A stretch of 64,000 bases of DNA. Origin: Strigops habroptila (lineage: Eukaryota; Chordata; Aves; Psittaciformes; Psittacidae). Below are positions 1-64,000 of this stretch, piece after piece. The stretch spans positions 62,733,725 to 62,797,724 of the forward strand of contig NC_044282.2 of assembly GCF_004027225.2 (NCBI RefSeq), given 5' to 3'. Both the position numbers and the translations under genes were made by a program. Within the stretch, counting starts at the first letter, position 1. Each line of letters starts with the position of its first letter. Below the pieces are notes generated by a model. That model had not been told where the DNA came from. It saw only the letters and a program-made list of their open reading frames with translations, and made no database searches.

Positions 1-365
1 GCTGCGCCCGACTGCGGAGAGAAACCAAATCCTTCCTCCCTGCAGCAGGGGCGAAGCCGGCGTCGGGTGTGACCAGGGCAAGGATTCTGCGTCGACAGCG
101 AGGGCAAGGAAGCGAAAGGGTGGGGACAGGGGGTCCCTGGAGACACTGGGACACGAGGGGAGGATCCCACAGAATACCACAGAACCCCGGGTTAGAGGGG
201 ACCTCATGGATCCTCCGTCCAACCTTTAAAACACAACCGAGAGCTGAGAGGCAGGGCACGGAAACCGGGGCAAAGCCCCGGGCAGGCGCCCGGCACGGCG
301 GGAAGAGGGGGGCCCGGCCGAGGGGAACCGGACCCCGGGGGAGGGGGGCAGCGAGGGGCACTGAC
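1..365 (-). other. RAB10: RAB10 intron 1 (partial)
   Basis: This is the donor-side part of RAB10 intron 1, read on the minus strand. It is GC-rich near the exon and contains one old CR1 tail (160-232). No other coding signal is visible. Confidence 0.85.
160..232 (-). mobile_element. CR1 LINE 3'-end fragment, degenerate
   Basis: Read on the plus strand, the order is CACAGAATACCACAGAA, then a GTTAGAGGGGACCTCATGGATC core, then GTCCAACC. This matches the reversed 3' end of CR1 with many substitutions, so it is an old copy in RAB10 intron 1. Confidence 0.6.
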
Positions 366-492
366 CGATGGTGGAGATGAAGGTGGTGTTGAAGGCATCG
401 TCGGAGAAGCGGAAGAGCACGCAGGTCTTGCCGACCCCCGAGTCCCCGATGAGGAGCAGCTTGAAGAGCAGGTCGTAGGTTTTCTTCGCCAT
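366..492 (-). CDS. RAB10: RAB10 first coding exon (Ras-like small GTPase, partial)
   Basis: RAB10 is a membrane-bound Rab GTPase that directs exocytic and recycling vesicles (for example GLUT4 and basolateral transport). The exon encodes 42 residues plus one base. It begins [19 protein letters not shown] and carries the P-loop GDSGVGKT at residues 16-23 and the start of switch I (FISTI, Thr41). As I remember the paralogues, the double lysine after MA and the segment [10 protein letters not shown] fit RAB10 and not RAB8A/8B or RAB13. The ATG at 492 sits in good Kozak context and nothing upstream is in frame. The exon ends in a split glycine codon (G, then GTCAGT donor at 365-360), so the next exon should begin with two bases completing Gly and then IDFK. 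The other exons lie left of the window. The gene diverges from KIF3C, as in human. Confidence 0.95.
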
Positions 493-936
493 GGGGAGGC
501 GCGGCGGCCGCCGCCGCCCGCTCCGGCCCCCCGCTCACCCCCTCCCCTTCACCGGGCGCCCCCGCCGCGGGTCCGCCCGCCCACCCCGGCCGGCAGCACC
601 GGCCGCGCCGCTCGCGAGGGCGGCGGCGAAGGAGGACGAGGAGGAGGACGAGGAGGAGGGGGCCCACAAAATGGCTTCCTGTCGCGGGGCGGCCCCGGCG
701 CCTGGCGCGCTCCCCGCGCCGCCACGGGCCCGCTGCTCCTCACGGGGAGGCGGCGGCGCCCGGACTCATAACCCCGCGGCCGCGGCTCGGCTCGGCTCGG
801 CTCGTCCCAGCCCGTCCCGGCGCGGCTCCCCCGAACGGCGGCAGCTCCCCACAAGGCGCTGACCGAGGCTGCGCGCGCGCGCCGCTCGGTAACCGCGCAG
901 GCCTCCGGGCGGAGGGGGCGGGGGGCGCGCACGCCC

Positions 937-944
937 TGACGTCA
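937..944. promoter_or_regulatory. CRE palindrome TGACGTCA (CREB/ATF)
   Basis: Exact eight-base CRE consensus in the RAB10 CpG island, 445 bases upstream of the RAB10 ATG. Confidence 0.7.
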
Positions 945-1025
945 TCACGCGCACGCGCCCCCGGCGGCCATAGGGCCGCAAAAAGAGGGAGAGAAGGGCG
1001 GGGCAGCGCGCGCGCCCCCGCGCGG

Positions 1026-1033
1026 TGACGTCA
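1026..1033. promoter_or_regulatory. Second CRE palindrome TGACGTCA
   Basis: Exact CRE consensus, 89 bases from the first one (start to start), in the same CpG island. Confidence 0.7.
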
Positions 1034-1330
1034 CCCGCGGCCGCGCGCCGGGGGCGGAGCCTGCGTGGGGGCGACAGACCCGCCTTCCCGCCCCTTGCCG
1101 GAAGTCCCGCCTCTTCGCCTGGCTCGCCGAGCTCCCATTGGCTACGGCCGCCTGCTAGTCTCGCCTGCTCCCCGGGGGGTGACATCACGGGGTGGGGGGC
1201 GGGAGGGAGCGGAGTGCGAGGGCGACCCTCGGCGGGGCGCGGAGGGGCAGGGGGCGCCCCCTGGCGGCGGGGGGCGTGAGGGGGCACCGCGCGCCGCCAG
1301 CCCCCGGCCCCTCAGGGACCCGCCGGGGCA

Positions 1331-4300
1331 GCTGGGAGTCTCCACGGGCCCGGGACCCGCCAGACCCAGCCCAGCCTCTCCGCAGAGCCCGGGGCGCCGC
1401 TGCCGGGGCCCAGGGCCCTGAGCACGGCAGCCCATGGCTCCTGTGAGCAGCTGGAGACGCCGTGCCGAGGGGTGTCAGACCAGCAGCCTAGTGCGGGCTC
1501 TGCCAGAAACGAGGGTGGAAACCAGGCTGCCCACGGGGCTGGAAGGGAGCACTTGGGGCCATGGTGTGTTACGGAGCCAGGCGGGGGCTGGGAGCTTGGG
1601 GGTTTGGTCACAGCTCCCATGGTCACTGCGCAAACCCTGCCACCAGAGCCAAGCTGCTGGAGCCACACAAGATACCCCAAAACCAGGGGCTGCCACAGAC
1701 CCCACCGATTCAACGTGGGGAGGAGCATCGCTTCGCAAGCCCATGCTGTCCCGCGGTGCCATCCAGCACGCCGCCAATTGCGTTTGGCTTACATAATTAA
1801 GTGTTCCGCAATCGGTGGTTTCCCACTGTTTGCAGGATGAGTCGCCTCAAAAGGTTTAATAGGAGTCGCATCTCTCCTGCCCAGCCCTTCCCAAAGCACA
1901 GCTTAGCACAGCTCTGAACACGCAGGTTTCTTCCCTTTGTGTTTTGATTTCTCTGCCTTCACAGCTCCTGCTTGCAGGCACACGGGTAGAGGGGTACAAA
2001 CCTCGATCTCAAGAAGCCTTGAACTCTGGCAGCGAGTTCTCCCCGGGAGCTGACACAACAGGGCAGGAGTTTGCTGCTTCACAGCAAAGGTTTATTTTTA
2101 GCGCTTTGCTGGATCAGTTTAAGGGCGCCATATGAAATGCTTCCTGTTCACAACTGGGCAGATAAGGAAAGAACTGCTGGTACCCATGGAGAGCTCTGCA
2201 GTGAGGGCACTGCCATGGATACCAAGTGGGGATCAGTGAGCAGGCAGCTTCCAGCCACTCCCCAAAGGTGTATCAGCACAAGCACATTGCTAGATGTTTG
2301 CACTACTGCTTATGATATCCTTTTGTCCTAGAGAGCTGATTCATGGACTTCAAAGAAGTTTAGCTCTTAGGGTCCTAGAGAGGAAGCAGTATGAAGTTGC
2401 ACATATCCACGCTGCAAACAAGACAAAGTATTTTCTGTCTGGTATCTAAGACTGGCCCCGAGTTAAATGTTACCCCCCAAAGGAACCAGTCCCACAGGAG
2501 ACACCCCACCAAGGACAAGGACACCCTTGCTCTTGGTTGCTTGGTGGGTCCTGGTTGGGAGACCACCACCGCAGGGCTGGTCAATTTGGAGATATCCAGT
2601 GAGAGGTGGAACAGTTCTCACAGCTCTCCCCACCATATCCTTGCAGGGTTCTTCTGTGCTGATCTCAGGAGGGCACCAATATGATGTGACGAGGGGTAAT
2701 TACTGAATTAGGAGGAATGGAGTGGAAGGGAAAAACCTCTTCCTGGCTGTCAGAGCCCACTTGCCAGGAGCAGCAGAGCAGCGGGAGTTGAAACACCACG
2801 CCACAGATGCATGCCCTCCAGATCTTGCTGCAGGAAGGGGAAAAGTGAATCACGAGGAGCAAGTTGTGCAACAGTATTTAAGTTTGGGGAGGTTTGCTTG
2901 GGGAGAGCAGCAACATGCTGGGCTGGCTGGTTACTCAAATCCTCTCACAAAGCAGGGCCCACCCCTTGGTGTGTGGAGGGATGGAAGAGACCTTTGTCAT
3001 CCAGGAGGCATCAGCAGCCGCAGAGAACAAGCAGCTTTGTTTTCTCCAACTCCTCCCCCAGCCAAGGCAAGGACAGGAGCTCTGCTATTCAGCTGTGGGC
3101 ACGGGTTGGGACATCTGAGGAGCTTCTGGTACCACCATTTCTTGTTCCTGACCTTGAGGGATGAGCTCCCATGGAGCCCTCTGGCACAGCCCTCAGTCAC
3201 CTCCAGCTCTCATCACTTCAGGAATGGCTGGAACCCAAAACTTGTGCAAAGACAAGAGCCCCAGCAGAGGTGGCAGTAACAGCCCCAGGTGCTCAGGACA
3301 TTGTCTGAAGAGGAATAGGAAAGGGGCTGAAGCTGCTCTACCCACTGCCATACAAGATTATCCTCTTAGCAGCAGTGACCACAGCGTGCTCCATGCTGCG
3401 AGTACCCAGGCACCAGACCGGGAGCTCTAAGCTCCAGCCATCCCTCTGCAGGCATATGCAGTGCCCAGCTGCCTTCTTGATTTCACTGTTGTCATGAAGG
3501 AAGGGGAACTCTAAATAAATATCAAACTATACCCAGGAGCTGGGTGAGACACCCCTGGAGAACCCATTGTAAGAAATAAGCTTTAGCAGAAGGATGACTT
3601 CCTGAGGAGGGGAAGTAAAAGTGATGCTTTCCTCCTTTGCAGATACTTGCATATGTGGTGTTGGGTCTCAACAGGCTTCCCAGGCACCCTCCTGCCTCCA
3701 GCTGATCCATACGGGCAGACCAAGCAGCTTCTGATACAGCTGTTTGGCAGCAGCAGGACGGGCCAATGCTTGGAGCAGCTCCTACCACCACTGCTGGTGG
3801 GGTCAGGCTTTCACCATTTCGGACCACACATCCCTGCCTCCTATCCCATCTGTCTCCCAGGCAGGGCTGTAGTGGACAGCCAGAGAATAATGAGAGCAAG
3901 AAAGGCAGCTCCACATCCCTGAAATGGGGACCCTCTTCCCCTTTTTCTGTTCCAGCTGAGAGCAGGACTTGGTCAGCACTTCCAGGCAGCAGGGAAGATG
4001 CAAAGGTCACGCATAGCTCAGAACCTTTGGCAGACGGCTCAATGTACCAGGCACATCTCTTATTTCTGCACAGTCACCTCAGCTTGGCTTCTGGTAAGGC
4101 AGCACCAGACAAGCAGCTCACCGGGGCTCCCAGCACATTTGGACATGTCCAAGGAGCTTTCTGCCCTCGCTGCTGCCCAGTCCAGCTCCACGCAGTGCAA
4201 TGGGTAAGACCTGCTGGCAAGGTGACGGGCCAGACCTCAGCCACGCGACAGGGCAGACCTCGGCCATGCACTCACAGGGGCTCCTTCCCCACATTTTATG

Positions 4301-7300
4301 CTGAAGGGCCTCGATCTTCCGGTGCTTCTACCCCCTCCAAGAGGCTCAGCCCCTCTGTCTGCTGCCAAAAGTTTCTGCTCTCTGGTCGCAGCATCACCTG
4401 CTTGTGCTGGGTCATGATCCCACTCTGCCAGCGAGCGGGGGAAGAAGCTCCGCATTGTTGTTGTCAGTGCTTTGCAGAGCCAGTCACTGCCTTGTTTTCT
4501 AAGGGTTTTCACCAGGCAGCGGAGTGGCGATTGGAACAAGGGGCTGAGAAGCAGCAATTGCCAGCTTGCTGCTACTGCTGAATGATGCTTTGACCTCTGG
4601 CGAGCAGCAGCACCACTTCTCCCGGTGCCCGGGGACTCACACCACCCCCAATTCCTTATTCCTTGGGGTCACTGAATGAAGGTCTCCCTAGAAGCATGTT
4701 ACAAAGGAAGATGAAGCATTAGTCCCTGGATCTGTGTAGAAAAGGGCCTGCCCCACACGCACTGAGGGTTTATTCTGCTTATGGGAGGGTTTGGAGGGAT
4801 CCCAGGGAGAGCGTGGGAACGCCCCAGCACATTTGTTGAGTGCTGTGCAACCAGAGCTCTGCCTCTTTCAATTACATCTTGCCAGCAGATTATTAAATCC
4901 TTTAATCTCTGAGCAATGATGCTGATCTAGTTGCCTTACAGCCAGTGCTCACACCACATCTGTTGAAAACACAGATCCGAGATAAAAGCCTGAAGCCTCC
5001 CACATGGTTGCCAGCCATCCCTCTCCCCCCCCCACCCCTCAGCTCCTGTGGGACAGCAGCAGAAGTGGGAAGAGGGACGGTGAGGCATAGCCCAGAGGCT
5101 GTGAGACCTCGGCAGGAGTTTCCCCAGATCACACAGGACTCAGGGACACAGCTCAGGAGCCGCAGACAGGGGACATCTGGCACATGTAAGGCTCACAGCC
5201 TGCAGCCCCTGAAGCTGGGCAGGGCTGCAGCTCCTTCCAACCCCCTGTTAGCATGGCTGGTGATCAGTGAAGTGGCACAAGATGCTGCAAAGCCATTCGG
5301 GATCCCAATAGGATTCATCCTCTGGGTTCACATCACAGAGTCTTCTCCTTAAGGGCAGCCCCAGGGGCCTGCAGGAGAGGCAGCACTTTGCAGTGGCTTT
5401 TATTCCTCATTCTCCTATTCATCAGGAGGTGCAGCTCATCACTGCCCCGCTGTTTTGTCTGGGGGTCATGTGGAAAACGGGATGTTTCCTTTAACAATGT
5501 GCCTGTGGATGGGAAGATGTTGGAGCTCTGCACCCCGAGCTGGTTCCTGTACCGCTGCCACCATCTAATTATAGAGGAGTCAGCTGCCGGCAAACTGATC
5601 CATCCTAAATCCAGGCTTAGTATGAACTGCACTCATCCCTTCAGCTCCCAACCCTTTCAATTTGGGATGAATCCTGCATCAGAGCAACTCCCTTGCTGCC
5701 TTCCTGTGTGGTTGTGGGTGCTCCTGCCCTTCTCTGCCCTCCTGTGTCATGGCTGAGCAGTCTCTGCTGCTCTATGAACACTCAGGTCACGGTCCAAAAA
5801 AGCCATAAAACCTCTGATCTCAGCCCAAAGGGTGGTCAGAGCCTGAGGCCACAACCGGTCAACACCAGAGGTGCTCCCAACAGCCACCAGCAGTCCCCCT
5901 CAGCAGAGCTCACCTTCCTTGGCTCCCCTACACCAGCCTTGCTTGCACTGCCTCTTTCCATAGCTGCCAGGAGGTGGAGGCAGCCTGGTCCTGCCTACAG
6001 GGACCATAGGGGATGACCAGGATCCAGTTCTGCCTTCAAGCCCTGTACAGGGAACCTGGCTCGCTGGGTCTGGGGTGTCCGAGCAGGGAAGGAGGCATTT
6101 CCAGTGCTGGTCAGGAGGGTTTAGCAGAAGCCGGAGGCTCATTCCCAGATATCTTTTGCAGAAGTTGCATGGTCAGACACATCTCTCAAGCCACAGAGAA
6201 ACAGAAAGGTGTTTCATGCTGAGACGGGAGACACGCTGGGGGTGGCAGCTGGGAGGCAGCTTGCCCTGGAATTTGGAATGGGTGGCTCCTCAGCACCCTC
6301 CATGCTCCCCAGCAGTGCCAGGAAGAGAGTGCTGCTTCACAAGCTCGCCTGCCACATCGGAACAGGGACACACAAGGGAAGCCGGGAGTGTATAGCAGAT
6401 GAGGAGTGCCACAAGCAGATGGGATTATGGCCAAGCTGAACCGCAAAACTGCCACAGAGGAGGGAAACAGGGAAAGAAATCCAATGGATCTCTGGGAATG
6501 CTAGTGAGCTGGTGTTGGGGGAAAGCAGCAATATGCCTGCTGGACCCCCCCCGGGTCCCCTTCCCTGTGTAGAAGCCAAGAGAAGACGGCTGAGAGCGAG
6601 AAGGACCATCGGTAGGGGTCAAGCAAGAGTGTCCAGTCTGCTGGGACAGCATCATGCAGGGACATATCCTTTCCCCACCAGGAGGACAGGTTTTTCTCCA
6701 GGGCTGGTCCAGCCAATAGCAGTACCAGTTAGTCAAACCTCAAGAAAAAACCTAAGGAATGTCAACCCAGTGCTGCCAGCATGGAGATCATGGTCACTGC
6801 TCCCAGCCCATGTGCTTCTCTATGTCCCTGCAACAGCATCCACAGAGGCCAGGGTCCCCCCGGGGCTGTTAGTGCCTTCTGGGACTGCACTGGCTGTGGC
6901 AGGACTCTGTCCAAAGAATGCTCATTGAGCCCCAGCACCATTTCCTGGTGGCATCCGGGTTAGGAGGGTTTTGGCAGCGAGCCGCAATGAACAGCACCAG
7001 GACCTGGGAATGAAGGACTGTGGGGATGATCAGGAGCTGAGCAGGAGGAGGCCAAGTTCTGGCAGCTTTGAGACAACCTCAGACAAGATTTTGGGGAGGA
7101 GGGAGCTGGCAGCACTGGCGAGCCCTGCACCAGGTACATCCAGGGGCTAAGCACTGTCTGCCCATGGGGAAATGGGGCTGCCGGTGGCCCAGGGAAGCTA
7201 CTGCACTGGGACACATGGGGCAGGTCCCAACACATTCCTGGTACCCTTTCCCCTTGGGCACGATCCTGGCAGAGAGCTGAAGGTGGCCCAACCATCTCAG

Positions 7301-8264
7301 GGACCACAGAGCTGAAGGAGATGGGACGGGGACCACAGGGTCCCACAGGTGGCAGAGCATCACCACCAGAACCGGCACTGGGTGCCTCTTCCCTCCCACA
7401 TCCGCCTGGTGCTGCTGCCCGGACCGGGCGGCCTGGGAAACCTAAGAGGCTGGGGCAGACCATGGGAAGGGCATTGCAAGGTCTCCTGCTGTCCCACTGC
7501 CAGCACCTGGCACAGGCAGGGCCTTGCTGCCCATCCATCCTCGCTGCCCCACTGCTGCCATGCTGTGGATGTGAAGCTGGAGGGCTCTCCGTCACTGCCA
7601 CCCGCACCAGCACAGCCTCCGGCCTCACTGCGGGTGACACTGGTGTGATTTGGCTGGGACTGCTGCCGGAAACCTGCCTGGCTTGGCCGGGCTTCCCTCC
7701 CGTGCCTCATTAATTCCTTAACAACTCTGGCCCATGGCTTTGCCAAGTCTGGGCAGCCCTGGATCCCCCGGCCCCAGGAGATGCCTCACCCCGAGGGGGC
7801 TGCCCCAGGATGAGGATGTTGGGTGTCCCAGCAGCTGGGAGCTACATGGGGCCACAGCCCCCCCAGCTCCTCCTGGCCACCCGTGAGAGCTGGGAATTGG
7901 CTTGTTTGGCATTTTCCAGCATTTTTTCCAGCTCAGAACTTCTCCCTGGAGCAAAGCTTGGCTGTGTTTCCACGGGAGCCTGGGGGACCTGGGGGCCCTT
8001 CCCATCCTATCCCATGATAACTGCCAGCACAGCCCCGCCAGCATGGCTAGGACGAGGGCAACAGCCACCCATGTTGGGGTGCTTGCCACTGGCCATATGG
8101 GAAGCCCCCCACCTTGTCCCGCAGTGGTACGAGGGACCTGGCATGGGCAGGGTCAGGGGGCCCCGGGAAGCAGCACAGTGGAAAAAAACAAAGGGAAACT
8201 GCCCCCAGCGCCCCTCCACTCAGCACCTGGGCAGGACAGGGCAAGGCAGGACAGGGCAAGGCAC
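1331..8264. other. RAB10-KIF3C intergenic DNA, no gene recognised
   Basis: Moderately GC-rich, apparently unique sequence between two divergent genes. Frames of 60-270 codons occur on both strands. They overlap each other, lack splice context and resemble no family I know, so I treat them as chance. A short C-tract lies at about 5027-5038. No RNA gene, LINE tail or transposon was recognised. Confidence 0.6.
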
Positions 8265-8640
8265 TGGATGGCCACGGATGGTACGGTGTCCAAGGGGTGC
8301 CAAGGTGTCCCAAAGATGGCTGTGGTGTCCCACAGATGGCCATAGCATCCCAAGGTTATCCATGGTGTGCCAGAAGTGGCTGCAGTGTCCCTGCAGTGAC
8401 CACGGTGGCCCAGAAATTGCCACAGTGTTGAAGGGTCAGCCACAGTGTCCCAATGTGGCTCCAGTGTCATTGGGGTGACCATAGTGTCCCAGAGGCGGCT
8501 GCAGTGTCTGAGAGGTGGCTGTGCTGTCCCAGGGACAGCCTTGGTGGCCTAGGGATGACCATGGTGGCCCAGATCTGGCAGTGGTGTCTCAGGGGCGGCC
8601 ACAATGTCCCCAGGGCTGGCTGGGGACATTTTGGGGATGG
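8265..8640. repeat. Degenerate minisatellite, unit about 22-26 bp
   Basis: The pattern GTGTCCCA, then about six bases, then TGGC(C/T), then about four bases recurs across the block. Examples are CAGATGGCCATAGCATCCCA and GAGGCGGCTGCAGTGTCTGA. Copies differ at many positions, so the array is old. Overlapping open frames on both strands follow from the repeat. Confidence 0.7.
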
Positions 8641-9345
8641 GGTCAGGGCTAGAATGGCACCCCACCATCACGTGGCACCTGGGCCATGTCCCTTGCCCTG
8701 GCCAGCCCAGTGTCACCTCTGGGATGCTCAGCCCCACCTTCGCCATGGCTCTGATGCTGGTGTGGTACCATCAAACCCTGGGGCCTGATGAGAGCAGGGC
8801 AGTGCACCCTCACCCCGCACAGGGACATGCTGGGGGGACCAGCGGGGCCTGAGTCACCACACGGATCCCGCCACCCCAGGACTCACTCTGCAGCCCCCTC
8901 CCCAAGGGCACTCAGCCACCCATGCACCATCCTGCACCAATCATGCCACCGGGACCCCCACCCGGCCAGGGCTGCCCCGGGATCCCCCAGCCCACATCCC
9001 CACTTTGCACATGGGTGGCATAAAAGCAGTGGTGGGATTCCCTGGGGCCACGCTGTGGTCCCTATAGACACTATATCCCCCCATGGAGCAAAGCTGGGGG
9101 GGCTCTGCCCCAGCTGCTGTGGGGGCTGCTGTGGGGTGGGTAGCCCCAAGCCCCATAGTGCCCCTGGCAGTGTACACAGGGCTGGGCCAGGGCTCGGGAG
9201 GGGCACAGTGAGGGTCCGCTGTCTCCACCACCCCGGGGACAGCCCTGGGCTGCTCTAGAGGTCAGCCCCGAGGACAGGCCAGAGGCCACCAGCCACCAGC
9301 AGCGTCCACCGCTCCGGTGCTGACACCTGTGGGCAAGGGACCGTC
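8641..9345. other. GC-rich intergenic spacer
   Basis: Non-repetitive GC-rich sequence between two minisatellites; no gene or known element recognised. Confidence 0.5.
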
Positions 9346-9640
9346 CCTGCATGGCACCCTGCCCTGCATGGCACCCTGCCCTGCATGGCACCCAGCCCTG
9401 AATGGCACCGTGTCCCTGCATGGTACCCTGCCCTGAATGGCACCGTGTCCTGCGTGACATTCCGCCCCTACATGTCACCCGTGACTATGTCACCATGTCC
9501 TGACAGGTCACCCCAACCTGACATGTCATGCTGTCCCTACTCATCACTCCCTCCCTACATGGCACTGCTCCTGACATGTTACCCTGTTCCTCTGTCTCTT
9601 TGCCCTTACCTCATGCCCTGCCTAAATATCACCCCCTTCC
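9346..9640. repeat. 17-bp minisatellite (CATGGCACCCTGCCCTG)
   Basis: About six units of roughly 17 bp (CATGGCACCCTGCCCTG and variants) fill 9350-9450. They decay into more divergent ACATGTCACC-type units up to about 9640. Confidence 0.75.
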
Positions 9641-9789
9641 TTTGGGGTGACCCCTACCTGTCACCCCAGCCTGGTCTTGTGGGGGATTTGGGGTTGGGAG
9701 CTGCTGGGGGAACAGGGCTATGTGCTCTTGAACCTGTCTGCCTCATGCCACAGACAGAGCCAGGCAGCACTGGGGTCCTTGTCCCATGG

Positions 9790-10135
9790 TAAGACCACCC
9801 GCCCTCCATCCTCCACTCCCCTCCACCCTCCCCATCATCTCCATCACCTCCACCAAGGCCTCCATCCCCCCCATGTCATCCCTCCCATTCTCCTTCCACC
9901 CCCCCTCCATTCACTGCTGCATCCCCCCTTTAACCACCCTCCATCATGCCTTCACTGAAGCTTCCACCCGCCTCCATCCCCTCTCCATCCCTCCTGCATC
10001 CCCCTCCACCCTCCCCGTCATCTTCTCCCCACCCCCTTGCATCCCCCCTCCATTGTCCCTTGTCTCACTTCCATCTCCCCTCCAGCCCTGCTGCATCCCC
10101 CTGCCACCCCCCTCCACCGTGCTCCTGCTTTTGTC
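9790..10135. repeat. Pyrimidine-rich CCTCCATCCC tract
   Basis: The plus strand is almost purely C and T with recurring CTCCATC and CACCCTCC blocks. It is a strand-asymmetric low-complexity tract without genes. Confidence 0.75.
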
Positions 10136-10644
10136 CTCTGATCCCCCTCCATCACTGGGGCTGTGCCTGCGGCGAGGTGACCGTCCCCTGCCCCTCAAAG
10201 CTCCTCTGGGAGTCAGAGGACTTGGATTGCACCAGACAGCCCTTCCTATGGCAGCAAATACCCTAATTAATTAATTATGGGATAATCTCTGGTCCGGGGC
10301 ACGGGTGGCTGCTGGGACTCGATTAACCACAAGAATGTTTAATCTCCCTCTGAAGTCCCGGCTGCCTTTCTCATAGGGTGCTGGGGATTATTCCCACTGG
10401 GCCACAAGGGAGGCACAGGACTGGGGTCCAGGACCTGGAGGCTGGGGTTTGCTGGGGCAAGAGGCACACACAGCCTGGGGCAGCTCAGGGACCCCGAAAC
10501 ACCACCAGGGCGGCTGGTGAGAGTGATGCTGGCCCTGCAGGAGATGGGCAGGGGGAGATATCCCTGTTCCAGCTGCCGGGCCCAAGGGAATTGCTTTGCC
10601 CCTGCTGGACTGCTAGGCTGCTGCCCTCCCCTGCCTCTCCTATC

Positions 10645-11243
10645 CTCCACCCTGCAGCCTGCATCCCAGTCCTGCAACCTGCACCCCACATCAGGTACCC
10701 TGCATCCCACAGCCCAGTTCTGAATCTATATCCCACATCCTGTACCCTTCATTGCACACCCCAGTCCTGCATCCCTTATCCCACACCATGTACCCTCCAT
10801 CCCGCATCCCAGCCCTGTATCCTTCATCCCACATCCCACATCCCAGTCCTGCATTCTGCATTTTGCATCCCACATCCTGCACCCTGCATCCTGCCTCCCA
10901 GCCTTGCATCCTGCATTCTAAGCCCTGCATCCTAATCCTTCATCCCAATCGTAAATCCCATATCCTGCATCCCAGCTCTGCAACCCACATTCCACTCCTG
11001 CATCCCAGCTCTGCAACCCACATTCCAATCCTGCATTGTTTATCCCACATCCTGCATCCTGCATCCCAGTCCTGCATCCTGCATCCAATCCTGCATCCTT
11101 CACTCCACATCCTGCACCCTGCACCCAAGCTTTGCACCCCAGCCCTGCATCCCAGTTCTGCATCTCACATCCTGCACCCCAGCCCTGCATCCCACACCCC
11201 GCATCCCAGCCCTACATCCCAATCTTGCATCCCACATTCCAAT
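10645..11243. repeat. Minisatellite with CCTGCATCCCA core, about 600 bp
   Basis: Dozens of 14-15 bp units built on CCTGCATCCCA, with variants CCAGTCCTGCATCC and CCACATCCTGCA. The array ends about 50 bases before the KIF3C promoter motif. Peptide frames across it (for example GCRMQDWDAG-like on the minus strand) are repeat artefacts. Confidence 0.85.
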
Positions 11244-11293
11244 CCCGCCCCCCGCCCCGCTCCCGCCCCGCGGTGTAGCAGCACAAAGGCCGG

Positions 11294-11314
11294 ACTACAG
11301 CTCCCGGCGTGCCC
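11294..11314 (+). promoter_or_regulatory. ZNF143/THAP11-like site ACTACAGCTCCCGGCGTGC
   Basis: It matches the remembered SBS consensus ACTACANYTCCCANNATGC except at two positions (G for A after CCC, and G for A in ATGC). Such sites sit at the start of many vertebrate CpG-island promoters. Confidence 0.6.
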
Positions 11315-11462
11315 GGGCCGTGGTGCGGGGGGAGCCGGGGCCGCGCACCCTCCCGCCCGTGTCCTGCCCGTGCGTGTGCGTGTGCGCGGCCGGCAGCGAA
11401 TCAGCCGCTCCGCCCGGCCCCGCCCGGCCCCGCACACGGGCGGTCGCAGCGGCCGCGCTGCC

Positions 11463-11576
11463 ATGAGCGAGCGCCCGGCGGGGCCGCCCCGCCGCCCCCC
11501 GGCTCCCGCCGCCCCCCGCCAGCTGGCCCCGGCCCCAGCCCCGGCCCGGGGGATGCTGCGGGGACGGTGCGGCTGA
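11463..11576 (+). CDS. Possible upstream ORF in the KIF3C leader (37 codons)
   Basis: An ATG in GCTGCCATGA context opens a 37-codon proline/arginine/alanine-rich frame (begins [13 protein letters not shown]). It stops 56 bases before the KIF3C ATG and lies in another frame. If transcription starts upstream it could reduce KIF3C translation. Its composition is explained by GC content, so a functional peptide is unlikely. Confidence 0.3.
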
Positions 11577-11632
11577 GTGCCCCCGCCTCCGCCGCCGCTG
11601 CCGCCGCCGCCGCCGCCCCGCCCGCCGCCGCC

Positions 11633-13045
11633 ATGGCCGGTAAGCCCCGCAGCGGCTGCGAGGCGCTGAAGGTGGTGGCCCGGTGCCGCCCGATGAGCAG
11701 GAAGGAGGAGGCGGCGGGCTACGAGCGCGTCCTGGAGCTGGACGTGAAGCTGGGGCAGGTGAGCATCCGGAACCCCCGCGCCTCCCCCGGGGAGCTGCCC
11801 AAGACCTTCACCTTCGACGCTGTCTACGACGCCAGCTCCAAGCAGGCGGACCTCTACGACGAGACGGTCCGGCCGCTGATAGACGCCGTGCTGCAGGGCT
11901 TCAATGGCACCGTCTTCGCCTACGGCCAGACGGGCACCGGCAAGACCTACACCATGCAGGGGGCCTGGGCGGAGCCGGAGAAGCGGGGCATCATCCCCAG
12001 CTCCTTCGAGCACATCTTCACCCACATCTCCCGCTCACAGAACCAGCAGTACCTGGTGAGGGCCTCGTACCTGGAGATTTACCAGGAGGAGATCAGAGAC
12101 CTCCTTGCCAAGGACCAGAGCAAGAAGCTGGAGCTGAAGGAGAACCCTGAGACGGGGGTGTACATCAAGGACCTCTCCTCCTTCGTCACCAAGAACGTGA
12201 AGGAGATTGAGCATGTGATGAACCTGGGGAGCCAGACACGGTCAGTGGGTAGCACTAACATGAATGAGCACAGCTCCCGCTCCCACGCCATCTTCCTCAT
12301 CACCATTGAGTGCAGTGAGACGGGGCCGGATGGTGAGGAGCACATCCGTGTGGGCAAGCTCAACCTGGTGGACCTGGCTGGCAGCGAGCGCCAGAGCAAA
12401 ATGGGGGCCCACGGAGAGCGCCCCAAGGAAGCGTCCAAGATCAACCTCTCCCTCTCTGCCCTGGGCAATGTCATCTCTGCCCTTGTGGATGGCAGGAGCA
12501 CGCACATCCCCTACCGGGACTCCAAACTGACCCGCCTGCTGCAGGACTCCCTCGGGGGCAATGCCAAGACAATCATGGTGGCCACCTTGGGCCCAGCCTC
12601 TCACAGCTATGACGAGAGCCTCTCCACCCTCAGGTTTGCCAACAGGGCCAAGAACATCAAGAACAAGCCCCGGGTGAACGAGGACCCCAAGGACACATTA
12701 CTGAGAGAGTTTCAGGAGGAGATTGTCCGTCTGAAAGCCCAGCTGGAGAAACGTGGCATGTTGGGGAAGAAGAGGAGAAGGAGCAGCCGGAAGAAGAAGG
12801 CAATGGATGGAGAAAGCGCTGCGGAGAACGAAGGGGAGGATGACAATGAGGATGGCCTGGAGAAGAACATGGAGAGCTACTTGAAGGAGCAGAAAGAGAG
12901 GCTGGAAGAGGAGAAAGCTGCTATCCAGGATGACCATAGCCTGGTGAGCGAGGAGAAGCAAAAGCTGCTTCAGGAGAAGGAGAAGATGATTGAGGATCTG
13001 CGGAAGGAGCAGGAGGCCACAGAGCTACTGGCCACCAAGTACAAG
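11633..13045 (+). CDS. KIF3C: KIF3C coding exon 1 (motor domain, 471 codons)
   Basis: It starts at an ideal Kozak site (GCCGCCATGG) and encodes the entire motor, neck linker ([19 protein letters not shown]) and first part of the stalk. It ends KYK before donor GTACGT. Human KIF3C likewise has its motor in one large first coding exon, as I recall. Confidence 0.95.
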
Positions 13046-16000
13046 GTACGTGTTGCCACATGCTACTGGGAGCAATGCTGGGGGAAGACCTGCTTTGCCT
13101 CCAGCCCCTTGTGGGGTGCCTGAGAGGCTCCCAAGCAGGGTGTCCAAGCAAGGTGGGCTTCCAAGCAAGGTGCCCAAGCAGGGTGCCCAAAGGCAGCCCC
13201 ATGCTCCCGTGTAGTGTTGGGCTGGAGTTGCCCTCAGACATGGAGCTGCATGGGGACCTTTTGTGGGAGCTCTGGGGGCGGTGGGGCAGGAAGGGCCATG
13301 GGGCAGTGGATCACTGGTGGCATGAGTTTGCTGTGTTCAGCTCTTGTCCCCCTCAGCACAACAAAGCAGCTTGCAGCGGGGCGGGGGAGTGATGCTGCAC
13401 ATTTGTTCCTGGTGGCCCCGGGAACACGCCCAGGGCTGAGGCTGGGGCCATGGCACTGCCTGCCCCCCATGTCCATCGCCATGGCTCCCACCCCAGCTTG
13501 GGGACGCTGGAGGAGAGGGGCCACAGCAGCCATAGCCCAGCCCTGTGTTGGGGACCGGGACTGCCCTACTGCCCCCCCACCCCTGCTCCCCTCCTGGTGA
13601 GGCTGGGGGGTCAGGTGTGAGCGCAGGGCTGGGACAGTCACGGTGATGGAGAAGGAGCCCCAGCACCCTGCCCCACTGTGTCACGCTCTGACACAGCCCC
13701 TCCGTCACCATGGTGGCCCGGATGCGGTGGCTGGGCTGGGGACCAGCATGGAGCCTTCCAGCCAGGGACATGCCTGGGGTGTCAGTCTCTGCTGGGGAAT
13801 TCAGGGGCTGAGCAGGGGTATGCTTCCATGCCCTCCTCCCTGGCCAAAGCCTTCTTTGTTGCAGTCTCAGGGATGCGCAGCCAGGCCCAGGGATGTGCGG
13901 CCGTGTTCAGGGATGCATGATCATGCCCAGGGATGCGTGGCTGTGCTTGGATGCCTGCACAGACACCTGCAGGCTCACACTGTGACATGCAGCTGGGGCA
14001 GAGCCACGGGGGAGGACACAGGTTGCCTGCTGGCATGCCGGGTGTCCCATGCTGGGTGTCCTGGTGGAGCAGGATACTCGGTGTGGAGGGGGGCTCCCCG
14101 CAGTCAGTCCCTGCACTGTCGCCGCGGTGGAGTGCAGGTTGTCACTGGCAGCCGTCCAGCGTGGTGTCCTCGTCCGGCACGGTGCAGTGGAGCTGGCTCG
14201 GGGCCACCGCATGTCCTGTAACTGCTGAGTAACAAGGCAGGGCCGGAGGTGAGATGATGCTGAATCCTTTTTGGTGGCCTTTGGAGCTGCTCTGCATGCT
14301 GGCACCCTCCACCCGTGGCGGCACGGTACAGTCACAGCAGTGAGGTATTGCCCCAGGGGGCAAGAATCCCCACAGTGCCAGCAATGGAGGGCAGAGCCTG
14401 CTATGATGCTCACCCGACCGGGCATTGCCTGGGGCCAGGCAGGAGGCACCAGTGTGACAAGAGCCTTGTGTCCCTCTCACATGTTTAATGGCTTCATAGT
14501 GACTGTGACAATGGCAGATGTAGTAACTGGGGGGACACAGGGTGCCCCACACATGTGTGGGTGATGCAAGCTGGACGCTGTCTTGCTGTCACACTCGTGG
14601 GCTCTGCCTCTGCTATCTGGCACAGCCAGGGCCCAACCCTACAGTCTGGCTGGGACATGTGGCAGCTTGAAGAGGTGGGGGCCAGATGTGCACCATGGCA
14701 CCCAGGTGGATGGGCTGTGCCTGCAGCTGCTCTGAGCCCCTTGCCCGACGGCTCCGCTGGGTGCCGATACAGGGGTCAGCGGGCAGGAAAGTGCCAGGGA
14801 AGTCATTTGGGTGCCGGAAATGAGCTCCTGTGAGAGGCTTAGCGTTCAATCTGCCCTAGGCGCTAAAGAAGATTTGGAGTCATCTTCGTTAAAAGTAATA
14901 AATGCTTTGGCAGGGGGAAAATGGTGGCGCTAAGAAACCCCCTAATCCCATGTGAAGGTGGCAGCCAGTGATTAACCCATGGAGAGGTGTGGCAGTGTGC
15001 TGCCCTGGCCAGGCATTGGCCCTGCGGCCGCCTGGTCTCCTCCCTGCACCCCAGCAGGGTTTGGAGGACACTCACCATCACAGGATGCAGTTAGAACCAA
15101 GACAAAGCAGGACAAGGGGTGACGGGCCCCTTAGCACCCCAGTGCCCCCAGCCCGGGTGCTCCGGTGATGGCACAGGGCCAGATGGGGGCAGACAGCCTT
15201 GGGAGTCTCATCTCCCCCATGGCTTCCCTGCAAAACACCCAGCCAGTGGCACCCAACTGAAGGTGGCAGGGCTGCGAGGAAGGAGGAATCCCCAGCAGCT
15301 GGATGGGCACTCAGGTGGGGATGTGCCCCATAGCACTGAATGGCTGCGAGGGTGGTGGAAGGTGGGAGCTGGAGGTATGGACATGGGGGTTGTCCCACAG
15401 GTGCTGCTTGTATGTTCCTAAACACCCACACTGCCTCACATGGGGACTGGGGAAGGGAAAAAACAGGGGGAAAAATAGGGGAAAAAACAGGGAAAATGAG
15501 TATTGTCCCAGATAGCTGTCGGTGTGATTGAGGTCACCAGTTTGCCTGAGTCTCCACCTCTGTGCCCAGAGTGGTGGCTGGGGGCACAGCACTCCCAGGA
15601 AGAGCCCTGCCCAAGGGCATGTGCTGTGGCACCAGTGAACACCGTATGTGGCACCCCCAGTGCTGGCATTTCCCATGGCGTGGCGTGGTGGCACCCCCCC
15701 CCCTCGCAGGGCCTTGGCTGTGTCAGTGGTGGGGTTCCAGGGGTCCAGGTGTGGGGAAGGAGCTGTCGGTGCTGCCGCTGTGTCGGGGACATCAATTTTT
15801 AAAGCCGTGTGTGGTGATTGGATCCGTCCCTGCTCGCGTCCCTGAGGTGCAGCCATGGGGGGCATGCATGCGTGCACACAGGCTGCGTGTGTGTGGATGC
15901 ACATGCTGCATGTTAGTGCACCCCCATCGCACACGTGTGCGCACATGTGTGCACACACGTTGCAGGAGGACACACGTGGGCCCCACGCGTGGTGCGAGGC

Positions 16001-19000
16001 TGCTGTGGCAGCCCAGGAGGCCTCCTGGCCCCATGGTTTCCAGCCAGGGATGGCTGTGCACACGCATGTTGGATGTGTGCGTGTGTGTGTGTACAGGCAC
16101 ACATGAGTGTGCATACATGAGTGTACTCGTGTGCATCCATGGAGTAAAGGAGAGTATGCATGTGCGTGAGCACAAATGTCTGCATGCTTGGGCATGCTTG
16201 TAGCGATGTACGTGCACTGGTGTGTGTACGTGTGCATGTGTGCAGGGGGTTTGACTGTGCACAGGCATGTGTGTACATGGCTGTGTGCACGTACACCGAT
16301 GTGTGTGAGCCCCTTTTCCCTTGGGAAAGCTGGCATAGGGGTGACAGGGTGGTATGGGATGCGGGAGTCAGAGCGGGTACAGATTTGACTGAGCCGTGGG
16401 AAGTGCTGCTGTGAGTGGTTTCTCTGCAGCATTTTCTCTGGCAAGTCCCAAGGGGCTCGGGGCAGAGCCCCCTGCCTGGCTTGGCACAGCTCGGCATGGC
16501 TTGGCATGGCTTGGCACTGCTCAGCACAGCTCAGCTGGAGGTGGGCGGCCTGGGCTGGGGCCCCACTGCCGGCAGCTGCCGCACATCCGCGGCGTCTCAC
16601 TGGCTCGCAGCTGTGCGGAAGGAAGTGGGACCCAAAACAGCCTGGGCTCAGAGCCAGCGGCCCCGCGCCACGTCCCTATGGAGGGGGCACGTCACTCACA
16701 CCCCCCGCTGCTGCACCCAGCATTAGGCACCGGGCTCGTGGTGTCTGTGTGCAGCCCCTCCCCATCAGAGGAATCATGTGCCGCACCGAAAGCCCCCACC
16801 TCCCTGAAAGCAGGGGTGAGGACAGAGCGCCCAGGACAGGGACCAGCGATGTGGGTGACCACCCGGCAAGAGTGGCCTGGTGCAAACCCCTTGGGGGTGT
16901 GGGGTGGTAGAGCCATGCTCTGAGCCCCCCACCCTGCTCTGCCCCCCAGGCGATGGAGAGCAAGCTGCTCATCGGCGGCAGGACCATCGTGGACCACACC
17001 AATGAGCAGCAGAAGATGCTGGAGCTGAAGCGGCAGGAGATAGCTGAGCAGGTAACAGCACTGGGGCCTGTGGGTGACAGGGGTGTCCTGAGGAGGCCAG
17101 TTCCCCCTCCTGACTCTGAGTGTTTCCCCCTGTGCTGCAGAAACGCCGGGAGCGGGAGATGCAGCAGGAGATGTTGCTGCGGGACGAGGAGACCATGGAG
17201 CTGCGGGAGACTTACACCTCCCTGCAGCAGGAGGTGGAGATCAAAACCAAGAAGCTGAAAAAGGTGAGAGCGTGGCTGTGGGGGACAACCACCCCTCCAG
17301 CCACCAGAGCCCTGGGGCTCGCTGCAGCCCTCAAGCCATGGGGCTGATGGTCTGCTCCTCTCCCCAGCTGTATGCCAAGCTGCAGGCCGTGAAGGCGGAG
17401 ATCCAGGACCAGCACGATGAGTACATCCGTGTGCGGCAGGACCTTGAGGAGGCACAGAATGAGCAGACACGGGAGCTGAAGCTGAAGTAGGTGGTCGCGT
17501 GTCCCCTGCAGCCATGCAGGGCAGAATTGGGGTGCAGAGGGCAGAGCTGGGGGGCACACAGCAGAGCTGGGGTGTGTAGAGCAGAGCTCGGTGCTCAGAG
17601 CAGAGCTGGGGTATGCAGAGCAAAGCTGAGTTATGTGGAGCAAAGCTGAGTTATGTGGAGCAGAGCTGGGGTGCAGGGAGCAAAGCTGGGTTATGTGGAG
17701 CAGAGCTGGGGTGCATGGAGCAAAGCTGGGTTATGTAGAGCAGAGCTGGGGTGCGCAGAGCTGGGGTATACAGAGCAGAGCTGGGGTGCACAGAGCAGAG
17801 CTGGGGTATACAGAGCAGAACTGGGTTATGTAGAGCAGAGCTGGGGTGCACAGAGCAGAGCTGGGGTGCACAGAGCAGGTGGAGGGAGCGATAATGCCTG
17901 CTGACAGGGACACGTGAGCACTTCCACGTGAGCAGTGGCAGAAGGTGTAAAACATATTTACACCTCTTGAGCTGGGTGAGTCACACACAAGAGTGTTAAA
18001 AACTTGCTGAGAAAGGTGAGAAACCAGAAAATACAGAAGCAGAAAAGCCAGTACAGCTGCAGTGCGGGCTGTGGGTGAGTTATGGGACCTGACAGTGGTA
18101 ACTGGAGGTAAGTGTCCCCTGAGGGTACCTGGAGACTGCTCTAGCCCCAGCACTTTCCTCAGAGGAAGAGCCTTTGGGTGGGTTCCTGCCCTACAGGAGC
18201 TCCTGGCACAATGGTGGCAAAGCCACGTTCCCCAGGAACTTCCAGCAGCAGATGCAGCTGCTGGCCCACCACCCTCAGTGGGTGTTTTCCCTTCAGCAAT
18301 AACTGCATTCAGTGTCTTCACAAACCCAGCCTTGAGCATCTTGAGCATATATCTTGAGCATCTTCAAGATAAAATATTTATACTTTTACTAGAAACAAAA
18401 TTTCACTTCGAATTTTGCTGCCTTTCTCTTCAGACATGATTCAAACTTTTTAAAAGCTGGCAACTCAGCGGAGCAACTCCTCAGCAGCGCAAAACAGTTT
18501 TCTGTAGTTGCGTGATTTCGCTCCCAAAATATGGAAAAAATTATTCCCCTGGGGTTCATTTCGCATCACTGAGCTTTCCTTTATCATCTGGTCAGGCAGC
18601 AGGGAGCGGACGGGGGTTCCTGCTGGAGGAAGTCTTGCAGAGCTGCCCATGTCTTCGCTCCTCTCTGATGACTGTCTTCCTCCGCCCTCCCTCTCCTGCC
18701 TCTCTGTCCTGTTGCCTCACCCTCTCAATTTCTATCCTGTTTCCATCTTCCGTATGTTTTCCCATTTCCCTGTGCTGTCTCCCTGTCTCCCCGACATCCC
18801 TTTCCTCTCCCTTTCTGACCTGTTTTTGGTCACTTGCCACATTAACTCCTTCCTCTCCTGCTCCTTCCCCATCTTTGCCCCCGCTCTGTCTCTTGGCCGG
18901 TCATTCAGGTACTTGATCATTGAGAACTTCATCCCACCAGAAGAGAAGAACAAGATCATGAACCGCTTGTACTTCGATGGTGACGAGGACCAGTGGAAGT

Positions 19001-21101
19001 TCCAGCCACTCGTGCCCACCGGAGGGTATGTCCCTGTCCCTGTCCCCAGCCCATGCACTGCCCCTTGCAGGCACAAGGCCTCTGCCTGCAGGGCAGGGAT
19101 GTCCCAGGGGCAGGGGCGACAGCAGGGACCCAGGGATGCTTGCAGGTGCCTATGAGTGGAAATACTTTCCAAGCCAAGCCCCACCAAGAAGGGTCACCCT
19201 TCAGTCACTGCAGCTGAGCTCCATTCATCACCATTTGGATGGGGTTTTACTAGGTATTTATGTTCTCTACTACATGTTCCTCTCTTAATTTATTTTTCAG
19301 AAACAGCAACCAAATGAAGAAGCGGCCTACCTCTGCAGTGGGGTACAAGAGACCCATCAGCCAATTCGCCCGCGTGGCCATGGCCATGGGATCTCATCCT
19401 CGGTACCGGGTAAGTGAGGGGGGCGCTGCTGCATGCCAGGGGGACAAGAAGTCATTGGATAAATGGGATGGATGGAGGGATGGATGGATGGATGGATGGA
19501 TGGATGGATGGATGGACGGACAGATGAACAGTGGGAGAGAAGGCAGAGTAAACAAGCTCATGGTGATTTGGGGTACATCACTTCAAGCTCCCAGCTTTAT
19601 CCACCCACTTGGCAGGATAGGTGGCCATGATTTCAGCTGGTCCATGAGCTGCTGGCTTGGTGGATCTGACAGCTCCTGCTGTTTGAAAGGACAGGGCCAT
19701 TCAGCCTCACCTGCTGGGCTCAGCCCCAGAGAAGACCAGACGAGCTGGAGCAGAGCCATGAGCCTGAACCCCAGTGTGGAGCTTGCCCTGTGGCTGTGGC
19801 AGCCAGCGGAGGGTCCCACTACCCGGCATGCTGGTCACCTTCTCTCAGTGGTGTGGACTTGACAGAGCTGGTGCTGTGTTGAGCCACGCGGTGACTCCTC
19901 ATGTTGGTTTTCCCTTTGCCCTGTCCTACTGCAGGCTGAGAACATCATGTTCTTGGAGCTGGACCTCTCCCCTCCAGCCATCTTTGAGTTTGAGCGGAGC
20001 AGGGACCCGGCAGAGCAGGACCCCCGGGCTCTGCACCTGGAGAGGCTGATGCACCTGGACAGCCTCTTGGAGCGGCCAGTGGCCTCCCGGGTGAGGAAGT
20101 CCCGCTCCTGGTGAGTGCTGGTGGGGACCAGGGGGGACACATGAGTGCTGCAGTGCAGCCAGGATGCTCCATGTGGGCAGCGCGTGGGCTTGGGGCAGGC
20201 AGAGGAGTCATAGCAGAGCTGCAGCCCTTTTCCTTTTGGAGTTGAGCCTGGCCATGAGCTGTTGGGGTGTGATTAGGTTTTAAAATATGGCTGACACTGC
20301 TTTGGTAACAGTTGTTGGATGTGTATTAAAACCAGGTGATATCCATTTCAGTACAGGAAAGTCATAGACCTGTTGGGGTTGGTCCAGAGGAGGCCATAAG
20401 GATGCTCTGAGGGCCAGAGCACCTCTGCTCTGGAGACGGGCTGAGAGAGCTGGGCTTGTTCAGCCTGGAGAAGAGAAGGCTCCAGGGAGACCTTAGAGCA
20501 GCTTCCAGTGCCTAAAGGGGCTGACAAGAAAGCTGGAGGGGGGCTTTAGACAAGGGCCTGCATGGACAGGACAAGGGGGAATGGCTTTAAACTGACAGAG
20601 GGGAGATTTAGATGAGATATAAGGAAGAAGTTGTTCCCTGTGAGCGTGGTGAGGCCCTGGCACAGGGTGCCCAGAGAAGCTGTGGCTGCCCCATCCCTGG
20701 CAGTGTTCAAGGCCAGGTTGGACGGGGCTTGGAGCAACCTGCTCTAGTGGAAGGTGTCCCTGCCCTGTGGCAGGGGGTTGGAACTAGATGAGCTTTAAGG
20801 TCCCTTCCAACCCAAACCATTCCTGTGAATCTATGATATACATGTATCTCAGATGGCGAGACACAAGGTATTGTCCTGCCCAGCATATTAGGGGCATCCT
20901 TTGGTTCTGCCTGTATAGCAAATGATTGAGAAAAAGGATTTTGGGCAGAGCGGGAGGCAGGGGAAGGAGAAGGAAACCAGTTTTTCTCTGTTTGTCTCCC
21001 CATCCAGGTGCCAGACGCCGCGGTCACTGCCGTCCTCAACCACTCATGTCTCCCTCACCTGCAGCTCCCCGTGCGCTGCCACAACGCCAGCTCAGGAGTG
21101 A
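11633..21101 (+). CDS. KIF3C: KIF3C, kinesin-2 motor subunit (complete, 8 coding exons)
   Basis: KIF3C is a plus-end-directed microtubule motor that works with KIF3A or alone, mainly in neurons. Joining 11633-13045, 16950-17051, 17141-17263, 17368-17486, 18909-19025, 19301-19409, 19935-20110 and 21008-21101 gives 750 residues; I recall about 793 in human. All introns are GT-AG. Domains are the motor at about 10-350 with P-loop GQTGTGKT (98-105), switch I NEHSSRSH (211-218) and switch II DLAGSE (247-252). A basic then acidic linker (about 376-410), a coiled coil (about 410-590) and a globular tail follow. The tail segments [11 protein letters not shown] and [15 protein letters not shown] point to KIF3C and not KIF3B. 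Unusually, the glycine/serine-rich loop-11 insert of mammalian KIF3C is missing, which explains most of the shorter length. Confidence 0.95.
13867..13955. repeat. Short minisatellite, about 20-22 bp unit
   Basis: Four or five imperfect copies of CCCAGGGATGCGTGGCTGTG in KIF3C intron 1. Confidence 0.6.
15850..16310. repeat. GT/CA-rich alternating purine-pyrimidine tract
   Basis: Interrupted runs such as GTGTGCGCACATGTGTGCACAC, broken by unique sequence (about 15990-16060), occupy about 460 bases of KIF3C intron 1. Alternating purine-pyrimidine DNA of this type can adopt the Z form (established); formation here is not shown. Confidence 0.65.
16950..17051 (+). CDS. KIF3C: KIF3C coding exon 2 (34 codons)
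   Basis: Encodes [18 protein letters not shown] through EIAEQ of the coiled-coil stalk; flanked by CCCCCCAG and GTAACA; phase 0 at both ends. Confidence 0.95.
17141..17263 (+). CDS. KIF3C: KIF3C coding exon 3 (41 codons)
   Basis: Encodes [20 protein letters not shown] through KTKKLKK of the stalk; flanked by CTGCAG and GTGAGA; phase 0 at both ends. Confidence 0.95.
17368..17486 (+). CDS. KIF3C: KIF3C coding exon 4
   Basis: Encodes [20 protein letters not shown] through TRELKL plus the first two bases (AA) of a lysine codon. The donor is GTAGGT at 17487. Reading on would give LKLK then a stop, so splicing at AA|GTAGGT is needed; joining to exon 5 gives ELKLKYLIIENF. Confidence 0.93.
17487..18908 (+). 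other. KIF3C: KIF3C intron 4
   Basis: GTAGGT donor. The first third is a 20-bp minisatellite (17517-17878). The last 250 bases before the CATTCAG acceptor are strongly pyrimidine-rich (about 18650-18900), a very long polypyrimidine tract. Confidence 0.85.
17517..17878. repeat. 20-bp minisatellite in KIF3C intron 4, about 18 units
   Basis: Very regular 20-base units of the form GAGCAGAGCTGGGGTGCACA, alternating with variants ending GTATACA or TTATGTA. A half unit is missing near 17755. Many units are identical, so the array looks young and likely length-variable. Frames reading through it on both strands are repeat artefacts. Confidence 0.9.
18909..19025 (+). CDS. KIF3C: KIF3C coding exon 5
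   Basis: Completes Lys and encodes [20 protein letters not shown] through PLVPTG, ending in a split glycine (GG, donor GTATGT). This is the conserved kinesin-2 post-stalk segment. Confidence 0.95.
19301..19409 (+). CDS. KIF3C: KIF3C coding exon 6
   Basis: Encodes (G)[17 protein letters not shown] through GSHPRYR; acceptor TTTTTCAG, donor GTAAGT. Confidence 0.95.
19466..19520. repeat. (GGAT)n microsatellite
   Basis: About 13 tetranucleotide units with a few interruptions, 57 bases after the exon 6 donor, in KIF3C intron 6. Confidence 0.9.
19935..20110 (+). CDS. KIF3C: KIF3C coding exon 7
   Basis: Encodes [20 protein letters not shown] through RVRKSRS plus TG of a tryptophan codon; acceptor TGCAG, donor GTGAGT. 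The SPPAIFEFE and [10 protein letters not shown] segments are KIF3C-type tail sequence. Confidence 0.95.
20366..20836 (+). mobile_element. CR1 LINE, 5'-truncated, in KIF3C intron 7
   Basis: Homologous to the 3' end of the full-length CR1 in this window (about 32680-33152): GTCCAGAGGAGGCC, CTGGAGAAGAGAAGGCTCC, CCATCCCTGGCAGTGTTC, and the tail CTTCCAACCCAAACCATTCC. It has frame disruptions and lies in the sense orientation of the host gene. Confidence 0.9.
21008..21101 (+). CDS. KIF3C: KIF3C last coding exon (exon 8)
   Basis: The acceptor is CATCCAG|G. It completes Trp and encodes [20 protein letters not shown] and a short end to TGA at 21099-21101. The serine/threonine-rich end parallels the human C-terminus but is more diverged than the rest. 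Confidence 0.92.
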
Positions 21102-21326
21102 CGTCCTGGACCCCTTGTCCCCTGCACTGCCTCGCAGCGAGGACTGTGCCCTGCCGGCAGCCGAGGAACGGGCCCCAGCCGGCAGCATCTCCACCGGTCC
21201 CAGTTCGTCTTTGTCTTCAGCTACTTTGTGTGCGCATGTGTTAGTGTGAGATGCTCACGAACAGCCCTCCCGGGGCGAGGGGAGCTGCGTCCTCCTGCCT
21301 TCCGCCCCCCTCCCCAATCTGGATCT

Positions 21327-21360
21327 GTCACTTTATTTATTTAACGTATTTATTTATGGA
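21327..21360 (+). promoter_or_regulatory. AU-rich element in the KIF3C 3' UTR
   Basis: Several ATTTA pentamers lie in CTTTATTTATTTAACG and GTATTTATTTATGG. Such clusters can control mRNA stability through AU-binding proteins (established); activity here is inferred. Confidence 0.5.
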
Positions 21361-22530
21361 GTGGTTGATGCGCAGAGTCAGGAGATGCGGTCACACTGGA
21401 GGACATCCAAGGCTGGCAGCGGGCACCACGCGGATGCTCCTCAGGTACGCTCAGCTCCCAGCCCTCCCCGCTGGAGGACAGGGCTGGGGACACCACCAGG
21501 GTGGGCACTGCTGGTGTCCTGGTCACCGTCGTGCTTCACAGAGCTGGCAGGAGGCGGCAGAGGCCCCTCTCTGGTGGCTTTGGCAGAAGGTGAGGCAGCC
21601 CTGGACTCTGGTGCTGCGTTTGCTTTGCTGGATCCCAGGGAATTTGGTGATTTCTACAATGATTTGGAGACTTCCAGAGGGACTCTCCAGCCTGCATCAA
21701 CACCAGTGGCAGCAATGACATCTCACTGACTTCTGGGCATGGCTGTCACTCCAGGAATGCCAGCTCCATCCACAGGGAGGGCTTGCAGATTAACCAAACC
21801 AAATCAGTCCTGATGGTGCCAGGACTTTGCTCACCTGTGCCGCGCTCTGGAGATGGCTGGCCCTGTCCTATTCAGTTGCCTGACACCTCGCTTGCTCCCA
21901 TCTCTGACCAAGTGGGTATTTAACTCCTAGCAGCAAGAACAGGAGACGGAAATCTCTATCCGCTTCCACCCACCCCTCCTCAAGACACACATCGTCTGGG
22001 GAGCTGTGCTGCCTACATGAAACCAGTGGTGAAAGCATCCACCATGCTGGCAACTAGAGGCAGTGAAGAAACGCAGGACAAGGCAGTGATGCCCAGAGGA
22101 GTGATGTCAGCATCACTCTCCTTGGGCTGAGTAATACCATGTGGAGGTTACCTCATTGTTGGGAGAAATTTCCTGGTGTTGCATGGGTTTGTGGAGGGAT
22201 GGATGTGAAACGGGTAATGGATAAGAAGAGGGCAAGCCATAAGGCTGCTCTAGCGATCTGAAACCCATCCCTCGCAGTAGCACACGTGGGTGCCAGGACA
22301 TCATTCAGTGTCACAGGGTCATTCAGCTTTCAGCAATTCAATTGAGGGAAGGCAGGTCCTTGCTGAAGACCATTCCTGGCAGTGCCAGGCCAGCACCTGT
22401 GGTTTTACTGGGATGGCTTCCGGCTGCGCAGAGGTGGGGGAGATGCGTTTATTTGACAAGATCAGAATGAATGGGGAGTGAGCCCCTGGTTCACCTGGAA
22501 GGATGTGGGTCTTCACAGGGATACACGCTG

Positions 22531-22655
22531 AGGCCAGGCAGTGGGATGGGGCTTTGAGCCTGGTCTAGTGGAAGGTGTCCCTGCCCATGGCAGGGGGTTG
22601 GCACTGGATGAGCTTTAAGGTCCCTTTCAACCGAAACCGTTCTATGATTCTATGA
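22531..22655 (+). mobile_element. CR1 3'-end fragment within the inferred KIF3C 3' UTR
   Basis: Includes TCTAGTGGAAGGTGTCCCTG, GGCAGGGGGTTGG and the tail GTTCTATGATTCTATGA typical of CR1. Confidence 0.9.
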
Positions 22656-24600
22656 AGACATAGGTGAGAAGGTGGCAGGTAGGGACTGTCTTCTGGCAAT
22701 GGAGAGGGTTTCCTCTATTGGAGGATTGGTCACTGCTCACCTCGATGACTCCTGCACACAGGACCTGGGGTGAGGGCAGGAGAGGAGACAAAGTACAAGC
22801 ACAGAGCCGGGCAGGTGCTACCCAACACGAATGCCCCATCAACATGCTCCACGTGTCCAGGCTGGGGCATCCACAGACCTTCCCATGCATGTCCTGACAC
22901 ATCCCCTGCACTGCCACAGGCTATCTTCTCCCTGTTCCCTGTGACATTGTCCTGCCTCATGTTCATGATCGTTGCCCTCTGCCACCATCTTCCCTTCCCC
23001 ACTTGTGCCCTGTAACACCTTCTGCCTCCCTGAATCCCTGTCCCATCCCAGCACATGGCTTGTGGGCTATTATGGAGGGTGTAGGTCACTCCCAGGACTG
23101 AGCTTGCTCCCTTCAGGCAGCAGCCAGGTCTGGCTGTGCTCAGCCTGGGGAGAAGGGTGCAGGAGGAAGGACATTTAGGAGTGAGAGACGAGTTCCTCCC
23201 TCAGCATGGGTAAGGTCCTTGTGCCCGTGGGTACCACCAGCAGACACGGGTTCTCTGTGTGCATCCCCTGCAGCAAGCTGGCCGTGGTGTCATGATACAC
23301 AGTGGATGAGAGACCCCGGGTTCCTTATTTATTTGTCAGGTTAGTGTCTGGGAGTCAGGGTCAGGAAGCACAGACCCCAGAAAAGGGAGAAGCTGCCTGC
23401 AGCATGGCCTGCAGGAATATATTTTCCTCCCTTTCTTGTTTTGTAATTGCCTCAAGTTCACCTTCAGCTGGATCAGCAGCTCAAGGAGCCCCAAGGTGAT
23501 GGGCTGGCAACAGTCTCTTTTACCTCCATTCTCTACACAGGGCATGGGAAACAAAGCCCAAGAGCTGATGGTGTCCCCTCAGAGCTCCAGGCCATGGAGC
23601 ATCATGTCGAAGGGTGGATGTGCTCCACGCAGGTCTCCCACGGCATGTGTTGGTCCTCATCTGTGTCACAGCAGTGGACAGGTCTGGGTCCAGTAGCACT
23701 GTGTCACGGAGGGACTGTGTGGGAGCCCTTCTGGCCGAGCACAGGACAAGTGTACGAGCACCTGGTGCAGGGGATGGGATGAGCCATTTTCAACATCCAA
23801 GCGTGGCTTGTAACATACACACCAAGTGCACAGGGCCAGCGATCTCCCGTGCGCTGGCTCCATCTCTCTCCACCACTGCTGATGACCTCCCACCCTCCTT
23901 AGCACAAACCCTGAGGAAGGTTGTGAGCAGACGCTGGCGATTTGAGCCGAGACCGGGCAAGCTTGTGGTGGCGTTTTCCCTCTGCCTCGGGTGGCTCCAC
24001 AGCCTCTCCGCGTTGCTGCAGCAACCTCAGATGTATATTTGTAATGATCTTGGTCTTTGTATGTTGGTGCGTGTGTATTTACATATGAGTGTGTGTAGGT
24101 GTGTGTGGGTGCGTGCGTGTAGCCAAGGGATCTATTTACTGTCAATGTGAGTGTACAGGGGGCAGATCCCAGAGGGGGGACGGGGCTGGGCTGGGGCTTT
24201 TTTATTTTTGCTGTTTAATTGTTCAGTTATTTTGGGTTTCGGGTTTGGATGGGGGTGGTTTTTTTGCGAGGAGGGTGGGTTTGGGTCTGTTTCGGATTGA
24301 TTGACAAGGTGAGGGCCTTGATTAGGACCAAATTTTCGTGCCTGTTGCTCTGGTGATCTATTTAGAAATCAAAAGTTTACCGTATGGTGGCCCATCCGTG
24401 TCACTCTACACATAGGAATATACATGACATATTATAAATATATATATATTATACATACCGTATGGAGCGAGGTCATTAATCTCACTCCCCCCTCTCTGGC
24501 TTTGGATGGACACCTCTTCAATATGCTGTAACGTAGCCTTGACCCAGTGCTGGGAACGACTGGAAAGTGCCGGCACCCTTCAAAAACTGGCAATGACACC

Positions 24601-24606
24601 AATAAA
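24601..24606 (+). terminator. KIF3C: Likely KIF3C polyadenylation signal AATAAA
   Basis: AATAAA followed within 20 bases by CATCATTGCA and then GT-rich GGGTGTCTG, a normal cleavage context. The 250 bases before it are AT-rich and repeat-free. Confidence 0.65.
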
Positions 24607-24850
24607 GGAATGAGCATCATTGCAAAGGGTGTCTGCAGCCTCCTTCATCCACAGCTCCAGCTGTCGGGAGTGCGCCAGCACTACGGCAGTGCAGATGATG
24701 CACTAATCGAAGTGCAGCTCCATGTCACATAGCCTGCTCGGGGGGATTTCACAGGCTGTATGTGTTGAGAGACAAGGATTTGGGATTAGGGCTCCTGCTG
24801 TGGCACAAACAGGGACACCAGTGCCCACCTTCATGGATTTCTCCATATAT

Positions 24851-24940
24851 TTCTAGTGGAAGGTGTCCCTGTCCATGGCAGGAGGGTTGGAACTAGAAGA
24901 TCTTTAAGGTCCCTTCCAACTCAAACCTAATTCTATGATT
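24851..24940 (+). mobile_element. CR1 3'-end fragment
   Basis: TTCTAGTGGAAGGTGTCCCT to CTTCCAACTCAAACCTAATTC, the last 90 bases of CR1. Confidence 0.88.
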
Positions 24941-25154
24941 TCTCCTGTTTTGTGTAAGATAAAGTGTTTGTACTGAAACTAATTTGCGGGAAGCTTTGAT
25001 AAGACAAGGTCTAAGGAGCAAAAGCTGGTTTTGCTGGGTATGAGCACCTGCTTTCTCTCTGAAAGTAAATTTATTAGCCCCAAGAGCACAGAGAGGTCCA
25101 TGTAAAGTTGGTGAGTTGATTTTGAGGCAATTTCATTTCACATGCTCGCTTATT

Positions 25155-25241
25155 TCATAGAACCATGGAATGGTTTGGGTTGGAAGGGACCTTCAAGAAA
25201 ATCTAGTTCCATTATGCTATGATTCTGTGATGATTCTATGG
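25155..25241 (-). mobile_element. Two CR1 tail ends in opposite orientation
   Basis: CATAGAACCATGGAATGGTTTG to ATCTAGTTCCA reads as a reversed CR1 tail. It is followed at once by ATGCTATGATTCTGTGATG, which reads as a forward CR1 terminal repeat. Confidence 0.65.
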
Positions 25242-28200
25242 TAAGGAAGGGAGAAAGTTGGGTTTTGTCACATTCAATTTATCTCTCCGCTGCCACCCAG
25301 GGCGGCCTGCATTGCAGATCAGAAGAGCAAGGTCCCTAGGTGACACAGAGAGAATAAAAGGAGGAGAATGACAAATCAGAAGCATCATGCAGTCAGGAGC
25401 TCTACTTATTCTGAAGGATCTCAGAAATTGCCTGAAGGTGCAGGAAAAGGGAAAGGATTTTTCCACACCATGTATAACTGCCAAAAGCATTCTGAAACGT
25501 CAGCTTTGGCAAGACACGTGGCATGTCCGAGGGGACAAGAAGGCGACTTGAGGCAGGTAAAAATGCTCCAGTCAGCAACAACACTCTTTCCTTGCAAGTT
25601 CTGCAGTGACTGGTTGGTGATGTTACCATCTTGTGGGTGTTTGATTTTCTCTATGCCAGTGGCAGAGCATCAGCCTGGAGAGCAGCTGCTGGTTTGGCTT
25701 AAGAACATGGACATTTCCTCCATCTTTGCCTCTGTCCTGTCCCACACACAGGCAATGGCAAGAGGGCATGAGGGTTGTGCAGCGCTTGGATGCCCTCAGC
25801 TGCTGCATACCATGAATACTGATGATCCAAGTTCATCACATTTGCAATGCAGAAAACACCCAGACATGCCTGAGTTTTCCAGCTTAGCTGGGGTTTGTTT
25901 TGTTATTTGTTTGCTTGGTCTTAGGGGTTGTTTTATCTTTCAATGAATTATCTGCTGCAATTTCTTTGATGCCAACATTCAGTGGGTTTAGCAGTGAGGA
26001 GAATCTTTTGTCAGATTCAAGACCTCTCTGCTTCCCTCGAACAACTGTCCCTTGTAGTCCTACAGGATTACACAGAACCCTGCAGTTTTTACGAGCATAT
26101 TGAACCAGGTTATAGAAATACAATTTGAAGAGCTGTGTCCCATCTACTGACAGTTCAAAAAACATAATTTTTTATTGAAATATATAAAATTGAGGGTAAA
26201 TTCACTATAACAATTTTGGTTCCTTCCTTACTGCAATTCATATGGCTTTTCCTGACATAAATCTAAAGTTTATGCCCAAGATTTGGTATGGCTCTATATG
26301 CCAATATTTACATTTTAAAACGATTAACATAAGTGACAATTTGAAAGGCGCCAAACATCTACACCCCACCTTGGAAAAGGAAAATGCCTGTGAAGGCTTG
26401 TTGCCCCTCCATGAGTGCCGTGTCCAGGTACAAAGTAGAAAAGTATATGTGAGGGGACCAAGGGCCACAAGCATGGTACAAACTGAAAGATCAAGAGAGG
26501 TAGAGCTGAACTAGCAAAGATGTAACATACGCAATAGACACTTGAGTGGCCTGGTTGTTGTGGTGAAGATCAGAGGTAGAGTAGCTACTTATAACTTAAA
26601 TAAATCCTGACATAATCCCCAGTGTTCAGATTCTGTTTGAAATGGAAACCCCTTTTGAAGACATGGGTTGAAAGAGCTGCAGAAGAACCAGCAAGAAGCT
26701 TGTGTGACTCTAAACAGAGGGTGAGTGGGATAGGACGAAGGCAGATGGCCACCAAGGCAAGGGCCACAGCCTGCAACAACTACAGGTAATTACTCCCTGA
26801 AGAGCATCCAGCTCTGCTTTCAAACTGTTAGAAGATGGTTTGAGCGGGCCCAGACCTCCTGGGCAGGGGTCATGGCAGAGCCATTGCTGCTTGCTGTGGT
26901 GTAAGACATGGGTTTGGAGTGGGACACTTAGCAAGAGATGCATTGGGTTACTCCATGGCTAGTGACCGCTGCAGAGCAGCTTCTGGTAGTGCTGGTCTCC
27001 AGACCAGATTCACTCTTACATGCGGTCAGTGACGTGAATTTAGGACTCTCTGCCTGGAGTGTAATTGGGTGCTAGAACCAGGGTCATCAAAACAACATTT
27101 GTGCTGGGAAGGGCCGAGGGGTGACATGGCCACACCTTAGCCTCCCATGCCAAGGATAGAAGGATGTCTCCAGTGAAATTTATACAGATCCTGGTTCTGC
27201 TTCTTCCTGCTCTCCTCTTGTGTGTGAAGTATGAGGCACCCAGACATTGACTTGCCTCCGAACCCTCCAAAACACTTGGAGGTGTGGTTAAGATATGCCA
27301 TGGGAGCTCAAAACAACTGGTTTATAATCGAATGGTTTATCTCTCAGTCTCATTCAAGAAAACCAGTAATGTTTGTGGTTACTGAGCCTGGCTTCTGCTT
27401 CAGTCCTACCCCGTCATTCTGGATGGTGCTTGTAAAGGTTCTGCTGATCTCCCATGCTGGCCCCAGGAGCACATACGTACGGGGCGCAAGGACGGCCAGG
27501 ACTTCTGGATCTCCAGAGAGCTCATGTCTTCTCCTGACCCTGTTTCTGAGACATGGTGAGCAAGCTACACTGAATCCCAATTTTCCTATTGCTAAAGCAG
27601 TGCTAACGCTTATTATCATCTTTGTAAAGTACTTTGAGATTTACTTGTTGTAAGAAGTCGCAAAAGAGCTAAATATTTTTACCCCAAGTAGAATTTAAAG
27701 TATTTCAGCACGGGAGTGCCTACAGCCACTATAAATATGTTGCATGGACTTCCCAAGACGAAAGCTGTGCCTGTATTCCAGAAAGGGATTTTGGGCTTGA
27801 TTGTTTTGTTGGGTTTTGGTTTCTGGTTGTTTGGGGGTTTTTGCTGTTCCTTGATGCTCCGATGACACCCTGTGGACTTTTCCCTGTACTACTGCAGCTG
27901 TGCAAAGACCCAAGAATTTCATTCTTTTTCTCGCCAGTGGCTCTTCTACTCTGTTTCCCTACATTTTTCTCTAGTGACTTCTGTTCTTCAGCCTATTAAC
28001 TCAGTCTTGAATGGCTGTTAGCAGGGGAGCCATGGCACTGATGTTAGTTGGCATACACTGTTCCTGTGCATTGCTGCCTTGCTAACATTTCTTGGTTTGC
28101 AACTAGATGGTGGGTGACCTAGAGCCCTCTGTGACCAATCGAGCTCCACAGCACATCCTGAAATGCAGCAGCGGGTTTCAGGTGTTCCAAGTGACTTGTC

Positions 28201-28990
28201 CACTGAGACTAGGGTGGTTTGAGACCTCCTCCACAATGAATATCCCCAGATTTAGACTCTGTCTGGAAAAATATACTTGTCCTTTGTCCCCTTGGTCCCA
28301 AGTTCTATGCCAGAAGAAGGATTTACAGATTATTTGTAGCTGTTCTGCCTTAAAATGTGTTGCCTATACGCTTATTCACATTGTGGGTATCCTCACAATC
28401 AAAAGCTGATCGCTGAGCAATGTTGGTGCAGACACACAGCAGCTACTGGCTTCTCATGCCATTCTTGTGTGTACTCTGGAAGTGCTTTCCCTCTTGGTTT
28501 CCCTCTGTATCAGAAGAGATATTAAAGGAAGGAAAGAAGTAGGAATTAAACTTTCTTTCTCCTGTGAGCTCTCTGAGTGCTTGTCTCCATTTGAATTCAC
28601 ACTATGAATGTGAGCAGAACCACCCAAAAAACACCACATAGCTGGAAGAGAGGATCACAGTCTTCAGAGGATCATTCTTCCAAACCTGGAGACATCATGA
28701 ATTGCCGAGGTGAGTATGTATCTCCAGAGAGGACGCCTTTAACACCGGAGCGGGGGGAAGCGCAGCGTCCAGGAGCCTCAGTTCGGAGCGGCCAGAGCCA
28801 CTGAGGGAGCCTCAAGTCCTCGACAAGACTTGCCCAGGAGCCGGCAGCTCAGCTGACGCGAGCAGCTGACTCACAGGGGGCGGCGCCAGGAGTGACGGCA
28901 GCAGCCCTCAGTGGGTAAAAACCCATCCCAGGGAGCGCGAGTGATCAGGAGTGCGGCGAACAGGGCGTGGCACGTCAGTCAGGGCGTGGC

Positions 28991-29062
28991 GCGGCACTTG
29001 GCGCGGCACTTGGCGCGGCACTTGGCGCGGCACTTGGCGCGGCACTTGGCGCGGCACTTGGC
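28991..29062 (+). repeat. Six exact copies of a 12-bp unit in the CR1 5' region
   Basis: The unit GCGGCACTTGGC is repeated six times without a mismatch, just before the ORF1 ATG. In the ORF1 frame it would read (ARHL)n, but no ATG precedes it in that frame, so it is probably 5' UTR. Confidence 0.92.
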
Positions 29063-29078
29063 GCAGGCAGCGAGCGGG

Positions 29079-30155
29079 ATGGTGAGCACTCGCCTCAGGA
29101 GCAGGGCCCGCTCTGGGAGCTCTGCCCCGGCGGTGGCCAGCGTAGGCACCCAGACAGAGCCGATGAGAGGGGAGGCTGCGGCACAGACCTCGGAGTGTAG
29201 AAAGTGCCTCGACTGGTCTCTTGAGGTGAGGGTGCACAATGAGCAGGGCTGCACTCGGTGCGCCCTGGTGGAGGTCCTCCTGCAGCAGGTGGCTGAGCTG
29301 CGGGAGGCTGTTGGAGAGCTGAAAGATGCCAGGGAAGCTGAGAGGAAGCTGGGCTGCTTGCTCCAGGCCCAAACTCTACAGGGGCTGCAAACGTCCAGCA
29401 TTGCTCACATAGGAAAGAAGGAGGGCAGCAACTCAGGAAGCTGGGAATTAGTCACGAGAAAAACTAACAAAAAAAGGAGGAAAAGGACAATTAACGACAA
29501 GGGGCTTCCTCCTAAATCTGATGTCCCCACCCAGAACTGCTTCGCAGTTCTGCAGGGGGCTAACGAGAAAGCACCCACCACACCTAATGAGCATCCTGCT
29601 GATGCACCAGTAAAGAGGATCACTACTGGTGCCTCCAGGAAAAAGAGGAGGGTCATAGTAGTAGGGGACTCTACTTTGAAAGGCACAGAGGCGCTCATCT
29701 GCCGGCCTGATCCAGTCTTGAGGGAGGTGTGTTGCCTGCCAGGGGCTCGGATCAGGGATGTTGCTGAGAGGCTGCCTGCTCTGGTAAGTCCTGCTGACTA
29801 TTACCCCCTTCTAGTGGTCCATGTGGGTGCTAGAGATATAGATAGCAGTAGCCTGGAGAACATTAAGAAGGACTACAGAGCCCTGGGAGAGGTGGTTAGG
29901 GGCTCTGGAGCTCAGATAGTTTTTTCATCGATTCTCCAGGACAAAGGGGAGGACCTTAAAAAAGCTAGGTGCATTTGGCAGGTTAATAAATGGTTAGAAT
30001 GGTGGTGCCATAGTCAGGGGTTTGGCTATTTAGAACATGGGGCTCCGTTTGGGAGGCCAGATCTACTGGAGGCTGGTGGAGCTGGTCTGACAAAGAAGGG
30101 GAAGAGCTGTTTTGGTTGGAGGCTTGCCAGGCTGGTCAAGAAGGATTTAAACTAG
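29079..30155 (+). CDS. CR1 ORF1 protein (zinc-ribbon-like, coiled coil, SGNH-esterase-like)
   Basis: ORF1 proteins of CR1 bind the element's RNA. From the first in-frame ATG this is 358 residues. Visible parts are a C-X2-C-X14-C-X2-C motif (Cys40, 43, 58, 61), a leucine/glutamate-rich coiled coil (about 62-100), a basic patch KKRRKRT (131-137) and an SGNH-hydrolase-like domain from [11 protein letters not shown] (Ser198) to the end. The frame is open back past 28911 but without ATG, so the ATG at 29079 (GCGGGATGG) is chosen. The esterase looks inactive: the usual GxND is GARD (250-253) and the usual DxxH near the end is replaced (GGAG, 333-336). The last codons T TTA AAC TAG form a candidate frameshift site. 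Confidence 0.88.
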
Positions 30156-33064
30156 ATGTGTTGGGAGAGGGGAGCATTGATCCATCCCAACACTCCCGGT
30201 CAGTTACCAGCACCTGTAATAAGTGCTTGGAGCGATGTAGAGATGTTCCAGCTGCCCCAGCCATTGAGTCGGCTGCATTTGGAGCTCGGCTAAGGTGCCT
30301 CTGTACAAACGCCTGTAGTATGGGGAACAAGCAAGAGGAATTAGAGATGTGTGCAAGGCTACGGGAATATGATGTCATTGGTATCACAGAAACATGGTGG
30401 GATGGCTCCTATGACTGGAGTGTCGGAATGGAAGGTTACAGGCTGTTTAGAAAAGACAGGCCAGGCAGACGGGGAGGGGGCGTTGCTATCTATGCCAGTG
30501 ATAGGCTAGAGAGTATGGAACTCTGTCTGGGGATGGGTGATGAGGTAACAGAGTGTTTGTGGGTCAGGATCAAAGGGAAAACAGCAATGGGGGACATTAC
30601 GGTGGGGATCTGTTACAGGCCGCCTGATCAAGAGGACTCTGTGGATGAAGCGCTCTACAGACAGATAGGAGCAGCCTCACGCTCGCAGGCCCTGGTCCTC
30701 ATGGGGGACTTCAACCATCCTGACATCTGTTGGAGGGACGGTACGGCCCAGCACAAGCAATCCAGGAGGTTCCTCGATTGTGTGGAAGACAACTTCCTCT
30801 TTCAAGCAATAGAGGAGCCGATGAGGAGAGGTGCCATGCTTGACCTCGTGCTCACCAACAGGAAGGGACTGGTTGGAAATGTGGTGCTCCAGGGCAGCCT
30901 TGGCTCTAGTGATCACGAGATGGTTGAGTTTGAGATCCTCAGGACAGTGAGAAGAGCATGCAGCAAGCTCACTGCCCTGGACTTCAACAAAGCAGACTTT
31001 GGCCTCTTCAGGAACCTCCTTAGTAAGGTTTCATGGGATATAGTCCTAGAGGGCAGGGGGGCCCAAGACTGCTGGTTGATATTCAAGTATCACCTGCTAC
31101 GTGCTCAAGAGTGTTGCATCCCGACTAGAAGAAAGTGCAGCAGGAGGGCCAGGAGACCTCCATGGATGGACAAGGAGCTGCTGAGGAAACTTAGGGGGAA
31201 AAAAGAAGCTTATAGAAGGTGGAAGCAAGGACAGGCGGCCTGGGAAGAATATAGGAGCATTGCCCGGGAAGCTAGGGACCAGGTTAGGAAAGCTAAGGCC
31301 CAGCTAGAATTAAGTTTGGCAAGGGATGTAAAAGATAACAGGAAAGGATTCTATAGATACGTAGCAAATAAAAGACAGACTAGGGACAATGTGGGCCCTC
31401 TCCGGAAGCTATTAGGAGAACTGGCTACTATGGATTTGGAGAAGGCTGAGGTTCTTAATGACTTCTTTGCCTCCATCTTCACCAGCAAATGCTCTGACCA
31501 CACCACGAAAGTCTTGGAAAGCAGATGCAGGGACTGTGAGAATGAAGACCTTAGGCCCACTGTAGGAGAGGATCAGGTTCGAGACCATCTTAAGAACCTG
31601 AATGTGCACAAGTCCATGGGACCTGATGAAATCCATCCACGGGTCCTGAAGGAGCTGGCGAATGAAGTTGCTAAACCACTGTCCATCATATTTGAAAAAT
31701 CCTGGCAGTCAGGTGAAGTTCCCGATGACTGGAAGAAGGGTAATATAACCCCCATTTTCAAGAAGGGGAAGGTGGAAGACCCGGGAAACTACAGACCAGT
31801 CAGCCTCACCCCTGTGCCTGGCAAAATGTTGGAACAGTTTCTCCTGGAAAACATGCTAAGGCACATGAAAAACAACGAGGTGGTTGGTGACAGCCAACAT
31901 GGCTTCACTAAGGGGAAATCCTGCCTGACCAATTTGGTGGCCTTCTATGATGGAGCCACAGAACTGATGGACAGGGGCAGAGCAGTTGACATCATCTACC
32001 TGGACTTGTGCAAAGCGTTTGACACTGTCCCGCATGACATCCTTGTCTCTAAATTGGAGGGACATCAATTTGATAGATGGACCACTCGGTGGATAAAAAA
32101 CTGGCTGGATGGCCGCACGCAAAGAGTTGTGGTAAATGGCTCGATGTCCAGTTGGAAACCTGTAACGAGTGGTGTCCCTCAGGGATCGGTGTTGGGACCG
32201 GTCCAGTTCAACATCTTTGTTGGTGACATGGACAGTGGGATTGAGTGCGCCCTCCGCAAGTTTGCCGATGACACCAAGCTGTGTGGTTCAGTTGATACGC
32301 TGGAGGGAAGGGATGCCATCCAGAGGGACCTTGACACGCTTGTGAGGTGGGCTGTTGCCAACCTTCTGAAGTTTAACCAAGCCAAATGTAAGGTCCTACA
32401 CCTGGGTCAGGGCAGTCCCAGGCACAGCTACAGGTTGGGCAGAGAAGAGATTCAGAGCAGCCCTGCAGAGAAGGACTTGGGGGTGTTGGTTGACGAGAAG
32501 CTTAACATGAGCCGGCAGTGTGCGCTTGCAGCCCAGAAAGCCAACCGTATCCTGGGCTGCATCAAAAGAAGCGTGACCAGCAGGTCAAAGGAGGTGATCC
32601 TGCCCCTCTACTGTGCTCTTGTGAGACCTCACTTGGAGTATTGCGTACAGTTCTGGTGTCCTCAACATAAAAAGGACACGGAGCTGTTGGAGCGAGTCCA
32701 GAGGAGGGCCACGAGGATGATAAGAGGGCTGGAGCACCTCCCGTATGAAGACAGGCTGAGAGAGTTGGGGCTGTTCAGCCTGGAGAAGAGAAGGCTGCGT
32801 GGAGACCTCATAGCAGCCTTCCAGAATCTGAAGGGGGTCTATAAGGATGCTGGGGAGGGACTCTTCGTTAGGGACTGTAGTGGTAGGACAAGGGGTAATG
32901 GCTTCAAACTTAAACAGGTGAAGTTTAGATTAGATATAAGGAAGAAGTTCTTTACAGTGAGGGTGGTGAAGCACTGGAATGGGTTGCCCAGGGAGGTTGT
33001 GGATGCTCCATCCCTGGCGGTGTTCAGGGCCAGGTTGGACAGAGCCTTGGACCACGTGGTTTAG
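30014..33064 (+). CDS. CR1 ORF2 protein (APE endonuclease and reverse transcriptase)
   Basis: It nicks target DNA and reverse-transcribes the CR1 RNA. The frame opens at 30014 and overlaps ORF1 by 142 bases in the -1 frame. Residues are counted from 30116 (982 to the stop). Endonuclease (about 58-275) residues present are Asn65 (TNA), Glu92 (TETWW), Asp198/Asn200 (GDFN) and SDH 265-267. Reverse transcriptase (about 500-770) has motif [10 protein letters not shown] (Asp630), motif B SGVPQG (685-690) and the catalytic FADD (716-719). The C-terminal part runs through [18 protein letters not shown] to DHVV. No stop or frameshift is present. The first in-frame ATG is residue 69 (30320), after endonuclease residue Asn65, so translation likely enters from ORF1. 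One odd change is GPVQFN, where an older copy here has GPVLFN. Confidence 0.92.
30146..30197 (+). promoter_or_regulatory. Candidate -1 ribosomal frameshift signal: TTTAAAC plus stem/pseudoknot
   Basis: The slippery heptamer T TTA AAC (30146-30152) lies in the ORF1 frame and touches the ORF1 stop TAG (30153-30155). After a 5-base spacer, GTGTTGGGA (30158-30166) pairs perfectly over 9 bp with TCCCAACAC (30185-30193). Loop bases GGGA (30170-30173) can pair with TCCC (30194-30197) directly after the stem, giving an H-type pseudoknot with loops of 3 and 11 bases. A -1 slip reads TTT AAA CTA GAT, which is the ORF2 frame, giving a fusion of 358 + 970 = 1328 residues. Heptamer type and spacing match known viral frameshift sites (established); activity here is inferred. 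Confidence 0.7.
30156..30293 (+). CDS. Short frame after the ORF1 stop (TAGATG), 45 codons
   Basis: An ATG follows the ORF1 TAG directly, in the ORF1 frame, and stays open for 45 codons to TAA at 30291-30293, overlapping the ORF2 N-terminus. It would be made by reinitiation, or joined to ORF1 by readthrough. It shows no recognisable domain and may be chance. Confidence 0.25.
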
Positions 33065-33816
33065 GGCAAGGTGTCCCTGCCCATGGCAGGGGGGTTGGAA
33101 CTAGATGATCTTAAGGTCCTTTCCAACCCTTACTGTTCTATGATTCTATGATCCCTCAGCTAAATTTAAAACAGAAGAGAAAAGCAGTACATCAACTTCC
33201 CCCACAAAGGAGAAACAACACCCCTGGGAGCCTGTGGAGCCTGGCTCTGGAGGCTGCCCTTCCTCTTTCTGCGCACAACGAAGGCAGACAGGAAAACTCC
33301 AGCTCCAGAAGACAGGTCCCGTAATCCAGCTGCACGAAATGACCCATCCGCTAACACGTTCCAGACTCCAAACTGCAGAAAGTTGCACCTGGTGCTTAGT
33401 GCATCACTTCCCAAGGAAAGGGAAATGAAGTTTACATCCTTTTTGTGGAAATAGAACAAAGTCATCTTATTGTTTGTTATCACATATTACAATCTTGTGT
33501 GCATGAATGAAATGCCAGACCTGCTCTCATCGCTCCTTGGTTTCAAGGATGCTGGTGCATCTTGTATGATAGGTGAGATCACCAGCTCTGAGCTTTTACA
33601 CCATCAGAAATGAACTCGCACCCAAATGTTAAAGCACATTTCATGGTCATTTCAGATCATGGAAGCACACTGAAAGTCATTCCATCGCATAGCTTGTTCT
33701 GCACTTGCGCTCAGCAAAGGCAGCTGTGATTGTCTGAAGGAGCATGTGGTTATTAAATTATATTTAGGCTATTATACAAACAGAGTGAAACTTGCCATAG
33801 AAGCACAGAAGCACAG

Positions 33817-34115
33817 ACTCATAGAATAGTTTGGCTTGTAAGGGACCTTAAAGCTCATGTAGTTCTTGGGATTGCTCTGACCCAAATGCAGGACTTTAAA
33901 CTTGGTCGTGTTGAACTTCATGAGGTTCAGACACAGCTTGGTGCCATCAGCAAACATGCTGAGGGTACACTCAATCCTACTGTCCATGTCACCAACAAAG
34001 ATGTTAAACAGCACTGGTCCCAACACCAACCCCTGAGGAACACCATTCATCACTGATCTCCACTTGGACATCAAGCCATTGACCATAACTCTTTGAATGC
34101 GACCAAACTTGTGGA
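33817..34115 (-). mobile_element. CR1 fragment, internally deleted, with broken reverse transcriptase
   Basis: The minus strand encodes a piece of the RT palm (GVPQGLVLGPVLFNIFVGD, then FADG) joined directly to the CR1 3' tail. About 800 bases found in the full-length copy are missing. The second catalytic aspartate of FADD is Gly, so the copy is dead. Confidence 0.88.
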
Positions 34116-34710
34116 GATCAGGCAAAGTCTCTCATTAGGAATCACATGGTTACAGGCAGTTCAATGACTCAGGACTCGCAAGCACCTTTTCACCTATAGC
34201 CTGTCAGAGCCCCACACTCTTTGAACAGGATCTTATACATATTCCACACATGGAGAGTTTAACGTTTGATACCAAATTTTCTTATTTGAAGGTATTTGAT
34301 GTTACATGTGATTTTGATTAAGCAGAGTGATACGGCAATGAACTGAAATCACAATGCAAGCTCAAATGATAGCTAGCAGAAAACAGACATTGCAGTATAC
34401 CACTGAGTCACAACATGAAGGTGATTCCTACTACCAGTCTCCATAATACACTCACCATCATGGCCCTTAACCATCCTTAGTCCCTGCAAATGGGCCCATT
34501 GCTCTCTTCAGAACTCTTGTTGCTTGTCATCCGGATTTTATACTCTCTGTGGGGCTGAGCCATGGATACAGTCTGCTGTTGCTGGTTTGGCTAACTCAGG
34601 GAAGCATTCAAACCCTTTTGGTTAACTGGGGGACAAACATTTACACAACCACTTGATCCGCTCAGCTGACACAGCCAGTTGATCTAAAACAAAGACTGCC
34701 CTCCAGTGCC

Positions 34711-35175
34711 CTGTGTTGAGATCAGTTCAGGTTTATTTGCAACAGGCAGTCACTCCTTCCCTCCTTCAGGAGCCCTTGCACTCCACCCCTGAGCCTTCTT
34801 CGATCGTAGGGGTTTATTGATGGTCCCATCACTAGGTGCACGTCAGATTGAGTCATGATTTCAAACAAACACAGAACAACTGCAGTAGCAAAATCCTGCC
34901 CAAGGATGAAACCAGGATAGCAGCTAGAAAGACTTATTTGAGGGAAGAAAATGGAATTTCTATACACTAACCCAGAATGCCACAGCATTCAGGAGATATA
35001 GGGTGCATTCCAAAGCATCTGGTGGTCTTGGGTGGGTGTTTTGTTAACCTATTGTCTTGCCTGATGGGGATAATCAATCCCCCTTTCTTAGTTAGGTCAC
35101 AGTTAATTCCATGACTTTTGTGAAAATCCTCAACACTGAGGACAAAATCACAGGATGTTGTGTCAGCCACAGACT
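34711..35175 (-). mobile_element. Possible solo LTR of an endogenous retrovirus (tentative)
   Basis: On the minus strand a roughly 465-base block starts TGTGGCTGACACAACATCC and ends GATCTCAACA (TG...CA). It contains two AATAAA signals near its right end (CATCAATAAACCCC and GCAAATAAACC). That layout suits an LTR U3-R-U5. No target-site duplication is visible and I do not recognise the family. Confidence 0.3.
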
Positions 35176-37357
35176 GAAAGGAAGATAAATCCCTAAAGAG
35201 GGAGCAGACATCTCCCAGGTCAATAGGTTGTCATAGGCAAAACAGGCTCAACTAAGGGAATTTCACTTTGTTTAACTTTTTGTCAACTAACAAACTTTTC
35301 ATTACTGGTTTAGGTATTGAGGAAAGCCAGAAGACAAGCAATTCAACAAACACATATGGAGATTCTTTTTCTCCCCCTGCGGCAGGTTAAACTTCAGTCC
35401 AACAGCTTTTCTTCCTGCTCATCTGAACTCCCCATCTTTTCACAACGCACTGCACTCACTCTCTTTGGTGAGGCAATGGGCAATGCAGGAGGTTGGGGTC
35501 ACTGCTTAATGGTTTTTTTCTACCACTCCTTGCTTCTTACTCTTTTCTTCTTTTGCTCCTTGCTTCTTGTACCTTCCCTGCTCTGGTGTGGGAGCTGCAG
35601 TGCCTTTGGGGGTGTCCCTGCTCCAGTGTGGCTTATCCACATGCCACAGACCTGACAGTTACCTCCGTTGGCACAAAGTGCCACCTTCCAAGAAGGTGTC
35701 TCCAGCTCTGTCCCCAGCAATGTTACCTTCCATGTATTTTCTTTGCTTCTTCCTTTTGCATTTCTTCTCATATGTCTCCTCCTGTGCCCCAGGTTGTGTC
35801 AGCCCTCTGCCCTTGAATTTCTAAACAGAGAAGGTCAGTCTCCCTGCAGCCAGAATCAATCTCCAACTGCTGTTCACTGCTGCAGCAGGAAATGGCCTGT
35901 AGTACGACTTTTTTCTCCTGAAATAAAGGGACAATAATCCTGTAACTTCTTGGGATAAAATTATCTTCACCTGAAATAGGCATTATGGGAAGAGTTCCTG
36001 GAAAGAGGTCAAAGAGGGGTTTGGAGTGGGAGGACTTGTAGGATTTGACGATGTACCCTCAGGTTGGGGAGTCCTGGTACACAGCTGTTCAAGGCAGCAG
36101 ATTGCCAGGACCTGAAACTTCTTTTTCTGAATAACTGAGCATAGCTGATGGAGGGTAGGAGGGCTGGATCCTCATTGACACCCTTGATGGAACTTCAGAT
36201 TGTTGCTTCAGAGGAGTTAAGTACCAAAGGGATGGGCCTGTTTGTAGTTACACCACTTGTCAATGGCACAATGTCTTTAGAAGCTCCTGGTGCATGCAAG
36301 AGGCAGGGAAAGGTATAGGGACTTTTGTGAACAATGGAGATATGCTAAGATGTATGCAAGGTAAAGGGAGGAGACCAGATCATAAGATAGCTTACAAGTT
36401 CAAAGCTGAGTTAACAAACTCTCCCTTATCAGCACTAAACAAAGTCTTTCCTTCAAAGGGAACCATCTCCTTATTTTTGCCTCTATCTCCAGGAAAGGAT
36501 GAGGAATGAAGCCAAAAAGAGGCTCTAACTACCTTCTAAGGCTGCTCATAGCAGGAAGATACCCTCATACCCTCCATAGGGAGACAGAAAATGCCTCTCT
36601 CTGTTTCTGCTGAGGTAGAACAACTGATGGAAAATGAAAAGCTTCTGTTGTTGGCTTTGTGTTTCTTTTTCCTGATGTCTCTGCCAGCAGTGCAAGTTTC
36701 AGGAGTGATGATGGACTGAGGACCAGAGCTTCCCCAGCCTCTCACCTCATAGGAAAGGAGGGGAATCTATTGGAAAGAAGTGGCAAAGGAGCCTTAAGGG
36801 ATACTGCCAGGTGACTGTGACCTACAAAAGTCTCACTGGGTTGAGTTTGGGCACTAGAGGGGGATGCTCTGAAGGCAGTACCAGAGCTGGTCACACATGC
36901 CAACATAGTAGTCTGGGATTCGCTGAGCAAACCAAACATAGCGAGGAAAGTCCAGGCTTCAGGAGCTTGTCTTTTGCCCTGCCCTGCTACAGATGGCATA
37001 TAGGCTGTGCTCACAGCAGTATTTCAGAATCCTGATGAGCCTCTCTCAAAGTGGTTTACAGCCATGTCTGTGGCTAGAGCCATGGGAAAGGCTAAGGACT
37101 TCATCTCCCCACCACCTGCAGGCTGAGACAGAAACTTCCTGAAGCAAGAAGTACAATTTGCTGATACAGTTGTATCTGTGATGGGTGTCCTGCAGACATA
37201 CCTCATATCAATAAGAAGTCATCCTCACTCTCATCACCAACCAACAGAGGAGTGCTGCCAGAAGTCTTTCATTGAGCCTAGTAAGAACAATCAGTTCTTC
37301 ACCATCAGAAGTAACAGAAGATAAGGATATGAATAGTGAAAAATTCAAAGTAGAAAC

Positions 37358-37448
37358 AGAATCATAGAATCATTTAGGTTGGAAAAGACCTTTAAGATCA
37401 AGTCCAACTGTTAACCCAGCACTGCCAAGCCCACCACTAAACACCACT
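37358..37448 (-). mobile_element. CR1 3' end, different subfamily
   Basis: ACAGAATCATAGAATCATTTAG, GTTGGAAAAGACC and AAGTCCAACTGTTAACCCAG match the CR1 tail type that reads 'GGTTGGAAAAGACCT', distinct from the majority type in this window. Confidence 0.82.
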
Positions 37449-38123
37449 TCTACATATGTAGTACAGCTATGACTTCTCCTGCAGCAAAACTGGCTCCTAA
37501 ATATTGATCTTGTTTGCCACTGCACCATATTCCCTACTATTTCATTATCCAGAAAATATAAAGTCCAGAAGTAGTACATGCACTGGAGCTACGTGGTGCA
37601 TCAAATCACACTTATATTGGATTTAATAACACAACTGTTGAGGAGCATGTGAAGATTTCTGAGCTGATTCTGGAACAGGTCTGCTTGGATCTCATGGGGC
37701 TAATGCTTTGCCTGACCAAAGAAGACCTGATGGACCCGAGCCTGCTCTGCACAACCCCAGGTCAGGTATCTGTATTCCCAGCAACCCAAGCATCCTGCCA
37801 ATGGATAACAGGAATAAAGAAGATAATACAGCACTCTCTTGTGAAATGTCCATGTTATATTTCTTGGTTTCATTCAAGGTTGCATTCACTGATTTGCACA
37901 AAGAATTGCGTTCCTGGTTTTTGTATCACTTTCAGAACTTAAAATAATTACTGAAAAGCTGTAGTTCCATAACCCTCCCCCTTTAGAAAGGCCATCTGCT
38001 CATTGTTTTAGCTCAGCAATCTGGCATTTGCGTGTTCTTTTTCCTGGTTGAAAGCATCAACCTGCAAACAGTTCATTGCCTGCTTTGAATCTGTTTAGAA
38101 ACAGGGTTTAAACAGGCTTACTC

Positions 38124-38632
38124 TTTCCAGCTCTGGGGACCTCAGCACAAGAAAGACATAGCCCTGTTGTAGCAAGTCTAGAGGAGTCCACGAAGATGCT
38201 CTGAGGGCTGGAGCACCTCTGCTCTGGAGACAGGCGGAGAGAGCTGGGCTTGCTCAGCCTGGAGAACAGAAGGCTCCGGGGAGACCTTAGAGCAGCTTCC
38301 AGCGCCTAAAGGAGCCAACAAGAAATCTGGAGAGGGGCTTTTGACAAGGGCCTGTAGGGACAGGACAAGGGGGAATGGCTTTAACCTGACAGAGGGGAGA
38401 TTTAGATGAGTCATTAGGAAGAAGTTGTTCCCTGTGAGTGTGATGAGGCCCTGGCACAGGTTGCCCAGAGAAGCTGTGGCTGCCCCATCCCTGGCAGTGT
38501 TCAAGGCCAGGCTGGATGGGGCTTGGAGCAACCTGGTCTAGTGTGAGGTGTCTGTCCCTGCCCGTGGCAGGGGGTTGCAACTAGATGAGCCCTAAGGTCC
38601 CTTCCAACCCAAACTGTCCTGTTATTCCTATG
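38124..38632 (+). mobile_element. CR1 LINE, 5'-truncated
   Basis: Starts at CCAGCTCTGGGGACCTCAG, runs through GGAGCACCTCTGCTCTGGAG and ends CTTCCAACCCAAACTG...CCTATGA. Same subfamily as the 20.4 kb copy. Confidence 0.9.
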
Positions 38633-38755
38633 AAAAATGCCCAAAGCATATCTTAGAACTTAAGAAACAATATAGTTTAGCCTTAATTTTTGTCAGATTA
38701 CTGTTTTTTTTGTCTGTTGGTAGCTTTTTGCAGCTAACTCTGCTGGCATAACGCA

Positions 38756-38867
38756 GGTGGGGACGCACATGATATTTACTATCTCAACAGGACAACACAT
38801 TCTAGCACTCACCATTCCTCTTTTCTACTCCATTAGTAATTGGCTGCAAGGTGGGGAAACCCACCAT
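38756..38867 (+). repeat. Left arm of a perfect 112-bp inverted repeat
   Basis: From GGTGGGGACGCACATGAT to GTGGGGAAACCCACCAT. It is the exact reverse complement of 39528-39639, base for base. The outer flanks are unrelated. Confidence 0.95.
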
Positions 38868-39527
38868 CTTTATCTAAAAAGGTAAGATCTTGATCTGACT
38901 GTTTTACACTCAGCTTGGCACCGCTGCAAATCCAGGACAAGTCAAACTTCCAGATGAGAGCATTGTATGTGAAGTTATTAATGACTGCTATTGGATTGGG
39001 CTTTTGTAACAGGTAGAACTAAAGTCACCCCATGTGTGTGACACTGAAATCAGGTGGAAGTCCGATAACATATTAGAAGAAAAGCAAGTTGGGTGATTAG
39101 TGTGGCTCTTCCTGGAAGAGGCTGTGGGTACCGTTGTGCTGCCCAGGGCACACCAGCCAGCCTGCAGAGCACCGGCTTTCTAGGTAAAAGAAACCAAAAT
39201 AACTTGTCTCAGTTCTCTGAAATGCAGCATCAAACTGGGCTTCCTGTCATCCTGTATGTGCTGCCTGATGCTCTAATGGACTCTCAGGGAAACATGATAC
39301 TGATCTTTGGGTAGGAGCAAAGAGAAACAAAATTATTTGGAATAGAATTTGCTTGACTGTAAGATTTGGGGATTCTGAGTACATTTTGAGCACTAGGCTA
39401 AAGCAAAGGCAGCTCTCGGCTGGCTGAAAACTATGATCTCCTTCCAGCTGCAGCTGTGGCTCCAGTGCCCAACTCCTGTCAATATTTACCTGGGTGGATA
39501 AGGCGGATTTTCTTGCAAGGAATAAAA

Positions 39528-39639
39528 ATGGTGGGTTTCCCCACCTTGCAGCCAATTACTAATGGAGTAGAAAAGAGGAATGGTGAGTGCTAGAATGTGT
39601 TGTCCTGTTGAGATAGTAAATATCATGTGCGTCCCCACC
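39528..39639 (-). repeat. Right arm of the perfect 112-bp inverted repeat
   Basis: Exact reverse complement of 38756-38867, with a 660-base spacer between the arms. The similarity continues a few bases inward with one mismatch, then stops. Confidence 0.95.
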
Positions 39640-41399
39640 AAGATGCCTTGGGGGACAGAATTTTATCTGACAGACTCCAAGTTGAATCAATGCACTGTTT
39701 CTTCTAGCCCTCTTGTTTGGTTGGTTGGTTGGTTTGGTTTGTCTTTTTTCCCCTGTAAATGCTTGTGTTAATCTCTTCTGTGTGGGAAGAGTGAGAGGGA
39801 AGTTTCACTCTTAAGAAAGCCTCTGGAGCAGATTATTTTCCCCAGGATGAAGGCTCGGGCAGTTTTACTGAAGCCTCAGTGGAAGCATTTGGAAAGCAGA
39901 CCATTTTCCTACCAACAGCACTCGGTATCAGCTTTGAATGGACACTTCTGCAAAGGTGGTGGAGCATGAGGTCCTCTGAGCAGCTGTAGATGCTGTCTGG
40001 GGAGCCGCTGCCCTAATGATGCACAAAGACTGCCTGGACAGCAAGTTCCCTCTCTGCTTGCTGACCAAGAGGCTTGTTTGGGGTTTGGTTTTTTGTTTTT
40101 TTGCTTTTTTATTTTTTCTTTACCTCCTCATAACAGCTACTGGCTTTACTTCTAAAACCAGCTTGATGTGTTTTGGCTTTATGTGCTTTATATGCTCCTC
40201 TGAACAAGGAAACTGTGGTACAGTAGATGTAGTAGTAATAACAAAATATATGCCTTGGTGAGTCATCCCTGTTTATTTTTACTTTGGAAGATGAGCTTCC
40301 AGGCTCCAGAGTGCAACAAAGACTGTGGCTGCTTGAGTTCCTCAGCGGCTTCTCTTCCTGGAGATACGTTCCCAACTTGGATATGAGGCTGAACGAGCAT
40401 GTTAAATCCCTTCCTGCTTTGCTTTGTCCCTTATGTATCATTAGGTGCTAGTGTGTGTGGGATGCAAACAAGGCAGTATACAAACTTATTCTTGATTTTA
40501 TACTTTAAAAGAAACAGTGAGGGGAATGTGGTACACAACAGCTGTGGGAATCTGGCTTTTGTGACTTACGAGCATAAAGAGTAGCTTCTGAAAGGAATTT
40601 TGATGCCTCATGGTGTCTGTCCTGGTATTTGAAAAATGTAGATTTGTTCCATCACAGGAACTGATTAGGACAAAAGGAAAATCATGTGAACTTTATGGAC
40701 CTGATTTGGAACTAGAGAAAATCACAGAATCATCAAATCACAGAATTAAAATAGATTTTTAAATTCTATTTACATATCTGGGGTAAGTGCCCCCCTCACT
40801 TATCCTCTTAAAAACTTAATATTTCATGTAAAATTTTGCAGAAAATGTTTATGTTCCTAATCTGGCCTTTCCCACAGTCAGTTGCCACCAGACGCGGTTG
40901 CTTGCTGCTGTCGCCGTGTCATTTGTCAACTAAAAAGCCAGTGATTAGTATCTTCCAGCTTGTCTGACTTCCAATGTGAAAATTAAACGACCTTCAGATG
41001 GTAACTCAAGATTCAGAGCTCCAGGCTTAATGTAAATCCTGAGTGGAAGAACATGATGGCTCACATCCTTAAGATGAATCAACTAATACATGATTATTTT
41101 ACACCACAAATATTTCCTTATCTCACTGGATGAATGATTTGGTTTTACTTTATCAAAAACTTGCAATTTTTCTTGTTTAAGTCCTGGAAACTGCTGTTGA
41201 AGAAGCTGGAGTGAAGTATGGCCAGACAGCAGAATGCACACTAGCACTATCCCCTTTCTTAACTCATCTCCCTTGCAAGTTCAGTTATGGTTAACAATAC
41301 TGAGCCACAAGAGACGATGAAGGCATCTCACCAGGTACCTGGGAACAAGAGGAAAGGTCAGATAGTTGAGTGTGAGCTGGTGGTGCAACCTCACCACAG

Positions 41400-41446
41400 A
41401 TTCACAGAATCATAGAATCCTAGAATGGTTTGGGTTGGAAGGGACC
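41400..41446 (-). mobile_element. CR1 3'-tail fragment
   Basis: ATTCACAGAATCATAGAATC then GGTTTGGGTTGGAAGGGACC; only the last 47 bases of CR1 remain. Confidence 0.8.
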
Positions 41447-42647
41447 AAAGGCTGTTTTTTCTCCAAAGACTAGTTCAGAATGAGAACCTCCTCCTTTCCC
41501 TTGGTGCTCAGTCCAGCATTCTCCTGTATGACCATTTATGCCATACATTTATGCCCATGAATCTGCTTTGGCTTCATGGTCTAGTTGTGCACAAACTTGC
41601 AACCCAGTGAGGGTGCTATGAGGATTAAGGTGTAGAAGCACAGGCCTAAACTTTCTTTTGTCCCTGGCAAGGTGTTCCCTGACAGTGGCTTTCCCACACA
41701 GACACATACTACGATTTTCCACATTCTCTTCCCATAGAAACAGGAACATATGATGCTGCACACTGTGAGAAGCCGCTCATTTTAATATGAAACCATAATA
41801 GGGAAAGAGCAACCATTTGAGATGCTGCACAGACATACACCCTTTGCAGGTAGGTAAGAGGCTTTCAAACAGCATGGTAATTAGCTTTTTTCTACCCAGT
41901 CAGTGATATCCCTCCTTCAACAGGAGAGAAGGTGGAAATAGAATGACAGGTCTGGGTGGGAGCATCACCTGGGAGAGCTTTGGTTGAGACAAGATGGATT
42001 GCAACTCCAGAGGTGGGATGGTGTGCTGGAAAGGGGATTGGGAACGTATGGAGCAGTATTGCAGAATGGCCAACTGCTGGGACAGCTGCCATGGCAGCAC
42101 ATGGATGGGAGCAGGTAGTAGTGTTGGTGAGGGAGGTGGTTAGCTGGGCAGCAGGAGGGAGCAAAAGGATCTGCAGCCCAGAGCAGCAGCCATGCGAGTG
42201 GACGGCAGCAGGGTGAGGTGCCAACGGAGGATGATGACACCTTGGGCGCTGGTTCTGCTGGTTCACCACCCCCGAGTGGAGGGAGCTTGGTGCCAGCGGA
42301 TGGGGGCACCAGCTCTCACTGCAGGCGCTGGTGACCCAGCGAGGGACACGGATGGAACCAGTCGGCGGCGGCCGGCTGTGAGGTGCATGGATAGAGGGGG
42401 TACGCTCTGTAGCCGCTGGTGGCGGCAGGGTGTGGGGAGCCGGAGGCCGCTGCTAGCAGCGGTGGGGGTCAACGGGGGCCGGGTTCGCAGCCGCCGGGGC
42501 TAGAGGCGGGGAAGGGCACCCAGACCTGAGGAGAACCCCCCAGCCGCCATCACGCCCCCGCGAGGCGCCGCGCACGGAGCGGACAGAGGCGGGACCGCGG
42601 AGCGAGCGGGTGGCCGCGCCCTTTGGCAGGCGCGGCGGGGCGAGCAG

Positions 42648-42658
42648 TGCGCATGCGC
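42648..42658. promoter_or_regulatory. NRF1 site TGCGCATGCGC
   Basis: Exact match to the palindromic NRF1 consensus YGCGCAYGCGC, 258 bases upstream of the ASXL2 ATG. Confidence 0.7.
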
Positions 42659-42727
42659 GGGGCTGAGCGGGGAGGGCGGGGCTCACCGCCCGGCTGTCCG
42701 TACAGTAGGTGGAGTCACGCGGGTGGG

Positions 42728-42737
42728 GTCACATGAC
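42728..42737. promoter_or_regulatory. E-box GTCACATGAC (USF/MiT-TFE type)
   Basis: Ten-base palindrome with the flanks favoured by USF and MITF/TFE factors, in the ASXL2 promoter. Confidence 0.55.
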
Positions 42738-42764
42738 CGGGGCCCTTTACAGTAGGAGCCCAAT

Positions 42765-42821
42765 ATGGCAGCAGCGGCGGCGGGTGCAGGGGCTGCCGCG
42801 GTCAGGGCTGTCCGCACTTAG
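42765..42821 (+). CDS. Possible upstream ORF in the ASXL2 leader (18 codons)
   Basis: An ATG inside the YY1-like motif opens an alanine-rich frame (MAAAAAGAGAAAVRAVRT) ending in TAG 94 bases before the ASXL2 ATG. It matters only if transcription starts upstream of 42765. Confidence 0.3.
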   Translation: MAAAAAGAGAAAVRAVRT

Positions 42822-42915
42822 GGCCGCTCTGGCTGCCTCCGCCTGCCCTCCGGCCTCCCGCACGGACAGAACATCCCGGGTACCTCGGAGTCAGCTGCGC
42901 CCCGTCACGTCCGAC

Positions 42916-42972
42916 ATGAGGGAGAAGGGCCGCAGGAAGAAGGGCAGGACCTGGGCAGAGGCCGCCCGGACG
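42916..42972 (+). CDS. ASXL2: ASXL2 first coding exon (19 codons, partial gene)
   Basis: ASXL2 is a chromatin cofactor: its DEUBAD domain activates the deubiquitinase BAP1 (PR-DUB complex, H2AK119), and its PHD finger lies at the C-terminus. This exon encodes MREKGRRKKGRTWAEAART, the N-terminal basic start before the HARE-HTH domain. It differs from the remembered human sequence only at Lys to Arg near the end. A strong donor GTACGT follows in phase 0, as in human. The exon is a good match to ASXL2 and is less like ASXL1 or ASXL3. I saw no second exon (expected to begin VLEKYP) in the remaining 21 kb, so intron 1 probably extends past the window. Confidence 0.92.
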
Positions 42973-45514
42973 GTACGTGGGGCCTGCGGCTGCGGGGGGG
43001 CCGGAGGCCGCTGGGGCGGGTCAGGGGCCTCTCGGCCGCTCTGGGCTATGGTGCGGGCTCCCTCCCGCGGGGGACGGCTGCTCCCGTCGCGTCTGGCTCC
43101 GCTCGGGGGGGGGTCGGGGCCGCCTTGGCCTCGGCTGCCTGCGGGGCCCCGGGGTCTGTGCGGTGCCGGCTGCTGGCTTGGGGCGAGGGTCTGTGTGGTG
43201 CGGGCTGCCGGCATGCCCCGCTCTGGTTTCGGCTTCCATCCAGCGCCGCGCGCTTGCATGGGCAGGTTTTGATTTTGACCGGCTCTCCGGTTGCTTAACG
43301 TGTCTAGGTACAAATTTATATGGGAAGCTCCAGGGTGGCGGGGAGGCATTGCCTTTTCACATTTGCAAATCGTGGGGATTAATGAGGATGTAAATAACGC
43401 TGTTATGCACAGTGGGGTTTTTTAAGTCTTCCCAGTGTATCAATGTTTTTCATACAGTAGAACTTGTTGCAGTAGGAGCTCGTTGCCTCTGGTCAGGTAG
43501 TGAGTTGCAAAGCCTAAATCTAACTTTTATCTTATAATTTCCCAGCCTGACAGTCTTTGCTACTATGCTGCTTTCAAGATGGACTTATTGTAGTTTCTTT
43601 GCTGGGCAGGCACGTTATGGAGTGGATAAAAGAAAAGGGAAGTTGAGTAGTGGGACAAGCATGAGAGAGGAAACTTAAAACAAGTGCAGCCTGCAGGAGC
43701 CGAGCAAAAGTGTTGAATTGTGAAAGTACAATGCAGGCTTCTGTGAGATCTGTATTTGCAGTGCGGATTCAAAGCTGCCTAATGGAGGGGGGAGGAGTTC
43801 AGGTTCTATCGTAACCATTCTGAGAGAGGTATCTGTTAAAACAAGACTTGGAAAGTCTGCCTGGAAAATAAATGTAAATAGATATCTGCAGCTGAAACTT
43901 GCAAGCGCTATTTTAATAAATAGCAATTTATTTGGACCTTGTATTTACAGTTTGAAAGGCATCAAAATAGCTGCTGCTCTTTCAGGAGATAGGATGCGGT
44001 TAGCTATTTTAAGAATATAAGCTACTATCTCACAGGTGAACACTTTGGTACTTCTGTGTATGTGTTATCGTGTATAATTCTTAACAATTTATTCTGAAAG
44101 AAAGAGTGGAAGAATTCCAGCCAAGGGTGTGTGTGGGACCAGATCTTTTTCAGGCTGTGTGCACTGCTGTTCATCCACTGATCTCTTCCGGAATCCACTT
44201 AAAGGCTAAAACACCTATTTAGAAAAGCTGCACTGAAAACTATCAAAACTGAAGGTTACACATTTCCCTGGGTTGCATACCCAGGCTGATGGCAGAGACT
44301 GCTCAAACTAGGAAAGGATAAGTAAATGCTTGCCAAAACCTCAGTTTTGGCAAATATTTCTATTTGTGTATTCAGCGGGAATATTAAAATATTCTGGTCA
44401 AACTCCAACTCCAATCTTCAAAAAGTTTCTCTGTGTTTTTGGTTTGAAATAATGTTTTTTGATTCTTGCCCTAGCTTGTGTGCTCGTATTGGCTTATCAG
44501 CTGCTGGTGGTTCAAGCTTGTAGGATATATAATAAAATCGCATTAAGAAACATGGCAGCTCTCTGGTGACTTAATTCTTCTGCTCCTGAAAGATAGCATA
44601 AAACTTTCCTCAAGTTTGAGAAACCTCCTGTTTTGTCTTCAACATAGTGTTGCATCTCTGTGCTCTTTCTGCAAAGTTAGTTTGCTCACTGAGCTCTAAC
44701 CTGGCTCACTGCAGGGTGGAGTGAGCCCTGACAGTCACAGGTCAGCATGGGGAAGGAGCTTGGGGCTGCAGGTTTGGATGGCAGCTTGTCCTGGCAAACC
44801 ACCCTGTGGTGATCCCTGAGCAGCAGCATGAGGCTATCACAGCTGATGTTTCTGTGGCAGTTCTGTCCCTGCTCTGCCTCTTCACTTGCTCTATCACCTC
44901 AACACTGGTCAGCTTATGTAGTTCAGGAAGCTAAAGCAGCCCAAACTCATTGTTACAATGGTGCTGATCTGGCTTTGTGCCAGTTTAGTCTTCCTAATCG
45001 GGTATTATTTGGGGTTAGGGGTCTTCCAGCACAAGGGAGGTGATGGGAATGTGGGAGAGCACCATCTACTTGAATTAGCTTAATCTATTCTAGTAGTTCA
45101 GGGTTAGGTGGAAACAGGGTGGTGAGCAACAGAAGGATGGCCTTTGTGTTTTATAGCAGGACCTGGCATAAGTATTTGGATGAGGTGGATTCACTGGGAC
45201 TCAAGCTATGCTGGTCCTTACATGTACAGACTATTTTTTGGAGCAGAATTGCAGCGTGAAGTAAGGAAAGGGTGCCCTGTGCGGGCAGCCTGCTAAGGGA
45301 GGAAGTTACTGTTGATAAACAACCTTTTTCTTATTTCCTGGCTCATTCAGTAAATTTGCAGCTGCAGATGACTGTTAACTTGTGACTTTTCTTGGGACAA
45401 CAGTTGGGTGTCCCTGCAGTTAAAGTAAAAAGCTTCATTAAGGTATAAGAAGCTGATACTATATAGTACAAATTTAAGATAATAGTGTGCAATTTTAAGA
45501 TAAATACACTGCAT

Positions 45515-45862
45515 ATCATGGAATGGTTTGGGTTGGAAGCAACCTTAAAGCTCATGCAATTCCAACCCCTTGCCACGGGCAGGGACACCTTCCACTAGAC
45601 CAGTTTGCTCCAAGCCCAGTCCAACCTGGCCTTGAACACTGCCAGGGATGGGGCAGCCACAGCTTCTCTGGGCACCCTGTGCCAGGGCCTCACCACCCTC
45701 ACAGGGAACAACTTCTGCCTAAGATCTCATCTCAATCTCCCCTCTGTCAGTTTAAAGCCATTCCCCCTTGTCCTGTCCCTACAGGCCCTTGTCAAAAGCC
45801 TCTCTCCAGCTTTCTTGTAGCCCCTTTAAGCACTGGAACCTGCTCTAAGGTCTCCCCAGAGT
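45515..45862 (-). mobile_element. CR1 LINE, 5'-truncated (left half of an inverted pair)
   Basis: Reads as a reversed CR1 tail (CATGGAATGGTTTGGGTTGG) through CCATTCCCCCTTGTCCTGTC to CTCTAAGGTCTCCCC. Confidence 0.9.
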
Positions 45863-45882
45863 CTTAGAACCTCGAGCCTAGA

Positions 45883-46105
45883 GATTAGATACTTGGAAGA
45901 AGTTGTTCCCTGTGAGGGTGCTGAGGCGCTGGCACAGGTTGCCCAGAGAAGCTGTGGCTGCCGCATCCCTGGCAGTGTTCAAGGCCAGGTTGGACGGGGC
46001 TTGGAGCAACCTGGTCTAGTGGAAGGTGTCCCTGCCCTGTGGCATGAGGAGGTTGAACTGGATGAGCTTTGAAGTCCCTTCCTACCCAAACAAATCTGTG
46101 ATTCC
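45883..46105 (+). mobile_element. CR1 LINE, 5'-truncated (right half of an inverted pair)
   Basis: Forward CR1 from GGAAGAAGTTGTTCCCTGTG to CTACCCAAACAAATCTGTG. Its arm pairs with 45515-45720 of the preceding copy. Confidence 0.9.
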
Positions 46106-47075
46106 TTTTGACTGCTCACCTCAGAATTGTTGCTCTTCCTTTTGCTCATGTCTAACCCAGTCCTTGTGATACAGCTTTCCAAAGCAGAAAGGGTCCTGAG
46201 TACAGCCGAATGCTCCATGCACCTTCCTGTTGTCATCCTCTGTGGTGTGAGGAAGTACAGCAGCGAATGAGTTGTTGTGGTGCATTAGTGGCCTGTTGAG
46301 ATCCAGTTGAGAAGTCCCGCTGCTGGACAGAAGCCACAGACAGGCTGCCTTTGTGCTTTGTTTGCGTGGAGGAAGGTGTATGTTGTTGTGTGCCAAGTTT
46401 GAAGATGTTTGAGTTTGTTTTTCATGGGAAGTCCCCCATGTGTGACCTGACGGAATAGTTTTCTGCTGTACAGCCTCTGAGCACTGAGGCATAGGGGCCG
46501 TGTGAATGTGGGCTGGAGATGGTCACTATAAATGCTCCTTGGCTTGGCCGTCTAGGAACACAAACCACAGTCTTTTAAGCTACCTGTTTGTGGGAGGGTG
46601 CTGCTGCAGCCATGTTTTTTTCTCCGTGCTGATTTCCTGTTGAATCAAACTGACTTTCTTGGCTCTGGAGGGTGGAAATCCAGTGTGAGAATTCCCTTGG
46701 CCAGGCAGACTGAGCCTAAGCACGTTGCAGTGGTCATCTCTGAATATGTGGATATCCAAGGACAAGTCCTGTCATGGTGCTGGCAGTTGTTGTGCAGCTC
46801 TTGTGATGTGAGCTCTGCTGCTTTCTTGCTGTAGGGGTTTGTTTGCATCACTTGTGTCAACTGAAGAATTAAAATGAAAAGATATGCCGCCTCTGAATCT
46901 GATAGCACTGAACATGCGATCTGATCTGGTGTTCCGGGGCCCATCTGCTGTGTCAAACAGAAGATGATGTAGTAAGGTCAAAAGGTGAAGTCAAATAGAA
47001 TGCTTGTTTGTTAGGGAAACAAATGTCATGTTTTTGCAAGCTGACTTTATTAAGGCTGTCTGTTTTATATTCATG

Positions 47076-47203
47076 CCCCATCCCTGGCAGTGTTCAAGGC
47101 CTGGCTGGACTGGGCCTTGGACAGCCTTGTCTAGTGGAAGGTGCCCCTGCCCATGGCAGGAACTGGGTGACCTTTAAGGTCCCTTCCAATTCTATTATTC
47201 CAT
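47076..47203 (+). mobile_element. CR1 3'-end fragment
   Basis: CCCCATCCCTGGCAGTGTTC to CTTCCAATTCTATTATTCC, a short tail copy placed directly before another CR1. Confidence 0.88.
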
Positions 47204-47246
47204 TAAGGTTCAATTTTCTGAGGGGTAGTGAGGTAAGAAATCTTGA

Positions 47247-47710
47247 GTGAGTCCAGAGGAGGCCATGAAGATGCTCTGAAGGCTGGAGCACCTCTGCTCT
47301 GGAGACAGGCTGAGAGAGCTGGGCTTGTTCAGCCTGGAGAAGAGAAGGCTGAGAAGGGAGACCTTAGAGCAGCTTCCAGTGCCTAAAGGGGCCAACAAGA
47401 AAGCTGGAGAGGGGCTTTTGTCAAGGGCCTGTAGGGACAGGATAAGGGGGAATGGGTTTAAACTGACAGAGGGGAGATTGAGATGAGATCTTAGGAAGAA
47501 GTTGTTCCCTGTGAGGGTGGTGAGGCCCTGGCAGAGGTTGCCCAGAGAAGCTGTGGCTGCCCCATCCCTGGCAGTGTTCAAGGCCAGGCTGGACGGGGCT
47601 TGGAGCAACCTGCTCTAGTGGAAGGTGTCCCTGCCCGTGGCAGGGGGTTGGGACTAGATGAGCTTTAAGTTCCCTTCCAACACAAACCATTCTGTGGTTC
47701 TATGATTCTG
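47247..47710 (+). mobile_element. CR1 LINE, 5'-truncated
   Basis: AGTGAGTCCAGAGGAGGCC through GGCTTGGAGCAACCTGCTC to the tail TTCTGTGGTTCTATGATTC; direct tandem with 47076-47203. Confidence 0.92.
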
Positions 47711-50380
47711 ATAATCTGGGGGATGCTGTTTTTCCCTGCTTTCTTTCAAGATACATGCAGAAAAGAGGGTGGAAGGATCCAAATTGTAGAAGTTGCCCAC
47801 TTGTCTGCAAGTACCTGACTGCATTTGTTCAGCCATATACACAAACTTCAAAATCTGCAAAGGTTTCAAGGCTGCTGCAGAAATATGGAGAAATTCAGAG
47901 GATTCTGTAAAACATCAATTTGAGGGACTGATCAGCCTAGTAGATGATGCTGTTATTTTTTCCTACTAGATATTTCAAGTGCCCGTGTATAGGCTGGCAG
48001 AGCTGAATTGTGTGTATTTGCAGATGTCTTTTGACAGCAGTACTTAGTTTAACGGGGTACAAAATGCACGTGATGTCTGAGACGGATTTCTTCATTTCAC
48101 TGGTCCTTCAGAGGTCTGATGGCTCAATCGGAAAAAGTCTGGAGAAGAATTTGGAGCACAGCAGGCTCTTCCTGGTGAATCTGAGAACTGGCTTTTCACT
48201 TTCCAGCAAGGTATTGAACGAGGTGGTGCTGTAGAAGGTGAAATGATTAATCAAAGTTTGTGAAATGAGCTGACAGTCAAAGCTGGTCAGGTTTCTTTAT
48301 TTTCTTAGAGCATTGTTTGTTGCTGCGTATTATTGGTGCTATTATGTTTCTTTTTTTAATCTCCTGGGTATTATCACAGCTTCCTTCCCTGTTCTCAGTC
48401 CATGTCCAGGTATGAGACCTGTGTCCACTGAAGACAAGAAGCTGTGCCTAAGGCCAGTCTGTTATGTCTGTTAAATGCTTTTGCAGAGACTTCTGTGTGA
48501 CAGGCTCAGTGCAGTCAGTAGCCACCGCTGTGGTGACCAAGCCATTGTACGGCATCCTCCTGCCACGTGACGTATTGATGTGTCTGGAGCCAGGAAAATA
48601 CCTTGGCAGGGTTTCTAGAGAAACAGACTCATGGCTGCACAAGACTGCACAAAAGTTGGCACAAGCATTGTCCCATGTTAATAGAGAGCTGCAGTTTCCT
48701 TTGCTCCTTACTCATACACATCTTTTATTGACCACAGCACTTGGATGTATTTTTCCTGCAATTTTTAAATTCTTTTTAAAAAGAGGACTTTACTGTGAAG
48801 TCAGCAATTGCTCTGCAAATGTAAACTTGTTTTGGCCCAATGTGAGTTGTATCCTCTGATATCTTCTCTTCTGGATGCTAGAACTTATAGTGAACTGAAA
48901 GTTGCTTTAAACTCATCTTGGGAATGTAAGAGACAAATGGAGGCTTAAAAAACTGGTTCTGATATGGAAATAGAGAATTTGGAAAGGGTGAGGTGGAAGA
49001 GTAATCCACTTTAATTGCTGTAGCAAAGCGGCAGACTATAGAATCTGTCCTTCTTCCAATCACAATAATCAAATTATCTGGCTAGCACTTACAACTAATT
49101 TCCAAGTCATAGCCTGTGTTCCAGTTAGAACTTTAACCTCTTTAAAGGCGTCAAAATCCCTGTGAGTTACTACATATACTTGCTGCTTTGGATATGCAGT
49201 TGTGCTTATTCTGGCTGTAGTTAGGGTCATCTGCTAGCTTTATAGCTGATCTACAGGGTTGGCAATGCAATGCTGTGTGAAGATGTGGTTAATTTTATTA
49301 TTAGTAGTACAACTTCTTTAAAAGATACCCAAGGGGATGGTTCTTGGCTTGAGGGTTTTGAAGTCAGTCTGTCCCAAAGCGTCAATGCACTTGGGAAATA
49401 ACACTCCCAAGATTTTACCGTCTCATAGCAGGGAGGAGGCAGATGTGGGAGCACCCAACTCAGCAGCGCAGCACGGAAGAGGAAGCAGAGAGCAGTGGTG
49501 CCAGGCGGGGAATCCCCGCCAGGGCAGAGCATCACAGCCCTGCCTGTGAGTGCCTCTCACAGCAAGGTCAGTATCAGAGGTCCTGGCAATGGTTCACCTT
49601 GTTCTGTGTTCCATTAGAAATGCTTAGTGCTACTGAAGGATCTCAAATGTGTTTTCCTTATTTCTGTTCTTACCTAAACTGTATCTATGGTTGTTAAATA
49701 TTAAAATTAATACAGAGCTTAGATACAGTTTTGCTTGGTTTCTCTCATTAACTTTATTTTAGCATGGAAGGATTTAAAGATATAATGCAGACTTCCTTCA
49801 GACAGCTCATCTCTAAAGCAGCAAGAACATTGAAATGAACTTTCTGCAAAAGTTGTGGTCTCCTTTGAAGTCAGCTGAGCAATGCAGATGTGCAAGCATG
49901 TCTTGAGCAATTTTTGTGCAAGTCTTTTCCAAGTGAGAATGTTTGAGAACAAAAACCAGTTTTGTTTCCCGGATATGGTCTTTGCAGCATCTGCTGAAGA
50001 TGGTTTAAATGAACCTAACCGTTGTGTAGCAACCAGCACATTATCTGGTGTCCTAAAGAAATGGAATAATCTTTGCCTAAAATGTAGTTTGATTCTGGGT
50101 ATCATGCAAGCTTTTCCTATACAAAGAGGGAAATTAAAATACTTTGTGCTTAAACTCCATGTTTCACAGTGTGTGTTATTGTGCACCAAGTGCGATTTGT
50201 ATTAGCAAGTAACATGGAGTAACAGAATCACTGATTCGGAGACAAATCGGTGGCAAGCAGGAGTTGGTATCAGTGCTGTGGTTTTTGCAGGGTTTTGCAT
50301 CAGGGCAGATCTGGTTTGACCCACAGGGCTGAGCTTCTGCCTGTCACACACTGGATGTGCTTTGAACAGAATAATTGACT

Positions 50381-51180
50381 GAAAGGATGGTTGGGGTTGG
50401 AAGGGACATTAAAGCTCATCTAGTACCAACCCCCTGCCACAGGCTGGGACACCTTCCACTAGACCAGGTTGCTTCAAGCCCCATCCAACCTGGCCTTGAA
50501 CACTGCCGGGGATGGGGCAGCCACAGCTTCTCTGGGCTAGGACTTCACCACCCTCACAGGGAACAACTTCTTCCTAAGATCTCATCTAAATCTCCCCTCT
50601 GTCAGGTTAAAGCCATTCCTCCTTATCCTGTCCCTACAGACCCTTGTCTAAAGCCCCTCTCCAGCTTTCTTGTCAGCCCCTTTAGGCACTGGAAGCTGCT
50701 CTAAGGTCTCCCTGGAGCCTTCTCTTCTCCAGGCTGAACCAGCCCAGCTCTCTCAGCCTGTCTTCATAGCAGAGGTGCTCCAGCCCTCGGAGCATCTTCG
50801 TGGCCTCCCCTGGATTTGCTCAACAGCTCCACATCCTTCTTATGCTGCGGGCACCAGAGCTGGGCACAAGTCAGGGGTGTGTGTGTGTTTCACCAGAGCG
50901 GAGCAGAGGGGGAGAATCCCCTCCCTTGTCCTGCTGGTCACGCTGCTGGTGATGCAGCCCAGGACACAGTTGGCTGCAAGCATACATGGCTGGGTCATGT
51001 TGAGCTTCTTCATCAACCAACACCCCCAAGTCCTCCTCATAAAGGCTGCTCTCCATCCATTCATCCCCCAGCCCGTACTGATACTAGGGGTTGCCTGTCC
51101 CAGGTTCAGGACCTTGCACTTGTCCTTGTTGAACCTCATGAGGTTTGCATGGGCCCACCTTTCCAGCCTGAAAGGTGCTG
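50381..51180 (-). mobile_element. CR1 LINE fragment, about 800 bp
   Basis: The reversed CR1 tail and C-terminal RT region extend to the segment whose minus-strand frame reads NLMRFNKDKCKVLNLGQ, the region after FADD. Several frameshifts and a TG-run insertion (50878-50889) break it. Confidence 0.9.
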
Positions 51181-51464
51181 CTCTGGCTTCATCCAAAGAG
51201 AATCCATTGTCTTCTCTACTAGCTGCTCCAGAAGGAGAGTTGAAACATGAGAGCCAGCTCATGGACACTCTCCTGAGTTAAAACTATAGTAATGTGAGTG
51301 TGACTGCCCGAATATGCCAGTGCTGAATAAAGGTCATCCTGTGGCTTCTTGGCTCAACATTGCGTGTGCACATTGCCTACACTGTGTATTAAAATGCACC
51401 AGAAGTAGATGCATGATAGATCCGTTTGATTTTGGTTTGGGTTTTGGGGTTTTTTTTTGGTGGG

Positions 51465-51485
51465 TTTTTTTTTTTTTTTTTTTTT
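51465..51485. repeat. Poly-T tract (21 T)
   Basis: Uninterrupted T21, preceded by GGGGTTTTTTTTTGGTGGG. No LINE body is attached to it. Confidence 0.9.
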
Positions 51486-51938
51486 CCATCTGTGATTGTC
51501 AGGTCTTCTGCTGATGTGGTTAGCTTACCCTGTTTGGAGGAGTAAAAATAGATGGCCAAGAACAGCCAAGACATTCAGTCTGATTCTTCCTGTGTATCTA
51601 AAACATCTCTGCTATAACTACCTTCTTGGAGGTCTGATCTGAATTCATGTCCTGAATGGCTTTGATTTACACCAAAGCGTGAACAGCCTCAGAGCTCCAC
51701 TGGCTGATGCATGTCAGTGGTGGTCCTTGGGTTTGGTACTGATGTGTACCAGAGGTTCCTTTTGTAATGGCTAGAAACCTAATATGTTGATTTTCAGGGC
51801 TAGAATCCTGATATGTTGATTATCAGGCCTTGGTAAGATAGATAACTATTTGTGGGTGGTCAAGTTTATTGTTCTTCCTCTGCTTTTACAGCAACCAGGA
51901 GAGTAGTATGTCCTACGCTGCTAAGTATAGTTTGGATT

Positions 51939-52466
51939 GAATTGTAGAATCCTGGGTTGGAAGAGACCTCAATGATCATCTGGTCCAACCTTTCTAGGCG
52001 CAGCAAGACCTAGGCAAGGTGTCCCAGCACCCAGTTCACCTGAATCTTAACAGTGTCCGATGTTGGAGAGTCACCAGTTCTCTGGGGAGATTATTCCAGC
52101 AGCTGATGGTTCGCATCGTGAAAGGTTTTCTTCTAGCATCCAACTAGAATCTCTCCAGGAGTAACTTGTGCCCATCACCCCTTGTCTGTTCCATGTGACT
52201 TGTGGTAAAAAAATAGTCTCCATCTTCTTTGTAACCACCCTTTACATGCTGGAATTATCCCTACATGCCCTTGTAAATAGCCCCTCTCCAGCTTTCTTGT
52301 TGGCCTCTTTAGGCACTGGAAGCTGCTCTGAGGTCTCCCTTCTCTATTCTCAGCCTTCTCCAGGCTGAACAAGCCCAGCTCTCTCAGCCTGTCTCCATAG
52401 GAGAGGTGCTCCAGCCCTTGGAGCATCTTTGTGGCCTCCTCTGGACTTGCTCCAACAGCTCCACAA
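51939..52466 (-). mobile_element. Chimeric CR1 fragment of two subfamilies
   Basis: 51939-52257 belongs to the tail type GGGTTGGAAGAGACCTCAAT. From about 52258 (CTACATGCCCTTGTAAATAG) the sequence is that of the majority type (GCCCCTCTCCAGCTTTCTTG). Confidence 0.85.
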
Positions 52467-53650
52467 CATCCAAAGGAATCCTTGCTTAAATGCATTATGT
52501 TCACCCTAGGCCAAACTGATGTAACTGCCTCTGACTCCAACCAGGAGTCAACCCGCTGATGTCATTGTAGTGATGCAACTTTGGGGCAGGAACTGAACTT
52601 CTGGACTTCTCTCTTTGGGACAGATTAAAACTTTATTTTTCAAGAGCACAAATTACTGCAGTGCCTTTGCTGGTAACGGTATGTTCTGCTGAAACTGTTT
52701 TCAGTTGTCTCATAGATATTAGACATGGTCTTTCATTCTAATAACTGCACTGACTCTGTGGGAGTTGGGGAGCACTTGTGTTTTACTGGATTCTGAATTC
52801 CAAATTGATTTGATAAGATCACTTCATAAAAATGTCCCTGTTCCTTTTCTGGCAAGGCATGCAATTTGTGTTCTGCTGGGAAGAATTCTTTCTTCCCTGC
52901 TTTCCATGTGGGGAAATGTGAATTTGTTCTTAAAACTCTTGCAAGAGGCATCAATAAACATTATCTCTTCTGGCTTGCAGTTTTGCTATTTGGAAGCTTT
53001 TTCTGAGCTCAGTCTACATTCTGTCCCAGTGCAGCATACCCCCCTGAGATCCACAAAACCCATTTACTCTTTTCCCCTGTGCTTTCTGGCACGCGATCCA
53101 TAAACAGAGCACGTCAGGGGATTTGTGGCTGCTGAAAAGCTGCAGTAAGCAGGCGTTCCTGGCAGTACAATCTAAAAAGACTAGCAAGTAAATGGTCAGT
53201 AATACAGCGCACTGACTGTACTCATCCTGCTTCAACCTGGCAGATGATGCTTCAGTGTGCCGGAGTCTTGTGTGCTGTAGTGTGGTTTGGGGCTTGTGCA
53301 CTGTCTGTCTATTGGACTACAGGATCCCCAGCCACCTTGGAGGACTCTGCTCTGCTGTCACCCTGGACACCACCTCCAGAGCCTGGGATTCTCTAGCTGT
53401 ACCTGGAACAAGCCTGTCTGGATTTGGGCATTGCCACAACTCCTTCCAGTAGCTTCTGCAGGAATAATTCACAGAGCAAGGTGAAGGGTTGAAAATGGCT
53501 AAACGCTTTCAGCTGAAGATCCCACAGGCTTTTAAGCAAGATTCCTCCAGGGCTGGCTACAGCTGAGTACTTAGTGTATGTAGGCATCACAATTTGTGAT
53601 GTTCCTTTAGTTGCCAGTGTTTAACTTGTATCTGTCTTCATAGTGTTTTA

Positions 53651-53793
53651 CAATCACAGGATGGTTTGAGTTGGAAGGGTCCTTAAAGCTCATCTAGTCC
53701 CAACCCCCTACCACAGGTAGGGACACCTTCCACTAGAGCAGGTTGCTCCAAGCCCAGTCCAACCTGGCCTTGCACACTGCCAGGGATGGGGCA
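53651..53793 (-). mobile_element. CR1 3'-end fragment
   Basis: CAATCACAGGATGGTTTGAG to CACTGCCAGGGATGGGGCA. Confidence 0.9.
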
Positions 53794-55635
53794 TTTCTTC
53801 CTTCTCGCCAAGCCACCGTGGGACTGAGTGTTGAGAGGGGTTCCTGTTGCAGTCCTTCCTCAAAAGTATGTGCAGTATAAGTGTAGTTCCACTTTCTCCT
53901 ATACAGTCTTATTAAATATCAGTGTACCTCTGGAAATACTGAATTCAGAGTTTGCTTTGTCTTTATGTAATGTGGACATAGCTCTTCCAGTGGCAGAGGG
54001 TCAGCAAATAAGTTGTTGTGCACTTTGTCCTGGAAATTAAATCATACAATCCTTGCCATTTAATCTTTGCACAGTCTTTTACACAATCTTAGCTCTCCCA
54101 AACGTGCCAGTCAGTGTATCAGCCAGAATTAAGTAATCTCTCCTTAACCCCCATTGAAGGTTAGATCCCATCCTTACTGCCATGAAAAAGTCAGTGTTTG
54201 TTTCATGGCATTGTCATAACATCACTCAAGTTACCTTTCAGCAGCTGGCAGGCAGGAAAACATGAAACATCTCTGCTGCAGTTTGTATGAATGACTATCT
54301 GCCATTAGAATAGTAAGGTTTAGTGGTTTCCACCAACATTTGGTCTTGCTGAGCTAGATAATCTCTGTTTTAAAGTGTTAACATACACCATCACTTGAAA
54401 AGTCTGTTTCTCTTTCATGTAAAATCTTTAAAAGGCAGCTATAGGTCTTCAGCATCTCTCTGCTCAGCTCCTTGCAGCCATTTCCATCTGAACTTGCAGA
54501 TCTCACTTCTTGTTGAAGTCTGAATGCCAGACTTGTTCAGGAAATGGCAAATAAAATTGTCTCATATCAGCAGCATTGTTGCAATAATGAGTTTATCTTT
54601 GATCAGCAAGATTTTCATTCAGGCCTGAACTTGGATGGTTTTTCTTCCACTAAATAATCAACATCTGTTTTGTAAAGGCAATTGAAGTAAGGAACACCTG
54701 CATCTTTGCATTTGATGTCCTTGCTTTGGGATATACGGTGAGTTAACAACCTGAAAACCACATGGCACGGCACACGTGGAGCTCTAGTTGTTACCAGTGG
54801 CTGTCTTAGATCTTGGAGTGCCACTTGAAACATGCTGAAAATGTTTTTCCTCACTTTCCTTATGCTGGAAGTGTTTGCAGGGGGTTTCCTCACCTCAGTT
54901 CTGCTGGAGGCTTTCAGCTCTTTACTGTGCAAATACAAATTCTGTAAAAAATGTTACTTTTTCTGACAAAGTATTGGAGTTGTAGATGAGCACTTCAGTA
55001 ACAAACTGTTCTTACTGATACGGTTCTCCACAAATAGTAGCGTACTTTCCTTAACCAAGCAGATAATGTACTTCAAATACCTTTTATTTTGATATTTCGG
55101 GCCGCTGAGGCTTCTTGTCTATCTTTGACCTAATACCTCCTCTAGAGCTGAAATAGTTCAATGTTTTCCAGCCTTAAAAGGAGAGAATGAGCATTAAGGT
55201 TTCCTCTTTGCTTTGGGGAGAGGAATGTGGAAAACCAATATCCACTAAAAGACCTGCCCTGGTGCAAGTTACCTACCTGTATTTCCCATGATTACTTGAA
55301 CGTGGAAATCCGGTGGCTCCAGTTAGCCCTGACCTTCAGGGTCATCTTTATCTTCTCATTTGTGGGTGTTTTGAAAGCTGGAGCTTCTGATTGTCTTACT
55401 ACCTCTGCAGGGAAGTGAGTGATGGCCCCTTGTCTTCCTCCTCCTGCCTTCTGTCCCTGCAGACTTCCCATCTCTTGACCTTTACAGTGAAGTCCTGAGA
55501 GATACTGATGTCTAGCATAAAATCTGCTTATCACTCTATTCCTTTCACCAAGATACCTTTGGTATATCTTGTCCTGAGCTTCCTCTGCATTTGTTACGCT
55601 TTCTTTTTCTTTTTTCCTGTGTAACTGGAGGAATA

Positions 55636-55872
55636 TCATAGAATCACAGAATAGTTTGGGTAGGAAGGGGTGTTAAAGACCACCCAGTTCCAACCCCCTC
55701 CCACAGCCAGGGCCACCTTCCACTAGAGCAGGTTGCTCCAAGCCCCGTCCAACCTGGCCTTGAACACTGCCAGGGATGGGGCAGCCACAGCTTCTCTCAG
55801 CAACCTGTGCCAGGGCCTCATCACACTCACAGGGAACAACTTCTTCCTAAGATCTCATCTAAATCCCCCCTC
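55636..55872 (-). mobile_element. CR1 3'-end fragment
   Basis: ATCATAGAATCACAGAATAG to ATCTCATCTAAATCCCCCC. Confidence 0.9.
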
Positions 55873-56778
55873 TTTCTACCACTTCATTTGTGAGCTCTGA
55901 CTAGTGACTTATGAAAACACAATGTTCATGGTTAATCGGAACTGGGAGTTAGTGACTGGGGAAGAAGTCACCTCCTCTGCTGATGGATTGAGAAGTTTGA
56001 TGCTACCCCTGTACACCTACTCTTTTTTTTTTTTTTTAATTTATTTTTTATCTAAAATCTATATTTAAACTTCCAGTTTGTTTCAAAGTGTGCTCATCAG
56101 TGCTGACACTTAAGGTTTGGTGAAAAGCATTTCTCCTGCTTGCTTTCTCTACCAGTGGCAAAATGGATGAAATGAAATGCAAAGCCTTGGTTGCAGGGTT
56201 TCAAACAAAGCACAAACTTGAGTGCAGCTCAGCAGTCTTATCCCTCTCAGTGCTGGCTCTCCCGGCCAGACGGGAAGGTTCACAGTAGTGGTTTGGGGGG
56301 AAGATAGACGTGCCTGAGCACTGACTTCAGAGCAGCCACTAAGGCTTTCTGCCAGGCAGCGTGGATGTCTTGCCAGCACTCAGCAACTCTCTCTTACGGT
56401 AACAAGAGAGTTTTGCATTTCAAGGTCTGTATTCGAATGAGATGGTGAGGAACTTGTGTAGGAGCTTCTGTTCTTGAGATTTCTCTTCAGGGGAGCAGAT
56501 TAGCTGGATGAATAGCTTCATCTTCAAATTCAAGTGAAGGCCCATAGTGTTAGTTCTCACTTCAGGTCAGTAGGCAACGAATTTCCCACAGTGTCTTCAC
56601 TTCAGCTTTCTAGCTAATGTGAAAGCTGAAATAGGAAAGAGAGCCCTTTTCGCAACAAGGGTAAAAGAACATCAAAGGTGGTAACTGTTTTACTGAAGGA
56701 AAAAAGGTTGGTAATCCTATCCTGGCTCTAATTATTGAAGGAGAAATTTTAGAAGTTGAAGTAGCATTGATATTCTTC

Positions 56779-56978
56779 TGATATGAGAGTGGTGAGGCCC
56801 GGGCACAGGTTGCCCAGAGAAGCTGTGGCTGCCCCATCCCTGGCAGTGTTCAAGGCCAGGTTGAACGGGGCTTGGAGCAACCTGCTCTAGTGGAAGGTGT
56901 CGCTGCCTGTGGCAGGTAGTGGAACTAGATAAGCTTTAAGGTTCCTTCTAACCCAAACTATCCTGTGATTCTATGATT
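56779..56978 (+). mobile_element. CR1 3'-end fragment
   Basis: GGTGAGGCCCGGGCACAGG to TCCTGTGATTCTATGAT. Confidence 0.9.
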
Positions 56979-57728
56979 ATTAGAACAAGGTGGGGTTTTA
57001 AGTAAGGTTTTTCTTATGGTTCGTAATAAATATTACTCAATTGGTTCGTGTTCTGGTTACTTCAGTTAAACTGATGCATCTAAACAATTTTAAGTATTAT
57101 TAGCATGATGGTGATCATGTCTAAATACACTTTTCAGTTGGAGATTTTATAAATACCTGCCCAGCAGGAACAATCTGTGATGTCTGTTGCCAGCATTCTT
57201 GCAAAAAGGCTTGCTATCTCACCCTGGAAACCAAGAGTTTAGGTCATCCTTAACGTGAACGTGTTAACTCCATGCATCGTAGCACAGGCCTCCGAGGCGT
57301 AATGCGCAGCATAAAAAGAGCTGCAGTGGTGTTGGCTCATAGAGTGCTCCTCGTGTTTGAAACCAGCCCACAAATGTGCGTGTAAGGTGATCTTGCATCA
57401 ACCTTATTGCATCAACTGGTAAAAGCTAAAGGGAAGTACAGTCTACTAAGTAAAGGTTAACAAATCCGTAGAACTTGATGATTTTTGTCTGTACCATGTG
57501 GTGTCATAAATGTTTCTTTCTTTCCTTTTTGGATTCTCCTTACCTTAGTAGGCAGAGGGCAGGATCCCAGGCTGACACCCACAGGAGATGAAGTGATCTG
57601 CTTCCCACAGGCTCCTCTGTGATGTTTGCGAGGCAAAAGCTGATTCGTGAATTGTTCAAGCTGCTGCTGCTGCCAGATGTGTGTCAGTGCTGACCTTATA
57701 CTGGTCTCTCTTTCTAGTGCCAGAAAAG

Positions 57729-57888
57729 CGCCTAGAGAAGCTGTGGCTGCTCCATCCCTGGCAGTGTTCAAGACCAGGTTGGATGGGGCTTTGAGCAACC
57801 TGGTCTAGTGGAAGGTGTCCCTGCCTATGGCAGGGGGATTGGAACTAGATGAGCTTTGAGTTCCCTTCCAACCCAAATCATTCTGTGA
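57729..57888 (+). mobile_element. CR1 3'-end fragment
   Basis: GCCTAGAGAAGCTGTGGCTG to CAACCCAAATCATTCTGTG. Confidence 0.9.
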
Positions 57889-60806
57889 GTGTGTGAAGCT
57901 GCTTGGCAAAGTCAGTCATAAAGCCATTCTGTTGTTTTGGTTTATTTAATTAAAATAAAAGGGAGGTAAGCTTATTTTTAGGTCGGATTAGATCCCTGAT
58001 CTTGTTTACTGCTTTGCCAGCACACGTGGTCTTGTAGCCTGAAGGAAGGGCAGTGTGCCAGAGGTGCAGGACCATCTTTCAGCATCAGAGTGGGCACTTT
58101 AGCTAGCAGAAGTTTCGTGTTTTAATAGGGCGTTCAGTCATTTGAGACAAATGCGGTTTCTTGGCAGTGAGTTAAGTCAAATAACTTGCCTAAGTTTAGT
58201 AGCTGGTCATGTTGGTTTTAACATGCCCATGCTTTCATATACAAATACTGCAAACTCCTCATTGTAGGCCTGGTATGCCACCTGCTTAAAGCAAGAGCTG
58301 GCTGCAGTCTGGCTCTTTGCCCCATGCAGGATGGTGGTCTGAGGACTGTTTGGTTTTGAGGCTTCCTTGTTGGGCTGCTATGTGCAGGTTCTGGGACTCT
58401 GACCTCTGGTGTTTGCTCTTAAGTTGTGTTGCCGTTTATTTTCTTGTGACCTGCACCACCTCACTGCCTGTCCCGTGCTCTCCTTTCACTAGCAAAATGT
58501 AGGCACTACTACAAGGTTTAAACTCAAATATTAATTTTCTTTCCACAAGTACTTATTGGGAGCTTAGACCACTTATACTTTCAGTATGTATGTGCAAAGA
58601 TGACAACTTTGTAGTCTTTTGCATCCAAATCCTGAACTCTTGTGCTGTGTATGGGAACCAAAATGTATAGCAAGGAGCAGTTCAGCCAAGTCTTGCTTAA
58701 TAATTGTCTCTTGCTAATAATTGTGACCTTCTTATGTCCCTTTTGGATCACCACTGTGCAACTCCTGAGCGCCTCAGACATTGAGAGAGGTTCTTTTGGA
58801 AAAGGCCACTCTATTAGTCCCCACTGATGGACTTCTTTCCCATCTCATATGCACGTTATTGCTGACTGCATGTTGTGCACAAGCCCTCACCTCAGGGGTG
58901 CTATCGCCCTTTGGTTTCTGGTCTCTAAATTCAGAGAGGTAAGCTCTGGGTCCAGAAGCTTTGAGTTGATTTGTAGGGATGGTCACTTTAGGGTTTTCCC
59001 CTAAAAAATCTATCCTAGATATCAAACTTCTCCCAGTCTTTGAGGTTGACATAATCCTGTCAAGCTTCTGTCACAGTGCTTGTTCTCCGCTTAAAGCTGA
59101 GCTTATTGAGCGTCTGGGTGGGAGTTTTGGAAGTTGGCAGGAGCAGAGTAGTCTACAGAATGGTCATGTTGTATTTTGGTTGGGCAACTTTTTACAGATC
59201 CAGAAATGGTTTATTTGAAGCAGCACTTCAGTTTCAGCCATATCCTTGAAATGAAATGGTCACAGATACAGACAATTTCAGCTCTTGCCTCTGCTGAGTA
59301 GCGGTGTACAGCTTTAGACCTGTGTCCCTGCTCTGTCTCATCTCTCCAGTGGTGTATCTTGGCAGAAACAAGCAACGAGGATCTGTGGAGCCGCTGCAGC
59401 AGCATAGCCTGGTGTCCTCCTGTGTTCTCCTTCAAGCTCATGTGCTCAGAGTATGCAGTTGCCTAACTGGGTCCTTGTGGTGAAACGTGACTCTTTGGTC
59501 TTACCTCTTCATGCTACTGTTCAAACAGATTTAAAAATGGTGTGGCATACTATAGTCTTAAATGCTGTGTAAAATGATAAGATGCACTGGCATTCAGTGG
59601 TACTTGATTTCTAATAATATGGAGTTGTCCGTTCCTTCTTGACCTTGTTTCTGGTTAAAACCTTGAATAGCATTTGGCTAATTGGATGAGTAGAAAAGAT
59701 ACTGCAATCTAGGTCAAGTCATTCCGTCCCCCTCTTCACTCTCATTACTTGCCAGAGTGAACCGGTATTTCGCGTGCTGCCTCTGCCCAGCACGCTGTTC
59801 TGGAGTGACTGACAGAAAAGGAATTCCACATACACTTTGGGCTTTTTATAGCTGACCCACTTCTCTGTAAAAGGTCTGCATTGCATAAAGATTATTTCTT
59901 CCTGAAGGAGTGTATATGGAAATATGCAGCTATTGTGGGCTGTTGTAGTTGGAATTCTCCTCCTAGAAAGGAATGGCCAGGAGATAAGAGGTCCATGTTA
60001 GATGGACCAAGCTTGAGGTGTAACTCTGAGCAGGTTTTGCTGCCTGGCCCTCCAGAACATGCAGGATATTGCACTGGTAAAACTGCTCAAGCTAGTGTGA
60101 ATTCATGGCACAGAACACTACAGCAATAAAACCAACCAACCAAAAAACCCTCCACCACTTCAAACACAGGTGTCCGTGAGGCTTTTATCCTATGTAATTT
60201 TGAATACTGGCGTGATATACTTGGAGTTACATGGGCAGAACTTACTCTGATCTCTTAGAGCTTTCTTAAATGGAATAGTATAGTCAACTCTTAGTTCTGG
60301 CAAAGGATGAGCTATAAAAGAGAACAGCATCACCCAGAAGAGTTATTTTCTGCTGGACACGTCGGGGGGAGGGGCTGTCTTTTTAAAATTCCCTTAACCA
60401 GGGTTTCAGCTCCTGTATTCATGAATGATTCATTGCAGCCTTCTAAGGAGCTGCTTGCCTGTGATGTGACTGTGTTTGAGTGATGTGCATGCTAATTTGG
60501 TGCCCTGAGAATGCTCTGAAGCTATTAACTAGCCTTGAACCTTGGTATGTATGAATGAAGGTGTTGATTCACTTCATGTGGTAAATGGAGTGTGTTCCCT
60601 GTCATGATGTTCATCCTTCTTTGCCTGGTAATCAGCATTAGATGTTTGGTTTTGTTCAGCGATTGCTAAACTTCCTGAAGACCTGGTGTCTAAACTGGAA
60701 GGAGCTCATTGCTGGTGTCATCTGCTGGAAAAGACGCAGCAGTGGAAGTGATCAAAGCCTTGTTTCCAGCTTGTAGTTTGACAATATATTTTAGTTTTCT
60801 ATTAGC

Positions 60807-60831
<25 letters not shown>
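60807..60831. repeat. Poly-T tract (about 25 T)
   Basis: Long uninterrupted T-run followed by AAATTTGGGG; no attached LINE or SINE body recognised. Confidence 0.9.
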
Positions 60832-60837
<6 letters not shown>

Positions 60838-61317
60838 GGGGATTTAAAGATGGAAACATAGCAATGTAATGGAGAGGTGGATAACTTGGTGGAGTGGCAC
60901 TTTTGGGGTGGGGAAGTGGTCATGTGCTTCAACAAAATTGAATATGGCTGCCATTTGTATTTCTAAAAAATAATGTTTCTGTTTTGTCAGTAAAATACCA
61001 GACCATAATGAGAACTGAAGAAGTATGGACAAGTGTTGAAAGCTGAGCTGAATTGAGAAAATCCTTTTCTTCCAACTTTCAAGAGCCATGAATAGTCAGG
61101 CAAGGCAGTGGGTGTATTAAAAGGCAAGAGGGAAGACTTGCTGACAGATAGATTGAAATGGCTTTGCCAGAACTGCTTTCTTTGCTCCCGCTGCTCCTGC
61201 TAGTAGATGGTCAGATTGCCAGATGCTACAATTTTATTCTCAGTAAAATTTAGGGCCTTGCAATGTGAAATAAGTAACAGATAGTTAGAAATCATAGATG
61301 GCGTCTGCATGAGGTTT

Positions 61318-61880
61318 AGAATCATAGAATCCCAAGTTGGAAGAGACCTCAACAATCACCTGGTCTAACCTTTCCAGGCAAAGCATGGCTGAGACTAGAT
61401 GGCCCAGCACCCTGTGCAGTCAAATCTTAAGTGTCCGGTGTTGGGTATCCACCACTTCCTTGGGGAGATTATTGCAGTGGCTGGTTGTCCTCATGTTGAA
61501 AAAAATTTCCTCTAGGGTCCACCTGGAATCTGCCCAGGGGTAACTTGTGCCCATCACTCCTTGTCTTTTCCAGTGTGACTTACAGCATTCCAGGAGTGGT
61601 CTGACAAGCGCTAAGCGGAGTGGGACCATGACATCTTTATCTCTGCTGGTGATGCCTGTGTTGATGTTCCCCAGCATCCTGTTGGCTTTCTTTGCTGTAG
61701 GCACACACTGTTCACTCCTACTGAGCTTGTGTGCCCCGGGGCAGATCCCGGCCTGTGTCACATTCCAGGATTGTGTTTTCCCAAGTGCAAGACCTGACAC
61801 TTGTCTGTGTTTGACTTCATAAGGTTCTTGTCAGCCCACTCCTCCAGCCTGTCCAACTCATCCTGCAGGGTGGCTCTCCC
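61318..61880 (-). mobile_element. CR1 LINE fragment, minority subfamily
   Basis: Reversed tail AGAATCATAGAATCCCAAGTT, GGAAGAGACCTCAACAATC, through CTTGTGCCCATCACTCCTTG and CTGTTGGCTTTCTTTGCTG to ATCCTGCAGGGTGGCTCTCC. Same tail type as 51939-52257. Confidence 0.88.
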
Positions 61881-63476
61881 CAGTTACAATCCAGTAGCTT
61901 TAGAGGGGAGTGAATGCACAGTTGGCATCAGGAACCTTGACCCCTGGCAAGGTCCCCATGCAAATACTGGAAGGATGTTGAGATGGGAATAGGGGCTACT
62001 TGGCAGAATTCTGTGCAAATGCTGCACCACAAGGAGATAGGCCTCAACACTGGCCAGTGCATCGTAAGATGCAAGACTTTCCTGATGGACGTGCTTAATT
62101 TACCCTCTGATTTTTTTGAGCTTTCCCTTGTGCAGATGAAAGATGAATAGATAGGGTGTACCTAGAAACGCTATTTTCTGCCCTGTGATCTCCATCATGC
62201 ATTCTGGTAGGATGAAAAACATAGTATTGCATTGTCTGCATCTGCATTGATGGTATGAAGTAAGCTATGAAATGTCATGTGTGCCAGGCAGAGGGGTAGT
62301 AGTAGCTCCTCATGTTACAACAGCACTGTAATCTTCACTTGCATGGCTGGCAAGCATGTACAATACAGCAGTAACACCATCTCTCTGATCAGCTCCTGAC
62401 TGTGTGCAGGAAACCTGTGTTTTGACTATGGAAACAAGTATTGGGCTCAAAACAAGAACACTTCCCTGGGTGACAGCCATGGAATGGGGAAGGGAGGAAG
62501 ATGCAGGTCTTCATCTCCAAGTTTGTGATCCAGCACAGAGACTGCTGCTGGTGCCAAGACTCTGAAATCTTTTCAGCTAAAGAAAAACCTGTTTGTTCCA
62601 GAGCTACTTAGGAGATGGAGATCCTGTCTTACCTCCTGTTTCAAGTAGGCTTGGTTGCCTATGTTCTTTCACACATTCATTTATATTAGCTTTGCAACTT
62701 TTACCATCTAGAAGTCTTCCTGCCTCTGAATAATCAATAATTCATCTTTGAGTTCCAAAGCCTTTTGAGTTCCAAAGTAACTTGTCCTCCCTAGAAATAC
62801 GAGTCGAGAAGATGCTCAGGTTAATATAGTCTTTTGAACAGTGCGAGTTGTAATAAGATGAGTTTACCACAGCTGAGTTTTTCAAATTGAGTTAGAACAA
62901 TTCTCTCAATTCTTAAAATGTTAAATTCCTACTTTTATCCTTCCCTCCCCACTCATCCTGCTTCAGAAAAAGGAAGGCCATGCTGCATGGATTTGCTTTG
63001 AGTCATTCGGGCTTGCTTGCACTTAGTTGTGGAAGCAGGTATGTGTTTCGTGGTGGGCTTTCTTTTGGTCATCATACTGGGGATAGATGTTTGACAAGCA
63101 TCTATTAGCAGTAATGCTCAGGGATGTACAGTCAAGTGATGTCTTCCAGTATTTCACTGGAAAAAAGTATCCTCTCTGGTCCTCTTTGGAGCGCTATGGT
63201 GGTGTATTGAAACTTTAGGAGAGTTTTAGTGGACATTTCTGGATGGAAATCTCTACTCCCTGGAGCCTCGTTCACATGGAGTAGATGGAGATGGGAAGGG
63301 GAAGAGCAGTAGTGGGCATAGTTAATTCCCATCTCGTGCTAGCCTAAGGGGGTTTACCTCAGTGTCTAAGCTTTAAAGGAAAAGTGATTTTTCTTTTCCT
63401 AGTAAGAAGCTGTAGGAAAATGTAGAATGTAAGAAATCATAAATTTAGTCTACATCTTTTTAGGAAGGATCTAGAT

Positions 63477-63796
63477 CATGGAATCACAGAATGGTTTGGG
63501 TTGGAAGGGACCTTAAAGCTCATCCAGTTCCAACCCCTGCCACGGGCAGGGACACCTTCCACTAGAGCAGGTTTGCTCCAAGCCCCGTCCAACCTGGCCT
63601 TGAACACTGCCAGGGATGGGGCAGCCACAGCTTCTCTGGGCAACCTGTGCCAGGGCCTCAGCACCCTCACAGGAAAGAAGTTCCTAAGGTCTCATCTAAA
63701 TCTCCCCTCTGTTAGTTTAAAGCTGTTCCCCTACAGGCCCTTGTAAAAAGCCCCTCTCCAGGTTTCTTGTCGGCCTCTTCAGGTATTGGAAGGCTG
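63477..63796 (-). mobile_element. CR1 LINE, 5'-truncated
   Basis: ATGGAATCACAGAATGGTTT to CCCCTCTCCAGGTTTCTTG; majority subfamily, with a deletion of the CTTGTCCTGTC segment near 63728. Confidence 0.92.
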
Positions 63797-64000
63797 AGAT
63801 AAGATGAAATAATATATGTGAAAATCCCTCCTTAGCTAAGCCTGGATCTTCAGCTTGTAACTGGGTCTCCAAGTTAACAAACTTGCACTTATTGACAGCT
63901 GTAGAGTAAACGTAAAGGTGTAGGAGGCGAGGTTCTCATAGCTTTCTTCCTAAGCTGTTTTTAGTTAATTGTCAGTTGATCAGTATAATCGTAGCCCTTT

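What the first reader, a model, noticed from the sequence alone, without database searches (positions are those of the whole stretch)
30146..30197. CR1 LINE carries a textbook -1 frameshift signal at the ORF1/ORF2 junction
Seen: the last two sense codons of ORF1 make T TTA AAC, followed at once by TAG. A 5-base spacer leads to a perfect 9-bp stem (30158-30166 with 30185-30193). Loop bases 30170-30173 can pair with 30194-30197, which abut the stem, giving an H-type pseudoknot. A -1 slip enters exactly the ORF2 frame and yields a 1328-residue fusion. Known: U UUA AAC with a pseudoknot 5-9 bases downstream drives -1 frameshifting in coronaviruses. Inferred: CR1 makes its endonuclease/RT as an ORF1-ORF2 fusion at a set ratio. 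I am not aware of this being described for CR1; a literature check is needed.
Basis: partly seen in the sequence, partly recalled or inferred. Interest (0 to 1): 0.9.

Follow-up and report, generated by a model that had tools for sequence, protein, structure and literature searches.

The report
Conserved frameshift site in bird LINE
A jumping gene common in birds and reptiles appears to make its cutting-and-copying enzyme by having the ribosome slip back one base at a conserved site, although the RNA fold first thought to drive the slip is not shared between its families.

Summary
The letters are as reported: T TTA AAC (30146-30152), TAG, a 9-bp stem 5 bases on, and a 1328-residue ORF1-ORF2 fusion by a -1 slip. 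I sampled the window's own genome. Of 85 distinct loci (window copy included), 77 align at the junction without indel and 68 carry exact TTTAAAC, over five families with different downstream sequence. Residues shared by four families use one codon in 8 of 52 upstream columns, but in 3 of 3 for GCT TTA AAC. The -1 frame is open from the heptamer to the endonuclease in F1, F2 and one F3 copy. In the window's family (F1) the first in-frame AUG follows the endonuclease's first strand and conserved Asn. Of 34 bird and turtle gene models with the linker, 26 read F-K-L at the site. The stem is confined to F1 and its relative L090; other families have no Watson-Crick stem over 4 bp there, stem 1 and pseudoknot are both fully Watson-Crick only in the window copy (1 of 42), and folding energy is near shuffled values. 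Verdict: probable programmed -1 frameshift, stimulator unproven, nothing measured.

The parts
29079..30155 (+). CR1 ORF1 (358 aa, relatives carry an SGNH esterase domain), ending K-D-L-N and TAG
   Evidence: 93% identical over its whole length to a Strigops habroptila protein (P0001)
30146..30152 (+). slippery heptamer T TTA AAC
   Evidence: exact in 68 of 77 indel-free junctions of this genome, of 85 loci
30153..30155 (+). ORF1 stop TAG directly after the heptamer
   Evidence: mostly TAG in F1 and F2, TAG or lost in F3 and F4, TGA or lost in F5
30158..30166 (+). 5' arm of the proposed stem 1
   Evidence: base 30166 is A here and in L077, G in the other 40 of 42
30185..30193 (+). 3' arm of the proposed stem 1
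30170..30173 (+). loop side of the proposed pseudoknot stem 2 (GGGA)
30194..30197 (+). 3' side of the proposed stem 2 (TCCC; the usual relative has TCCT)
30163..30174 (+). G-rich purine tract, found in kind in F1, F2 and F3 about 10 bases after the heptamer; codes G-E-G in the -1 frame
30146..33064 (+). ORF2 read in the -1 frame from the slip site: linker, endonuclease, reverse transcriptase
   Evidence: PF03372, PF14529, PF00078
30293..30310 (+). predicted first strand of the endonuclease (RCLCTN); its last codon, 30308-30310, is the conserved Asn
30320..30322 (+). first in-frame ATG of the ORF2 frame, four codons after that Asn

Best explanation
The junction is a programmed -1 ribosomal frameshift site. 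Most ribosomes stop at TAG and release ORF1 protein. A minority slip back one base with the P- and A-site tRNAs on TTA and AAC, re-pair on TTT and AAA, and read on in the -1 frame through a short variable linker into the endonuclease and reverse transcriptase, giving an ORF1-ORF2 fusion in a Gag/Gag-Pol manner. Shown: the sequence, its conservation, the open frame, and the lack of a usable AUG in the window's family. Inferred: that slipping happens, its rate, and what stimulates it. The heptamer followed at once by a stop codon, with a G-rich tract about 10 bases on in F1-F3, is the shared part; the stem of the window copy is at most a family-specific helper.
For: Heptamer exact in 68 of 77 indel-free junctions out of 85 distinct loci, in families F1-F5. 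Loci found with endonuclease- or ORF1-protein queries (L031-L092) are not selected for codons; the first 30 were found with DNA that spans the junction. Synonymous constraint: A-L-N codons identical in 3 of 3 against 8 of 52 upstream columns, Fisher p 0.006 (0.010 or 0.040 with other F1 representatives); TTA is the rarest Leu codon of the element (8 of 139). ORF1 tail: of 171 homologues listed by two searches, 134 reach the end of a profile made without the tail and 124 of these end in L-N, from birds to turtles, lizards, a snake, an alligator and poison frogs; the residue before is compatible with a codon ending in T in 122 of 124. Of 34 gene models found by pattern to hold the linker, 26 read F-K-L in the -1 frame at the site: Mycteria 21, Grus 2, Theristicus, Limosa and Anas acuta 1 each; with the ORF1 frame ending A-L-N-stop this fixes TTTAAA at DNA level. 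The -1 frame is open in register from heptamer to the endonuclease Asn: codon 55 in F1, 40 in F2, 98 in F3 copy L082. In F1 no in-frame AUG comes before codon 59 in 27 of 27 readable loci of 30 (26 have it at codon 59, L021 has none in the stretch). The strand before that Met is part of the fold: model residues 1-217 align to human L1 endonuclease residues 8-238, and mutating a conserved Asn of the endonuclease in the LINE Zorro3 cut retrotransposition to under 5% (PMC1965478, passages).
Against: No frameshifting was measured. The predicted stem is not shared between families and its energy is near that of shuffled sequence. F2, F3 and the F1 relative L090 have an in-frame AUG upstream of the endonuclease, and turtle, duck and goose ORF2 models start at such AUGs. 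Families share ancestry, several loci are duplicates of one another, so counts are not independent; the synonymous test rests on three codons. Two ORF1 homologues end R-E-L-N, which excludes TTTAAAC there (P0223, P0230). Eight of the 34 linker-bearing models lack F-K-L: four start downstream, four (P0128, P0139, P0144, P0217) have other letters before the linker, which I take for exon joins or starts but did not verify. F3 copy L079 has a stop in the linker at codon 76 and F4 copy L083 at codon 8; 3 of 27 F1 loci have one: I take these as decay.
Confidence: 0.75

Rival explanations
1. ORF2 is started separately: ribosomes that end ORF1 re-initiate downstream, at an AUG or, as considered for human L1, independently of the AUG. 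The heptamer is a by-product of shared descent.
For: In-frame AUGs lie between the heptamer and the endonuclease in F2, F3 and L090 and turtle, duck and goose models start there. ORF2 of L1 and SART1 depends on ORF1 translation, perhaps by re-initiation (PMC2881922, passages); AUG-independent initiation is considered for L1 (PMC5009743, passages); an ORF2 AUG is needed in Zorro3 (PMC1965478, passages).
Against: In the window's family the first in-frame AUG would remove the first strand and the Asn of the endonuclease. An out-of-frame AUG at 30156, directly after the stop, would catch re-initiating ribosomes. It does not explain the fixed TTA AAC codons or the -1 frame being open from the heptamer in F1, F2 and L082.
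Confidence: 0.17
2. The -1 slip is real and is driven by the stem or H-type pseudoknot of the window copy, as in coronaviruses (the first reader's full model; a special case of the best explanation, not exclusive with it).
For: Perfect stem and pairing in the window copy at a good spacer; 26 of 42 F1-type junctions have 8 Watson-Crick pairs plus one G-U in stem 1, and 36 of 42 keep nine pairs counting G-U; L090 keeps a 7-bp core.
Against: Both stems fully Watson-Crick only in 1 of 42; no Watson-Crick stem over 4 bp at a 4-9 base spacer in seven representatives of F2-F5, though L088 (F5) has 9 pairs if many G-U are allowed; MFE z between -1.8 and +1.5 in F1-F4 loci, F5 not tested.
Confidence: 0.25
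3. ORF2 is expressed from a spliced RNA whose acceptor lies just upstream of the junction, in the -1 frame.
For: Bird gene models reach ORF2 through predicted exons that start upstream of F-K-L.
Against: These are predictions with varied and often unrelated 5' parts; in the window's family the -1 frame opens only 9 codons before the heptamer in 24 of 27 readable loci, and 2 codons before it in both F3 copies. I did not look for spliced copies among the loci.
Confidence: 0.05

Closest known systems
Programmed -1 frameshifting with U UUA AAC (coronavirus ORF1a/1b, some retroviral pro-pol; recalled)
   Same: Same heptamer in the same register, downstream frame reached by -1.
   Different: No conserved pseudoknot; heptamer abuts the stop codon; host is a LINE.
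Rous sarcoma virus gag-pol (slippery site directly followed by the gag stop; recalled)
   Same: Stop codon touches the heptamer; Gag to Gag-Pol logic.
   Different: Different heptamer, large known stimulator there, none proven here.
Telomeric non-LTR elements such as HeT-A, where Gag needs frameshifting (PMC5009743, passages)
   Same: Non-LTR retrotransposon with frameshifting.
   Different: In HeT-A it concerns Gag itself; here it would join ORF1 to endonuclease/RT.
SART1 and human L1 ORF2 expression (PMC2881922, passages)
   Same: Bicistronic LINE whose ORF2 depends on unusual translation.
   Different: Stop-start coupling (title of a cited work) or re-initiation, not a slippery heptamer.
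CR1-psi, parrot-specific CR1-E subfamily (PMC8854603, passages)
   Same: Parrot-like genome, abundant young long CR1 copies; the window family is probably this one.
   Different: Its consensus is in a supplement that I could not open, so identity is not tested.

Membership tests
Programmed -1 frameshift signal (X XXY YYZ type) | slippery heptamer in the zero frame | tested here: met
   T TTA AAC
Programmed -1 frameshift signal (X XXY YYZ type) | downstream ORF open in the -1 frame across the heptamer | tested here: met
Programmed -1 frameshift signal (X XXY YYZ type) | conservation of the heptamer in relatives | tested here: met
   68 of 77 junctions of 85 loci; 3 of 3 against 8 of 52 codons
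Programmed -1 frameshift signal (X XXY YYZ type) | stimulatory RNA structure 5-9 bases downstream | tested here: inconclusive
   present in F1, not shared by representatives of F2-F5
Programmed -1 frameshift signal (X XXY YYZ type) | measured frameshifting above background | not testable with these tools
   needs a reporter or protein data
Coronavirus-type H-pseudoknot | conserved stem 2 abutting stem 1 | tested here: not met
   F1: four Watson-Crick pairs in 4 of 42, four pairs counting G-U in 39 of 42; stem 1 itself is missing in the representatives of F2-F5, so the pair of stems is not conserved across CR1
SART1-type stop-start coupling | ORF2 start codon overlapping or touching the ORF1 stop, in the ORF2 frame | tested here: not met
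   the AUG after TAG (30156) is in the ORF1 frame
CR1 clade of LINEs | ORF1 related to CR1 ORF1 and ORF2 with APE-like endonuclease and RT | tested here: met
   homologues; Pfam Exo_endo_phos and RVT_1. Pfam gave no ORF1 hit; many ORF1 homologues carry PF13472. The clade name CR1 is recalled; no RT tree was built.

The most novel reading that the evidence does not exclude
CR1 elements have kept one -1 frameshift site, GCT TTA AAC stop, since before frogs and birds parted, so that a whole vertebrate LINE lineage makes its endonuclease/RT only as an ORF1 fusion; the site works from the heptamer, the adjoining stop codon and a G-rich tract, without a conserved pseudoknot.
Probability: 0.45. Interest if true: 0.8.

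Novelty: new variant of a known kind. Interest (0 to 1): 0.65.

Why it matters
[quoted passage not shown] A conserved slip site would set the ORF1:ORF2 ratio by one 7-base signal, predict a covalent ORF1-ORF2 fusion, and guide a working CR1 assay: constructs starting ORF2 at its first AUG would lack the start of the endonuclease in the window's family.

Tried and rejected
Looking for CR1 DNA elsewhere led nowhere: genome contigs and viral contigs with one protein and with alignment A1, phages and plasmids. PDB search with the single protein found nothing; the alignment found L1 endonucleases. An endonuclease query of turtle type gave hits of 63-65% identity that, from their identity, frame lengths and shared places, look like the window's family only. 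A pseudoknot conserved across CR1 was considered and rejected. I did not run the count of structure pairs: the F1 copies are too alike and the other families lack the stem. Not used as evidence: conservation among the F1 copies alone, which are 97-100% identical to the window over 601 bases.

Literature: 10 searches (nine of them on translation or frameshifting, on kakapo CR1) of an open-licence library, listings only, and passages of 11 papers. In these I saw no description of frameshifting at the CR1 ORF1/ORF2 junction. The original CR1 papers (Haas 1997, Kajikawa 1997) are not held and I did not see them, so a description there is not excluded.
Full report
What is there. The window holds a CR1 LINE on the + strand with both frames uninterrupted: ORF1 29079-30155, ORF2 frame open 30014-33064, 3' octamer-like repeats near 33136-33152. 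Every letter of the finding is correct. The genome is 1.149 Gb in 89 contigs; ORF1 is 93% identical to a kakapo protein, so a parrot is likely. A 2022 paper describes CR1-psi, a parrot-specific CR1-E subfamily with on average 1860 copies over 2 kb (PMC8854603, passages); the window family is probably it, but I could not compare sequences.

Sampling the junction. A 601-base DNA query across the junction scored 40 of 2116 candidates and gave L001-L030, L001 being the window copy. An endonuclease-protein query scored 150 of 5659 and gave L031-L060, of which 23 of 30 fall in a second, older family, F2; 37 of those 150 hits, by my count of the table, have an ORF2 frame of exactly 981 residues, so the window's family (F1) has many intact ORF2 copies. 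An ORF1-protein query scored 150 of 3087; I fetched 18 of them: the 7 top hits, all outside F1, and 11 F1 hits picked by hand. All 18 carry TTTAAAC at the ORF1 end. A different ORF1 query (P0255) scored 121 of 3512 and gave a fifth family; of 7 hits fetched, four are F5 (L086-L089), L090 is a relative of F1 and two are F1.

Tally. Of 92 loci, 7 (L079-L085) are longer fetches of L061-L067 and were dropped, leaving 85. At 77 the junction aligns without indel; 68 have exact TTTAAAC. By family: F1 41 of 43, L090 1 of 1, F2 20 of 23, F3 2 of 2, F4-like 2 of 4, F5 2 of 4. Eight were not aligned. Some assignments of old loci to F4 are loose, and some loci are duplicates of each other (L031/L032, L044/L045). 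The heptamer is followed by TAG in 42 of 43 F1, 20 of 23 F2, 1 of 2 F3 and 2 of 4 F4-like loci, and by TGA in 2 of 4 F5 loci; elsewhere the stop is lost.

More than protein conservation. In four families, ORF1 columns with the same residue use one codon in 8 of 52 cases upstream, but A-L-N uses GCT TTA AAC in 3 of 3 (Fisher p 0.006; with other F1 representatives 9 of 49 against 3 of 3, p 0.010, and 9 of 51 against 2 of 2, p 0.040; an earlier run with a frameshifted F1 copy gave 5 of 24). TTA is 8 of 139 Leu codons in this element. At protein level, 171 ORF1 homologues were listed by two searches (98; one search showed the best 120 of 190, of which 73 were new). 134 reach the end of a profile built without the last four residues; 124 end in L-N, 3 have L-N and run on, 7 differ. 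The profile was built from proteins that end in L-N, which favours close relatives. The residue before L-N is A 108, T 10, S 2, E 2, C 1, Y 1; of these only Glu excludes a codon ending in T. The set reaches poison frogs, lizards, a snake, an alligator and turtles.

Both frames in other birds. Among P0001-P0218, 27 models contain F-K-L-[DEGK] within 135 residues before the endonuclease motif; one (P0206) is a false match in the RT region. The other 26 read F-K-L at the junction: Mycteria 21, Grus 2, Theristicus 1, Limosa 1, Anas acuta 1. Eight more hold a linker motif without F-K-L: P0100-P0102 and the turtle P0180 start downstream; P0128, P0139, P0144 and P0217 have other letters before it, which I take for exon joins or starts but did not verify. 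Models with a changed site and no linker motif would have been missed. Since ORF1 ends A-L-N-stop, F-K-L one base back requires TTT AAA. This rests on the ORF1 and ORF2 models belonging to the same elements, which I inferred from matching letters.

The -1 frame. It is open and in register from heptamer to the endonuclease Asn, which is codon 55 in F1, 40 in F2 and 98 in F3 copy L082, where it has become Ser. The other F3 copy, L079, has a stop at codon 76; F5 copy L086 at codon 51, just before the endonuclease; F4 copy L083 at codon 8, apparently after a short deletion. In F1 the frame opens 9 codons before the heptamer in 24 of 27 readable loci, and 3 of 27 have a stop in the linker (L004, L008, L023); L011, L017 and L026 were not read.

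Why an upstream entry is needed. In 26 of 27 readable F1 loci the first in-frame AUG is codon 59 of the -1 frame, four codons after the Asn of 'T-N'; L021 has none in the stretch. A structure model of the endonuclease (20-row alignment, mean pLDDT 79.9, pTM 0.81) puts its first strand at residues 2-7, ending with that Asn; the Met is residue 11. Model residues 1-217 align with human L1 endonuclease 8-238 and 1-218 with APE1 62-318, which places the Asn at L1 residue 14 if the strand aligns without gap; that L1 N14 and APE1 N68 are active-site residues is recalled. In the LINE Zorro3 the mutation of a conserved endonuclease Asn (N17A) cut retrotransposition to under 5% (PMC1965478, passages). 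Against this, the F2 copies L084 and L081 (codon 23), F3 (codon 5) and L090 (codon 23) do have an in-frame AUG before the endonuclease, as do turtle, duck and goose models, so re-initiation remains possible there.

The RNA structure. Of 42 F1-type junctions (18 distinct, selected by a pattern that includes the first bases of the stem) only the window copy has 9 plus 4 Watson-Crick pairs; 22 have 8 plus one G-U in stem 1 and 3 plus one G-U in stem 2. Counting G-U, 36 of 42 keep all nine and 39 of 42 all four; as the copies are near-identical this shows little. At a 4-9 base spacer the longest Watson-Crick stem is 8 in F1 (L002), 7 in L090, and 3 or 4 in eight loci of F2-F5; allowing G-U, L090 and L088 (F5) reach 9. 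F2 has a hairpin about 30 bases downstream. Folding z-scores: window -1.2 to -1.8, two F1 relatives -0.1 to -0.7, F2-F4 -1.5 to +1.5 (at most 3 loci per family, F5 not tested). What F1, F2 and F3 share is a G-rich purine tract about 10 bases after the heptamer, coding G-E-G in the -1 frame; whether RNA or protein keeps it is unknown.

Conclusion. A programmed -1 frameshift at this heptamer is the best account (0.75). The stem belongs to one family and its perfect form to one copy. The finding is a new variant of a known kind: -1 frameshifting is well known, and frameshifting is described for another non-LTR element (HeT-A, PMC5009743, passages), but I found no description for CR1 in the searches named; the founding papers were not available.

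Noticed in passing
window 28988-29059: Six head-to-tail copies of a 12-base GC-rich unit (ggcgcggcactt) lie just upstream of the ORF1 start of this CR1 copy (read by eye).
   Followed up: no
window 33772-34131, - strand: A second, truncated CR1-like fragment (reverse-transcriptase part, by eye) lies close downstream in the opposite direction.
   Followed up: no
G000 contig C25 (37.4 Mb): C25 holds 13 of the 30 loci L031-L060 and 5 of the 7 top hits, though it is about 3% of the assembly, as a sex-limited or poorly recombining chromosome might.
   Followed up: no
P0005, P0104 and others, P0279, P0285: CR1 proteins carry misleading names in public sets: a Klebsiella hydrolase, crane 'mitochondrial enolase superfamily member 1', Komodo dragon 'Replicase polyprotein 1a'.
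   Followed up: no
L088, L086: Family F5 uses TGA (L088; CGA in L086) instead of TAG after the same heptamer, followed in L088 by GGAC...GTCC around G runs, another possible short hairpin.
   Followed up: partly
P0223, P0230: Two ORF1 homologues from unnamed sequence sources end R-E-L-N, so their elements cannot have TTTAAAC at this place.
   Followed up: no
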